48,343 bases of DNA from an uncultured Hyphomicrobiales bacterium (GTDB lineage Bacteria; Pseudomonadota; Alphaproteobacteria; Rhizobiales; Xanthobacteraceae). Below the pieces are notes generated by a model, which worked only from the letters and a program-made list of their open reading frames with translations, searched no databases and was not told the origin of the DNA. The stretch is from assembly GCA_903878085.1 (NCBI GenBank), contig CAIRGJ010000044.1, positions 1 through 48,343 on the forward strand, in the 5' to 3' direction. Each line of letters begins with the position of its first letter. The first letter of the stretch is position 1. Positions 1 through 48,343 of this stretch are shown one piece after another. The position numbers were made by a program, and so were the translations under genes.

Positions 1-3416
<3,416 letters not shown>

Positions 3417-3436
3417 AACTCGCTGTATCAAAATCA

Positions 3437-3464
3437 AAGGGCCACCTTCGGGTGGCCCTTTTTT
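3437..3464 (+). terminator. Rho-independent terminator after rpoC
   Basis: A 10-bp perfect stem (AAGGGCCACC / GGTGGCCCTT) with a TTCG tetraloop, followed by TTTTATT. It lies directly behind rpoC and separates it from the alpha-glucosidase gene. Confidence 0.92.
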
Positions 3465-3518
3465 ATTGGGTAATCGCCGTCACACCGGCGTAACGAATCG
3501 TCCCTAGGGACTTCGCCC

Positions 3519-5105
3519 ATGCACTGGTGGCAGCGGGCGGTCCTCTATCAGATCTATCCGCGCTCGTTTCAGGACTCGAACGGCGACGGCGTCGGCGATT
3601 TGCCCGGCATCGTCCGGCGATTGCCTTATCTTGCCGAACTCGGCGTCGATGCCCTCTGGCTGTCGCCGATCTTCGTCTCGCCGATGGCCGATTTCGGCTA
3701 CGACATCTCCGATTACACCGCGATCGATCCGCTGTTCGGCAGCATGCGCGATTTCGATGCGTTGCTGGACGCAGCGCACGCGCAAGGCCTCAAGGTGCTG
3801 TTGGATTTCGTGCCCAACCACACGTCCGACCAACACCCGTGGTTCGTCGAAAGCAGAGCCTCACGCCAGTCGGCAAAACGCGATTGGTATATCTGGCGTA
3901 ACGGCGCACCGAACGGCGGTCCGCCAAACAATTGGCTATCGGAGTTCGGCGGCTCGGCCTGGCAATTCGATGCGGCCACCGATCAATATTACTACCACGC
4001 CTTCTTGGCCGCGCAGCCGGATTTGAACTGGCGCAATCCGCAAGTGCGTGACGCCATGCACGACACGATGCGGTTCTGGCTGCGCCGCGGCGTCGACGGT
4101 TTCCGCGTCGATGTGATCTGGCACCTCATCAAGGACGAGGCCTTCCGCGACAATCCGCCTAATCCGGATTTTCGGGATGGCGAGATGCCGTACCGGCGTC
4201 TGTTGCCGCTGTATTCGACCGACCGGCCGGAGGTGCACGACATCATCCAGGGCCTGCGCGCCGTGATCGACGAATTTCCCGAACGCCTGCTGATCGGCGA
4301 GGTCTATCTGCCGGTCGAACGGCTCGCCGCCTATTACGGCCGCGATCTTTCCGGCGCGCATCTGCCGTTCAATTTCAGCCTGTTGGAGACGCCGTGGCAG
4401 GCGCGCGCCATTGCCGCTTTGATCGACCGCTACGAGGCGGCTTTGCCCGACGGCGCCTGGCCGAATTGGGTGCTCGGCAATCACGACCGGCCGCGGCTGG
4501 CGAGCCGGGTGGGGGATGCGCAGATGGCGGTGGCGGCCATGCTGTTGCTGACGCTGCGCGGCACCCCGACGCTCTATTACGGCGACGAGATCGGCATGCG
4601 TCAGGCTGCGATTGCGCCTGGGCAGGTGCGCGACCCTTGGGAGAAGAATGTGCCCGGCTTTGGCGCCGGCCGCGACGGTTGCCGCACGCCGATGCAATGG
4701 GATGGCGGCGCCCACGCCGGTTTTTCGGTAGCCGAGCCGTGGCTGCCGGTGTCTGATGACTTTGCCGCCTGCAATGTTGCCCGTGAGAGCGCCGACCCGT
4801 CGTCGCTGCTCAATCTCTATCGACGGCTGATTGCTCTGCGCCGCACCCGGGTGGCACTTAGCCAAGGCGATTACCGTCCGCTCGCCGCCGCCTGCGACAT
4901 TTTGGCTTACGAGCGGGTAGTGGCAGGCGACCGGGTGCTGGTTGTGCTCAATCTCGGGCCACAACCGATAGTTTACCGGGTTCCAGCCGGCACAACCGCC
5001 GAAAATCTGCTGATTTCGACCGATTCGGGCCGCGACGGCCAAAAAGTCGCCGATTCTATAGCCTTGCGAGGCCACGAAGGGGTTGTTATCGAGCTTTGTG
5101 TCTAA
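3519..5105 (+). CDS. GH13 family alpha-glucosidase (oligo-1,6-glucosidase/alpha-amylase type)
   Basis: Glycoside hydrolase of 528 residues, the normal length for GH13 alpha-glucosidases that cleave short alpha-glucosides. The conserved GH13 regions are all visible. Region I is DFVPNH (residues 96-101). Region II is GFRVD with the nucleophile Asp198. Region III is GEVY with the acid/base Glu261. Region IV is NHD with the transition-state Asp323. The N-terminus WWQRAVLYQIYPRSF is the classic start of this group, and no signal peptide is seen, so it is cytoplasmic. The start ATG has only a weak ribosome binding site. It sits alone between the rpoC terminator and the str operon leader, interrupting the usual rpoC-rpsL neighbourhood. 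Substrate (sucrose, maltose, trehalulose-like or isomaltose) cannot be decided from sequence. Confidence 0.9.
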   Translation: MHWWQRAVLYQIYPRSFQDSNGDGVGDLPGIVRRLPYLAELGVDALWLSPIFVSPMADFGYDISDYTAIDPLFGSMRDFDALLDAAHAQGLKVLLDFVPNHTSDQHPWFVESRASRQSAKRDWYIWRNGAPNGGPPNNWLSEFGGSAWQFDAATDQYYYHAFLAAQPDLNWRNPQVRDAMHDTMRFWLRRGVDGFRVDVIWHLIKDEAFRDNPPNPDFRDGEMPYRRLLPLYSTDRPEVHDIIQGLRAVIDEFPERLLIGEVYLPVERLAAYYGRDLSGAHLPFNFSLLETPWQARAIAALIDRYEAALPDGAWPNWVLGNHDRPRLASRVGDAQMAVAAMLLLTLRGTPTLYYGDEIGMRQAAIAPGQVRDPWEKNVPGFGAGRDGCRTPMQWDGGAHAGFSVAEPWLPVSDDFAACNVARESADPSSLLNLYRRLIALRRTRVALSQGDYRPLAAACDILAYERVVAGDRVLVVLNLGPQPIVYRVPAGTTAENLLISTDSGRDGQKVADSIALRGHEGVVIELCV

Positions 5106-5174
5106 AGCCCAGCAATCGCGTTAAGCGAGGGTGCCGACGGCGCGCCAAACCCCGGTTTTCCGGCCCTTTTCGCC

Positions 5175-5203
5175 TTGACTTGGGGGGGAGTGGCCGATAC
5201 ATA
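5175..5203 (+). promoter_or_regulatory. Probable sigma-70 promoter of the str operon
   Basis: TTGACT (5175-5180), a 17-base spacer, then TACATA (5198-5203). It lies about 315 bases before rpsL in the only long gap upstream of the operon. The resulting leader would be about 300 nt. The match is by eye, not by scoring. Confidence 0.5.
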
Positions 5204-5517
5204 CGCCTCACTTAACGGCAGGCGGTGAGCTTCGCTACTTCGGAACGGCCGCCCAGCTAATCCTTTGAGATTGTTTGAGTTTTCTCAGAGCTTGGCTGGT
5301 GCAATCGCCTCGACGGATGAAGCTCAAACGCTGCCTCTGACAGCCACTGTCAGGTTTAGGAGAGCGGACGCGATGAAAATCGCGTTCGTCCGAACGGAAA
5401 AAGCGCACCCGCGTTTCATGCGGATGGCGCGATTTCGTTTTGCGCGCGGGTACTACCCCGCGCGGATGACTGATTCACGGGCGCTCGTGCCCAAAACGAA
5501 CGTAGCGAAGGCGAACG
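5204..5517 (+). other. Long rpsL leader with a GC-rich hairpin
   Basis: A 314-base stretch without a convincing gene. It contains a perfect 8-bp hairpin (CGCGCGGG at 5443-5450 with CCCGCGCG at 5457-5464, loop TACTAC) about 55 bases before the rpsL start. No U-run follows, so it is not a simple terminator; a translational-control or attenuation role is possible. An 88-codon frame crosses the leader into rpsL but has no family resemblance and was not called. Confidence 0.35.
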
Positions 5518-6371
<854 letters not shown>

Positions 6372-6401
6372 CGACGAACAACCTATAGGAATCGAACTAA
6401 T

Positions 6402-8477
6402 ATGCCCCGCGTCCACGCAATCGAGGACTACCGTAATTTCGGCATCATGGCTCACATTGATGCTGGGAAAACCACGACTACGGAACGGATCCTCTATTAT
6501 ACCGGCAAGAGCCATAAAATCGGCGAGGTGCATGAAGGCGCCGCGACGATGGATTGGATGGAGCAGGAGCAGGAACGCGGCATCACCATTACCTCGGCCG
6601 CGACCACCGCGTTCTGGCACGGCAAGCGTCTGAACATCATCGACACCCCCGGCCACGTGGACTTCACCATCGAAGTCGAGCGTTCGCTGCGCGTGCTCGA
6701 CGGCGCCGTCGTCGTGCTCGACTCGAACCAGGGCGTCGAGCCGCAGACCGAAACCGTCTGGCGTCAGGGCGACAAGTACAAAGTTCCGCGCATCGTGTTC
6801 GCCAACAAGATGGACAAGATCGGCGCCGACTTCTTCAAGTGCATCGATGACATCAAGACCCGCCTTGGCGCGCGGCCGATCGCGATCCAGCTGCCGATCG
6901 GCTCCGAGCAGAACTACAAGGGCCTGATCGACCTGGTGCGCATGAAGGGCGTGATCTGGGAAGACGAGGCGCTCGGCGCCAACTACAAAGATATCGAAAT
7001 TCCCGCCGACATGTTGGATCAGGCGCAGGAATATCGCGACCTGATGATCGAAGCGGCTTGCGAACTCGACGACGACGCAGCGACCGCCTACCTCGAGGGC
7101 AAGATGCCCGACGAGGCGACGGTCAAGAAGCTGATCCGCAAGGCCGTGATCACCGGCGCCTTCTTCCCGGTGCTGTGCGGCTCGGCGTTCAAGAACAAGG
7201 GCGTGCAGCCGCTACTCGACGCCGTCGTCGACTATCTGCCGTCGCCGCTCGACGTGCCGCCGATCATGGGCATCAACCCGGACAACGGCGAAGAAGTTGT
7301 GCGCAAGCCCGGCGACAGCGAGCCGCTGGCGTTGCTCGGTTTCAAGATCATGGACGACCCCTTCGTCGGCACCATCACCTTCTGCCGCATCTATTCCGGC
7401 ACGCTGACCAGCGGCACCGGCGTCATCAATTCGACCAAAGAGCGCAAAGAGCGCATCGGCCGCATGTTGCTGATGCATGCCAACAACCGCGAAGACATCA
7501 AGGAAGCCTATGCCGGCGACATCGTCGCGCTGGCGGGCCTCAAGGAAGTGCGCACCGGCGACACGCTGTGCGACCCCAAGCAGCCCGTCATCCTTGAAAA
7601 GATGGAATTCCCGGAGCCGGTGATCGAAATCGCGATCGAGCCCAAGTCGAAGGCCGACCAGGAAAAACTCGGCGTCGCTTTGGCCAAGCTGGTGGCGGAA
7701 GATCCGTCATTCCGCGTTCACACCGATCAGGAATCCGGCCAGACCATCATCAAGGGCATGGGCGAGTTGCATCTCGACATCAAGGTCGACATCCTCCGCC
7801 GCACCTACAAGGTTGACGCCAACATCGGCGCGCCGCAGGTGGCCTATCGCGAGCGCATCACCAAGCCGGTCACGGTCGACTTCCAGCACAAGAAGCAGAC
7901 CGGCGGTACCGGCCAGTTCGCCCAGATCAAGATCAACGTCGAGCCCTTGCCGGCCGGCAGCGGCTTCATCTTCGAAAACGAAGTCGTCGGCGGCGCGGTG
8001 CCGAAAGAATTCATTCCCGGCGTCGAGAAGGGTCTCGAATCGGTTCTGGGCGCAGGTCTGCTCGCCGGCTTCCCGGTGGTCGACCTCAAGGTCACGCTGA
8101 TCGACGGCCGCTACCACGAAGTCGATTCGTCGGCGCTGGCCTTTGAAATCTGCGCGCGCGGCGCACTTCGCGAAGCGCTGCAGAAGGGCGGCTCGGTGCT
8201 GCTCGAGCCGATCATGAAGGTCGAAGTGGTGACGGTGGCCGAATATACCGGTTCGGTTATCGGCGATCTCAACTCGCGGCGCGGCCACATTCAAGGCCAG
8301 GACGTGCGCGGCAACGCCAACGTCATCAACGCCATGGTGCCGCTCGCCAACATGTTCAGCTACGTCAACAACCTGCGTTCCATGTCACAGGGACGCGCCA
8401 CCTTCACGATGCAGTTCGATCATTACGAAGAAGTTCCGCGCAACGTCGCGCTCGAGGTTCAGGCGAAATACGCCTGA
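6402..8477 (+). CDS. fusA: Elongation factor G
   Basis: Translocation GTPase, 691 residues, full length. The P-loop [12 protein letters not shown] lies at residues 17-28, the DTPGH switch II and NKMD G4 motifs are intact, and domains II-V follow, including [10 protein letters not shown] in domain IV. It works with the ribosome in the cytoplasm to move tRNA and mRNA after peptide transfer. It sits between rpsG and tuf in the canonical order. Nothing indicates a second-type EF-G. Confidence 0.98.
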
Positions 8478-8531
8478 TCATTGACGCGCAAACTTTAACG
8501 CACTCGCAGAGACCCGACAGGGAGAGTTTAA

Positions 8532-9722
8532 ATGGCTAAAGAGAAATTCCTCCGCAATAAGCCGCATTGTAACATCGGCACCATCGGTCACGTCGACCAT
8601 GGCAAGACGTCGTTGACTGCGGCGATCACCAAGGTGCTCGCCGAGACCGGCGGCGCGACCTTCACCGCCTACGATCAGATTGATAAGGCGCCGGAAGAGA
8701 AGGCGCGCGGCATCACGATCTCGACCGCCCACGTCGAATACGAGACCAAGAACCGGCATTATGCTCACGTCGATTGTCCCGGCCACGCCGACTATGTGAA
8801 GAACATGATCACGGGCGCCGCGCAGATGGACGGCGCGATCCTGGTCGTGTCCGCCGCCGACGGCCCGATGCCGCAGACCCGCGAACACATCCTGCTTGCG
8901 CGTCAGGTCGGCGTGCCCGCCCTCGTCGTGTTCATGAACAAAGTCGACATGGTCGACGATCCGGAACTGCTCGAGCTGGTCGAGCTCGAAGTTCGCGAGC
9001 TTCTCTCCAAGTATAACTACCCGGGCGACAAGATTCCGATCATCAAGGGCTCGGCCCTGATGGCGCTCGACGACAAGGATCCCAAGCTCGGCCACGACGC
9101 CATCCTCGAGCTGATGAAGGCGGTCGACGAGTACATTCCGCAGCCGGAACGTCCGATCGATCTGCCGTTCCTGATGCCGGTGGAAGACGTGTTCTCGATC
9201 TCCGGCCGCGGCACCGTCTGCACCGGTCGCGTCGAGCGCGGCATCGTCAAGGTCGGCGAGGAAGTCGAGATCGTCGGCATCAAGCCGACCGTCAAGACCG
9301 TCGTCACCGGCGTCGAAATGTTCCGCAAGCTGCTCGATCAGGGCCAGGCCGGCGACAACATCGGCGCGCTGCTGCGCGGCACCAAGCGTGAGGAAGTCGA
9401 GCGTGGCCAGGTTCTCTGCAAGCCTGGCTCAGTCAAGCCGCACACCAAGTTCAAGGCCGAGGCCTATATCCTCACCAAGGAAGAGGGCGGCCGTCATACT
9501 CCGTTCTTCACCAATTATCGTCCGCAGTTCTACTTCCGCACGACCGACGTGACGGGCGTGGTGCATCTGCCGGCCGGTACCGAAATGGTGATGCCGGGCG
9601 ACAACGTGGCGATGGAAGTGCACCTGATCGTGCCGATCGCCATGGAAGAAAAGCTTCGTTTCGCCATTCGCGAAGGCGGCCGTACGGTCGGCGCCGGCGT
9701 GGTTGCGAGCATCATCGAGTAG
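8532..9722 (+). CDS. tuf: Elongation factor Tu
   Basis: Delivers aminoacyl-tRNA to the ribosome; 396 residues. GHVDHGKTS (residues 19-27), DCPGH and NKVD are the GTP-binding motifs, and domains II and III are complete, ending in [10 protein letters not shown]. The GGAGAG ribosome binding site precedes the ATG. This is the last gene of the str operon before a hairpin-containing gap and rpsJ. Many alphaproteobacteria carry a second tuf copy, which would be outside this window. Confidence 0.98.
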
Positions 9723-9735
9723 TCAGACAAGTGTC

Positions 9736-9759
9736 ATGGCCGGGTTCAAACCCGGCCAT
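9736..9759 (+). repeat. Palindromic hairpin between tuf and rpsJ
   Basis: Perfect 9-bp stem ATGGCCGGG / CCCGGCCAT with loop TTCAAA. No U-tract follows, so termination is doubtful. The arms are identical to those of the first hairpin of the repeats at 34297 and 43679, so it probably belongs to the same family (one hairpin only). Confidence 0.7.
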
Positions 9760-9835
9760 CCACGTCTTTGCGAAATAACAGTGTCGTGAATGCCCAACGT
9801 GTAAACGCCGGGTGTGACGGACGAGAGAAACAAAA

Positions 9836-10144
9836 ATGAACGGCCAGAATATCCGGATCCGGCTCAAGGCGTTCGACCACCGCATCCTCGATGCGTCGAC
9901 GCGCGAGATCGTGAACACGGCCAAGCGCACCGGTGCGCAGGTCCGTGGCCCGATTCCGCTGCCGACGCGTATCGAGAAGTTCACGGTGAACCGCTCGCCC
10001 CACGTCGACAAGAAAAGCCGGGAACAGTTCGAAATGCGCACGCACAAGCGTCTTTTGGACATCGTCGACCCGACGCCGCAAACCGTGGACGCGCTGATGA
10101 AGCTCGACCTCGCCGCGGGCGTCGACGTCGAGATCAAGCTCTAG
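9836..10144 (+). CDS. rpsJ: 30S ribosomal protein S10
   Basis: S10 of 102 residues ([19 protein letters not shown]...), normal length. It is part of the small-subunit head and, as NusE, partners NusB in antitermination. First gene of the S10 block. The gap from tuf is 113 bases and includes a hairpin, so S10 may have its own promoter, which I could not identify. Confidence 0.98.
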
Positions 10145-10167
10145 CGCCGGGATAAGGACTTACGACA

Positions 10168-10899
10168 ATGCGTACGGGAGTGGTCGCGAAGAAGGTCGGA
10201 ATGACCCGGGTGTTCTCCGAGAGCGGAGAGCATATCCCGGTGACGGTGCTGCAATTGCAGCAGTGTCAGGTCATTGCCCATCGCACCAAAGACAAGAACG
10301 GTTACGTTGCGCTGCAGCTCGGTTCGGGCCCGCGCCGCACCAACAATATGAGCAAGGCCGACCGCGGTTATTTCGCGAAGGCCAATGTCGAGCCGCGGCG
10401 TAAACTCGCCGAATTCCGCGTCACCGAAGATTCGGTGATCCCGGTTGGCGCCGAAATCACGGCCGATCATTTCGCCGAAGGCCAGTTCGTCGATGTCTGC
10501 GGCATTTCGATCGGTAAGGGCTTTGCCGGCGGCATGAAGCGCTGGAACTTCGGCGGCTTGCGCGCCTCGCACGGCGTCTCGGTCTCGCATCGTTCGATCG
10601 GTTCGACCGGCGGCCGTCAGGACCCCGGCAAGACCTTCAAGAACAAGAAGATGCCCGGCCACATGGGTGTCGACCGCATCACGACGCTCAACCTCAAGGT
10701 CGTCAAGACCGACGTCGAGCGCGGCCTTATCCTGGTCGAAGGCGCGGTGCCTGGCGCCAAGGGCGGCTGGATCACCGTACGCGATGCGGTGAAGAAGAAG
10801 GCGCACAAGGATACGCCGAAGCCCGGCAAGTTCCGCGTCAGCGAGGCTGCTGCTGTGCCCGCCGCCGAAGCTGCCCCCGCCGAGAAGGAGGGCGCATAA
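10168..10899 (+). CDS. rplC: 50S ribosomal protein L3
   Basis: L3, 243 residues, starting [16 protein letters not shown]. It is an early-assembly protein near the peptidyl transferase centre. The [20 protein letters not shown] segment carries the glutamine that PrmB methylates in enterobacteria. The Ala/Glu-rich C-terminal tail (last ~20 residues) is common in alphaproteobacterial L3. One base separates it from rplD. Confidence 0.97.
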
Positions 10900-10900
10900 C

Positions 10901-11521
10901 ATGGATATGAAAATCACCACGCTTGAAGGCAAAGAGGCCGGTTCGGTCAGCCTGTCGGATGAGATTTTCGGCCTCGAGCCGCGGGTCGACATCGTGCAGC
11001 GCTGCGTCAACTGGCAGCTCGCCAAGCGTCAGCGCGGTACGCACAAGACCAAGGATCGCTCCGAGATCTGGCGCACCGGCAAAAAGATGTACGCGCAGAA
11101 GGGCACCGGCGGTGCTCGTCACGGCTCGGCCCGCGTGCCGCAGTTCCGCGGCGGCGGTCGCGCCTTCGGTCCGGTCGTGCGCAGCCACGCCACCAATTTG
11201 CCGAAGAAGGTCCGCGCGCTTGCGCTCAAGCACGCGCTGTCGTCGAAGGCCAAGGACGGCGGTCTGATTGTCGTCGACAAGCTGACGCTCAAGGATTCCA
11301 AGACCAAGACGCTGGCCGCGCAGTTCGGCAAGCTCAGCCTGGTCAATGCGCTGATCATCGACGGCGCCGAGGTCGAGATGAACGTGCGCAACGCGGCGCG
11401 CAACATTCCGAATATCGACGTGCTGCCGATTCAGGGCATCAACGTCTATGACATCATGCGGCGTAAGACCCTGGTTCTGACCAAGGCGGCGCTGGATGCG
11501 CTGGAGGCGCGATTCAAATGA
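10901..11521 (+). CDS. rplD: 50S ribosomal protein L4
   Basis: L4, 206 residues. The extended loop with [19 protein letters not shown] lines the exit tunnel. In E. coli L4 represses the S10 operon; no matching leader was identified here. A second in-frame ATG two codons in (MKITTLEG) is an equally good start. The stop overlaps the rplW start (ATGA), so the two are probably translationally coupled. Confidence 0.97.
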
Positions 11522-11817
11522 GCACGACCGATCCGCGCCACTACGACGTCATTCTGTCCCCGGTGATCACCGAAAAGGCCACCATGGGTTCGGAGTTCAA
11601 CAAGGTTACCTTCAAGGTGGCGCGCAACGCCACCAAGCCGCAGATCAAAGAAGCGGTCGAGAAGCTGTTCGACGTCAAGGTCAAGAACGTCAACACGCTC
11701 ATCCGCCAAGGCAAAGTGAAGATGTTCAAGAACAAGGTTGGACAGCAGTCCGACGTGAAGCGCGCGATCGTGACTCTGGAAGAGGGTCACCGCATCGATG
11801 TGACCACCGGATTGTAA
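11518..11817 (+). CDS. rplW: 50S ribosomal protein L23
   Basis: L23, 99 residues, at the tunnel exit where SRP and trigger factor dock. The motif [10 protein letters not shown] opens the protein and [13 protein letters not shown] follows. It overlaps rplD by four bases. Confidence 0.97.
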
Positions 11818-11829
11818 GGGAGCGGATCG

Positions 11830-12663
11830 ATGGCGTTAAAGACCTACAATCCGACCACCCCGAGCCAGCGTCAGCTGGTGAACATCGACCGTTCGTCGTT
11901 GTACAAGGGGCCGCCGCTCAAGGCGCTGACCGAAGGTCAGCATTCGCACGGCGGCCGTAACAACACCGGCCGCATCACCTCGCGGTTCCGCGGCGGTGGC
12001 CACAAGCAGGCCTATCGCCTGATCGATTTCCGCCGCACCAAGTTCGATATGCCGGCGACCGTCCAGCGGCTCGAATACGATCCGAACCGCACGGCTTTCA
12101 TCGCGCTGATCAAGTATCAGGACGGCGAGCAGGCCTACATTCTGGCGCCGCAGCGTTTAGCGCCGGGCGACCAGGTCATCGCCGCCGAGAAGGCCGACGT
12201 GAAGCCGGGCAACGCGATGCCGATCGCCAGCATTCCGGTCGGCACCATCGTGCATAATGTCGAATTGAAGATCGGCAAGGGCGGCCAGCTCGCACGTTCG
12301 GCCGGCTCCTACGTCCAGATCGTCGGACGCGACCAGGATTACGTCATTCTGCGCCTGTCGACGACCGAGCAGCGCCTGGTGCATGGCCGCTGCATGGCGA
12401 CCGTCGGTGCGGTGTCCAACCCGGACAACATGAACACCACGATCGGCAAGGCCGGCCGCCAGCGTTGGAAGGGCCGTATGCCACACAACCGCGGCATCAC
12501 CATGAACCCGGTTGATCATCCGCACGGCGGACGCACCAAGGGCGGCGGCCACTGGGTCACGCCGTGGGGCTTCCCGACCAAGGGTAAGAAGACCCGTAAG
12601 AATAAGCGCACCACCAAGTTCATTGTGGTCAGCCGTCACGACCGCAAGAAGAAGCAGCAGTAG
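11830..12663 (+). CDS. rplB: 50S ribosomal protein L2
   Basis: L2, 277 residues, needed for subunit association and peptidyl transfer. The conserved C-terminal segment [22 protein letters not shown] contains the essential histidine. The N-terminal [16 protein letters not shown] is typical of alphaproteobacteria. Confidence 0.98.
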
Positions 12664-12674
12664 GGAAATAGGTA

Positions 12675-12989
12675 ATGACTCGTTCCGCATGGAAGGGCCC
12701 GTTCGTCGACGGTTATCTGCTGCGCAAGGCGGAAGCCTCGCGCGCGTCAGGCCGTCACGAGGTGATCAAGATATGGAGCCGGCGCTCGACCATTCTGCCG
12801 CAGTTCGTCGGCCTGAATTTCGGCGTCTATAACGGCCAGAAGCACGTTCCGGTGATGGTGACCGAGGAGATGGTCGGTCACAAGTTCGGCGAGTTCTCGC
12901 CGACCCGGATGTTCTACGGCCATACCGCCGACCGCAAAGCCAAGCGCTCGAGCGCGCCTGCAGCCGCTCCCGCGGCGGCGGCAAGCTGA
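12675..12989 (+). CDS. rpsS: 30S ribosomal protein S19 with Ala/Pro tail
   Basis: S19 of 104 residues against the usual ~92. The core ([19 protein letters not shown] ... [19 protein letters not shown]) is normal. The last ~12 residues are an Ala/Pro tail ([12 protein letters not shown]) that is probably disordered. Confidence 0.97.
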
Positions 12990-13005
12990 GGATTAGAGAA
13001 CCGTC

Positions 13006-13398
13006 ATGGGCAAGCGCAAACGCGAACGGGATCTTCCCGACAACGAAGCCAAGGCCATCTGCAAGATGCTGCGGGTGTCGCCGCAGAAGTTGAATCTTGT
13101 GGCGCAGCTGATCCGCGGCAAGAAGGCAGCGACCGCGCTTGCCGACCTGGAATTTTCGCGCAAGCGCATTTCGACCGAAGTGCGCAAGTGCCTGGAATCG
13201 GCAATCGCCAATGCCGAAAACAATCACGACCTCGACGTCGACGATCTCATCGTCGCCGAGGCCCACGTCGGCAAGGCGCTTGTGATCAAGCGCTTCAGCC
13301 CGCGCGGCCGCGGCCGGGTCGGCCAAATCTTAAAACCGTTCTCCCACCTGACGATCATCGTTCGTCAGGTCGAGGCGCCGGCTGAAGCGAAAGCCTGA
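13006..13398 (+). CDS. rplV: 50S ribosomal protein L22
   Basis: L22, 130 residues, lines the exit tunnel; changes in its beta-hairpin cause macrolide resistance. The core [20 protein letters not shown] and the hairpin [16 protein letters not shown] are clear. A short basic N-terminal extension ([15 protein letters not shown]) precedes the core, as in other alphaproteobacteria. Confidence 0.97.
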
Positions 13399-13409
13399 GG
13401 AGGGATTTA

Positions 13410-14108
<699 letters not shown>

Positions 14109-14124
14109 GGGCACAGAGTAGATC

Positions 14125-14538
14125 ATGCTGCAACCAAAGCGCACCAAGTTCCGCAAGGCGTTCAAGGGCCGCATCCACGGCGTCGCGACGTCAGGCGCCA
14201 AGCTCGCCTTCGGCCAATACGGCCTCAAGGCGGTCGAGCCGGATCGCGTCACCGCGCGCCAGATCGAAGCCGCGCGCCGTGCGCTCACCCGCTTCATGAA
14301 GCGGTCGGGCCGGGTCTGGATCCGCGTCTATCCGGACGTGCCGGTGTCCAAGAAGCCGATCGAAATCCGCATGGGTAAAGGCAAGGGCACGCCCGAGCTT
14401 TGGGTCACGCGCGTCAAGCCAGGCCGCATCCTGTTCGAAGTCGACGGCGTTCCGATCGCCGTCGCCAAGGAAGCGCTGACGCTCGCCGCCGCCAAGTTGC
14501 CGGTCAAGACCCGCTTCATCGAACGTATTGCCGAGTGA
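14125..14538 (+). CDS. rplP: 50S ribosomal protein L16
   Basis: L16, 137 residues ([19 protein letters not shown]...), at the A-site side of the central protuberance. The stop overlaps the next start (TGATG), so rpmC translation is probably coupled to it. Confidence 0.97.
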
Positions 14539-14864
14539 TGGACATGAAAGCTTCCGACGTAAGAGCGATGACGCTCGATCAACTGGACGACGAAGTGCTC
14601 AAGCTGAAGAAGGAGCAGTTCAACCTGCGCTTTCAGCGGGCCACCGGTCAGCTTGAGAACACCTCGCGCACGCGCATCATCCGCCGCGATATCGCGCGCA
14701 TGAAGACGATTGCCGGACAGAAGCGCGCCGGCACGCCGGAGGCGAAAGCCGCCGCCACGCCGAGCACGAAGAAGAAGACGAAATCCGTACGGCCCGCGAC
14801 CGCCAAGTCGAAGGCGCGCGCCAAGGGCAACAAGCCCAATAAATCCAAGAAGCAGGGGGCATAA
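14538..14864 (+). CDS. rpmC: 50S ribosomal protein L29 with long Lys/Ala-rich C-terminal tail
   Basis: L29 core [20 protein letters not shown] ... [11 protein letters not shown] ... [14 protein letters not shown] occupies residues 1-65. The start is the ATG overlapping the rplP stop; ATG at 14544 is an alternative. The total is 108 residues, whereas L29 is normally 65-70. Residues ~66-108 form a Lys/Ala/Thr/Pro tail ([20 protein letters not shown] and so on) that should be disordered and strongly basic. It stays in frame until the stop directly abutting rpsQ, so it is not an annotation artefact. L29 sits at the tunnel exit next to L23. Confidence 0.95.
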
Positions 14865-15116
14865 ATGCCGAAACGTACGCTTCAGGGCGTCGTCGTCAGC
14901 GACAAGCAGGCCAAGACCGTGGTCGTGCGCGTTGACCGGCGTTTCAGCCACGCGACGATGAAGAAGACCGTTCGCCGCTCGAAGAAATACCACGCCCACG
15001 ACGAGACCAACCAATACTCGGTCGGCGATCAGGTGTGGATCGAAGAGCGCCGTCCGCTGTCCAAGCTCAAGTGCTGGGAAGTGGTTCGCGGCGAGAAGAA
15101 GCAGAAAGTTCAATAG
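14865..15116 (+). CDS. rpsQ: 30S ribosomal protein S17
   Basis: S17, 83 residues ([20 protein letters not shown]...), an OB-fold protein binding 16S helix 11. Its ATG directly follows the rpmC stop with no spacer. Confidence 0.97.
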
Positions 15117-15153
15117 GCGTCATGCCGTTTAAGACGACAGAAAGAGCCGCATC

Positions 15154-15522
15154 ATGATTCAGATGCAAACGAACCTAGACGTAGCGGACAATTCCGGTGC
15201 GCGCCGCGTCATGTGCATCAAGGTGCTGGGCGGTTCCAAGCGTAAGTACGCCACCATCGGCGACGTCATCGTCGTCTCGGTGAAGGAAGCGATCCCGCGC
15301 GGCCGCGTCAAAAAAGGCGAGGTCATGAAGGCCGTGGTCGTGCGCATCCGCAAGGACATCAAGCGCGCCGACGGTTCGGTCATCCGCTTCGACCGCAACG
15401 CCGCCGTGTTGATCACCGCCCAGATGGAGCCGGTCGGCACCCGTATCTTCGGGCCCGTGCCGCGCGAACTGCGCGCCAAGAACCACATGAAGATCATTTC
15501 GCTCGCGCCGGAGGTGCTGTAA
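15154..15522 (+). CDS. rplN: 50S ribosomal protein L14
   Basis: L14, 122 residues ([20 protein letters not shown]...), located at the subunit interface. RsfS-type silencing factors dock on it. The stop overlaps the rplX start (TAATG). Confidence 0.97.
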
Positions 15523-15848
15523 TGGCCGCGAAAATCCGCAAAGGCGACAAGGTGGTCGTGCTGACCGGCCGCGACAAGGGCCGCACCGGCGAAGTCGTCG
15601 AAGTGCGTCCCGATGACGCCCGCGCCATCGTGCGTGGCGTCAACATCGTCAAGCGCCACCAGCGCCAGACGGCGCAGCAGGAAGGCGGGATCATCTCCAA
15701 GGAGAGCACGATCCATCTATCCAACCTGGCGGTTGCCGATCCCAAGGACGGTAAGCCGACCCGCATTGGTTTTAAATTCGTCGGCGAAGGCACCGAGCGT
15801 AAAAAAGTGCGCGTTGCCAAGCGTTCCGGAGCAGAGATCGATGGCTGA
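15522..15848 (+). CDS. rplX: 50S ribosomal protein L24
   Basis: L24, 108 residues, an assembly initiator with a KOW motif ([21 protein letters not shown]). Its last codons overlap the rplE start by 8 bases. Confidence 0.97.
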
Positions 15849-16494
15849 TACGCAAACCAATACCGAACCTAAAAAGCCGAAGGCGCCAAAGGTTGCAAAA
15901 CCGGCCGCCGGCGACGCGCCGAAGGTGAAGAAGCCTCGCGTGGCTTCGGATTACAAGGCGCGTCTGCGCACGCAGTTCGAAGAGACCATCCGCGCCGAGA
16001 TGACCAAGCAGTTCGGCTACAAGAACGTCATGCAAGTGCCGATGATCACCAAAGTGGTGCTCAACATGGGCATCGGCGAAGGCGTTGCCGACCGCAAGAA
16101 GGTGGACTCAGCCGCCGCCGATCTGTCGCAGATCGCCGGTCAGAAGGCCGTGATCACCATGTCGCGCAAGTCGATCGCGAACTACAAGCTGCGCGACGGT
16201 CAGGCCATCGGTTGTAAGGTCACGCTGCGCAAGACGCGCATGTACGACTTCCTCGACCGCCTGGTGAACATCTCGCTGCCGCGCATCCGCGACTTCCGCG
16301 GGCTCAATCCGAAGAGCTTCGACGGCCGCGGCAACTACAGCATCGGCATCAAGGAATACACCATTTTCCCGGAAATCGACTTCGACAAGGTCACCGATAC
16401 CTGGGGCATGGACATCACCGTTTGCACGAGCGCGCGCTCCGACGAAGAAGCACGCGCCCTGTTGGCAGCATTCAACTTCCCGTTCCGGCAGTGA
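15841..16494 (+). CDS. rplE: 50S ribosomal protein L5 with Lys/Pro/Ala N-terminal extension
   Basis: L5 binds 5S rRNA in the central protuberance. The chosen ATG (15841) lies inside the rplX 3' end and follows GGAG at 15828-15831; the frame is open further upstream but only as a shadow of rplX. The product is 217 residues against ~180-185 normally. Residues 1-37 ([20 protein letters not shown]...) are a low-complexity basic extension; the core starts at [17 protein letters not shown]. No ATG exists between the extension and the core, so the extension is probably made. Confidence 0.93.
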
Positions 16495-16540
16495 GGGGCG
16501 CTTCGGCCACCTCAAACGCGGAAATAAGGAGCTAAGATAA

Positions 16541-16846
16541 ATGGCGAAGAAGAGTTCGATCGAGAAGAACAACCGGCGGAAGCGGATGTCGAAGACCTTC
16601 GGTCCTCGGCGTGCGCGTCTCAAGGCGATCACTCGCGACAAGAGCCTGCCGGTGGAGGAGCGCTTTGCCGCGACTCTCAAGCTGGCCGAACTGCCGCGCA
16701 ATTCGTCCCCGACCCGCATCCGCAATCGTTGCGAGTTGACCGGCCGTCCGCGCGCCTTCTACCGCAAACATAAACTCAGCCGTATCGCGTTGCGCGAGCT
16801 CGGTAACAAGGGCCTGATTCCCGGCCTTGTGAAGTCGAGCTGGTGA
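16541..16846 (+). CDS. rpsN: 30S ribosomal protein S14 (zinc-independent type)
   Basis: S14 of 101 residues lacking the CXXC zinc pair, the long C-minus form. The signature [20 protein letters not shown] is present. A strong AAGGAG (16526-16531) precedes the start. Confidence 0.97.
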
Positions 16847-16856
16847 GGAACTATCG

Positions 16857-17252
16857 ATGGTAAACGATCCGATCGGCGACATGATTACCCGCATCCGCAA
16901 TGCGCAGATGCGTGCGAAATCCAAAGTCTCCATGCCGGGCTCCAAGCAGCGCGAACGCGTTGCCGAAGTGCTCAAGACCGAAGGCTACATCCGCGGCTAC
17001 GCCAGCGTGGCGCACGCCAACGGCCGCAGCGAGCTTGAGATCGAGCTCAAGTACTTCGACGGCGAGCCCGTGATCCGCGAGATCGCGCGCGTGTCCAAGC
17101 CCGGCCGCCGCGTCTACGCCTCGGTCAAGGCGCTGCCGCGTATCAATAACGGTCTTGGCGTGGCCATTCTGTCGACACCAAAAGGTGTGATGGCCGACCA
17201 TGCCGCTCGCGATGCCAATGTCGGCGGCGAAATCATCTGCACGGTGTTCTAA
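16857..17252 (+). CDS. rpsH: 30S ribosomal protein S8
   Basis: S8, 131 residues ([19 protein letters not shown]...). It binds 16S helix 21 and in E. coli represses the spc operon by binding mRNA near rplE. The stop overlaps the rplF ATG by one base. Confidence 0.97.
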
Positions 17253-17785
17253 TGTCCCGCATCGGTAACAAAGCAGTCGTGGTCCCCACCGGCGTCACCG
17301 CCAACGTGGAAGGCCAGACCGTCAAGGTGAAGGGTCCGAAAGGGGCGCTTCAGCTTGTGTTGGCGGACGACGTCATCGTCACCATGGACAAGGGCTCGTT
17401 CAAGATCGAGCCGCGCGGCGACGGCAAGCGTGCCCGTTCGCTGTGGGGTACCTCGCGTACTCTGGTGTCCAACTTGATCAACGGCGTGACCAAGGGCTTC
17501 GAAGAGAAGCTCGAGATCACCGGCGTCGGTTATCGCGCAGCAGTGCAGGGCAAGAGCCTGAATCTGCAGCTCGGCTTTTCCCACGACGTGAACTTCAAGA
17601 TTCCGGAAGGCATCGCCATCGTGACGCCGAAGCCGACCGAAATCGTGATCACCGGGATCGATAAGCAAAAGGTTGGCCAGGTGGCCGCCGAAATCCGCGG
17701 CTATCGTCCGCCCGAGCCATACAAAGGCAAGGGTGTGAAATATGCCGGCGAATACATCTTCCGTAAGGAAGGCAAGAAGAAGTAG
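17252..17785 (+). CDS. rplF: 50S ribosomal protein L6
   Basis: L6, 177 residues ([20 protein letters not shown]...), near the sarcin-ricin loop. The C-terminal motif [14 protein letters not shown] is diagnostic. Confidence 0.97.
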
Positions 17786-17797
17786 AGGGCGCAAGCC

Positions 17798-18160
17798 ATG
17801 TCGAGATTAAGTGACCGGACCGCGCGACGGACGGAAGCAGTACGACGCAGGATCAAGTTGGCTGCGCGTGGGCGCACCCGGCTGTCCGTATTCCGCTCGT
17901 CCCAGCATATCCATGCGCAACTGATCGACGACGAGAAGGGCGTGACGGTCGCGGCCGCCTCGTCGCTCGAGAAGACGATGCGCGAGAAGACCAAGACCGG
18001 CGCCAACATTGAGGCTGCCAAGGCGGTCGGCAAGTTGATTGCCGAACGCGCCAAGGAAAAGGGCATCAAGGACGTGGTGTTCGATCGCGGCGGCTATCTG
18101 TATCACGGCCGTATCAAGGCGCTGGCCGACGCTGCGCGCGAAGGCGGCCTGAATTTCTAG
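17798..18160 (+). CDS. rplR: 50S ribosomal protein L18
   Basis: L18, 120 residues, a 5S rRNA binder partnering L5. [17 protein letters not shown] and the terminal [20 protein letters not shown] are family hallmarks. Confidence 0.97.
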
Positions 18161-18195
18161 AACTAAACGGACTGCACCGAACAGGTTAGACACAA

Positions 18196-18771
18196 ATGGC
18201 GAATGAACCCCGACGAGAACAACGCCGCGATCGCGGCGGCCGCGAAGAGCGCGACAGCGAATTCACCGACAAGTTGGTCCACATCAATCGTGTGGCCAAG
18301 GTGGTGAAGGGCGGCAAGCGCTTTGCGTTCGCAGCCCTCGTCATCGTCGGCGATCAGAAGGGCCGCGCCGGTTATGGACACGGCAAGGCGCGCGAAGTGC
18401 CGGAAGCGATCCGCAAGGCGACCGACGCCGCCAAGCGCGCGCTGACCCGCGTGGCGCTGCGCGAAGGCCGCACGTTGCACCATGACGTGCTCGGCCGTCA
18501 CGGCGCCGGCAAGGTGTTCCTGCGCGCGGCACCCGCCGGTACCGGCATCATCGCCGGCGGCCCGATGCGCGCCGTGTTCGAAACGCTCGGCATCCAGGAC
18601 GTCGTCGCCAAGTCGCTCGGCTCGTCGAACCCGTACAACGTCGTGCGCGCGACCTTCCATGCGCTCAAGCATCAGGACTCGCCACGTTCGGTCGCGGCCC
18701 GCCGCAGCCTCAAGGTTTCCACGCTGCAGTCGCGCCGCCAAGGCGCCGATGCCGAACCCGCAGCTGACTAA
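18196..18771 (+). CDS. rpsE: 30S ribosomal protein S5
   Basis: S5, 191 residues, a fidelity protein lining the mRNA entry. The dsRNA-binding-like N domain ([19 protein letters not shown]) and the [17 protein letters not shown] segment are clear. Confidence 0.97.
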
Positions 18772-18782
18772 GGACTAACGTC

Positions 18783-18977
18783 ATGGCTCCCGCAAAGAAG
18801 ACGATCAAGCTCGAGCAGGTGGCGAGCCCGTCACGCCGCCACCACGACCAGCGCGAAACGCTGATCGGGCTGAAACTGAACAAGGTCGGCCGCACCAGCG
18901 AGATGCCGGACACGCCGCAGACGCACGGCATGGTCCGCAAGCTCAGCCATCTGGTGCGCATCGTCGACGCCAAATAG
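18783..18977 (+). CDS. rpmD: 50S ribosomal protein L30
   Basis: L30, 64 residues (KKTIKLEQVASPSRRHHDQR...TLIGLKLNKVGRTSEM). It is short but in the canonical place between rpsE and rplO. Confidence 0.96.
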   Translation: MAPAKKTIKLEQVASPSRRHHDQRETLIGLKLNKVGRTSEMPDTPQTHGMVRKLSHLVRIVDAK

Positions 18978-19010
18978 TTGCGACGTAGAGAAGTTTAGAG
19001 GACTGCTGCC

Positions 19011-19562
19011 ATGAAACTGAACCAGATCGCCGACAATCCCGGCGCCCGCAAGAACCGCATGCGCATCGGCCGCGGCATCGGCTCCGGCATGGGCAAGACC
19101 GGCGGCCGCGGCGGCAAGGGCCAGACCGCGCGTTCCGGCGTGCGCATCAAGGGCTTCGAAGGCGGCCAGATGCCGCTGCATCGCCGTTTGCCCAAGCGCG
19201 GCTTCCGCAACACCTCGTTCGCGGTCAAGCTCAACGAAACCAGCATTGCCAAGGTGCAGGCGGCGATCGACGCCGGCCTGATCGACATCAAGTCGCCGGT
19301 CGATAGCGCCGCCTTGATCAAGGCCGGCCTAATGCGGCGCGCCAAGGGCGGCGTCAAGCTGCTCGGCGGCGGCGAACTCAAGAGCAAAGTCGATTTCGCG
19401 GTGTTCGGCGCCTCGAAGTCCGCGGTCGAAGCGGTCGAAAAGGCCGGCGGCAGCGTGAAGATTTTGGCGCCGAAGAAGGAAGTCGACGAGGAGCCGCGCG
19501 GCAAGAACAAGCGCATGGCGCTGGAAGCGGCAAAGCCGAAGGGCAAAGCCAAGGCTGAGTAA
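19011..19562 (+). CDS. rplO: 50S ribosomal protein L15 with basic C-terminal tail
   Basis: L15, 183 residues. [20 protein letters not shown] and the Gly-rich [19 protein letters not shown] region are typical. The family is usually ~145-160 residues; the last ~25 here ([20 protein letters not shown]...) are a Lys/Ala/Glu tail. secY follows after 125 bases. Confidence 0.96.
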
Positions 19563-19687
19563 TACCGCGCCCGTCACGCGGGCGTGTTGGCGGCTACAAG
19601 TTCGAGACGCGATGCCTATCTAAGCTCGCGGAACCCGGCAGGGTGGGCCGCGGGGCGGGGGCCAAGAGCGAAGGCCAGGAGCGACAG

Positions 19688-21019
19688 ATGGTTTCGGCAG
19701 CGGAACAACTAGCAGCCAATCTCAACTTCGGGGCGCTGGCGAAGGCCGACGAGCTCAAGAAGCGAATCTGGTTCACGGTCGGCGCGCTGCTGGTCTATCG
19801 GCTCGGCACTTACATTCCGTTGCCCGGTATCGATCCCACCGCCTGGGCGCAGATTTTCAATACTCAGTCCGGCGGCATCCTCGGCATGTTCAACATGTTC
19901 TCGGGGGGCGGCATCCATCGGATGGCGATCTTCGCGCTCAACATCATGCCTTACATTTCGGCCTCGATCATCATTCAGTTGATGACGACGGTGTCGCCGA
20001 CGCTCGAGGCGCTCAAAAAAGAAGGCGAGTCCGGCCGCAAGATCATGAACCAGTACACCCGGTATCTCACCGTGGTGCTGGCCGCGTTCCAGTCTTACGG
20101 CATTGCCGTTGGCCTGCAGGGCACCGGCAGCGTCGTCAGCGAGCCCGGTTTCTTCTTCCTGATTTCGACGACGATCACGCTGACCGGCGGCACCATGTTT
20201 CTGATGTGGCTGGGCGAGCAGATCACCGCGCGCGGTATCGGTAACGGCATCTCGCTGATCATCTTGTCCGGCATCGTCGCCGAGTTGCCGTCGGCGATCG
20301 CCGGTACGCTCGAACTTGGCCGCCAGGGCGCTATCTCGACCGGGCTCATTTTGCTCATCATCGTGATGGCGGTCGCGGTCATCGCCTTCATCGTGTTCAT
20401 GGAGCGCGCGCAGCGCCGCCTGCTGATCCAGTATCCCAAGCGCCAGGTCGGCAATCGCATGTTCGAGGGCCAGTCCTCGCATCTGCCGCTCAAGCTCAAC
20501 ACCTCGGGCGTGATCCCGCCGATCTTTGCGTCGTCGCTGCTGCTGTTGCCGACCACGGTCGCCAACTTCAATGCCGGCGGCGGGCCCGGTTGGCTCACCA
20601 CTATCACCACGCTGCTTGGCCACGGCCGGCCGCTGTTTCTCGTTCTCTACATCGCGCTGATCGTATTCTTCGCGTTCTTCTATACCGCGGTCGTGTTCAA
20701 CCCGACCGAGACCGCGGAAAACCTGAAGAAGCATGGCGGCTTCGTGCCGGGCATCCGTCCCGGCGAGCGCACCGCCGAGTACATCGATTATGTGCTGTCG
20801 CGCATCACCGTGGTCGGCGCGCTCTATCTCGCCATCGTGTGCCTCATTCCGGAAATCCTGATCTCTTACGCGGCGGTGCCGTTCTACTTCGGCGGCACCT
20901 CGCTGCTGATCGTGGTCAGCGTCACCATGGACACGGTGGCGCAGGTTCAGGGCTACCTGCTGGCGCATCAATATGAAGGCTTGATCAAACGGTCGAAATT
21001 GCGGGGGCGCAATCGATGA
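19688..21019 (+). CDS. secY: Protein translocase subunit SecY
   Basis: Channel of the Sec translocon, 443 residues with ten hydrophobic segments. The frame is open back to 19643 (GTG), but the ATG at 19688 has AGGAG at 19677-19681, and the family N-terminus ([20 protein letters not shown]) begins there. LPGIDPTAW, the plug region with FNMFSGGG, and the loop [16 protein letters not shown] between TM8 and TM9 are recognisable. The stop overlaps adk (ATGA). Confidence 0.97.
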
Positions 21020-21882
21020 GACTGATCCTGCTCGGACCGCCAGGGGCGGGGAAGGGCACGCAGGCACTTCGCCTGGTTGCCAACTACGGAATCGTTCAGC
21101 TCTCGACCGGCGACATGTTGCGCGCGGCCGTGGCCGCGGGCACCGAAGTGGGCTTGCGCGCCAAGAGCATCATGGAAGCCGGGCAATTGGTGCCCGATGA
21201 AGTGGTGGTCGCGATTATCGCCGACCGCATCGGCCAGCCCGACGCCAAGCGCGGTTTCGTACTCGACGGTTTCCCGCGCACCGTGCCGCAGGCCGAGGCG
21301 CTCGACCGCCTGCTGACCGAGCGCGGTCTCAAGCTCGATGCCGTTATCGAGCTCAAGGTCGACGAAGGCATTCTGCTCAAGCGTATCGAGACTCGGGTGG
21401 CGGACATGACCGCCCGCGGCGAAAAAGTCCGTGCGGACGACAATCCGGACGTGCTCAAGGGCCGTCTGGCGGCCTACCGCGCCCAGACCGCACCGCTGGC
21501 CGACTATTACGCCCGTAAGGGCATGCTTAAGACCGTGGATGGCATGGCGCCGGTCGACGAGGTCACCGCCGCGGTTGGCGTGATTCTCAGCCCCGCCAAG
21601 GCCGCCAAGGCAGCTAAGCGCGCCAAACCGAAGGCCAAGGCCGCAAAGCCGGCCGCGAAGGCCAAATCCAAGGCAAAATCCAAGTCAAAATCCAAGTCAA
21701 AAGCGAAAACCAAGCCGAAAGCCGCAGCCGGGAAACCCGCGCGCGCCAAGGCTAAAACCGCCCAAAAGCGTAAATCCGGCCGAAAGCCAGCAAAGAAATC
21801 CACGCCTAAGGCCGGAACCGCCAAAACCAAAGCTGGACAGCGCAAAACGCGCACAAAGCGGAGGTTGACGAAGGCAAGATGA
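21016..21882 (+). CDS. adk: Adenylate kinase with histone-H1-like C-terminal tail
   Basis: Interconverts ATP+AMP and 2 ADP. The P-loop GPPGAGKGT is at residues 7-15, LSTGDMLR and DGFPRT form the AMP site, and the short zinc-free LID lies between RIETRV and [12 protein letters not shown]. The catalytic domain ends near residue 190, the usual full length in alphaproteobacteria. Residues ~191-288 (21586-21882) form an uninterrupted Lys/Ala/Ser/Pro tail built of KAKSK- and KPKAAA-like units, including a run of near-identical AAG-GCA-AAA-TCC-type codons at 21655-21715. The tail resembles histone H1/AlgP-type disordered tails and should bind nucleic acid non-specifically. The codon pattern is clean and the frame is intact, so it is not a frameshifted end. 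Confidence 0.95.
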
Positions 21883-22054
21883 ATCCCCTAATACACTGCC
21901 TATTCAGAAGTTTGGCGCGATGCCGGGCCCCCGAACAGGCGGGGACAGGTGTCGTGTTACGCTTTGCGCTAAACCCTTCACGGGACTAAAGAATTCGGCG
22001 CGTCTAGCGCCCCCGGCCGGATCAAGGCCCGGCCTATAACAGGAGAGACCTTTC

Positions 22055-22432
22055 GTGGCTCGTATCGCGGGCGTGAATTTGCCCACCAATAAGCGCGCTG
22101 TGATCGCGCTGCAGTACATTCATGGCATTGGCGAGAAGACCGCCAAGGAAATCATGACCAAGGTTAACCTGCCGATGGAACGGCGGGTATCTCAGCTGAC
22201 GGACGCGGAAGTGTTGCAGATCCGCGAACTGATCGATCGCGACTACATGGTCGAGGGCGATCTGCGCCGCGACGTGTCGCTGAACATCAAGCGGCTGATG
22301 GACCTCGGCTGCTACCGCGGCCTGCGTCACCGCAAGGGATTGCCGGTGCGCGGCCAGCGCACCCACACCAATGCGCGCACCCGCAAGGGTCCGGCCAAGA
22401 CCATCGCCGGCAAGAAAAAGACCGCGACCTGA
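22055..22432 (+). CDS. rpsM: 30S ribosomal protein S13
   Basis: S13, 125 residues, starting at GTG ([20 protein letters not shown]) with AGGAGA at 22041-22046. It bridges to the large subunit through the head. The C-terminal [15 protein letters not shown] is diagnostic. A 172-base gap after adk, without an obvious promoter by eye, precedes it; rpmJ is absent from this position. Confidence 0.97.
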
Positions 22433-22489
22433 TCATAGGAATCGCTCGCGCCGCTTGACGGCTCGCGGGCTGCAAAAGGGATTGAGAGA

Positions 22490-22879
22490 ATGGGCAAGGA
22501 AGCCACCCGCGTTCGCCGCCGCGAACGCAAGAACATCGCGTCGGGCGTCGCGCACGTCAACGCGTCGTTCAACAACACGATGATCACCATCACCGACGCG
22601 CAGGGCAACACCATCGCCTGGTCGTCGTCGGGCACCATGGGCTTCAAGGGCTCGCGCAAGTCGACGCCCTATGCCGCGCAGGTCGCCGCCGAAGACGCCG
22701 CCAAGAAGGCGCAGGAACACGGCATGCGCACACTCGAAGTCGAAGTCTCCGGCCCGGGTTCGGGACGTGAGTCGGCTTTGCGCGCGCTGCAGGCCACCGG
22801 TTTCACCATTACCTCGATCCGCGACGTGACCACGATCCCACACAACGGGTGCCGGCCGCGCAAGCGTCGTCGCGTATGA
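22490..22879 (+). CDS. rpsK: 30S ribosomal protein S11
   Basis: S11, 129 residues, platform protein. [19 protein letters not shown] and the C-terminal [16 protein letters not shown] are family marks. Confidence 0.98.
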
Positions 22880-22965
22880 ACATTCCATCGGGTGGACTTG
22901 AGTCCGCCACTGCTGAACTTTCCCCCGTGCGCGAACAGAACCCGCGCCGCTCAACAGGTGAAGAC

Positions 22966-23982
22966 GTGATCCAAAAGAATTGGCAGGAACTGATCAGGCC
23001 GAACAAGCTCCAGGTGACCGCCGGGTCCGACCCCGCGCGGTTCGCCACGGTCGTCGCCGAGCCGCTCGAGCGCGGCTTTGGCGTGACGCTGGGCAATGCG
23101 CTACGCCGTATTCTGCTGTCCTCGCTGCAAGGCGCGGCAGTGCAGTCGGTGCACATCGACGGCGTGTTGCATGAATTCTCCTCGATCGCCGGCGTGCGCG
23201 AGGACGTCACCGACATGGTGCTCAACATCAAGGACATCGCCATCAAGATGCAGGGCGAAGGCCCCAAGCGCATGGTGGTGAAGAAGCAGGGACCGGGCAC
23301 GGTCACCGCCGGCGACATTCAGACCGTCGGCGACGTCGTGGTGCTCAATCCCGATCTCGTGCTGTGCACCCTCGACGAGGGCGCCGAGATTCGCATGGAA
23401 TTCACCGTCAACACCGGCAAGGGCTACGTGCCGGCCGAGCGCAACCGTCCCGAAGACGCGCCGATCGGCCTGATCCCGGTCGACAGCCTGTATTCGCCGG
23501 TGCGCAAGGTCTCGTACAAGGTCGAGAACACCCGCGAGGGCCAGATCCTCGATTACGACAAGCTCACGCTGACGATCGAGACCAACGGCGCGGTGTCGCC
23601 GGACGACTCGATCGCTTACGCGGCGCGCATTCTGCAAGACCAGCTCAATGTGTTCGTGAACTTCGAAGAGCCCCGCAAGGAGCAGGCCGCCGAGACCATC
23701 CCGGACCTGGCCTTCAACCCGGCGTTCCTCAAGAAGGTCGACGAGCTCGAGCTGTCGGTGCGTTCGGCCAACTGTCTCAAGAACGACAACATCGTCTACA
23801 TCGGCGACCTCGTTCAGAAGACCGAAGCCGAAATGCTCCGCACACCGAACTTCGGCCGCAAGTCGCTCAACGAGATCAAGGAAGTGCTGGCGCAGATGGG
23901 CCTGCATCTCGGCATGGAAGTGCCGGGCTGGCCGCCGGAAAACATCGAAGAGCTCGCCAAGCGCTTCGAGGATCATTACTAG
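22966..23982 (+). CDS. rpoA: RNA polymerase subunit alpha
   Basis: Alpha subunit, 338 residues from the chosen GTG (22966). That start gives the family N-terminus (M)[16 protein letters not shown], the usual length, and AGGTGA at 22956-22961. The frame is open upstream to an ATG at 22876 that overlaps the rpsK stop, which would add 30 residues without similarity; I consider it less likely but coupled translation cannot be excluded. The N-terminal assembly domain ([17 protein letters not shown]) and the C-terminal DNA/activator-binding domain ([20 protein letters not shown] ... [10 protein letters not shown]) are complete. Confidence 0.96.
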
Positions 23983-24029
23983 GCCGCGCACAGCGGCGAC
24001 GCCTCAAGGGCGTTTCAGGGAGCTACACG

Positions 24030-24455
24030 ATGCGTCACGGAAAAGTTCACCGCAAACTGGGCAGGCACTCCGCTCACCGCACTGCCATGTTCGCCAATAT
24101 GTGCGCGTCGCTGATCAAGCACGAGCAGATTGTCACCACGCTGCCGAAGGCCAAGGAACTGCGGCCGATCGTCGAGAAGCTGGTGACGCTCGCCAAGAAG
24201 GGCGGGCTCGCCGCCCGCCGTCAGGCGATCTCGGAAATGCGCGACCTCTTGATGGTCCGCAAGTTGTTCGCGGTGATCGGGCCGCGCTACAAGGACCGCG
24301 CCGGCGGCTATACCCGCGTGCTCAAGGCCGGCTTCCGCCATGGCGACAATGCCGCGGTGGCGGTGATCGAGTTCGTCGATCGCGACGTCGATGCCAAGGG
24401 CTTGGATTCAGGTCCGGTGCAGGCCAAGAAGGTCGACGAGAGCGTCGCGGCATAA
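24030..24455 (+). CDS. rplQ: 50S ribosomal protein L17
   Basis: L17, 141 residues ([20 protein letters not shown]...), the last gene of the ribosomal block. The start is fixed by the family N-terminus and by CAGGGAG at 24016-24022; the longer open frame is a shadow of rpoA. A terminator follows. Confidence 0.97.
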
Positions 24456-24480
24456 CATAAAGCCTTAACGATGAAATACA

Positions 24481-24506
24481 GGGCGGCCTCGGGGCCGCCC
24501 TTTTTT
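24481..24506 (+). terminator. Rho-independent terminator closing the ribosomal block
   Basis: Perfect 8-bp stem GGGCGGCC / GGCCGCCC with loop TCGG followed by six T. It lies 26 bases after the rplQ stop. Confidence 0.93.
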
Positions 24507-24576
24507 ATATGGCCCGCGATAGCGCTCGAAAAGCCGCTCTGTATACTCCCGGCAGGATTCTTCAGGGGAGGGCTAC

Positions 24577-25422
24577 ATGGTTAGGTTGACGACGTTTTGC
24601 TTGGCGTTGATGGCGGCAATGATCGGTACGGCGCAGGCGCAAACCGATCCGGTCAAGCGCGGCGACTATCTGGTCAACACCATCATGACCTGCGGCAATT
24701 GCCACACGCCGAAGGGTCCGCCCGCGGCCGTCGCCGGCAAGGATTTTTCCGGCGGGCTCACCTGGGATGAGCCGCCGTTCAAGGTCACGGCGCCGAACAT
24801 CACCCAGGACAAGGAGACCGGCCTCGGCAACTGGAGCGATGCCGAGATCATCGCGCTGATGCGCACGGGAAAACGGCCGAACGGCGTGCAGATCGCCGAA
24901 GTGATGCCGACCGCGTTCTACGGCATTATCACCGACGGCGACATGAAGGCGATCGTCGCATACTTGCGCACGCTCAAGCCGGTCAAGAACACCGTGCCGG
25001 CGCCGATCTACAAGATGCAGATCCCGCATATTCCGTTCCCCGGCTCGGAGAAGCCTTACACCGAAGCCATGATGAGCGATCCGGTGAAGAAGGGCTTCTA
25101 CCTCGCCACCATCGGCCATTGCATGGAGTGCCATACGCCGTTCGGGCCGCGCGGCAAGGATTTCGCCGCCGATCTCGGTAAGGGCGGCATGGAATTCCCC
25201 GGGCCCTGGGGCACGTCGGTGTCGCGCAACATCACGTCGGGCAAGACCAAGGGCATCGGCGCCTGGACCGACGCCGAGATCAAGACCGCCGTCACCCAGG
25301 GCAAGAGCAAGGACGGCAGCCCGCTCAAGCCGCCGATGGGCTTTGGCTATTACGCCCACATGACCCCTGCCGACCTCGACGCCGTAGTGGCCTATCTGCG
25401 GACCGTGCCGGCGAAGGAATAA
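24577..25422 (+). CDS. Secreted diheme cytochrome c
   Basis: 281 residues with a signal peptide (cleavage probably after AQA, ~residue 22) and two class-I cytochrome c domains. Heme motifs are CGNCH (39-43) and CMECH (182-186); candidate distal Met ligands follow in each half (e.g. VMPTAFYG, PPMGFGYY). The domain arrangement resembles cytochrome subunits of membrane-bound alcohol, aldehyde or gluconate dehydrogenases, which move electrons from a periplasmic dehydrogenase to ubiquinone or an oxidase. No dehydrogenase gene lies next to it, so the partner is unknown. It is preceded by a GGGGAGGG ribosome binding site. Confidence 0.85.
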   Translation: MVRLTTFCLALMAAMIGTAQAQTDPVKRGDYLVNTIMTCGNCHTPKGPPAAVAGKDFSGGLTWDEPPFKVTAPNITQDKETGLGNWSDAEIIALMRTGKRPNGVQIAEVMPTAFYGIITDGDMKAIVAYLRTLKPVKNTVPAPIYKMQIPHIPFPGSEKPYTEAMMSDPVKKGFYLATIGHCMECHTPFGPRGKDFAADLGKGGMEFPGPWGTSVSRNITSGKTKGIGAWTDAEIKTAVTQGKSKDGSPLKPPMGFGYYAHMTPADLDAVVAYLRTVPAKE

Positions 25423-25437
25423 CTGACTAAGCCCCGA

Positions 25438-25527
25438 CCCTCTCCCCGAGCCGAAGTCGGATATATCCGACTTCGGCTACTAAAAATGCCGAACTCGGGT
25501 AAGCCCGAGTTCGGTTACGGGAGAGGG
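25438..25527. repeat. Nested palindromic element (three-stem, cloverleaf-like)
   Basis: Outer arms CCCTCTCCC (25438-25446) and GGGAGAGGG (25519-25527) enclose two hairpins: a perfect 28-base palindrome at 25450-25477 (arms GCCGAAGTCGGATA / TATCCGACTTCGGC) and an 11-bp stem at 25489-25514 (CCGAACTCGGG / CCCGAGTTCGG, loop TAAG). It lies between the diheme cytochrome and the protease gene and codes for nothing visible. Confidence 0.85.
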
Positions 25528-25590
25528 AGAGCGGCCTTCAATTAGCCCCGCGCCAGGCCTATATCTCGACTGTCCGTTGGGATTCGCCTT

Positions 25591-26982
25591 ATGCGCTTCA
25601 AGCCCCTTTTTATTGCTGTTTTGGCCACCGTGGCCTTTGCCACGGCCGGCTTCGCCCAGGAACGCCGCGTGCCGAACGCTGGCGAACTGCGTCTGTCCTA
25701 TGCGCCGGTGGTGCAGCGCGTGGCGCCGGCCGTGGTCAACGTCTACGCCGCCAAGACCGTCCGGAATCAGAACCCGCTGTTCGACGACCCGATCTTCCGC
25801 CGCTTTTTCGGCGTGCCGGGCGGCGGCGGTCCCCAGGTGCAGCGCTCGCTCGGCTCCGGCGTCATCGCCGATGCCTCCGGCCTAGTCGTCACCAATGTGC
25901 ACGTCATCGAGGGCGCCGACGACATCAAGGTGTCGCTTGCCGACAAGCGCGAGTTCGAGGCGACCGTCGTGCTCAAGGATCCGCGCACCGACCTGGCGGT
26001 GCTGCGCCTCAAGGATTCCCACGAGAAGTTTCCGTTCCTCGATTTCGCCAATTCTGACGCGCTTGAGGTCGGCGACATCGTGCTCGCCATCGGCAATCCG
26101 TTCGGCGTCGGTCAGACCGTGACCCATGGCATCGTCTCGGCGCTGGCGCGCACGCAAATCGGCATCTCCGACTATCAGTTCTTCATCCAGACCGACGCCG
26201 CGATCAATCCGGGCAATTCCGGCGGCGCGCTGGTCGATCTCACCGGGCGGCTGGTTGGCGTCAACACCGCGATCTTCTCGCGCTCGGGCGGCTCGCAGGG
26301 CGTCGGCTTCGCCATTCCCGCCAATATGGTGCAGGTGGTGCTGACCTCCGCCAGGAGCGGCGGCAGCGCGGTGAAGCGGCCCTGGCTCGGCGCCAAGCTG
26401 CAGGCGGTAACGCCGGAAATCGCCGACAGCATGAATCTCAAGCGTCCAGCCGGCGCGCTGATCGCCAGCGTCGCCGCCAACAGTCCCGCGGCGCAAGCCG
26501 GCCTCAAGGCGGGTGACGTGATCGTGTCGGTCGACGGCCAGCCGGTCGATGACGCCAATGCCTTCGACTACCGCTTCGCCACCAGGCCGCTCGGCGGCAG
26601 CGCCAAGCTCGGCGCGCTGCGCGCCGGCAAGGACATTACCGTAGCGGTCGCGCTGCAGACCGCGCCTGAGACGCCGCGCGATGAGATCACCATCCGCTCG
26701 CGCTCGCCTTTCTCCGGCGCCAAGGTCGCAAACCTGTCGCCGGCGCTGGCCGACGAATTGCAATTGCAGAATCTCGATTCCGGGGTCGTCATCCTCGACG
26801 TCGACAGCGGCTCCTACGCCAGCAATCTCGGCTTCCAGCGCGGCGACATCGTCGACCAGGTCAATGGCGAGCGCATCGCCAAGACCCGCGATCTCGACCG
26901 CGTCAGCAAGATGCCGAACGCCAGTTGGCGCATCGAGTTGATCCGCGGCGGCCAGAAGATTTCCGCGGTGTTCAACGGATGA
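25591..26982 (+). CDS. Periplasmic serine protease, HtrA/DegP family
   Basis: 463 residues with a signal peptide (1-22, ending GFAQ). The trypsin-like domain has the triad His104 (TNVHVIEG), Asp134 (RTDLAVL) and Ser210 (GNSGGAL). Two PDZ domains follow, about residues 260-345 (AAQAGLKAGDVIVSVDGQPV) and 375-460 (ASNLGFQRGDIVDQVNGERI). HtrA proteins degrade or hold misfolded envelope proteins. The activation loop near residue 60-80 includes a Gly-rich GGGGPQ segment. The stop overlaps the rarA start (ATGA). I cannot assign DegP, DegQ or DegS type. Confidence 0.93.
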   Translation: MRFKPLFIAVLATVAFATAGFAQERRVPNAGELRLSYAPVVQRVAPAVVNVYAAKTVRNQNPLFDDPIFRRFFGVPGGGGPQVQRSLGSGVIADASGLVVTNVHVIEGADDIKVSLADKREFEATVVLKDPRTDLAVLRLKDSHEKFPFLDFANSDALEVGDIVLAIGNPFGVGQTVTHGIVSALARTQIGISDYQFFIQTDAAINPGNSGGALVDLTGRLVGVNTAIFSRSGGSQGVGFAIPANMVQVVLTSARSGGSAVKRPWLGAKLQAVTPEIADSMNLKRPAGALIASVAANSPAAQAGLKAGDVIVSVDGQPVDDANAFDYRFATRPLGGSAKLGALRAGKDITVAVALQTAPETPRDEITIRSRSPFSGAKVANLSPALADELQLQNLDSGVVILDVDSGSYASNLGFQRGDIVDQVNGERIAKTRDLDRVSKMPNASWRIELIRGGQKISAVFNG

Positions 26983-28322
26983 CCCCGCGCGCCCAAGCGG
27001 GCCCCAATTTGTTCGCCGCCGCCGGCCTCGACAAAGACGCGCCGCGCCCGCTTGCCGACAGACTGCGTCCGACGAAACTCGACGAGGTGGTGGGGCAGGA
27101 CCATCTGCTCGGCCCCGATGGCGTGCTGACCCGCATGCTGGACACGCGCTCGCTCGGCTCGCTCATATTCTGGGGTCCGCCGGGCACCGGCAAGACCACG
27201 GTGGCGCGGCTTCTGGCCGACGCCACCGAGCTGCATTTCGAGCAGATTTCGGCGGTATTTTCCGGCGTCGCCGATCTGAAGAAGGTGTTCGACGCGGCGC
27301 GGCTGCGGCGCGAAAGCGGCAAGGGCACTTTGTTGTTCGTCGACGAGGTGCACCGCTTCAACCGCGCCCAGCAGGACAGTTTTCTGCCGGTGATGGAAGA
27401 CGGCACCATCGTGCTGGTCGGCGCCACCACGGAAAACCCCTCGTTCGAGCTCAACGCCGCCTTGCTGTCGCGCGCCCGCGTGCTGGTGTTCAAGTCGCTC
27501 GATGCCGGGGCAATCGAGAAACTGCTCAAGCGCGCCGAGCAGATCGAAGGCAAGCCGTTGCCGCTCGACGAGCAGGCCCGCGTCGCTTTCGAGCGCATGG
27601 CCGACGGCGACGGGCGCGCCGCGCTGACGCTGGCCGAGGAAGTCTGGCGCGCCGCGCGCAAGGGCGAGGTGTTCGACAGCGCCAAGCTGCAGGACATCGT
27701 GCAGCGTCGCGCGCCGATCTACGACAAGGCGCAGGATGGCCATTACAATCTCATCTCCGCGCTGCATAAGTCGGTGCGTGGCTCGGACCCCGATGCGGCA
27801 CTGTATTATCTCTGCCGCATGCTCGATGCCGGCGAGCCGCCGCTCTATATCTGCCGGCGCATCGTGCGCATGGCGATCGAGGACGTCGGTCTCGCCGATC
27901 CGCAGGCGCTGGTGATCGCCAATGCCGCCAAGGAGACGTATGACTTTCTTGGCAGCCCCGAAGGCGAACTCGCCATCGCGCAGGCGCTGATCTATGTGGC
28001 GACCGCGCCCAAATCGAACGCCGGTTATGTCGCCTATGGCGCCGCCATGCAGGTCGCCAAGCAGGCCGGCTCGCTGCTGCCGCCCAAGCACATCCTCAAC
28101 GCGCCGACCGCGCTGATGAAGTCGGAAGGCTATGGCCGCGGCTATGCCTACGACCACGATCAGGACGAGGCCTTCTCCGGGCAAAACTATTTCCCCGACG
28201 CGCTGCCGCGCCAGCAATTCTACGACCCGCCGGAACGCGGCTTCGAGCGCGAGATCAAGAAGCGGCTGGAGTATTGGGCCAAGCTTCGCAAGGAGCGCGA
28301 CAAGGAACGTGGCGGGGAATGA
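26979..28322 (+). CDS. rarA: Replication-associated recombination protein A (RarA/MgsA AAA+ ATPase)
   Basis: 447 residues starting at the ATG that overlaps the protease stop; the open frame reaches upstream only as a shadow. Walker A is GPPGTGKTT (near residue 68), Walker B is LLFVDEVHRF, and sensor 1 is GATTENPSFELN. The C-terminal tetramerisation domain contains RGSDPDAALYYLCRMLDAGE, diagnostic of RarA. It acts at stalled replication forks with SSB. It is translationally linked to both its neighbours. Confidence 0.95.
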   Translation: MTPRAQAGPNLFAAAGLDKDAPRPLADRLRPTKLDEVVGQDHLLGPDGVLTRMLDTRSLGSLIFWGPPGTGKTTVARLLADATELHFEQISAVFSGVADLKKVFDAARLRRESGKGTLLFVDEVHRFNRAQQDSFLPVMEDGTIVLVGATTENPSFELNAALLSRARVLVFKSLDAGAIEKLLKRAEQIEGKPLPLDEQARVAFERMADGDGRAALTLAEEVWRAARKGEVFDSAKLQDIVQRRAPIYDKAQDGHYNLISALHKSVRGSDPDAALYYLCRMLDAGEPPLYICRRIVRMAIEDVGLADPQALVIANAAKETYDFLGSPEGELAIAQALIYVATAPKSNAGYVAYGAAMQVAKQAGSLLPPKHILNAPTALMKSEGYGRGYAYDHDQDEAFSGQNYFPDALPRQQFYDPPERGFEREIKKRLEYWAKLRKERDKERGGE

Positions 28323-28675
28323 ATTTTTCGGGGGTTGCAGCGGCGCTCATGGCTCTGGCTTTATTGAATGCGACATCGGGCCACGCTGCGGAGACGGTTA
28401 ACGGCCGCTGGGCGGCCGATCCGGCGGCCTGCTGGGGCGGCGGCAGCACGCCGGCCCAATCGGCTTTCGTGGTCAGCAGCTATGCGGTGCGCTGGCTGGG
28501 CGATACATGCCGGGTCGGACGCATGTATAAGACCGGCGACACCATCCACCTCCAGGCCTTCTGCTGGAGCCCGGATGGCGAACGAACCATTCCGGTCTCG
28601 ATGACCCCGCATGCCGACAGGCTGTCGGTGGTTTGGGACCGCGGCCCGCATGGCGAGTTGCGGCGCTGCGAATGA
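28319..28675 (+). CDS. Small secreted protein of unknown function
   Basis: 118 residues starting at the ATG overlapping the rarA stop (AATGA). A signal peptide of ~24 residues (FSGVAAALMALALLNATSGHAA) is followed by a compact domain with four cysteines (ACWGGG, DTCRVG, AFCWSP, RRCE) and several tryptophans, consistent with two disulfides in the periplasm. Family not recognised. Its coupling to rarA may be only positional. Confidence 0.75.
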   Translation: MNFSGVAAALMALALLNATSGHAAETVNGRWAADPAACWGGGSTPAQSAFVVSSYAVRWLGDTCRVGRMYKTGDTIHLQAFCWSPDGERTIPVSMTPHADRLSVVWDRGPHGELRRCE

Positions 28676-28716
28676 GCACTTTTATGGCCGCTATCGGCCG
28701 ACATGGATGAACTGAC

Positions 28717-30072
28717 ATGAGAATGCGCAAAGGCGGCTTCGGCGGCGGCAAGAAAGCCGCCAGCCCGGGCGGGCGTGGCCAAGGACGTGGTGCTGGCCGC
28801 GACCGTGACGAGCGGATCAAGGAGCGATCCAAGGCTCGGGTTATGGATCGCTCCGGCGGCCGCCCCAAAGAACGCACCGGCGGCCGCGCCAACGAACGCG
28901 CCAAAGAGCGCACCACGCGGCAGTCCGACCTGCGCGCCAAGCCTGCTCCCAAATATGGCACCAAGCGTGACGCGGGCCGGGGCCGGGCGTTCTCGGCGCG
29001 CCCGCCGCGCGAGGAGCCGATCGCGGCGGTGTCGCCGCCGTTGCCGGTGGTCGATCTCAAGCCGGAGAATTTCTCCACCAGCGTGCAGAACGTCACCGTC
29101 ACGCCGGACGAGAACGGCATGCGCGTCGACCGTTTCTTCGAGGGGCGGTTTCCGGGCCTGTCGTTCAGCCACATCCAGCGCATCATCCGCAAAGGGGAAG
29201 TGCGGATCGACGGCAAGCGCACCGAGCCCAAGAGCCGGATTGAAGCCGGGCAGGTGGTGCGCATTCCGCCGCTGCAGCTCGAGCGGCCTGTGCCGCGCGA
29301 CGACGCCCCGCAAGCGATGAAGGATCGCGACTTCATCCGCTCTATCACCTTGTTCGAGGACGACGACGTGATGGTGTTGAACAAGCCGATGGGGCTGGCG
29401 GTGCAGGGCGGCTCCGGCACCACGCAGCATATCGACGGCATGCTCGGCGCCTTGCGCGGCTCGCATCCCGATGCGCAGCGCCCGCGTCTGGTGCATCGCC
29501 TCGACAAGGACACCGCCGGCTGTCTGCTGGTGGCCAAGACGCGCTTTGCCGCCGCCGCCTTGGCCAAGGCATTCCGCACCCGCTCGGCGCGCAAGATTTA
29601 TTGGGCGCTGGTCGCCGGCGTGCCGAAGCCGAAGCAGGGCCGCGTCTCGACTTATCTCGCCAAGCAGGAAGAGGAAGAAGATTCCTACATGCGCATCGCC
29701 AAACATGGCGAGCGCGATGCCGTGCACGCCGTGACTTATTACGCCGTGGTCGAAACCGCGGCGCAGAAGATGTCCTGGATTTCGCTGAAACCCGTCACCG
29801 GCCGCACCCATCAGCTCCGCGCGCATATGGCGCATGTCGGCAATCCGATCATCGGCGACCCGAAATATTTCAACATCGAGAACTGGCCGTTCCCCGGCGG
29901 CATGCAGAACAAGCTGCATCTGTTGGCGCGGCGCATCGTGGTGCCGCACCCGCGCGGCGGCACCATCGACGTGACGGCGCCGCTGCCGCCGCATATGGCG
30001 CAGTCCTGGAACCTGCTCGGCTTCGACACCAAGCGCTACGACCCGATCCTCGACGCGCCCGAGGAGGAGTAG
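28717..30072 (+). CDS. RluC/RluD-family 23S rRNA pseudouridine synthase with Arg/Gly-rich N-terminus
   Basis: 451 residues. The S4 RNA-binding domain lies at about 130-190 (RVDRFFEGRFPGLSFSHIQR), and the catalytic motif HRLDKDTAGCLLVAK contains the nucleophilic Asp. GRTHQLRAHMAHVGNPIIGD completes the RluA/RluC fold. The first ~105 residues are a low-complexity Arg/Gly/Lys region (GGKKAASPGGRGQGRGAGRD, RERTGG-like repeats) not part of the family core (~320 residues). It would add a strongly basic disordered RNA-binding arm. RluC-type modification of 23S rRNA is the likely role; the exact site is not deducible. Confidence 0.92.
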   Translation: MRMRKGGFGGGKKAASPGGRGQGRGAGRDRDERIKERSKARVMDRSGGRPKERTGGRANERAKERTTRQSDLRAKPAPKYGTKRDAGRGRAFSARPPREEPIAAVSPPLPVVDLKPENFSTSVQNVTVTPDENGMRVDRFFEGRFPGLSFSHIQRIIRKGEVRIDGKRTEPKSRIEAGQVVRIPPLQLERPVPRDDAPQAMKDRDFIRSITLFEDDDVMVLNKPMGLAVQGGSGTTQHIDGMLGALRGSHPDAQRPRLVHRLDKDTAGCLLVAKTRFAAAALAKAFRTRSARKIYWALVAGVPKPKQGRVSTYLAKQEEEEDSYMRIAKHGERDAVHAVTYYAVVETAAQKMSWISLKPVTGRTHQLRAHMAHVGNPIIGDPKYFNIENWPFPGGMQNKLHLLARRIVVPHPRGGTIDVTAPLPPHMAQSWNLLGFDTKRYDPILDAPEEE

Positions 30073-30104
30073 CGGCGCCGCCTTCGGGCTCTTATGTGGT
30101 GAGA

Positions 30105-30506
30105 ATGGCGCGCCGTTTGCTCATAGCCGTGCTGGCGCTGGCCGCGATTGTGCCGGTCATGTCGGCGCACGCCCAATCCGGCGACGACCACTATACCATC
30201 ATGCGGCCGGAACCGCCGGAACCGTGGTTGCCGCCGAAATACAAATCGCCGCGCGGCACCCGCCAACACATTGTCGCACCGCAGCCTCTGGAAGTGCCAC
30301 CGCCGTCGCAACCGGCGGTGCCGCCGCCGCTCTACGTGCCGCAGACCGGCCAGTTGCTGCCGAATTTGCCGGGCGTGTCAGGAGCAGGCCCGGGCGGGCG
30401 TGAAACCTCGCAGGATCGCGCCCTGCGCTGTGCCAACCAGGCCGGTGTCTATGGCCAGGCTACCGGCGATCGCAACACCTACGTTGGCTCCTGCATCAAT
30501 CAGTAG
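30105..30506 (+). CDS. Secreted proline-rich protein of unknown function
   Basis: 133 residues with a clear signal peptide (MARRLLIAVLALAAIVPVMS-AHAQ). A Pro-rich middle (PLEVPPPSQPAVPPPLYVPQ) follows, then a short conserved-looking end with two cysteines (LRCANQAGVYG ... TYVGSCINQ) that may form a disulfide. The start is an ATG at 30105 with GTGGTGAG upstream. No family recognised; it looks like a small periplasmic protein of the Rhizobiales. Confidence 0.75.
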   Translation: MARRLLIAVLALAAIVPVMSAHAQSGDDHYTIMRPEPPEPWLPPKYKSPRGTRQHIVAPQPLEVPPPSQPAVPPPLYVPQTGQLLPNLPGVSGAGPGGRETSQDRALRCANQAGVYGQATGDRNTYVGSCINQ

Positions 30507-30542
30507 CGCAGGCAGGGCTCGCCGGCCCCGTCACTTTGCCCC

Positions 30543-30572
30543 TTGACAGGCAACCAAAAGGTTGCATATAGA
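30543..30572 (+). promoter_or_regulatory. Promoter with internal operator for the ArsR operon
   Basis: TTGACA (30543-30548) is followed by a -10-like TATAGA (30567-30572, spacer 18) or CATATA (30565-30570, spacer 16). The spacer contains the perfect inverted repeat GCAACC-AAAA-GGTTGC (30550-30565). A repressor bound there would block RNA polymerase. The predicted transcription start falls at or a few bases after the first ATG, so the message is probably leaderless. Confidence 0.75.
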
Positions 30573-30576
30573 GTCT

Positions 30577-30912
30577 ATGAGCGATATAGCTATGGATGCG
30601 GTGTTCAAAGCGCTGGCCGACGCGAGCCGCAGGGATCTGCTGGACCGCCTGCGGGCCGACAACGGCCAGACCTTGAGTCAGCTTTGCGAACGTCTTGCGA
30701 TGACCCGCCAGGCCGTCAGCAAGCACCTCGGCATCCTGGAAGAGGCGAACCTGGTCGCGACGGTGAAGCGGGGCAGGGAAAAGTTGCACTACCTCAATCC
30801 GGTGCCGATTCACGAGATCGGCGAACGCTGGATCGGGAAATTTGAACGAGGGCGTCTTCAGGCCCTCAGCGACATGAAAAAGGCACTCGAACAGGAGAAG
30901 CGTGATGAGTAA
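30577..30912 (+). CDS. ArsR-family winged-helix repressor
   Basis: 111 residues from ATG 30577; ATG 30592 (MDAVFKALADASRRDLLDRL) is an alternative and fits the usual family start. The helix-turn-helix is LSQLCERLAMTRQAVSKHLG, followed by the wing VATVKRGREKLHYLN. There are no cysteine clusters, so metal sensing is unlikely. It belongs to the subgroup paired with SRPBCC (AHSA1) proteins, whose ligands are mostly unknown. It overlaps the next gene and presumably represses its own operon through the GGTTGC palindrome upstream. Confidence 0.92.
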   Translation: MSDIAMDAVFKALADASRRDLLDRLRADNGQTLSQLCERLAMTRQAVSKHLGILEEANLVATVKRGREKLHYLNPVPIHEIGERWIGKFERGRLQALSDMKKALEQEKRDE

Positions 30913-31348
30913 GCCGACATTCGTTTACGTCACTTATATTCGTTCAACCGCCGACAAAGTGTGGGCCGCTCTGACAGAGCCGGAATTCACCGCGAAGACC
31001 TGGTTCGGCGCACGCCATGAAACGGAATGGAAGCCCGGCGCCGCATGGCGTCTGATATTGCAGGATGGCCGCGTCGCCGACGCCGGAGAGATCGTCGAGA
31101 TCGACAAGCCGCGCCGTCTCGTTCTCAAGTGGCGCAACGAAAAGCCCGAGCTGAAGGAGGAGGGCTGGTCGCGTTGCACCATCGAGATAGAGTCCGCAGC
31201 GGACAACGCGGTGAAGCTCACCGTCACGCACGAAGCGAACGGGCCGAAGCTCATCGAAGCCGTGTCCGGCAGCTGGCCGCGCATTCTGTCAAACATCAAA
31301 TCGCTGCTGGAAACCGGCGAACTGGTCCTGGAGAACAAGATCCAATGA
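30905..31348 (+). CDS. SRPBCC (AHSA1-like) protein, copy 1
   Basis: 147 residues with the START/AHSA1 fold: MSKPTFVYVTYIRSTADKVW at the N-terminus, a middle sheet (WKPGAAWRLILQDG), and the terminal helix WPRILSNIKSLLETGE. The fold forms a hydrophobic pocket for a small ligand. It overlaps the ArsR gene by 8 bases (GTG at 30902 is an alternative start). It is a diverged tandem duplicate of the next gene, sharing FVYVTYI at the start and SLLETG/SFLETG at the end. Confidence 0.88.
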   Translation: MSKPTFVYVTYIRSTADKVWAALTEPEFTAKTWFGARHETEWKPGAAWRLILQDGRVADAGEIVEIDKPRRLVLKWRNEKPELKEEGWSRCTIEIESAADNAVKLTVTHEANGPKLIEAVSGSWPRILSNIKSLLETGELVLENKIQ

Positions 31349-31821
31349 GTAAACCGAAATTCGTTTACGTCACCTACATCGCAGCCGCCCCGGAGAAGGT
31401 GTGGCAGGCCCTCACCAAGCCCGACATGACCGAACAATATTGGTTCGGTTATCGCGTCGCGGCCGACGGCAAGGCCGGCGACCGTATGACGGCATTCAGC
31501 CCGGCCGGCAAGCAAGCGCATGATGATCCGATCCTGGAGAGCGATCCGCCGCGCAAGCTCGTCTACGCCTGGCAACCGCTCCACAAGGACATGGCCGGCG
31601 AGCGGCCGTCGCGTGTGACCTTCGAGCTTGAACCGTTCAAGGATCAGACGAGGCTCACCGTCGTGCACGACGAATTCGACGAGGGCAGCAAGATATTCGG
31701 CATGATCAGCAAGGGCTGGCCGGCCGTGCTGTCGAGCCTGAAGAGCTTCCTCGAGACAGGGCGGGGCCTGCAGCCGTCCTGGGACGAGGACGCGGCCAAA
31801 CGCGCCGCCGCTGAGGCCTAG
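31345..31821 (+). CDS. SRPBCC (AHSA1-like) protein, copy 2
   Basis: 158 residues, starting at an ATG overlapping the stop of copy 1 (ATGA). MSKPKFVYVTYIAAAPEKVW and WPAVLSSLKSFLETGRGLQP mark it as a paralogue of the preceding gene. The three genes form one tightly packed operon. Two pocket proteins under one ArsR regulator suggest binding or transformation of related compounds, but no ligand can be named. Confidence 0.88.
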   Translation: MSKPKFVYVTYIAAAPEKVWQALTKPDMTEQYWFGYRVAADGKAGDRMTAFSPAGKQAHDDPILESDPPRKLVYAWQPLHKDMAGERPSRVTFELEPFKDQTRLTVVHDEFDEGSKIFGMISKGWPAVLSSLKSFLETGRGLQPSWDEDAAKRAAAEA

Positions 31822-32031
31822 CGATGATCGGCACCGCCAGGTTCAAACCGAATATGGCCGCTCGCGAGCAAAAGGGCGCCACCAAAGGCGATGCGGGAGG
31901 CGCAAAAGACCCTTAAGCACAAGTTTTCCTCCGAAAAGGGACGTTTCGGCGGCATTACGGCAAACGGCGTTTGCTAGGAGTTTGTCAACACGGCTAAGGC
32001 TATACTCCGGTACTTCCTCAACAGGCCGCTG

Positions 32032-33219
32032 ATGGACTCGCGAACAACCGCCATTGCCGTACCCGTATTCGTCGCGCGTCCGGATTTGACGCCGGTCACG
32101 GTGACCCGCTGGACCGCGCGTCTCGCCGATCCGCAATCCGAGCGCGATTTTCGGGTCGAGCGTTTCGCCGGCGACCGCTGGCGTGCCACGCTGTTGCTGG
32201 TGCTGGCGGGGCTCGCCGGCAGCCTCAATTTTCTGCTCGAGCTTCATGCCTATTCCAGCGGCGCCAATAGCGTTGCCGTGCTGATACCGCCGAGCATCTC
32301 GATCTGTTTTCCGATCGCCGGATTATTGATCGTGCAGCGCCTACGCTCGCCGGTCGTGCTCGAAGTAGCGATGGTCGTGGCGGTGATATTCGGCACGTTC
32401 ACGCGGTTGAGCGTGCTCACGCTGCATCCCGATTTGAGTTACTTGTGGCCGACGATGATGATCGGCATCGTGTTCGTGGTTTATCTCTATCTGCCGCTTC
32501 GATTCACCAGCGCGGTGGCGCTGGCCTTCGCCGTGTCGTTCGTCGCGCCGATTTGGTGGCTGCTGGTGCAGGGCGCGTCGCTGCCGCAGGATCAGTTCTA
32601 TCGCGGTCTGATCTGGCTCCTGTTCGCCAATGCACTGGGGTTCACCGCCGCCAACTCGTTGCAGCGCAGCCAGCGCGCACAATATGCCCAGAGCCTGGTG
32701 CTGAAAGAATTGTTGTCTACCGACTCGATGACCGGCATCGGCAACCGCCGCCGCTTCGACGATACATTGGATCGCGAATGGCGCCGCTGCAGCCGCTCAG
32801 GGTTACCGCTGTCGCTGTTGATGATCGATGTCGATCATTTCAAGGCCTACAACGATCACTGCGGCCATCAGCAGGGTGACGACTGCCTGCGGCTGGTGGC
32901 AAATCTGCTGGTCGAGAATGTCGGCCGGCCGGGCGATCTGGTGGCGCGCTACGGCGGCGAGGAATTCGTCTGCCTGTTGCCGGAAATCGACGAGGCCGGC
33001 GCCCGCGCGGTGGCGGCGAAACTGGCGTCGGTGATTGCCAAGGCGGATATTCTGCACCCGGCGCTGGCGCCGGCCGCGCGCCTGACCATGAGCATCGGCG
33101 TTGCCACCGCAACTGAGCTCCCGGAACGCCACCCGGCGGCGCTGGTCGCGCTCGCCGACAAGCTGATGTATGACGCCAAGCGCGCAGGCCGCGATCAGAT
33201 GGCGGTCGGCCTGCTCTAG
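32032..33219 (+). CDS. Membrane diguanylate cyclase (GGDEF)
   Basis: 395 residues. Six hydrophobic segments between ~52 and 207 form a membrane sensor of no recognised family; the GGDEF domain spans ~225-395. The active site is GGEEF (308-312). The product-inhibition I-site R299-P-G-D302 lies exactly five residues upstream, so the enzyme should make c-di-GMP from GTP and be feedback inhibited. DSMTGIGNRRRFD and IDVDHFKAYND are intact. A single gene, its stop lies 3 bases from the converging korB stop. No EAL domain. Confidence 0.93.
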   Translation: MDSRTTAIAVPVFVARPDLTPVTVTRWTARLADPQSERDFRVERFAGDRWRATLLLVLAGLAGSLNFLLELHAYSSGANSVAVLIPPSISICFPIAGLLIVQRLRSPVVLEVAMVVAVIFGTFTRLSVLTLHPDLSYLWPTMMIGIVFVVYLYLPLRFTSAVALAFAVSFVAPIWWLLVQGASLPQDQFYRGLIWLLFANALGFTAANSLQRSQRAQYAQSLVLKELLSTDSMTGIGNRRRFDDTLDREWRRCSRSGLPLSLLMIDVDHFKAYNDHCGHQQGDDCLRLVANLLVENVGRPGDLVARYGGEEFVCLLPEIDEAGARAVAAKLASVIAKADILHPALAPAARLTMSIGVATATELPERHPAALVALADKLMYDAKRAGRDQMAVGLL

Positions 33220-33222
33220 GTC

Positions 33223-34278
33223 CTAGCGCAGACTGGCGTTGACCTTGTCGAGCGTGGCCTGGCCGGGGCACAGGTCCTTGGCGTCCAGCACATTGAGCGG
33301 GACGTCGACGGTGTGCAGATGCGCGTGCAGGTCGCTCGGCGTTTTATCCATATACAGCAGACCGGTGACGATCTGACCCTTGGCGGCGTGCTGCTGCAGG
33401 AAGCCCTGCGCCGCGGTGCGGTCGTGCACGTCGTAATCGGCTTGCAGCTTGCGCAGCGCCAGTCTGGAGCCGTCGTGCTGCTCGACGATCTCGACCGTGC
33501 CCGGCTCGTACTGCACTTCGATCGGCATCCGGCTGGAGATGAAATCGAGCCGGTTCACCGATTCATTATGCTCGCGCACGAAGTCGAAGCTCTTGGTCGA
33601 GCCGGCGTGGTTGTTGAACGCCACGCAGGGGCTGATGATGTCGATGAAGGCCGCGCCCTCATGCGCAATCGCCGCCCGGATGATCGGCACCAGCTGCTGC
33701 TTGTCGCCGGAGAAGGAGCGGGCGACGAAACTGGCGCCGAGCTGCAACGCCATCGCCGCCAGATCGATCGAATTGTCGGTGTTGGTGACGCCGCGCTTGG
33801 ACTTCGAGCCGCGGTCGGCGGTGGCGGAGAACTGGCCTTTGGTCAGGCCGTAAACGCCGTTGTTCTCGACGATATAGGTCATGTTGACGCCGCGGCGCAG
33901 CGCGTGCGCGAACTGGCCGAAGCCGATCGAGGCCGAGTCGCCGTCGCCGGAAACGCCGAGATAGATCAGGTCGCGATTGGCCAGGTTGGCGCCGGTTAGC
34001 ACCGACGGCATGCGGCCATGCACCGAATTGAAGCCGTGCGAATTGCCGAGGAAGTAGGTCGGCGTCTTCGACGAGCAGCCGATGCCGGAAATTTTCGCCA
34101 CGCGGTGCGGCTCGATCGACAGCTCGAAGCAGGCCTGGATGATCGAGGCGGTGATCGAATCGTGGCCACAGCCGGCGCACAGCGTCGAGACCGAGCCCTC
34201 GTAGTCGCGGTGGGTATAGCCGAGCTCGTTCTTCGGCAGGTCCGGATGCTGGAATTTCGGCTTGGCGAGATAGGTCAT
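33223..34278 (-). CDS. 2-oxoacid:ferredoxin oxidoreductase, beta subunit (KorB-like)
   Basis: 351 residues. The thiamine diphosphate motif is GDGDSASIG (111-119) to NN (139-140). The [4Fe-4S] ligands of this family are all present: Cys34 and Cys37 (CAGCGHD), Cys68 (GIGCSSK) and Cys218 (SPCVAFNN). With the alpha subunit it oxidatively decarboxylates a 2-oxoacid, probably 2-oxoglutarate, to the CoA thioester while reducing ferredoxin; the reverse carboxylation is possible with low-potential ferredoxin. Last gene of the minus-strand operon, 121 bases after korA, with a palindromic repeat in that gap. Confidence 0.9.
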   Translation of the reverse strand: MTYLAKPKFQHPDLPKNELGYTHRDYEGSVSTLCAGCGHDSITASIIQACFELSIEPHRVAKISGIGCSSKTPTYFLGNSHGFNSVHGRMPSVLTGANLANRDLIYLGVSGDGDSASIGFGQFAHALRRGVNMTYIVENNGVYGLTKGQFSATADRGSKSKRGVTNTDNSIDLAAMALQLGASFVARSFSGDKQQLVPIIRAAIAHEGAAFIDIISPCVAFNNHAGSTKSFDFVREHNESVNRLDFISSRMPIEVQYEPGTVEIVEQHDGSRLALRKLQADYDVHDRTAAQGFLQQHAAKGQIVTGLLYMDKTPSDLHAHLHTVDVPLNVLDAKDLCPGQATLDKVNASLR

Positions 34279-34293
34279 GGGTTAGTCCTGACT

Positions 34294-34380
34294 GTCATGG
34301 CCGGGCTTGTCCCGGCCATCCCGATAAGGGAAGCACGGTGCCCACCTAGGCGGGATGCGCGGGTCAAGCCCACGCATGAC
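34294..34380. repeat. Palindromic intergenic repeat between korA and korB
   Basis: First hairpin: ATGGCCGGG / CCCGGCCAT with loop CTTGT (34297-34319). Second hairpin: ATGCGCGGG / CCCACGCAT with loop TCAAG and one mismatch (34355-34377). The same plan and nearly the same arms occur at 43676-43767. Being transcribed within the kor operon, it may affect relative mRNA stability of the two subunits. Confidence 0.85.
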
Positions 34381-34399
34381 AAGTGAGGGGCGAGATAGG

Positions 34400-36244
34400 T
34401 CATGAATTCACCTTCTGCGGCTTGACCTTGAGCGCTTCGAGATGGTCGCCGATGGTCTTGGCGATGAAGCGCGCGGTGATCGGCGTGCCGTCATAGTGCA
34501 GGATCGGCACCAACCGCACCGGATCGATGCCGCATTCGTTGACGATCAGCGAGCGCATTTGCGCGTCGCGGTTCTGCTCGACCACGAACACGAAATCGTG
34601 GTCGGCGACGAAGCTGTTGACGCTGGAGTGGAACGGGAAGGCGCGAATCCGCATGCGGTCGAGCGAATGGCCGCGCGCCTCGATCATGTGGATGGCTTCG
34701 TTCATCGGCGGCGCCGTCGAGCCGAAATACAGCACGCCGTATTTGGTCGGCTTGGCCGCATTGGCCTGCAGCGGGCGCGGCACCAGATCCTTGGCGGTGT
34801 CGAATTTGCGCACCAGCCGCTGCATGTTGTCGACATATGGCCCGGCTTCCTCGGTATAGCGCGCGTAACGGTCGCGCGAGGTGCCGCGGGTGAAGAACGA
34901 GCCCTTGGTCGGGTGCGTGCCCGGATAGGTGCGGTAGGGAATGCCGTCGCCATCGACGTCGAGATAGCGGCCGAATTCCTTGCCGGCTTCCAGTTCCTCG
35001 GCCGTCATCACCTTGCCGCGGTCATAGGCGCGGCTGTCGTCCCAGACGAAGGGCTGCGACAGATGATGGTTCATGCCGATGTCGAGATCGAGCATGACGA
35101 AGATCGTGGTCTGCAGCCGGTCGGCGAGGTCGAAGGCCTGCGCACCGAACTCGAAGGACTCGGTCGGGTCTTCCGGGAACAGCAATACGTGCTTGGTGTC
35201 GCCATGGGAGGCATAGGCGCAGGAGATGATGTCGCACTGCTGCGTGCGCGTCGGCATGCCGGTCGACGGTCCCGCGCGCTGCACGTCGAAGATCACCGCC
35301 GGAATTTCCGCGAAGTACGACAGTCCGATGAATTCCTGCATCAGCGAGATGCCGGGGCCCGACGTCGCGGTGAAGGCGCGTGCGCCGTTCCAGCCGGCGC
35401 CGATCACCATGCCGATCGAGGCCAACTCGTCCTCGGCCTGCACGATGGCGTATTTGGCCTTCTGGGTATCCGGATCGACGCGGAACTTGGCGCAATGCCG
35501 GGTGAAGGAGTCGGCCACCGAGGAGGAGGGCGTGATCGGATACCAGGCGCAGACCGTGGCGCCGCCATAGACTGCGCCGAGCGCCGCGGCATTATTGCCC
35601 TCGATTAAAATCCTGTTGCCGACCTTGTCGCACTTCTTCAGGCGCAGGCTGAGCGGGCATTCGAGATTGAGCAAGGCGTAATCGCGGCCGATATGCAGAG
35701 CTTTGATATTGGGGGCAATGAGTTTGTCCTTGCCCTTGTACTGCTCGCCGATCAGCTGCTCGACGACCGTCACGTCCATCTCGATCAGCGCACAGAGCGC
35801 GCCGATATAGACGATGTTCTTGAACAGCTGGCGCTGGCGCGGATCGGTATATTCGCGATTGCATATGGCCGTGAGCGGAACCCCGACCACCGAGATGTCC
35901 TGGCGGAATTTCGAGGCCGGCAGCGGCTTGGTGGAATCGTAGAACAGGGTGCCGCCCGGCTCGATCGAGGCGATGTCCTTGTCGAAGGTCTGCGGGTTCA
36001 TCGCCACCATTAGATCGGTGCCGCCGCGGGCGCCGAGATGGTCCGCTTCCGAGATGCGGACTTCGTACCAGGTCGGCAGGCCTTGAATGTTGGACGGGAA
36101 GATGTTTCGCGGCGCCACGGGGATACCCATGCGCATCACGGCACGCGCAAACATCTCATTGGCGCTGGCGGAGCCAGAGCCGTTGACGTTGGCGAAGCGA
36201 ACGACGAAGTCGTTTACGCGGCTGATCGGCGTTGCGGTCGACAT
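34400..36244 (-). CDS. 2-oxoacid:ferredoxin oxidoreductase, fused gamma-alpha subunit (KorA-like)
   Basis: 614 residues from the ATG at 36244, which follows AGGAA; the frame is open further upstream only across the 3' end of the preceding gene. The N-terminal gamma domain (~10-190; VNDFVVRFANVNGSGSASAN) is fused to the alpha domain (~200-590; GNNAAALGAVYGGATVCAWY, TSGPGISLMQEFIGLSYFAE, AGPSTGMPTRTQQ). This fusion is the form found in KorAB enzymes of Magnetococcus, actinobacteria and several alphaproteobacteria. It binds the 2-oxoacid and CoA. The start overlaps the upstream gene by 31 bases. Confidence 0.9.
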   Translation of the reverse strand: MSTATPISRVNDFVVRFANVNGSGSASANEMFARAVMRMGIPVAPRNIFPSNIQGLPTWYEVRISEADHLGARGGTDLMVAMNPQTFDKDIASIEPGGTLFYDSTKPLPASKFRQDISVVGVPLTAICNREYTDPRQRQLFKNIVYIGALCALIEMDVTVVEQLIGEQYKGKDKLIAPNIKALHIGRDYALLNLECPLSLRLKKCDKVGNRILIEGNNAAALGAVYGGATVCAWYPITPSSSVADSFTRHCAKFRVDPDTQKAKYAIVQAEDELASIGMVIGAGWNGARAFTATSGPGISLMQEFIGLSYFAEIPAVIFDVQRAGPSTGMPTRTQQCDIISCAYASHGDTKHVLLFPEDPTESFEFGAQAFDLADRLQTTIFVMLDLDIGMNHHLSQPFVWDDSRAYDRGKVMTAEELEAGKEFGRYLDVDGDGIPYRTYPGTHPTKGSFFTRGTSRDRYARYTEEAGPYVDNMQRLVRKFDTAKDLVPRPLQANAAKPTKYGVLYFGSTAPPMNEAIHMIEARGHSLDRMRIRAFPFHSSVNSFVADHDFVFVVEQNRDAQMRSLIVNECGIDPVRLVPILHYDGTPITARFIAKTIGDHLEALKVKPQKVNS

Positions 36245-38049
36245 GAATTTCCTGCGTAGGTCATATCCAGCATGAATTTTTGCATGTCCCAGGCGCCGGT
36301 TGGACAGCGTTCGGCGCACAGGCTGCAGTGGAGGCAGACGTCCTCATCCTTGACCATGACGCGGCCGGTCTTGAGCCCGTCTTGGACGTAGAGGTCCTGG
36401 GTTACATGGGGGGACGGCGCGGTCAGCCGGGTGCGCAGCTCGGCTTCTTCGCCATTTTCGGTGAAGGTGATGCAGTCCATCGGGCAGATGTCGACGCAGG
36501 CATCGCACTCGATGCAGAGCTGCGCCGAGAACACCGTCTCGACGTCGCAATTCAGACAGCGGCCAGCTTCCTTGACGGCAAGCTGGATGTCGAAGCCGAG
36601 TTCAACCTCGGCCTTGATGTCCTTGAGCGCGACGACCTTGTCGCGCTGCGGCACCTTGTAGCGCTTATCCGGTTCGATCTCGTTGTCGTAGGACCATTCG
36701 TGAATGCCCATCTTCTGGCTCATTACGTCGACGGCCGGCGCGGGGCGGTCGGCGAGGTCCTCGCCATTGAGTAGCTTGTCGATTGAGACCGCGGCCTCGT
36801 GGCCATGCGCGACAGCCCAGATGATGTTCTTGGGGCCGAAGGCGGCGTCGCCGCCGAAGAAAACCTTCGGATTGGTCGAGCCGAACGTCACCTTGTCGAC
36901 CTTCGGCATGTTCCATTCGTCGAATTCGATGCCGCAGTCGCGCTCGATCCACGGGAAAGCGTTCTCCTGGCCGACGGCAACCAGCACGTCGTCGCAGGGG
37001 AAGTGCACATCGGGCTCGCCGGCATTCACCAGCTTGCGGCGGCCCTTGGCGTCGTATTCGGCCTTGACCTTCTCGAAGGTGATGCCGGTGAGCTTGCCGT
37101 CGGCGTGGATGAACGCCGTCGGCACCAGGAAGTTATGGATCGGAATGCCTTCGTGCTGGGCGTCTTCCTTTTCCCAAGGGCTGGCCTTCATTTCGTCGAA
37201 GCCGGAGCGCACCACGACATTGACGTCTTCGCCGCCGAGACGGCGGGCGGAGCGGCAGCAATCCATCGCGGTGTTGCCGCCGCCGAGCACGATGACGCGT
37301 TTGCCGATCTTGGTGACGTGGCCGAACGACACGCTCGACAGCCAGTCGATGCCGATATGGATGTTCGCCGCTGCTTCCTTGCGGCCGGGAATGTCGAGAT
37401 CGCGGCCGCGCGGCGCGCCGGAGCCGACGAACACCGCGTCCCAGCCTTCGGCCAGCAAGGCTTTCATGCTGTCGATGCGTTTGCCGGCGCGGAAGTCGAC
37501 GCCGAGGCCGAGGACGTAGCCGGTCTCTTCGTCGATGACGCTGTCGGGCAGGCGGAATTTCGGGATCTGCGTGCGGATCATGCCGCCGGCTTTGGCGTCA
37601 CCGTCGAACACCGTGACCTGATAGCCGAGCGGCGCGAGGTCGCGCGCAACCGTGAGCGAAGCGGGACCGGCGCCGACCAGCGCCACGCGCTTGCCGTTCT
37701 TGTGCTGCGCCGGCTTGGGTAGCCGCGCGGTGATGTCGTCTTTGTAATCGGCGGCGACGCGCTTGAGGCGGCAGATCGCGACCGGCTCGTCCTCGACGCG
37801 CACGCGGCGGCAGGCCGGTTCGCAGGGGCGGTCGCAGGTGCGCCCGAGAATTCCCGGAAACACGTTCGACTTCCAATTGATCATGTAGGCGTCGGAGTAG
37901 CGCCCCGCGGCAATCAGCCGGATATATTCGGGAACGGGGGTGTGGGCCGGGCAGGCATATTGGCAATCCACGACTTTGTGAAAGTATTCAGGATTGGAAA
38001 TGTCAGTGCTCTTCATTGCTTCCTCGAAACGCGCCCCCTTTACGCTCAT
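36214..38049 (-). CDS. GltD-like NAD(P)H flavoprotein fused to a 2[4Fe-4S] ferredoxin domain
   Basis: 611 residues. The N-terminal Fe-S domain has Cys29, Cys33, Cys72, Cys76 and Cys80. The FAD site is VGAGPAS (125-131), and the NAD(P)H site is LGGGNTAMDC (255-264), followed by GGDAAFGPKN. The C-terminal ferredoxin carries CIECDACVDIC..C (512-526) and CLHCSLCAERCP (572-583). The architecture resembles the glutamate synthase small subunit and NfnB-type subunits, but no large GOGAT subunit is nearby. First gene of the operon with korA and korB. Inference: it moves electrons between the oxidoreductase and NAD(P), replacing a free ferredoxin plus reductase. An internal ATG at residue 12 is an alternative start. 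Confidence 0.88.
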   Translation of the reverse strand: MSVKGARFEEAMKSTDISNPEYFHKVVDCQYACPAHTPVPEYIRLIAAGRYSDAYMINWKSNVFPGILGRTCDRPCEPACRRVRVEDEPVAICRLKRVAADYKDDITARLPKPAQHKNGKRVALVGAGPASLTVARDLAPLGYQVTVFDGDAKAGGMIRTQIPKFRLPDSVIDEETGYVLGLGVDFRAGKRIDSMKALLAEGWDAVFVGSGAPRGRDLDIPGRKEAAANIHIGIDWLSSVSFGHVTKIGKRVIVLGGGNTAMDCCRSARRLGGEDVNVVVRSGFDEMKASPWEKEDAQHEGIPIHNFLVPTAFIHADGKLTGITFEKVKAEYDAKGRRKLVNAGEPDVHFPCDDVLVAVGQENAFPWIERDCGIEFDEWNMPKVDKVTFGSTNPKVFFGGDAAFGPKNIIWAVAHGHEAAVSIDKLLNGEDLADRPAPAVDVMSQKMGIHEWSYDNEIEPDKRYKVPQRDKVVALKDIKAEVELGFDIQLAVKEAGRCLNCDVETVFSAQLCIECDACVDICPMDCITFTENGEEAELRTRLTAPSPHVTQDLYVQDGLKTGRVMVKDEDVCLHCSLCAERCPTGAWDMQKFMLDMTYAGNSCRPQRRSAA

Positions 38050-38355
38050 GACTGACGCAGATTACGTCACAGCCACTTCGATTGCGACTAAGCGGCTGCT
38101 TTTTTTCCTCGGTTTGGCCTTGTCGATCCGGCTCGAATCCAGGGCCGGATAATATGGCTTAGAAGGACCCAAAGCTACCTATCCTTCAGTCCATCAACTG
38201 CAAGCAGCTGCTCGCTTTTTCGCTCCCTGAAAGCGGCGGGGCATGACATAGACCAGGCATTGCCGTATGCGTATTGCGGAAGATCAAAATGCTGATTTCA
38301 TGCGGCAATCGCGCCGCGGTTCCGCCCTATTGCGGCGCACAATGTTGGCGGCCTG
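38050..38355. other. Divergent intergenic region, gltD-like / ATP12
   Basis: 306 bases between divergent genes. On the minus strand a TATTAT (38154-38149) is a possible -10 for the kor operon, but no good -35 lies upstream of it. A T-rich run sits at 38099-38106. No ORF or RNA was recognised. Confidence 0.4.
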
Positions 38356-39138
38356 ATGCGCGACATTTTTGCCGAAATTTACGAAAATCAGCCGCTCGAC
38401 CCGATGGTATCGGCGCGGCAGGGCGCGCGCGCGTCGTTGCGCAAGCGGTTCTACCAGCACGCCTCGGCCGGCGATGGCGCGGGCGAGGGCGGCTTTGCCA
38501 TCCTGCTTGACGGCAAGCCGGTCAAGACTTCGCAACGGCGCGCTCTGGCGGCGCCGGCGCGGGAACTCGCCGACGCAATCGCCCGAGAGTGGGACGCACA
38601 AGAAAAAGTGATCGACCCGGCGGCCATGCCGCTGACGCGGCTGGCCAATGCGGCGATCGATGCGGTGGCCGATCACGCCGGCGCCGTCGCCGATGAGGTG
38701 GCGAAATACCTCAGCTCCGATTTGCTGTGCTATCGCGCGGAGGCGCCGCCCGGACTTGTTACTCTTCAAGCGAAGCACTGGGATCCGGTGATTGCATGGG
38801 CAAGCGACAAGCTCGGCGCGCGCGTCGTGCTGATCGAGGGCATCGTCTTTGCCGCGCAGCCGGAAGAGGCAATCGCCGCCGCGCGCGCCGCGATCCCGAA
38901 AGACATCTGGCGGCTCGCCGCGGTGGCGTCGATCACGACGCTGACCGGCTCAGGTCTGCTGGCGCTCGCGCTGGCGCAAGGGGCTATCGATGCGGAGGCC
39001 GCCTGGGCCGCCGCCCATGTCGATGAAGATTTCCAGATGGACTATTGGGGCCGCGACGACCAGGCGCTCGCGCGGCGCGCGTTTCGTCATGCCGACTTCG
39101 AGGCGGCGGTGCGTGTGTTGCGACACACCGCCCTCTGA
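38356..39138 (+). CDS. ATP12-family F1-ATPase assembly chaperone
   Basis: 260 residues. KRFYQHASAGDGAGEGGFAI and LLDGKPVKTSQRRALAAPAR open the family domain; SSDLLCYRAEAPPGL and HWDPVIAWASDKLGA are the conserved core. ATP12 binds the free alpha subunit of F1 before hexamer assembly; the family is shared by alphaproteobacteria and mitochondria. It is followed by its own terminator. Confidence 0.93.
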   Translation: MRDIFAEIYENQPLDPMVSARQGARASLRKRFYQHASAGDGAGEGGFAILLDGKPVKTSQRRALAAPARELADAIAREWDAQEKVIDPAAMPLTRLANAAIDAVADHAGAVADEVAKYLSSDLLCYRAEAPPGLVTLQAKHWDPVIAWASDKLGARVVLIEGIVFAAQPEEAIAAARAAIPKDIWRLAAVASITTLTGSGLLALALAQGAIDAEAAWAAAHVDEDFQMDYWGRDDQALARRAFRHADFEAAVRVLRHTAL

Positions 39139-39148
39139 AACGAAAAAA

Positions 39149-39170
39149 CCCGGCAGTGCGCCGGGCTTTC
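39149..39170 (+). terminator. Hairpin terminator after ATP12 gene
   Basis: CCCGGC / GCCGGG stem with loop AGTGC, preceded by six A and followed by CTTTCC. It may serve both converging genes; the U-run on the + strand is weak, while on the minus strand the hairpin is followed by TTTTTT. Confidence 0.7.
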
Positions 39171-39190
39171 CGTTGGAGGCTTAGCGGCGA

Positions 39191-39367
39191 TTACTTCTGG
39201 GGCTGCTGCTGAGCGGGCTTGTCGGTGCGCTTGTCGCCCTGCTGACCGCCGGAGCCGGGGCTCTGGGTCTGCTGGCCGGGCTTCTGGGTGCTTTTATCGC
39301 CCTGTTGTCCGCCGTGTTGGCCGCCCTGGTTCTGTTGACCGCTTTGGTTCTGGTTCGCATTTGTCAT
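39191..39367 (-). CDS. Small Gln/Gly-rich disordered protein
   Basis: 58 residues from the ATG at 39367, preceded by AAAAGGAG. Nearly all Gln, Gly, Lys, Asn, Pro and Thr, with a doubled unit GGQQGDK-T-KP (GGQQGDKSTQKPGQQ and GGQQGDKRTDKPAQQ). No hydrophobic core, cysteine or signal peptide, so it should be a soluble disordered protein. Such hydrophilic proteins are often stress-induced, which fits the EcfG-like promoter upstream. Function unknown. Confidence 0.75.
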   Translation of the reverse strand: MTNANQNQSGQQNQGGQHGGQQGDKSTQKPGQQTQSPGSGGQQGDKRTDKPAQQQPQK

Positions 39368-39404
39368 AAAGGAACTCCTTTTGTGATTTCGTCGAACACA
39401 CACC

Positions 39405-39430
39405 AACCGCTCAGGGCCACGTTACGTTCC
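39405..39430 (-). promoter_or_regulatory. EcfG-type (general stress sigma factor) promoter
   Basis: Reading the minus strand: GGAAC (39430-39426), 17 bases, then GGTT (39408-39405). The alphaproteobacterial EcfG consensus is GGAAC-N16/17-CGTT, so one base differs. A start ~10 bases further would leave a ~25-nt leader containing the AAAAGGAG of the Gln-rich gene. Confidence 0.6.
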
Positions 39431-39553
39431 GGAACCGGCGCGCGTTTCTTTTTTGTTTTGGAACTTGTTGATTTGACTATGGATGTGCGGGCGCAATGAC
39501 GCGCGTGCGCCGTTTTTATAATTGCGGCCTTAAAGTGTTCAAACGGTTTTATT

Positions 39554-40327
39554 TTAATTCGTCGTGGAGCCGGGCTTGGCGCGCGCCGCAGCTTCAATTT
39601 CCGCCGCCCGGTCGAGACTGATCTTGGCCTCGTCGTTGCGCTGCATCGCGATCAGGGTCGCGGCGCGCGCTTTGTGCGCCACCGCCAGCACCGGGTTGAG
39701 CTTGATGGCGCGATCGAGCGAGGCTAGCGCGTCGTCGAACTTGCCCAGCCCCATCAGCGCCGTGCCGTTGCCGGCGTGCGCCTCGGCGAGATCGGGCGCC
39801 AGCGCAATGGCGCGGCCGTAGCTCTCGACCGCCTGGTCGAGTTTGCCCATGTCGTGCAGCAGCGTGCCGCGGTTGAGCCAGTCGGCGCCGGAATTGGCGT
39901 TGAGCGCCAGCGCGCGGTCGAAGCTCTTGAGCGCCTCGTCGGGCAGGCCGGCGTCCGCCAGCACCGCGGCGCGGTTGCCATGCGCGGCGGCGAAATTCGG
40001 GTCGAGCGCGATGGCGGCGTCATAGGCCTTGATCGCCTCCAGCGGCTGGCCGAGCCGGTCGAAGGTCTGGCCGAGCAGATTGTGCACGCGGGCCTGCGGC
40101 GCGCCGATCTTGATGGCGCGGCGGGCCAACTCCGCCCCCTGCTGGTACTGGCCCTCCTGGCAGGCGACCACGGCGACATAATACAGCGCGTCGGCATTGG
40201 TCGGGTCGGCGCGCAGCACGTCGATATAGCGCTCCATGGCCAGGTCGAGCTGGCCCTGGCGGTGGTGAAACAGGCCCTGCTGCAGCAGGGTGTCGGCTTT
40301 GGGCGCGTCAGCCTTTGGTTCGGTCAT
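39554..40327 (-). CDS. Tetratricopeptide repeat protein
   Basis: 257 residues made almost entirely of TPR units, about six, each with the A/G-N-R-x-x-L...A-x-x-x-Y/F-D-x-A-I-x-L-x-P pattern (e.g. [56 protein letters not shown]). No signal peptide or membrane segment, so it is a cytoplasmic scaffold of unknown partner. Divergent from pccB with 124 bases between. Confidence 0.88.
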
Positions 40328-40451
40328 GGGGGCTTCTAATCAGGGTTTTGCCCCGGTGCCAAGCGGCTTGCCCGGAACCCCCCCTGGTATGGCTTTTGCA
40401 CCGCGATGCAGCAATGATAGCGCCGGACCAGGCGAGGGGACTAAGCGGGCC

Positions 40452-41984
40452 ATGAAGGACATTCTCGACAGGCTGGAAGATCGCCGCGCCGATGCGCGGC
40501 TGGGCGGCGGCGAAAAGCGCATCGAGGCCCAGCACAAGCGCGGCAAGCTGACCGCCCGCGAGCGCATTGAACTCCTCCTCGACAAGGGCTCGTTCGAGGA
40601 ATTCGACATGTTCGTCGAGCACCGCTCCATCGACTTCGGCATGGAGAAGCAGAAAATCCCCGGCGACGGCGTCGTCACCGGCTGGGGTACGGTCAACGGC
40701 CGCGTCGTCTATTTGTTCTCCAAGGACTTCACCGTGTTCGGTGGCTCGCTGTCGGAAGCGCACGCGCAGAAAATCATGAAGGTGCAGGACATGGCGATGA
40801 AGGCGCGCTGCCCCGTCATCGGCCTGTTCGACGCCGGCGGCGCCCGCATCCAGGAGGGGGTCGCTGCGCTCGGCGGCTACGGCGAGGTGTTCAAGCGCAA
40901 CGTGCTCGCCTCCGGCGTCATCCCGCAGATCAGCGTCATCATGGGGCCCTGCGCCGGCGGCGACGTCTATTCGCCGGCCATGACCGACTTCATCTTCATG
41001 GTGCGCGATACCAGCTACATGTTCGTCACCGGCCCCGATGTGGTCAAGACCGTCACCAACGAAGTCGTCACCGCGGAGGAACTCGGCGGCGCCAGCGTGC
41101 ACACCACGAAATCCGGCGTCGCCGACGGCGCCTTCGAGAACGACGTCGAGTGCCTGCTGCAGATGCGCCGCCTGATCGACTTCCTGCCGGCCAACAACGA
41201 GGCCGGCGTGCCGCAATGGCCGACGGCGGACGATGCCGACCGCATCGATCCCTCGCTCGACACGCTGATCCCGGACAATCCGAACAAGCCCTACGACATC
41301 AAGGAGCTGATCCACAAAGTCGTGGACGAGGGCGACTTCTTCGAGGTGTCCGCCAAGCACGCCATGAACATCGTCATCGGCTTCGGCCGCATTGCCGGCG
41401 CGACCGTGGGCTTCGTCGCCAACCAGCCGCTGGTGCTGGCCGGCGTGCTCGACAGTGCCGCCTCGCGCAAAGCTGCGCGCTTTGTGCGCTTCTGCGACGC
41501 CTTCTCGATTCCGATCGTCACCTTCGTCGACGTGCCCGGATTCCTGCCCGGCACCGACCAGGAATATGGCGGCCTGATCAAGCACGGCGCCAAGCTGTTG
41601 TTCGCCTATAGCCAGTGCACGGTGCCGCTGGTGACGGTGATCACGCGCAAGGCCTTCGGCGGCGCTTACGACGTGATGGCGTCCAAGCACGTCGGTGGCG
41701 ATTTGAATTACGCCTGGCCGACGGCGCAGATTGCGGTGATGGGCGCCAAGGGCGCGGTCGAGATCATCTTCCGCGCCGACATCGGCGACAAGGATGCGAT
41801 TGCCGCGCGCACCAAGGAATACGAGGACCGCTTCCTGTCGCCCTTCGTCGCCGCCGAGCGCGGCTATATCGACGACGTCATCATGCCGCACTCGACGCGC
41901 AAGCGGCTGGCGCGGGCGCTGGCGATGCTGAAAAACAAGCATGTCGAGATGCCGGGGCGGAAGCACGACAATTTGCCGTTGTGA
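40452..41984 (+). CDS. pccB: Propionyl-CoA carboxylase beta subunit (carboxyltransferase)
   Basis: 510 residues from ATG 40452, the family length; the longer open frame upstream has no similarity. It transfers CO2 from carboxybiotin to propionyl-CoA to form methylmalonyl-CoA. The two crotonase-like halves show [18 protein letters not shown] and [16 protein letters not shown] (N half), then [20 protein letters not shown] and [13 protein letters not shown] (C half). The biotin-carrying alpha subunit is not in the window. The last 46 codons (41847-41984) are the template of two partial copies downstream. Its current 3' end may itself be a replaced allele. Confidence 0.96.
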
Positions 41985-41990
41985 TCTTTA

Positions 41991-42050
41991 CCCTCCCCCT
42001 TGCGGGGAGGGTCGCCCGCCAAAGAGAAGCGAAGGCGGACGGGGTGGGGG
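41991..42050. repeat. GC-rich palindromic repeat directly after pccB
   Basis: CCCTCCCC / GGGGAGGG hairpin (41991-41998 with 42004-42011), then a CCGCC / GGCGG hairpin around AAAGAGAAGCGAA, closed by GGGGTGGGG. The layout resembles the widespread alphaproteobacterial 'CTCCCC-TTGCGGGGAGGG' intergenic repeat. It ends at the start of the DUF4160 gene and may provide its ribosome binding site. Confidence 0.75.
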
Positions 42051-42056
42051 ATGATC

Positions 42057-42293
42057 ATGCCGACCGTTTTACGCTGGGGTCCCTACCGCGCATTTTTCTA
42101 TTCAAATGAGGGTGATGAGCCGGCCCATATCCACGTGCGCGCAGGCGGCAAAGAGGCCAAATTCTGGCTGCACGACCTCACGCTGGCCATCAATGCCGGG
42201 TATCCGGCCCATGAAATGAGCGATATAATTCGTTACCTGAAGCAGAATCGCGAAGCACTATTGAGGGCTTGGCATGAGTATTTTGGAAATTGA
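42057..42293 (+). CDS. DUF4160-domain protein
   Basis: 78 residues from ATG 42057 (42051 is an alternative). The DUF4160 hallmarks are visible: MPTVLRWGPYRAFFYSNEGD, EPAHIHVRAGGKEAKFWL and a C-terminal helical HEYFGN. The HIH motif and acidic residues could bind a metal or nucleic acid, but no activity is established to my knowledge. It overlaps the DUF2442 gene by 20 bases, and the pair travels together in many genomes in a toxin-antitoxin-like layout. It lies between copies 1 and 2 of the pccB end. Confidence 0.88.
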   Translation: MPTVLRWGPYRAFFYSNEGDEPAHIHVRAGGKEAKFWLHDLTLAINAGYPAHEMSDIIRYLKQNREALLRAWHEYFGN

Positions 42294-42522
42294 TGTCGGC
42301 GATCTGCAGGCTCGTTCGGTCGAGTTTACCGCGACCGAACTGGTGGTGACGCTGGCCGACGGCCGTAGGATCGCGACGCCGCTAGCGTGGTATCCGCGGC
42401 TCAAGAACGCATCGGCCACGCAACGCAATAATTTCGAAGTCATGTCGATGGGTATTCACTGGCCCGACCTCGACGAGGACCTCAGCATCGCTGGGATGCT
42501 GAAGGGGCGGCATGCAGTCTAG
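42274..42522 (+). CDS. DUF2442-domain protein
   Basis: 82 residues. The family pattern is clear: VEFTATELVVTLADGRRIAT, PLAWYPRLKNASATQRNNFE, GIHWPDLDEDLSIAGMLKGR. It is the usual downstream partner of DUF4160 and is a candidate antitoxin or DNA-binding partner (inference). The stop is followed after only four bases by the second copy of the pccB 3' end. Confidence 0.88.
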   Translation: MSILEIDVGDLQARSVEFTATELVVTLADGRRIATPLAWYPRLKNASATQRNNFEVMSMGIHWPDLDEDLSIAGMLKGRHAV

Positions 42523-42526
42523 TTAT

Positions 42527-42664
42527 GTCGCCGCCGAGCGCGGCTATATCGACGACGTCATCATGCCGCACTCGACGCGCAAGCGGCTGGCGCGGGCACT
42601 GGCGATGCTGAAGAACAAGCATGTCGAGATGCCGGGGCGGAAACACGACAATTTGCCGTTATAG
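42527..42664 (+). pseudogene. pccB 3'-end fragment, copy 2
   Basis: 138 bases aligning without gaps to the last 138 bases of pccB (offset exactly 680). There are six differences: four synonymous third-position changes, plus TGA replaced by TAG (two bases). The encoded 45 residues ([20 protein letters not shown]...) are identical to PccB. There is no start codon or upstream frame, so it is not expressed as PccB. Homology stops at the stop codon. Confidence 0.93.
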
Positions 42665-42735
42665 CCCCCGCCCGTCTTGAGGGCACGATCATCCTGTTGT
42701 ATCGTCAGGGTTGTCAAGCTCGCGGGGGGGGCGCC

Positions 42736-42957
42736 ATGAATCTGCCATTCAATCTTACTGCCGTTTTGAAGGTGGCTTCCCTGCTAGCGGCCGCAACGCT
42801 GCTGTCCGGCCAATCGTCGTTGACAGACTCACTCAAGGAGGGCGTCAGACCGCACGGCGTCGGTTTGTTCTCCAAGGGGTTCGACAGCAAGAAGTCCATC
42901 ATCTTGGATCGATGCTTTGACATTCCGCGGCCGAGCGACTGCGATGTCAAAAAATAG
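42736..42957 (+). CDS. Small protein with N-terminal signal or membrane segment, unknown
   Basis: 73 residues (MNLPFNLTAVLKVASLLAAA...). The N-terminal ~25 residues are hydrophobic and resemble a signal peptide or anchor. The rest has a Cys pair (LDRCFDIPRPSDCDVKK). It overlaps the next gene by 14 bases, suggesting a two-gene unit. A G-rich stretch precedes the ATG. Family not recognised. Confidence 0.55.
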   Translation: MNLPFNLTAVLKVASLLAAATLLSGQSSLTDSLKEGVRPHGVGLFSKGFDSKKSIILDRCFDIPRPSDCDVKK

Positions 42958-43558
42958 CCGCGCGCGGACCAGGAATGGCGGCGGGACAGAACCTGTGACC
43001 GGGACCGAAACTGAAACGGCAAAGCGCGATGACCCGCTCGGGCGGGTTCTGGGATATTGCGTCGCCGTCGTCGCGATTCTCGGCATCCCCTCGGGACTCT
43101 ACGGATATTATGCCGGCGAGCACGCCAAACGCGTGCAGACAACGTTCGAATTCTACAAGGACTTCAGAACCGATAATTTTCAGAAAAAATATCAGGCGAT
43201 GACCAATCGCGCTGACGCCAAGGCGGACATCATCAAGGGTCTGATGGATAAGTATCGCGGCAACCCGGAGGAGCGCGACCGCCAGGTTCTCGAAGCGGTG
43301 AAAGGCCTGATTGCCACTGAAGACGGATTAAAGAACACTTCCGAAGTGCTGCTTTTCTTCGACGTGCTGGCAACATGCGTCAACACCTCGCTCTGCGACC
43401 GGAACGCCGCCGTCACGCTATTCAAGTTGCCGGCGCTCGAATTTGCCTCGGCCTACGGTCCCTACATCATGCACATTCGCTATGCCTATGGGAACGAGAC
43501 GTTCGGTACCGGCCTATTCCAGACCCGCGCCATGGAAACCGAATGGTCGATATTCTAG
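42944..43558 (+). CDS. Membrane-anchored protein of unknown function
   Basis: 204 residues from ATG 42944. A Thr/Glu/Arg-rich cytoplasmic N-terminus is followed by one transmembrane helix (~37-62, VLGYCVAVVAILGIPSGLYGYY). A helical domain comes next (FEFYKDFRTDNFQKKYQAM ... VLLFFDVLATCVNTSLCDRN). It vaguely resembles DUF4760-type one-helix proteins, but this is not secure. It sits between pccB-end copies 2 and 3, and its stop is 17 bases before copy 3. Confidence 0.7.
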   Translation: MSKNSRARTRNGGGTEPVTGTETETAKRDDPLGRVLGYCVAVVAILGIPSGLYGYYAGEHAKRVQTTFEFYKDFRTDNFQKKYQAMTNRADAKADIIKGLMDKYRGNPEERDRQVLEAVKGLIATEDGLKNTSEVLLFFDVLATCVNTSLCDRNAAVTLFKLPALEFASAYGPYIMHIRYAYGNETFGTGLFQTRAMETEWSIF

Positions 43559-43575
43559 TTTCTATCATGCTGTCG

Positions 43576-43674
43576 CCGCATTCGACCCGCCGCCGGCTCG
43601 CCCGCGCGCTGGCGATGCTCAAGAACAAGCATGTCGAGATGCCGGGGCGAAAGCACGACAATTTGCCGCTCTAA
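43576..43674 (+). pseudogene. pccB 3'-end fragment, copy 3
   Basis: 99 bases encoding [20 protein letters not shown] and on to NLPL plus stop. It aligns without gaps to the last 33 codons of pccB. There are 14 base differences, yet only one residue changes (Lys to Arg); the stop is TAA. It is more diverged than copy 2. The frame joins an out-of-frame shadow of the preceding gene, so no PccB peptide is expected. Confidence 0.92.
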
Positions 43675-43675
43675 T

Positions 43676-43767
43676 GTCATGGCCGGGCTTGTCCCGGCCA
43701 TCTCGCTTAGGTGGGCATGGCTTTGCGTCCCTAAGCGGGATGCGCGGGTCAAGCCCGCGCATGCAGA
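43676..43767. repeat. Palindromic repeat, full-length member
   Basis: Three hairpins: ATGGCCGGG / CCCGGCCAT (43679-43701, loop CTTGT), CGCTTAG / CTAAGCG (43704-43737), and ATGCGCGGG / CCCGCGCAT (43740-43762, loop TCAAG). Closely related to 34294-34380 and, more loosely, to 45925-46040. It starts 2 bases after the stop of pccB-end copy 3. Confidence 0.87.
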
Positions 43768-43772
43768 GTCAT

Positions 43773-44174
43773 TCACAACTTCCTCACCTCAATCCCCTTC
43801 ATCTTTTTTGCTGCGGCGATGAGTCTCGCGTCCGCCGTGATCAGCGGGCAGCGCTCACGCTCGGCCAGCGCCAGATAGAAGCAGTCGTAGATGGGGTGGT
43901 CCAACTCGATGGCGAGTTCAAGCGCGCGGCCGCGCAAATCGGTGTCCGGCACCAGTTCATGGAACGGCAGCAGGGAGCGTTGCAGCGCGGCCAGCGCATC
44001 GTCGCGCGTCGCGTCGCCGCGCCGGACGGCCTTCCATAGTGCGCTGCCGATCTCGGAGGCGACCAGCGTCGGGGCGATCAGTCTTGGTTCGGTTTTCAGC
44101 GCGGTGGCGCGGTCGGAGCCTTCCTGCGGCAGAACCCACAGCGCGGCGACGCTGGCATCGACGACGACGGTCAC
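43773..44174 (-). CDS. vapC: PIN-domain toxin, VapC type
   Basis: 133 residues. The PIN acidic residues are Asp6 (VVVDASV), Glu41 (VASEIGSALWK), Asp97 (YDCFYLALAE) and Asp115 (ITADARL). VapC toxins are Mg-dependent RNases that cut tRNA or rRNA. It overlaps the antitoxin gene by four bases and is translated after it. Confidence 0.92.
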   Translation of the reverse strand: MTVVVDASVAALWVLPQEGSDRATALKTEPRLIAPTLVASEIGSALWKAVRRGDATRDDALAALQRSLLPFHELVPDTDLRGRALELAIELDHPIYDCFYLALAERERCPLITADARLIAAAKKMKGIEVRKL

Positions 44175-44401
44175 CGGCTGTCGCGGTCGGCGCGAATGTC
44201 GGCGGTCGAATCCCCGGACACCTTGCCGATCTTGTTGCGAATGGCGTCGACCGCCGCCCAGGCTTCCGCTTTGCTGGGCTTAACGTATGCGGCAATCGCC
44301 TCGCGCGCCGTCTCGTTGACCGAAGCGCCTTTCGCTTTGGCCTTTTCCTTCAGCCGGCGGGCGGTGTCGTCGTCGAGGTTGCGAACCAGAATGTCGACCA
44401 T
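44171..44401 (-). CDS. vapB: Ribbon-helix-helix antitoxin, FitA/VapB type
   Basis: 76 residues. The ribbon-helix-helix lies at the N-terminus (VDILVRNLDDDTARRLKEKA, GASVNETAREAI). The C-terminal part (IRNKIGKVSGDSTADIRADR) should wrap the toxin. First gene of the pair and probable autorepressor through the repeats just upstream. Confidence 0.9.
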   Translation of the reverse strand: MVDILVRNLDDDTARRLKEKAKAKGASVNETAREAIAAYVKPSKAEAWAAVDAIRNKIGKVSGDSTADIRADRDSR

Positions 44402-44422
44402 GGCTTGGACCCAAACCTAATG

Positions 44423-44441
44423 ATGATATCAACATGATATC
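44423..44441 (-). promoter_or_regulatory. Putative operator of the vapBC pair
   Basis: Two copies of ATGATATC (44423-44430 and 44434-44441) spaced 11 bases, each holding the palindrome GATATC. They lie 22 bases upstream of the antitoxin start. One helical turn spacing fits two RHH dimers side by side. Confidence 0.6.
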
Positions 44442-44538
44442 ATATCGGCATGGCCTGATTCAACCTCTAAACTTGAGCCCGTAGCCCATTCACAAAAAGC
44501 GGCGCTACATCGCTCCTTTGAATTCAGGCCCATCGTAA

Positions 44539-45423
44539 ATGTCACCTCCGCCGCTGCCCTACGTCGCGGTCCCCGAATCTTTCAAGCTGCCGCCCGGCAT
44601 GAATTTCGGCGGCACGTCGGGCATCGCGTTCACGTCGAAGGGCACCATGTTCGTCATTCATCGCGGGCCGAAGCCGCTGATGGAGTTCGATGCCGACGGC
44701 AATTTCATCCGCGGCTTCGGCGACGGCATGTTCGACCGGCCGCACGGGCTGCGCATCGACCGCGACGACAACATCTGGGCGACCGATGTCGCGTCGAACC
44801 TCGTTTTCAAGTTCAATCCGGCCGGGCGGCTGGAAATGGTGCTGGGCGTCAAAGGGTGGACCGGCGAGTGGCATCCGTACGGACACCTGCGGCTGTTTCA
44901 GGAGCCGAACGAAGCGGTGGTCGGCCCGACCGGCGACATCTACGTGCTGCAAGGGCACGGCAAGGCCGAGTCGCTTGTGCTTAAGTTCGACAGTGACGGC
45001 AATTTCATCAAGACCTGGGGCGGCAAGGGCAAGGGGCCGGGCCAGTTCGACCTGCCGCATTCGCTGGTGTTCGACGCGCAGGGGCTCTTGTACATCGCCG
45101 ACCGCAACAACGCCCGCATCCAGGTGTTCGACGCCGACGGCACTTACATCCGCGAGTCGCAGCATCCCGGCACGCCGTGCGGCTTGTTCATGAGCCAAGA
45201 TCAACAGTCCAAAGACCAGCACATCTGGCTGGCGCACGGCCACACCGGCGAGATCATGAAGCTCGATCTCAACGGCAACGTCGTGGGCAAGATGGAAGGC
45301 GCCGGGCAGGGCAAATCGCTCGGCAAATATGGCGAGGCGCATTACATTGCGGTCAGCCCGCGCGACGAGATCTTCGTCGCCGACACGCTGAACTATCGCG
45401 TGCAGAAATACGTCAGGAAATAG
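44539..45423 (+). CDS. NHL-repeat beta-propeller protein
   Basis: 294 residues with about five to six NHL blades (FDRPHGLRIDRDDNIWATD, FDLPHSLVFDAQGLLYIADR, NNARIQVFDADGTYIRESQ, IAVSPRDEIFVADTLNYRVQ). The set resembles the lyase domain of peptidylglycine alpha-amidating enzyme. No signal peptide is seen. The pair with the DUF2214 gene 21 bases downstream suggests one operon. Enzymatic function is not established. Confidence 0.85.
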   Translation: MSPPPLPYVAVPESFKLPPGMNFGGTSGIAFTSKGTMFVIHRGPKPLMEFDADGNFIRGFGDGMFDRPHGLRIDRDDNIWATDVASNLVFKFNPAGRLEMVLGVKGWTGEWHPYGHLRLFQEPNEAVVGPTGDIYVLQGHGKAESLVLKFDSDGNFIKTWGGKGKGPGQFDLPHSLVFDAQGLLYIADRNNARIQVFDADGTYIRESQHPGTPCGLFMSQDQQSKDQHIWLAHGHTGEIMKLDLNGNVVGKMEGAGQGKSLGKYGEAHYIAVSPRDEIFVADTLNYRVQKYVRK

Positions 45424-45444
45424 TCCGCTCGGAGCCGCATTGCC

Positions 45445-45885
45445 ATGTCCATGCTTTTTGCTTTCCTCCACCATCTCGCCGCCTTCACGGTGGTGTCGGC
45501 GCTGGCGGTTGAGTTCGTGCTGATCGGCCAGGAGTTGACGCTGGCGAATGCGCGGCGGCTGGTGAGGGCCGACACCGTGCTCGGCGCCTCGGCCGTCCTC
45601 CTGCTGGTCGTCGGCCTTTGCCGTGTGTTCTACTTCGAGAAGGGCGAGACGTATTACGTCCACAGCTACGCCTTTATCGCCAAGCTCGCGGTGTTCATCG
45701 CCGTCGCGGTATTGTCGATGACGCCGACCATCGAAATCCTGTCGTGGCGCGGCGCGCTCAATGCCGGCAAGCTGCCGGTGGTGAACGCGGGCAAGCTCGC
45801 TACGATCAAGAAGATCATCCACGCCGAACTCGCCGCCGTCGTCGTCATTCTGGCTTGCGCTGCCATCATGGCGCGGGGCGGCTGA
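45445..45885 (+). CDS. DUF2214-family membrane protein
   Basis: 146 residues, four hydrophobic segments. HHLAAFTVVSALAVEFVLIG, the loop ARRLVRADTVLGASA, the motif RVFYFEKGETYYVHSYAFIAK and PTIEILSWR are characteristic of DUF2214. The conserved His residues in the first helix might bind heme, but this is inference. Confidence 0.87.
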   Translation: MSMLFAFLHHLAAFTVVSALAVEFVLIGQELTLANARRLVRADTVLGASAVLLLVVGLCRVFYFEKGETYYVHSYAFIAKLAVFIAVAVLSMTPTIEILSWRGALNAGKLPVVNAGKLATIKKIIHAELAAVVVILACAAIMARGG

Positions 45886-45924
45886 GTGTAGGGGGCTCGT
45901 TGTCGTAGACGAAGCTCTCTCGGC

Positions 45925-46040
45925 CGTCATGCCCGGGCGTGACCCGGGCATCCATGACTTAGTCACGTCGATGGCGGTCTTACGTAAGCCTTCCGACGAA
46001 GCACCCGCTCATGGATTGCCGGGTCAAGCCAGGCAATGAC
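45925..46040. repeat. Palindromic repeat, diverged member
   Basis: Hairpins ATGCCCGGG / CCCGGGCAT (45929-45951, loop CGTGA) and ATTGCC / GGCAAT around GGGTCAAGCCA (46015-46037). Same two-end plan as 34294 and 43676, with changed arms and compensating changes on both sides. Confidence 0.75.
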
Positions 46041-46149
46041 AGAGGGATGTTTGCACCGCAGCAATGCGCGAAGTTTGAGCAGCCGCGCACGCGTCCGCGG
46101 GGAACGATCGCCGCCAGAATCATGTTAGCGTGCCGGCACAGAGGCAGCG

Positions 46150-46680
46150 ATGTGGCGCTTTCTCCATCGGCATGATTTCGGCGTGGCGGGCGCGATCTTT
46201 GGCGCCGCCTTTTGCCTTGCCGCCGCGGCCTCGGCACGCGCCGCCGAGGTTACAGAGCAGCTCGTCAAAAGCGGGCAGGCCGGCGGCGCCGTCATCATCC
46301 GCGAGCACGCCGGCTGGGACCGTGACTGCGGCGCCGTCCCGCATCCCGCGCTTTATCTCGACGAGCCGCCGCGCCACGGCAGCGTCTGCGCGCGTGCCGC
46401 CGAAATCCGCATCCAGACCTTGGCCGCGGGCACGCAGGCGCAGTGCATCGGCCGGCTGGTGCGCGGCGTGCGGCTGGTCTACCGGCCCGATGCCGGCTTC
46501 GCCGGCGGCGACGTCCTGCGCTACGCGGTGCAATATCCCGCGCTGCGCAAGACGGTCGCGGTCAGCATCGCGGTCGCGCCGGAAACCCCGAGCGCGGCCA
46601 ACGCGCAGGCTTCGGTAGCCGCAGCGCCGCCGCATCAGCCGCCGGGCCCGGTGCCCGATTGCGCCGAGCTGTTGTTCTAA
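46150..46680 (+). CDS. Secreted protein with an Ig/cadherin-like segment, unknown
   Basis: 176 residues. A signal peptide (~1-32, ending SARAAE) precedes a single domain. The stretch LVYRPDAGFAGGDVLRYAV resembles the strand pair found in bacterial Ig-like and cadherin-like repeats. Four cysteines (DRDCG, SVCAR, AQCIG, PDCAE) suggest disulfides. The C-terminus is Ala/Pro-rich. The function is unknown. Confidence 0.7.
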   Translation: MWRFLHRHDFGVAGAIFGAAFCLAAAASARAAEVTEQLVKSGQAGGAVIIREHAGWDRDCGAVPHPALYLDEPPRHGSVCARAAEIRIQTLAAGTQAQCIGRLVRGVRLVYRPDAGFAGGDVLRYAVQYPALRKTVAVSIAVAPETPSAANAQASVAAAPPHQPPGPVPDCAELLF

Positions 46681-46688
46681 CAAAAAAA

Positions 46689-46713
46689 GCCCCCGGCTCA
46701 TCGCCGGAGGCTT
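46689..46713. terminator. Bidirectional hairpin terminator
   Basis: AGCC(C)CCGGC / GCCGG(A)GGCT with loop TCATC. The + strand side is followed by TTCTT; the minus strand side is followed by seven T. It lies between two converging genes. Confidence 0.8.
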
Positions 46714-46788
46714 TCTTCTCACCCGGCACTGTCACTTCGCCATGCGCGAGGGTGAGCCGCGCAAAAACTTTTTCGGCCGCGCCGATCG

Positions 46789-47901
46789 CTACGGTCGAAC
46801 CTTGCCTTGCATGGTCACGCCCGCTTTTCCGCTGGCCGCCAGGCTTTCGAGTGAATCGTACAGCACTTGCAGGGTATAGCGGCCGTTGTGATACGCGGCG
46901 CCCGGGTCGCGCAACACGAAGGTGTAGTTGTAAACCGCCTGCATCAGGCGCGGCGTGTAGGCCGGATACTTGTTGGCCATGCTAATCTCTTCCGGATCGA
47001 TCCGGCCGTTGCCGTTCTTGTCGGCATACCAGTACGGGTACAGCGCCTTGGTGAAGGCGAGCGGCGTGCCGCCGACGTTCTTGGCGTAGGTCTGGATCGC
47101 GGTGTAAAGCTCGCCCTGCAGATTGGCGATCTCGCGCGCGAGACCTTCCTCTTTGCCGTTGCCGTCGAAGTCGCCTTTGGTCGACATGCGGATGTTGCTG
47201 AGGTCGGCCAAAGTCTTGACGCCGTCGTGGCAGCCGCCGCAACGCTCGATCTTGACCTCGCCGTCATGCGGGTTATGGCAGCCGGTGCAGCTGCTGACAT
47301 TCGGCATGTGGTCGAATTTGCCGGCGTATTTCTTGCCGTCGTATTCGTAAGCCACCTTGGCCTCGGTGCCGTAGCGGGTGGCGCCCGCCGGGAAGTAATG
47401 AACGTGCAGGAAGTTCAGCTTGGCATCCGGCGTATCCAGCGCCAGGCCGGCGATCGCCTTGTTGACGCTTGCCGATGACTCCCGGCCCTGATGGCAGGTC
47501 ATGCACAGATTGGTGTCGTTGTTGCCGCTGTCGAGGCTCATACCACCGGGGAACGTGACCTTGGGTACGGTGTGCCGCTCATAGGTCAAAAGATCGGCGT
47601 GGCAATTGGTGCAGGCGAAGCCGTTCTTGACGTGCGGCGCCGGCGCGTTCTTTCCCTCTTTGACGAATTCCGGCAGGCCGTTGGCGCCATGGCAGCGCAC
47701 GCAGACCGCCGGGATTTCCTTTTGCTTGTCCCACTCGTGGAACGGCATGCTGCCGCGGTCGAAGTGCCCTTTCCAGAACTCGAGCCGCACCCCGGCTTCG
47801 GTCTTTTCGTCGGATCGGCTGGGTCCGATCCCCGACAAGGTCGCTATCAATACAGCGGCGACGATCGCGCCGAGCTTGCGGCTATGAATGATGGCGGCCA
47901 T
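46789..47901 (-). CDS. Periplasmic five-heme cytochrome c with EF-hand-like loop
   Basis: 370 residues from the ATG at 47901, which has AAGGAG upstream; the longer frame would add an unlikely N-terminus. A signal peptide (~1-29) is followed by five CXXCH motifs: CVRCH (67-71), CTNCH (97-101), CMTCH (133-137), CTGCH (205-209) and CGGCH (221-225). The spacing is that of a multiheme electron carrier. The C-terminal third lacks hemes and carries DKNGNGRIDPEE (294-305), an EF-hand-type calcium loop, and a second loop DFDGNGKEEG (244-253). No oxidase or reductase gene is adjacent; the partner is unknown. A FNR-like box lies 54 bases upstream. Confidence 0.87.
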   Translation of the reverse strand: MAAIIHSRKLGAIVAAVLIATLSGIGPSRSDEKTEAGVRLEFWKGHFDRGSMPFHEWDKQKEIPAVCVRCHGANGLPEFVKEGKNAPAPHVKNGFACTNCHADLLTYERHTVPKVTFPGGMSLDSGNNDTNLCMTCHQGRESSASVNKAIAGLALDTPDAKLNFLHVHYFPAGATRYGTEAKVAYEYDGKKYAGKFDHMPNVSSCTGCHNPHDGEVKIERCGGCHDGVKTLADLSNIRMSTKGDFDGNGKEEGLAREIANLQGELYTAIQTYAKNVGGTPLAFTKALYPYWYADKNGNGRIDPEEISMANKYPAYTPRLMQAVYNYTFVLRDPGAAYHNGRYTLQVLYDSLESLAASGKAGVTMQGKVRP

Positions 47902-47954
47902 GAGACGCTCCTTCTTACCTAAAAATCGCGTAGCAACAGGGCGCTGGAAAGGCA

Positions 47955-47968
47955 TTGACCTGCGTCAA
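47955..47968 (-). promoter_or_regulatory. FNR/FixK/NnrR-type operator
   Basis: TTGACCTGCGTCAA, a perfect inverted repeat TTGAC-N4-GTCAA, the Crp/Fnr-family pattern (consensus TTGAY-N4-RTCAA). It is placed 54 bases before the cytochrome start, near where an activator at -41.5 would sit. Confidence 0.72.
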
Positions 47969-48227
47969 GGCAGCAGGCGCTGCGGCGAGAGATTTGCCGT
48001 CGTTACGATGACAAGGGGATGACCAACGGCCTCACGCGTGCTTGCCGCGCCGATCCTGCGCGACGCCGCGCTGATAGGAGTATTATCACAAATGCGTGAG
48101 AATTTATCCCCGCGCTTTGGGGCGGCGTTATAGTGGCCGGGTCCTGCTCATCGAGGGCGCTGTCATGAGGCGTCAGGATGGTGGAGCAGGATGTGGCGCC
48201 CGCGGGCGGGGGATTACGCATCCCTAG
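47969..48227. other. Noncoding stretch without recognised gene
   Basis: No supported gene. A 72-codon minus-strand frame crosses it without family resemblance. A TTATAG (48128-48133) could be a -10 but lacks a -35 partner. Confidence 0.4.
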
Positions 48228-48343
48228 CTCCCGGGCGGCGCCGGACCCTGCCCGGGCACACTAGGGTGCCCCGCGAGGAGCTCGCTGACGGCGTGTCCTT
48301 CGGGAGACTGGCCGAAAGCGCGGACCGGACGCCGTAAGACGCC
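48228..48343 (+). ncRNA. Candidate structured RNA, cut by window end
   Basis: Three consecutive hairpins. GGGCAC / GTGCCC spans 48254-48271. GCGAG / CTCGC spans 48273-48285. A long compound stem spans 48288-48335, pairing ACGGCGT with ACGCCGT, GTCC with GGAC, and TTCGG with CCGAA. All frames contain stops. The family is not recognised, and GC-richness alone raises chance pairing. The strand is arbitrary. Confidence 0.3.

Follow-up and report, generated by a model that had tools for sequence, protein, structure and literature searches.

It is not yet understood how small defence and toxin-antitoxin-like genes travel in the absence of a mobile element, and a 48,343-nt contig of an uncultured Hyphomicrobiales bacterium (GCA_903878085.1, CAIRGJ010000044.1; here called the window, meaning the whole stretch of DNA analysed) raises it in a particular form. 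Why does the 3' end of a conserved carboxylase gene, pccB, occur there three times in a row, with two unrelated gene pairs between the copies? We consider it probable, at roughly 0.6, that the array grew by stepwise accretion without an integrase, through recombination at the pccB 3' end in which each newcomer would have imported a donor's gene end.

Anatomy of the array and divergence of its copies

The intact gene, some plasmid relatives of which are annotated as acyl-CoA carboxylase subunit beta, is followed by two displaced copies of its end (Table 1). Alignment confirmed the positions and difference counts claimed for these copies in the original prediction, together with their three stop codons and the mutual unrelatedness of the sequences that follow them. 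Chance is excluded as a source of the repeats (E 7e-61 for copy 2 and 2e-28 for copy 3 in the organism's own genome), and among the best 40 of 167 first-look candidates that were scored, only these three places matched at E <=0.001. The last cargo ORF before copy 2 stops at 42522 and the one before copy 3 at 43558, 4 and 17 bases ahead of the next copy, as had been stated; a profile of pccB ends, however, lets copy 3 begin near 43564, which would shorten the second gap from 17 to about 5 bases. Cargo 2a has no accepted Pfam family, and cargo 2b shows 68% DNA identity in the alignment with a relative, G033. Beyond the array, the flank together with the NHL-repeat gene aligns with the flank that follows the array of another relative, G032 (76.7% over 1667 columns).

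Table 1. Features of the pccB array, by position in the window
Feature	Position	Strand	Remarks
pccB-like acyl-CoA carboxylase beta subunit, intact, 510 aa	40452..41984	+	Pfam Carboxyl_trans, E 1.3e-194
Block of strongest conservation in the pccB end	41846..41890	+	Its start (about -139) is the commonest left fragment boundary
Copy 1, final 138 nt of the present pccB, stop TGA	41847..41984	+	
Cargo 1a, DUF4160 protein	42051..42293	+	Pfam PF13711, E 1e-18 (on 42060-42290)
Cargo 1b, DUF2442 protein	42274..42522	+	Pfam PF10387, E 9e-22
Copy 2, displaced pccB end, 138 nt, stop TAG	42527..42664	+	6/138 differences from copy 1
Leader of the cargo 2 operon	42665..42735	+	Alignable with the leader after the decayed pccB-end remnant of G033
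Cargo 2a, small ORF, 73 aa	42736..42957	+	Similar in size and ending to a G033 ORF
Cargo 2b, DUF4760-like	42947..43558	+	PF15956, E 3e-4, 21.4 bits, below the cut-off of 25
Copy 3, older displaced pccB end, 99 nt, stop TAA	43576..43674	+	14/99 differences from copy 1
Flank past the array, encoding PIN-domain and FitA-like RHH proteins	43773..44401	-	PIN, E 1e-13; FitA-like_RHH, E 5e-10

Direct repeats of a single gene end could also be left if the pccB region had simply been duplicated in tandem and then lost parts by deletion. We give this explanation hardly any weight, since the cargo differs between the repeats, different species hold different cargo, and no cargo repeat appears among the 20 direct-repeat families listed.

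The copies have diverged as functional gene ends. Copies 1 and 2 differ only synonymously, the peptide of copy 2 being identical to that of pccB, and copies 1 and 3 differ by 10 synonymous codons and one K-to-R replacement. Simulated local duplication followed by neutral decay gave patterns like that of copy 2 with P 5e-4 and like that of copy 3 with P 5e-5, in a model without gene conversion between copies, a process which could weaken the synonymous argument. Because the differences are almost wholly synonymous, the copies are not products of local decay, and for the window we rejected local duplication with neutral decay, which also fails to account for the differing stop types. Identity of copy 3 to its own pccB (85.9%) does not exceed that to the pccB of three other species (87.9%). 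Copies 1 and 2 share 95.7% identity, every other pccB end compared reaching at most 90.6%; these two are thus nearest each other, and no donor genome was found among the ends compared. When copy 1 was tested as a possible foreign mosaic, neither a clear donor nor the position of the left crossover emerged. One locus, L094, has a pccB end sharing 89.1% identity with copy 1.

Insertion with long target duplication has been described as cargo lying between long direct repeats of its target, linked to restriction-modification genes and proposed as a mechanism of gene mobility (Nobusato et al., 2000; PMC1643837, PMC3031569). As far as these accounts go, the pccB arrays resemble it in that direct target repeats flank the cargo, and differ in that the target is repeatedly the 3' end of one conserved gene, stacked and found in several genera. 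Applied to pccB, such an event would capture cargo by template switching or at a staggered break and double the host's own end, with no donor pccB involved. Most fragments are indeed nearest to the host's own pccB end, as copies 1 and 2 are to each other, and the same left boundary recurs in several genera. The window repeats, however, differ in the manner of functional alleles, almost only synonymously and in stop type, and thus do not stem from one target copy, and copy 3 lies as near to other species as to its own gene; we therefore regard this origin as improbable. Elsewhere than in the window, the codon pattern is weak or absent as evidence of import: nonsynonymous codons make up 3/7 and 1/4 in the fragments of G042, 4/10 in G032, 7/18 in G009, 5/16 in G020 and 10/15 in G036, and the fragment of G021 carries indels.

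This decay in G009, G020, G036 and G021 also bears on whether displaced ends are kept for a role in the cargo, as terminator, translational coupler, 3' RNA or small peptide. Several cargo stops are overlapped or adjoined by start codons lying in frame with pccB, and the peptide of copy 2 is preserved, both of which favour such a role; nevertheless, DUF2442 genes lie beside pccB without a fragment, in the bases read, in G014, G203, G093, G118 and G222, and together with the decay this makes retention for function very improbable.

Displaced ends downstream of pccB in relatives

Sequence comparisons support the pccB 3' end as a recurrent insertion hot spot in soil bacteria related to Pseudolabrys, as had been predicted. 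Genes in the compared regions were called with a custom script. Strong fragments (E <1e-5) follow an intact pccB in 8/36 regions of the genus, a count that leaves out the decayed remnant of G033, and enclose varied cargo; relatives with other cargo between pccB and a displaced end, anticipated by the original prediction, were thus found. A profile of 41 pccB ends, searched against the 340 kb downstream of the same genes, gave 11 matches with E <1e-5, all on the coding strand; seven weak matches (E 0.0019-0.43), four on the coding strand and three on the opposite one, were not counted. All 11 strong fragments end with a stop codon at the pccB stop position, and in eight of them the stop type differs from that of the own gene.

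Other genes behaved differently. In a matched test within the same regions (genes of >=100 aa, score >=40, >=1 kb downstream; pccB regions G006, G022, G036 and G039 left out), 7/32 pccB genes were positive vs 1/256 other genes (Fisher 8e-7). Likewise, a nearby second pccB end was present in 7/39 genomes (three of the 39 had only weak short matches), whereas four other gene ends gave 0/39, 0/41, 1/39 and 0/42 (1/161 in all; Fisher 5e-5 vs pccB), with a second partial match in G017, on another contig, not counted as nearby. Relatives therefore do not all carry a single pccB end and the window copies do not show neutral divergence, the two observations from which a simple local duplication was to be concluded.

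Further afield, a second end occurred in one of three genomes of the genus of G054, and 20 further regions of the family outside Bradyrhizobium yielded a 24-nt end in G213 and an internal pccB piece in G120, a weak 26-nt match in G293 not being counted; as the family searches scored two candidates per genome, the matches listed are a lower bound and no census. Across the order, 80 named loci were returned, 79 were readable to the stop and 78 had >=100 nt downstream; none of the 78, L117 of the window's genus included, bore a fragment reaching the stop, and equal strength across the order was rejected. REP-like palindromes within 110 nt of the stop were commoner at pccB (7/36) than at other genes (4/307).

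Layering, joints and the proposed route

Stepwise growth, with copy 3 older than copy 2 as predicted, is borne out by G033, which has the window's older layer beneath a different newer cargo. The leader of cargo 2 follows a pccB end in both the window (G000) and G033, with an alignment score of 52 against 36 for the best of 500 shuffles. The arrangement of an empty site is likewise visible: in G010 the displaced end occupies the place that intact pccB holds in G003, G031, G037 and G041, and the next gene, which we take to be tricarboxylate-transporter-like, starts 89 nt past the displaced stop in G010 and 87-114 nt past the intact stop in the other four. The predicted empty site was found in this form, but not as a relative whose own end matches copy 2 or copy 3; with one genome sampled per species, empty sites at strain level stay hidden.

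Right joints are abrupt. As far as the joint, the G010 cargo aligns with G005 (88.6% over 711 columns); the next gene is cut there after fewer than 20 codons, and a gene is also cut at copy 2 of G042; precise cassette borders were accordingly rejected as a rule. By eye, the joints of G010 and G021 share only a few bases with the parent-like sequence. Fragment starts range from about -199 to -24 relative to the gene's end and cluster near -138 and -112, those away from -138 lying at about -199, -112, -110, -105, -88, -50 and -24; this is the variable joint position expected of homology-facilitated illegitimate recombination. In most arrays the start lies close to a cargo stop, at about -14 to +17 nt from it.

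We propose that DNA of a relative, carrying its own pccB end and different downstream genes, would recombine homologously with the resident pccB on the left, while the right end would close inside the resident pccB end. The gene would thereby receive the donor end with the cargo next to it, and the resident's former end would be pushed downstream as a scar. Founding joints were probably illegitimate, of the homology-facilitated kind, given the scatter of starts and the occasional truncation of cargo genes. An existing scar could then act as a right homology arm, so that cargo might reach other pccB genes by double crossover, and recombination between the direct repeats could remove it again. 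In the window, two rounds would suffice, the DUF4760-like cargo arriving first (leaving copy 3) and the DUF4160/DUF2442 pair second (leaving copy 2).

A close parallel is offered by the effector-immunity arrays of the Vibrio cholerae T6SS and Rhs orphans, described as products of one-sided homology in which the old 3' region is shifted downstream and arrays build up stepwise, with homology-facilitated illegitimate recombination proposed as the mechanism (Kirchberger et al., 2017; PMC5361080). On that description, the displaced 3' end and the stepwise arrays are common to both cases, as would be the incoming module; in the T6SS and Rhs arrays, though, the 3' domain of the landing gene is itself the selected, changing part, whereas here the landing gene encodes an enzyme that is conserved and has no relation to the cargo.

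The accretion process is not confined to pccB. Displaced ends were found in controls at three other genes, rarA (G010), a nucleotidyltransferase-like gene (G042) and an NHL-repeat gene (G034), and pccB as the sole site was rejected; at rarA and the nucleotidyltransferase-like gene the anatomy is the same as at pccB, with unrelated ends. A mirrored test at 5' ends in G042 (911 genes) returned nine matches, including two short repeats (28 and 48 columns) located at a gene start or close to it, and does not discriminate between models.

DUF2442 genes adjoin a pccB-end fragment, which begins just after their stop, in G000, G054, G263, G136 and, decayed, G196, representing four genera; G263, G136 and G196 were found by querying with the cassette itself and enter no rate. 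The fragments adjoining DUF4160/DUF2442 begin close to where the best-conserved block of the gene end starts, and the four measured (G196 was not) are closest, among 12 ends, to the host's own or own-genus end. Fragments next to three other cargo types also start near -134 to -139 (G042 copy 3, G032 and G033), and a common start near -138 with four cargo types, like the closeness of starts to cargo stops, is tighter than random illegitimate joints predict. Base conservation across 139 pccB ends peaks in 30-nt windows whose starts run from -141 to -127, with a mean base frequency of 0.935-0.938 against 0.831 for the median window.

Genomic islands at the 3' ends of tRNA or protein genes bring DNA that restores the gene end and displaces the old one. 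A comparable event at pccB would have a recombinase acting in trans join small circular cassettes at the conserved block (about -139 to -95), leaving the displaced end as the attR side, as in integrons or such islands; the recurrent boundary, its position on the most conserved block and the compact cargo, mostly adjoining the fragment, fit this. Yet the remaining starts lie elsewhere, from about -199 to -24, genes are cut at two joints, unrelated gene ends show like anatomy, and no integrase was recognised between pccB and the fragments, where ORFs were inspected by eye and selected proteins scanned. Site-specific insertion of this kind is consequently unlikely, and the likeness to tRNA-end integration, drawn in the original prediction, holds for the outcome only, as the pccB cargo has no recognised integrase and apparently no single fixed crossover position. 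Tentatively, a family-wide cassette system lacking its own integrase is conceivable, in which cargo units would carry a pccB 3' arm from the conserved 30-45-nt block as attachment site, move between genera, stack and leave pccB functional, the block serving in effect as an att site for host recombination or a trans-acting enzyme.

Cargo genes and their proposed transfer

Cargo measures about 0.3-3.7 kb, and its base composition marks it as foreign: GC is low in the first kb after pccB in 12/33 regions vs 0/174 control windows. A Pfam scan of 19 proteins chosen from the DNA that follows pccB in regions other than the window, 15 of them also examined with PADLOC, recovered SIR2_2, Abi_alpha (twice), an OLD-like protein, DUF4145 with a PD-T7-4 match, PIN, RHH and GIY-YIG, while 8/19 had no Pfam family at E 0.01. 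Some of the cargo thus looks defence-like by domain content, in matches that come from selected proteins without a background rate. The DUF4160/DUF2442 pair had Pfam domain matches and no PADLOC match; from these domains we take it to be a putative toxin-antitoxin pair, and the benefit of the cargo may possibly lie in defence or toxin-antitoxin functions.

Core defence hotspots of Pseudomonas aeruginosa likewise hold variable, defence-bearing cargo beside core genes, and at some of the sites no mobile genes were detectable; its authors suggest that flanking homology mediates the transfer, and how such sites arise is described as remaining to be found (PMC10250203). Compared with the hotspots as presented in that report, the pccB cargo is small, its core-gene pad lies on one side, and the displaced gene end orders the insertions. 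This scar marks each joint and could serve as a rough clock, from pristine through drifting copies to a 24-nt stub; a gene 3' end repeated downstream and ending at a stop would be a genome-wide signature of such insertions. No report of pccB as an integration site was found in the open-licence literature.

For delivery, GTA_TIM was not found in the organism's own genome, and DprA and ComEC were; as these two were matched in most control genomes too (11/14 and 10/14, respectively), they do not settle the route. An ORF that is presumably transposase-like lies 2.1 kb past pccB in G040, a genome with no fragment.

Divergence of the stacked pccB ends

In the window, the carboxylase gene pccB, the presumed landing site, is followed by two displaced copies of its own 3' end, here called fragments. 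The recurring ends of the original prediction, with the lengths and differences tabulated below, three stop codons (TGA, TAG, and TAA), and diverging sequence past each stop, were re-measured and gave the same values. The GC content is 0.648 in pccB versus 0.579 and 0.571 in the cargo intervals, and the search of the same genome listed no pccB-end copy beyond these three.

Features of the pccB array and of displaced ends elsewhere
Genome	Feature	Position	Remarks
Window	pccB (copy 1 = its current 3' end)	40452-41984	Intact
Window	Place of REP-like palindrome	41985-42050
Window	Cargo 1	Between copies 1 and 2	DUF4160 and DUF2442 (Pfam)
Window	Copy 2, last 138 nt of pccB	42527-42664	6 differences
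Window	Cargo 2	Between copies 2 and 3	Small ORF and DUF4760-like protein (match below Pfam cut-off)
Window	Copy 3, last 99 nt of pccB	43576-43674	14 differences
G042	Cargo		SIR2-like gene, cut gene (presumably GFA-like), small ORF
G032	Cargo		RHH and PIN
G020, G036, G033	Cargo		One common type (gene presumably cupin-like)
G021	Cargo		Presumably EamA-like transporter
G010	Cargo		Abi_alpha and others
G009	Cargo		No clear ORF
G042	Gene with displaced end (L176)	C1:40001-60000; gene ~57516, minus	Presumably guanylyltransferase-like/nucleotidyltransferase-like
G010	rarA (L254)	C25:96500-102500, minus	Displaced end

Copy 2 differs from copy 1 in 5 of 46 codons, every one synonymously, stop included, while copy 3 differs from copy 1 in 11 and from copy 2 in 12 of 33 codons, with one K to R change in each comparison. 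When neutral drift beside a constrained gene was simulated in a model that omits gene conversion (20,000 runs per copy), such a pattern together with a changed, valid stop arose at P 5e-4 and 5e-5; in these terms, the synonymous pattern and the valid stops rule out local decay as the origin of the window copies. Copy 3 shares 85.9% identity with the pccB of its own genome and 87.9% with G031, G008, and G005. The codon pattern, the simulation, and the copy 3 identities together argue that the three copies diverged while serving as functional gene ends. Elsewhere, the nonsynonymous share of differing codons is 1/4 in G042 copy 3, 4/10 in G032, 7/18 in G009, 5/16 in G020, and 10/15 in G036, and 3/7 in G042 copy 2, all three of the latter at the joint between cargo and fragment. 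Such a mixed picture is expected of scars of different age and is by itself no evidence of import.

Recurrence in relatives and history of the site

Among 43 genomes of the genus, which is related to Pseudolabrys, 39 gave any match (weak and short only in G017, G027, and G030), and in seven of these 39 the first end has a second one close by (G000, the genome of the window, and G009, G010, G020, G021, G032, and G042). BLAST with each genome's own end and a profile detected strong fragments past pccB in eight of the 36 genus regions (three of the 36 have <1 kb downstream of the gene); these are the same seven and G036, and a further strong fragment occurs in G054, from another genus. All 11 strong matches lie on the coding strand, and each ends with a stop codon where pccB has its own; in eight, the stop differs in type from that of the own gene.

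Applied alike to all genes of these regions, the test flagged 7 of 32 pccB genes versus 1 of 256 others (Fisher 8e-7). For four other conserved genes, a nearby second copy of the 138-nt end was found in 0/39, 0/41, 1/39, and 0/42 genomes (pooled, 1/161 versus 7/39 for pccB; Fisher 5e-5). Across 1.2 Mb of G042, the gene end is repeated ≤5 kb downstream in 6 of 1089 genes; by extent, four resemble gene-family repeats, one repeat is 39 nt, and one is a clear displaced end (159 nt, 98%, 3.7 kb downstream, past a 980-aa glycine-rich ORF). The rarA gene of G010 shows the full arrangement: an HNH protein carrying homing-endonuclease-associated repeats comes next, and beyond it the last 101 nt of rarA recur at 92% and end at the rarA stop. 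Given these controls and both cases, the process producing displaced ends is general, and pccB is a hot spot for it.

The original prediction envisaged stepwise accretion, in which an incoming pccB end plus cargo restores the gene and pushes the former end downstream. G033 retains a 41-nt pccB-end remnant (equally good in 0/1000 shuffles and 0/98 other windows), and the leader following it aligns with the cargo 2 leader of the window (score 52 versus 36, the best of 500 shuffles). Above this common leader layer, the window carries DUF4160/DUF2442 and G033 the cupin-like gene, so that a common older layer lies under different newer ones, as accretion requires. Past pccB, G033 and G036 agree over 576 bp (90.6%) and diverge where the cupin-like gene ends, and G000 and G032 have the flank beyond the array in common. 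In G010, the gene after the array, which we take to be tricarboxylate-transporter-like, starts 89 nt past the displaced stop, and in G003, G031, G037, and G041 it starts 87, 107, 114, and 114 nt past the intact pccB stop; the intergenic DNA itself gave no clear alignment. Up to the joint, at which the following gene is truncated, the cargo of G010 aligns with G005 over 711 columns (88.6%).

A REP-like palindrome lies ≤110 nt past the pccB stop in 7/36 genus regions versus 4/307 other genes. L234 (G120) carries an internal pccB piece (-220 to -108, counted back from the 3' end; 96%) at +1488 to +1600, without the terminal part and with pccB intact upstream. In L077 (G034), a gene whose 3' part is NHL-repeat-like has a second copy of its end (111 nt, 85%) lying 2.6 kb downstream. 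L094, a contig of a MAG titled Rhodocyclales, encodes a pccB protein with 96% identity to that of the window across 114 residues, which may reflect a binning mix-up.

Composition of the cargo

The cargo is foreign in composition and partly defence-like. GC is ≤0.56, a line chosen after the interval values had been seen, in the first kb after pccB in 12/33 genus regions versus 0/174 windows >3 kb downstream (Fisher 4e-11). Nineteen proteins 3' of pccB, picked as low-GC or fragment-linked ORFs and hence a description and not an enrichment test, include SIR2_2 (G042), Abi_alpha (G010 and G040), an OLD-like ATPase with TOPRIM (G013), DUF4145 with a PD-T7-4 match (G005), GIY-YIG (G029), and PIN and RHH (G032); eight of the 19 have no Pfam family at E 0.01. 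PADLOC returned no match for the four cargo proteins of the window, and the cupin-like and EamA-like genes are plainly not defence. In G040 (L083), an ORF transposase-like by eye lies ~2.1 kb after pccB, beyond the Abi_alpha protein, and no pccB fragment was found near it. In G020, G021, and G009 (L069, L070, and L061), the predicted cargo frame stops at the TGA in ACGTGAT of the fragment, at about -112, so the cargo may take its stop codon from the fragment; in G009, the ORF is short and doubtful.

DUF2442 cargo across genera and a probable mechanism of insertion

Among the matches listed in a family search, a query of DUF2442 plus copy 2 aligns across the joint in G054, G263, and G136, and in G196 the alignment reaches base 323 of the 391-base query; these represent three genera other than that of the window. 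Intact pccB lies directly upstream in the first three, while in G196 it matches as two overlapping pieces and the fragment is decayed. In G093, G118, G222, G014, and G203, DUF2442 adjoins pccB and the bases read contain no fragment; it lies away from pccB in stretches of G210 and G183 and in one G121 contig. The fragment starts at or beside -138 in G263 and G136, like that of the window, and similarity in G054 begins near -129. Over 12 ends compared, fragments match the end of their host or its genus at 95.7% (G000), 89.9% (G136), 87.7-88.4% (G263), and 86.8% (G054), above the 71-79% among the DUF2442-linked fragments themselves. Pure target duplication explains why fragments resemble the host end, but it leaves the synonymous divergence in the window unexplained. 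The sequences suggest either repeated entry of the same cargo at the same point or replacement of the fragment by end recombination with the boundary kept, the latter fitting a right homology arm.

The best-supported mechanism is recombination anchored on pccB, in which the gene side would arise by homologous recombination and the founding joints by illegitimate recombination, the displaced end possibly aiding later movement of cargo. It accounts for the restored pccB, displaced ends, layer order, variable starts, cut genes at some joints, and one cargo in several genera, and does not fully explain why fragments begin so close to cargo stops or why four cargo types share the cluster near -138. 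These two features would follow from a site-specific enzyme acting in trans, which accounts neither for the other fragment starts nor for the rarA case. Similar outcomes are described for insertion with long target duplication (PMC1643837, PMC3031569), core defence hotspots (PMC10250203), and the stepwise displacement of 3' ends at T6SS and Rhs loci (PMC5361080); a search of mainly open-access literature turned up no case that unites a conserved enzyme gene as landing pad with stacked allelic scars and cross-genus cargo. Across 139 pccB ends, conservation in 30-nt windows peaks in those beginning at -141 to -127, where the boundary lies, a coincidence noticed after the fact.
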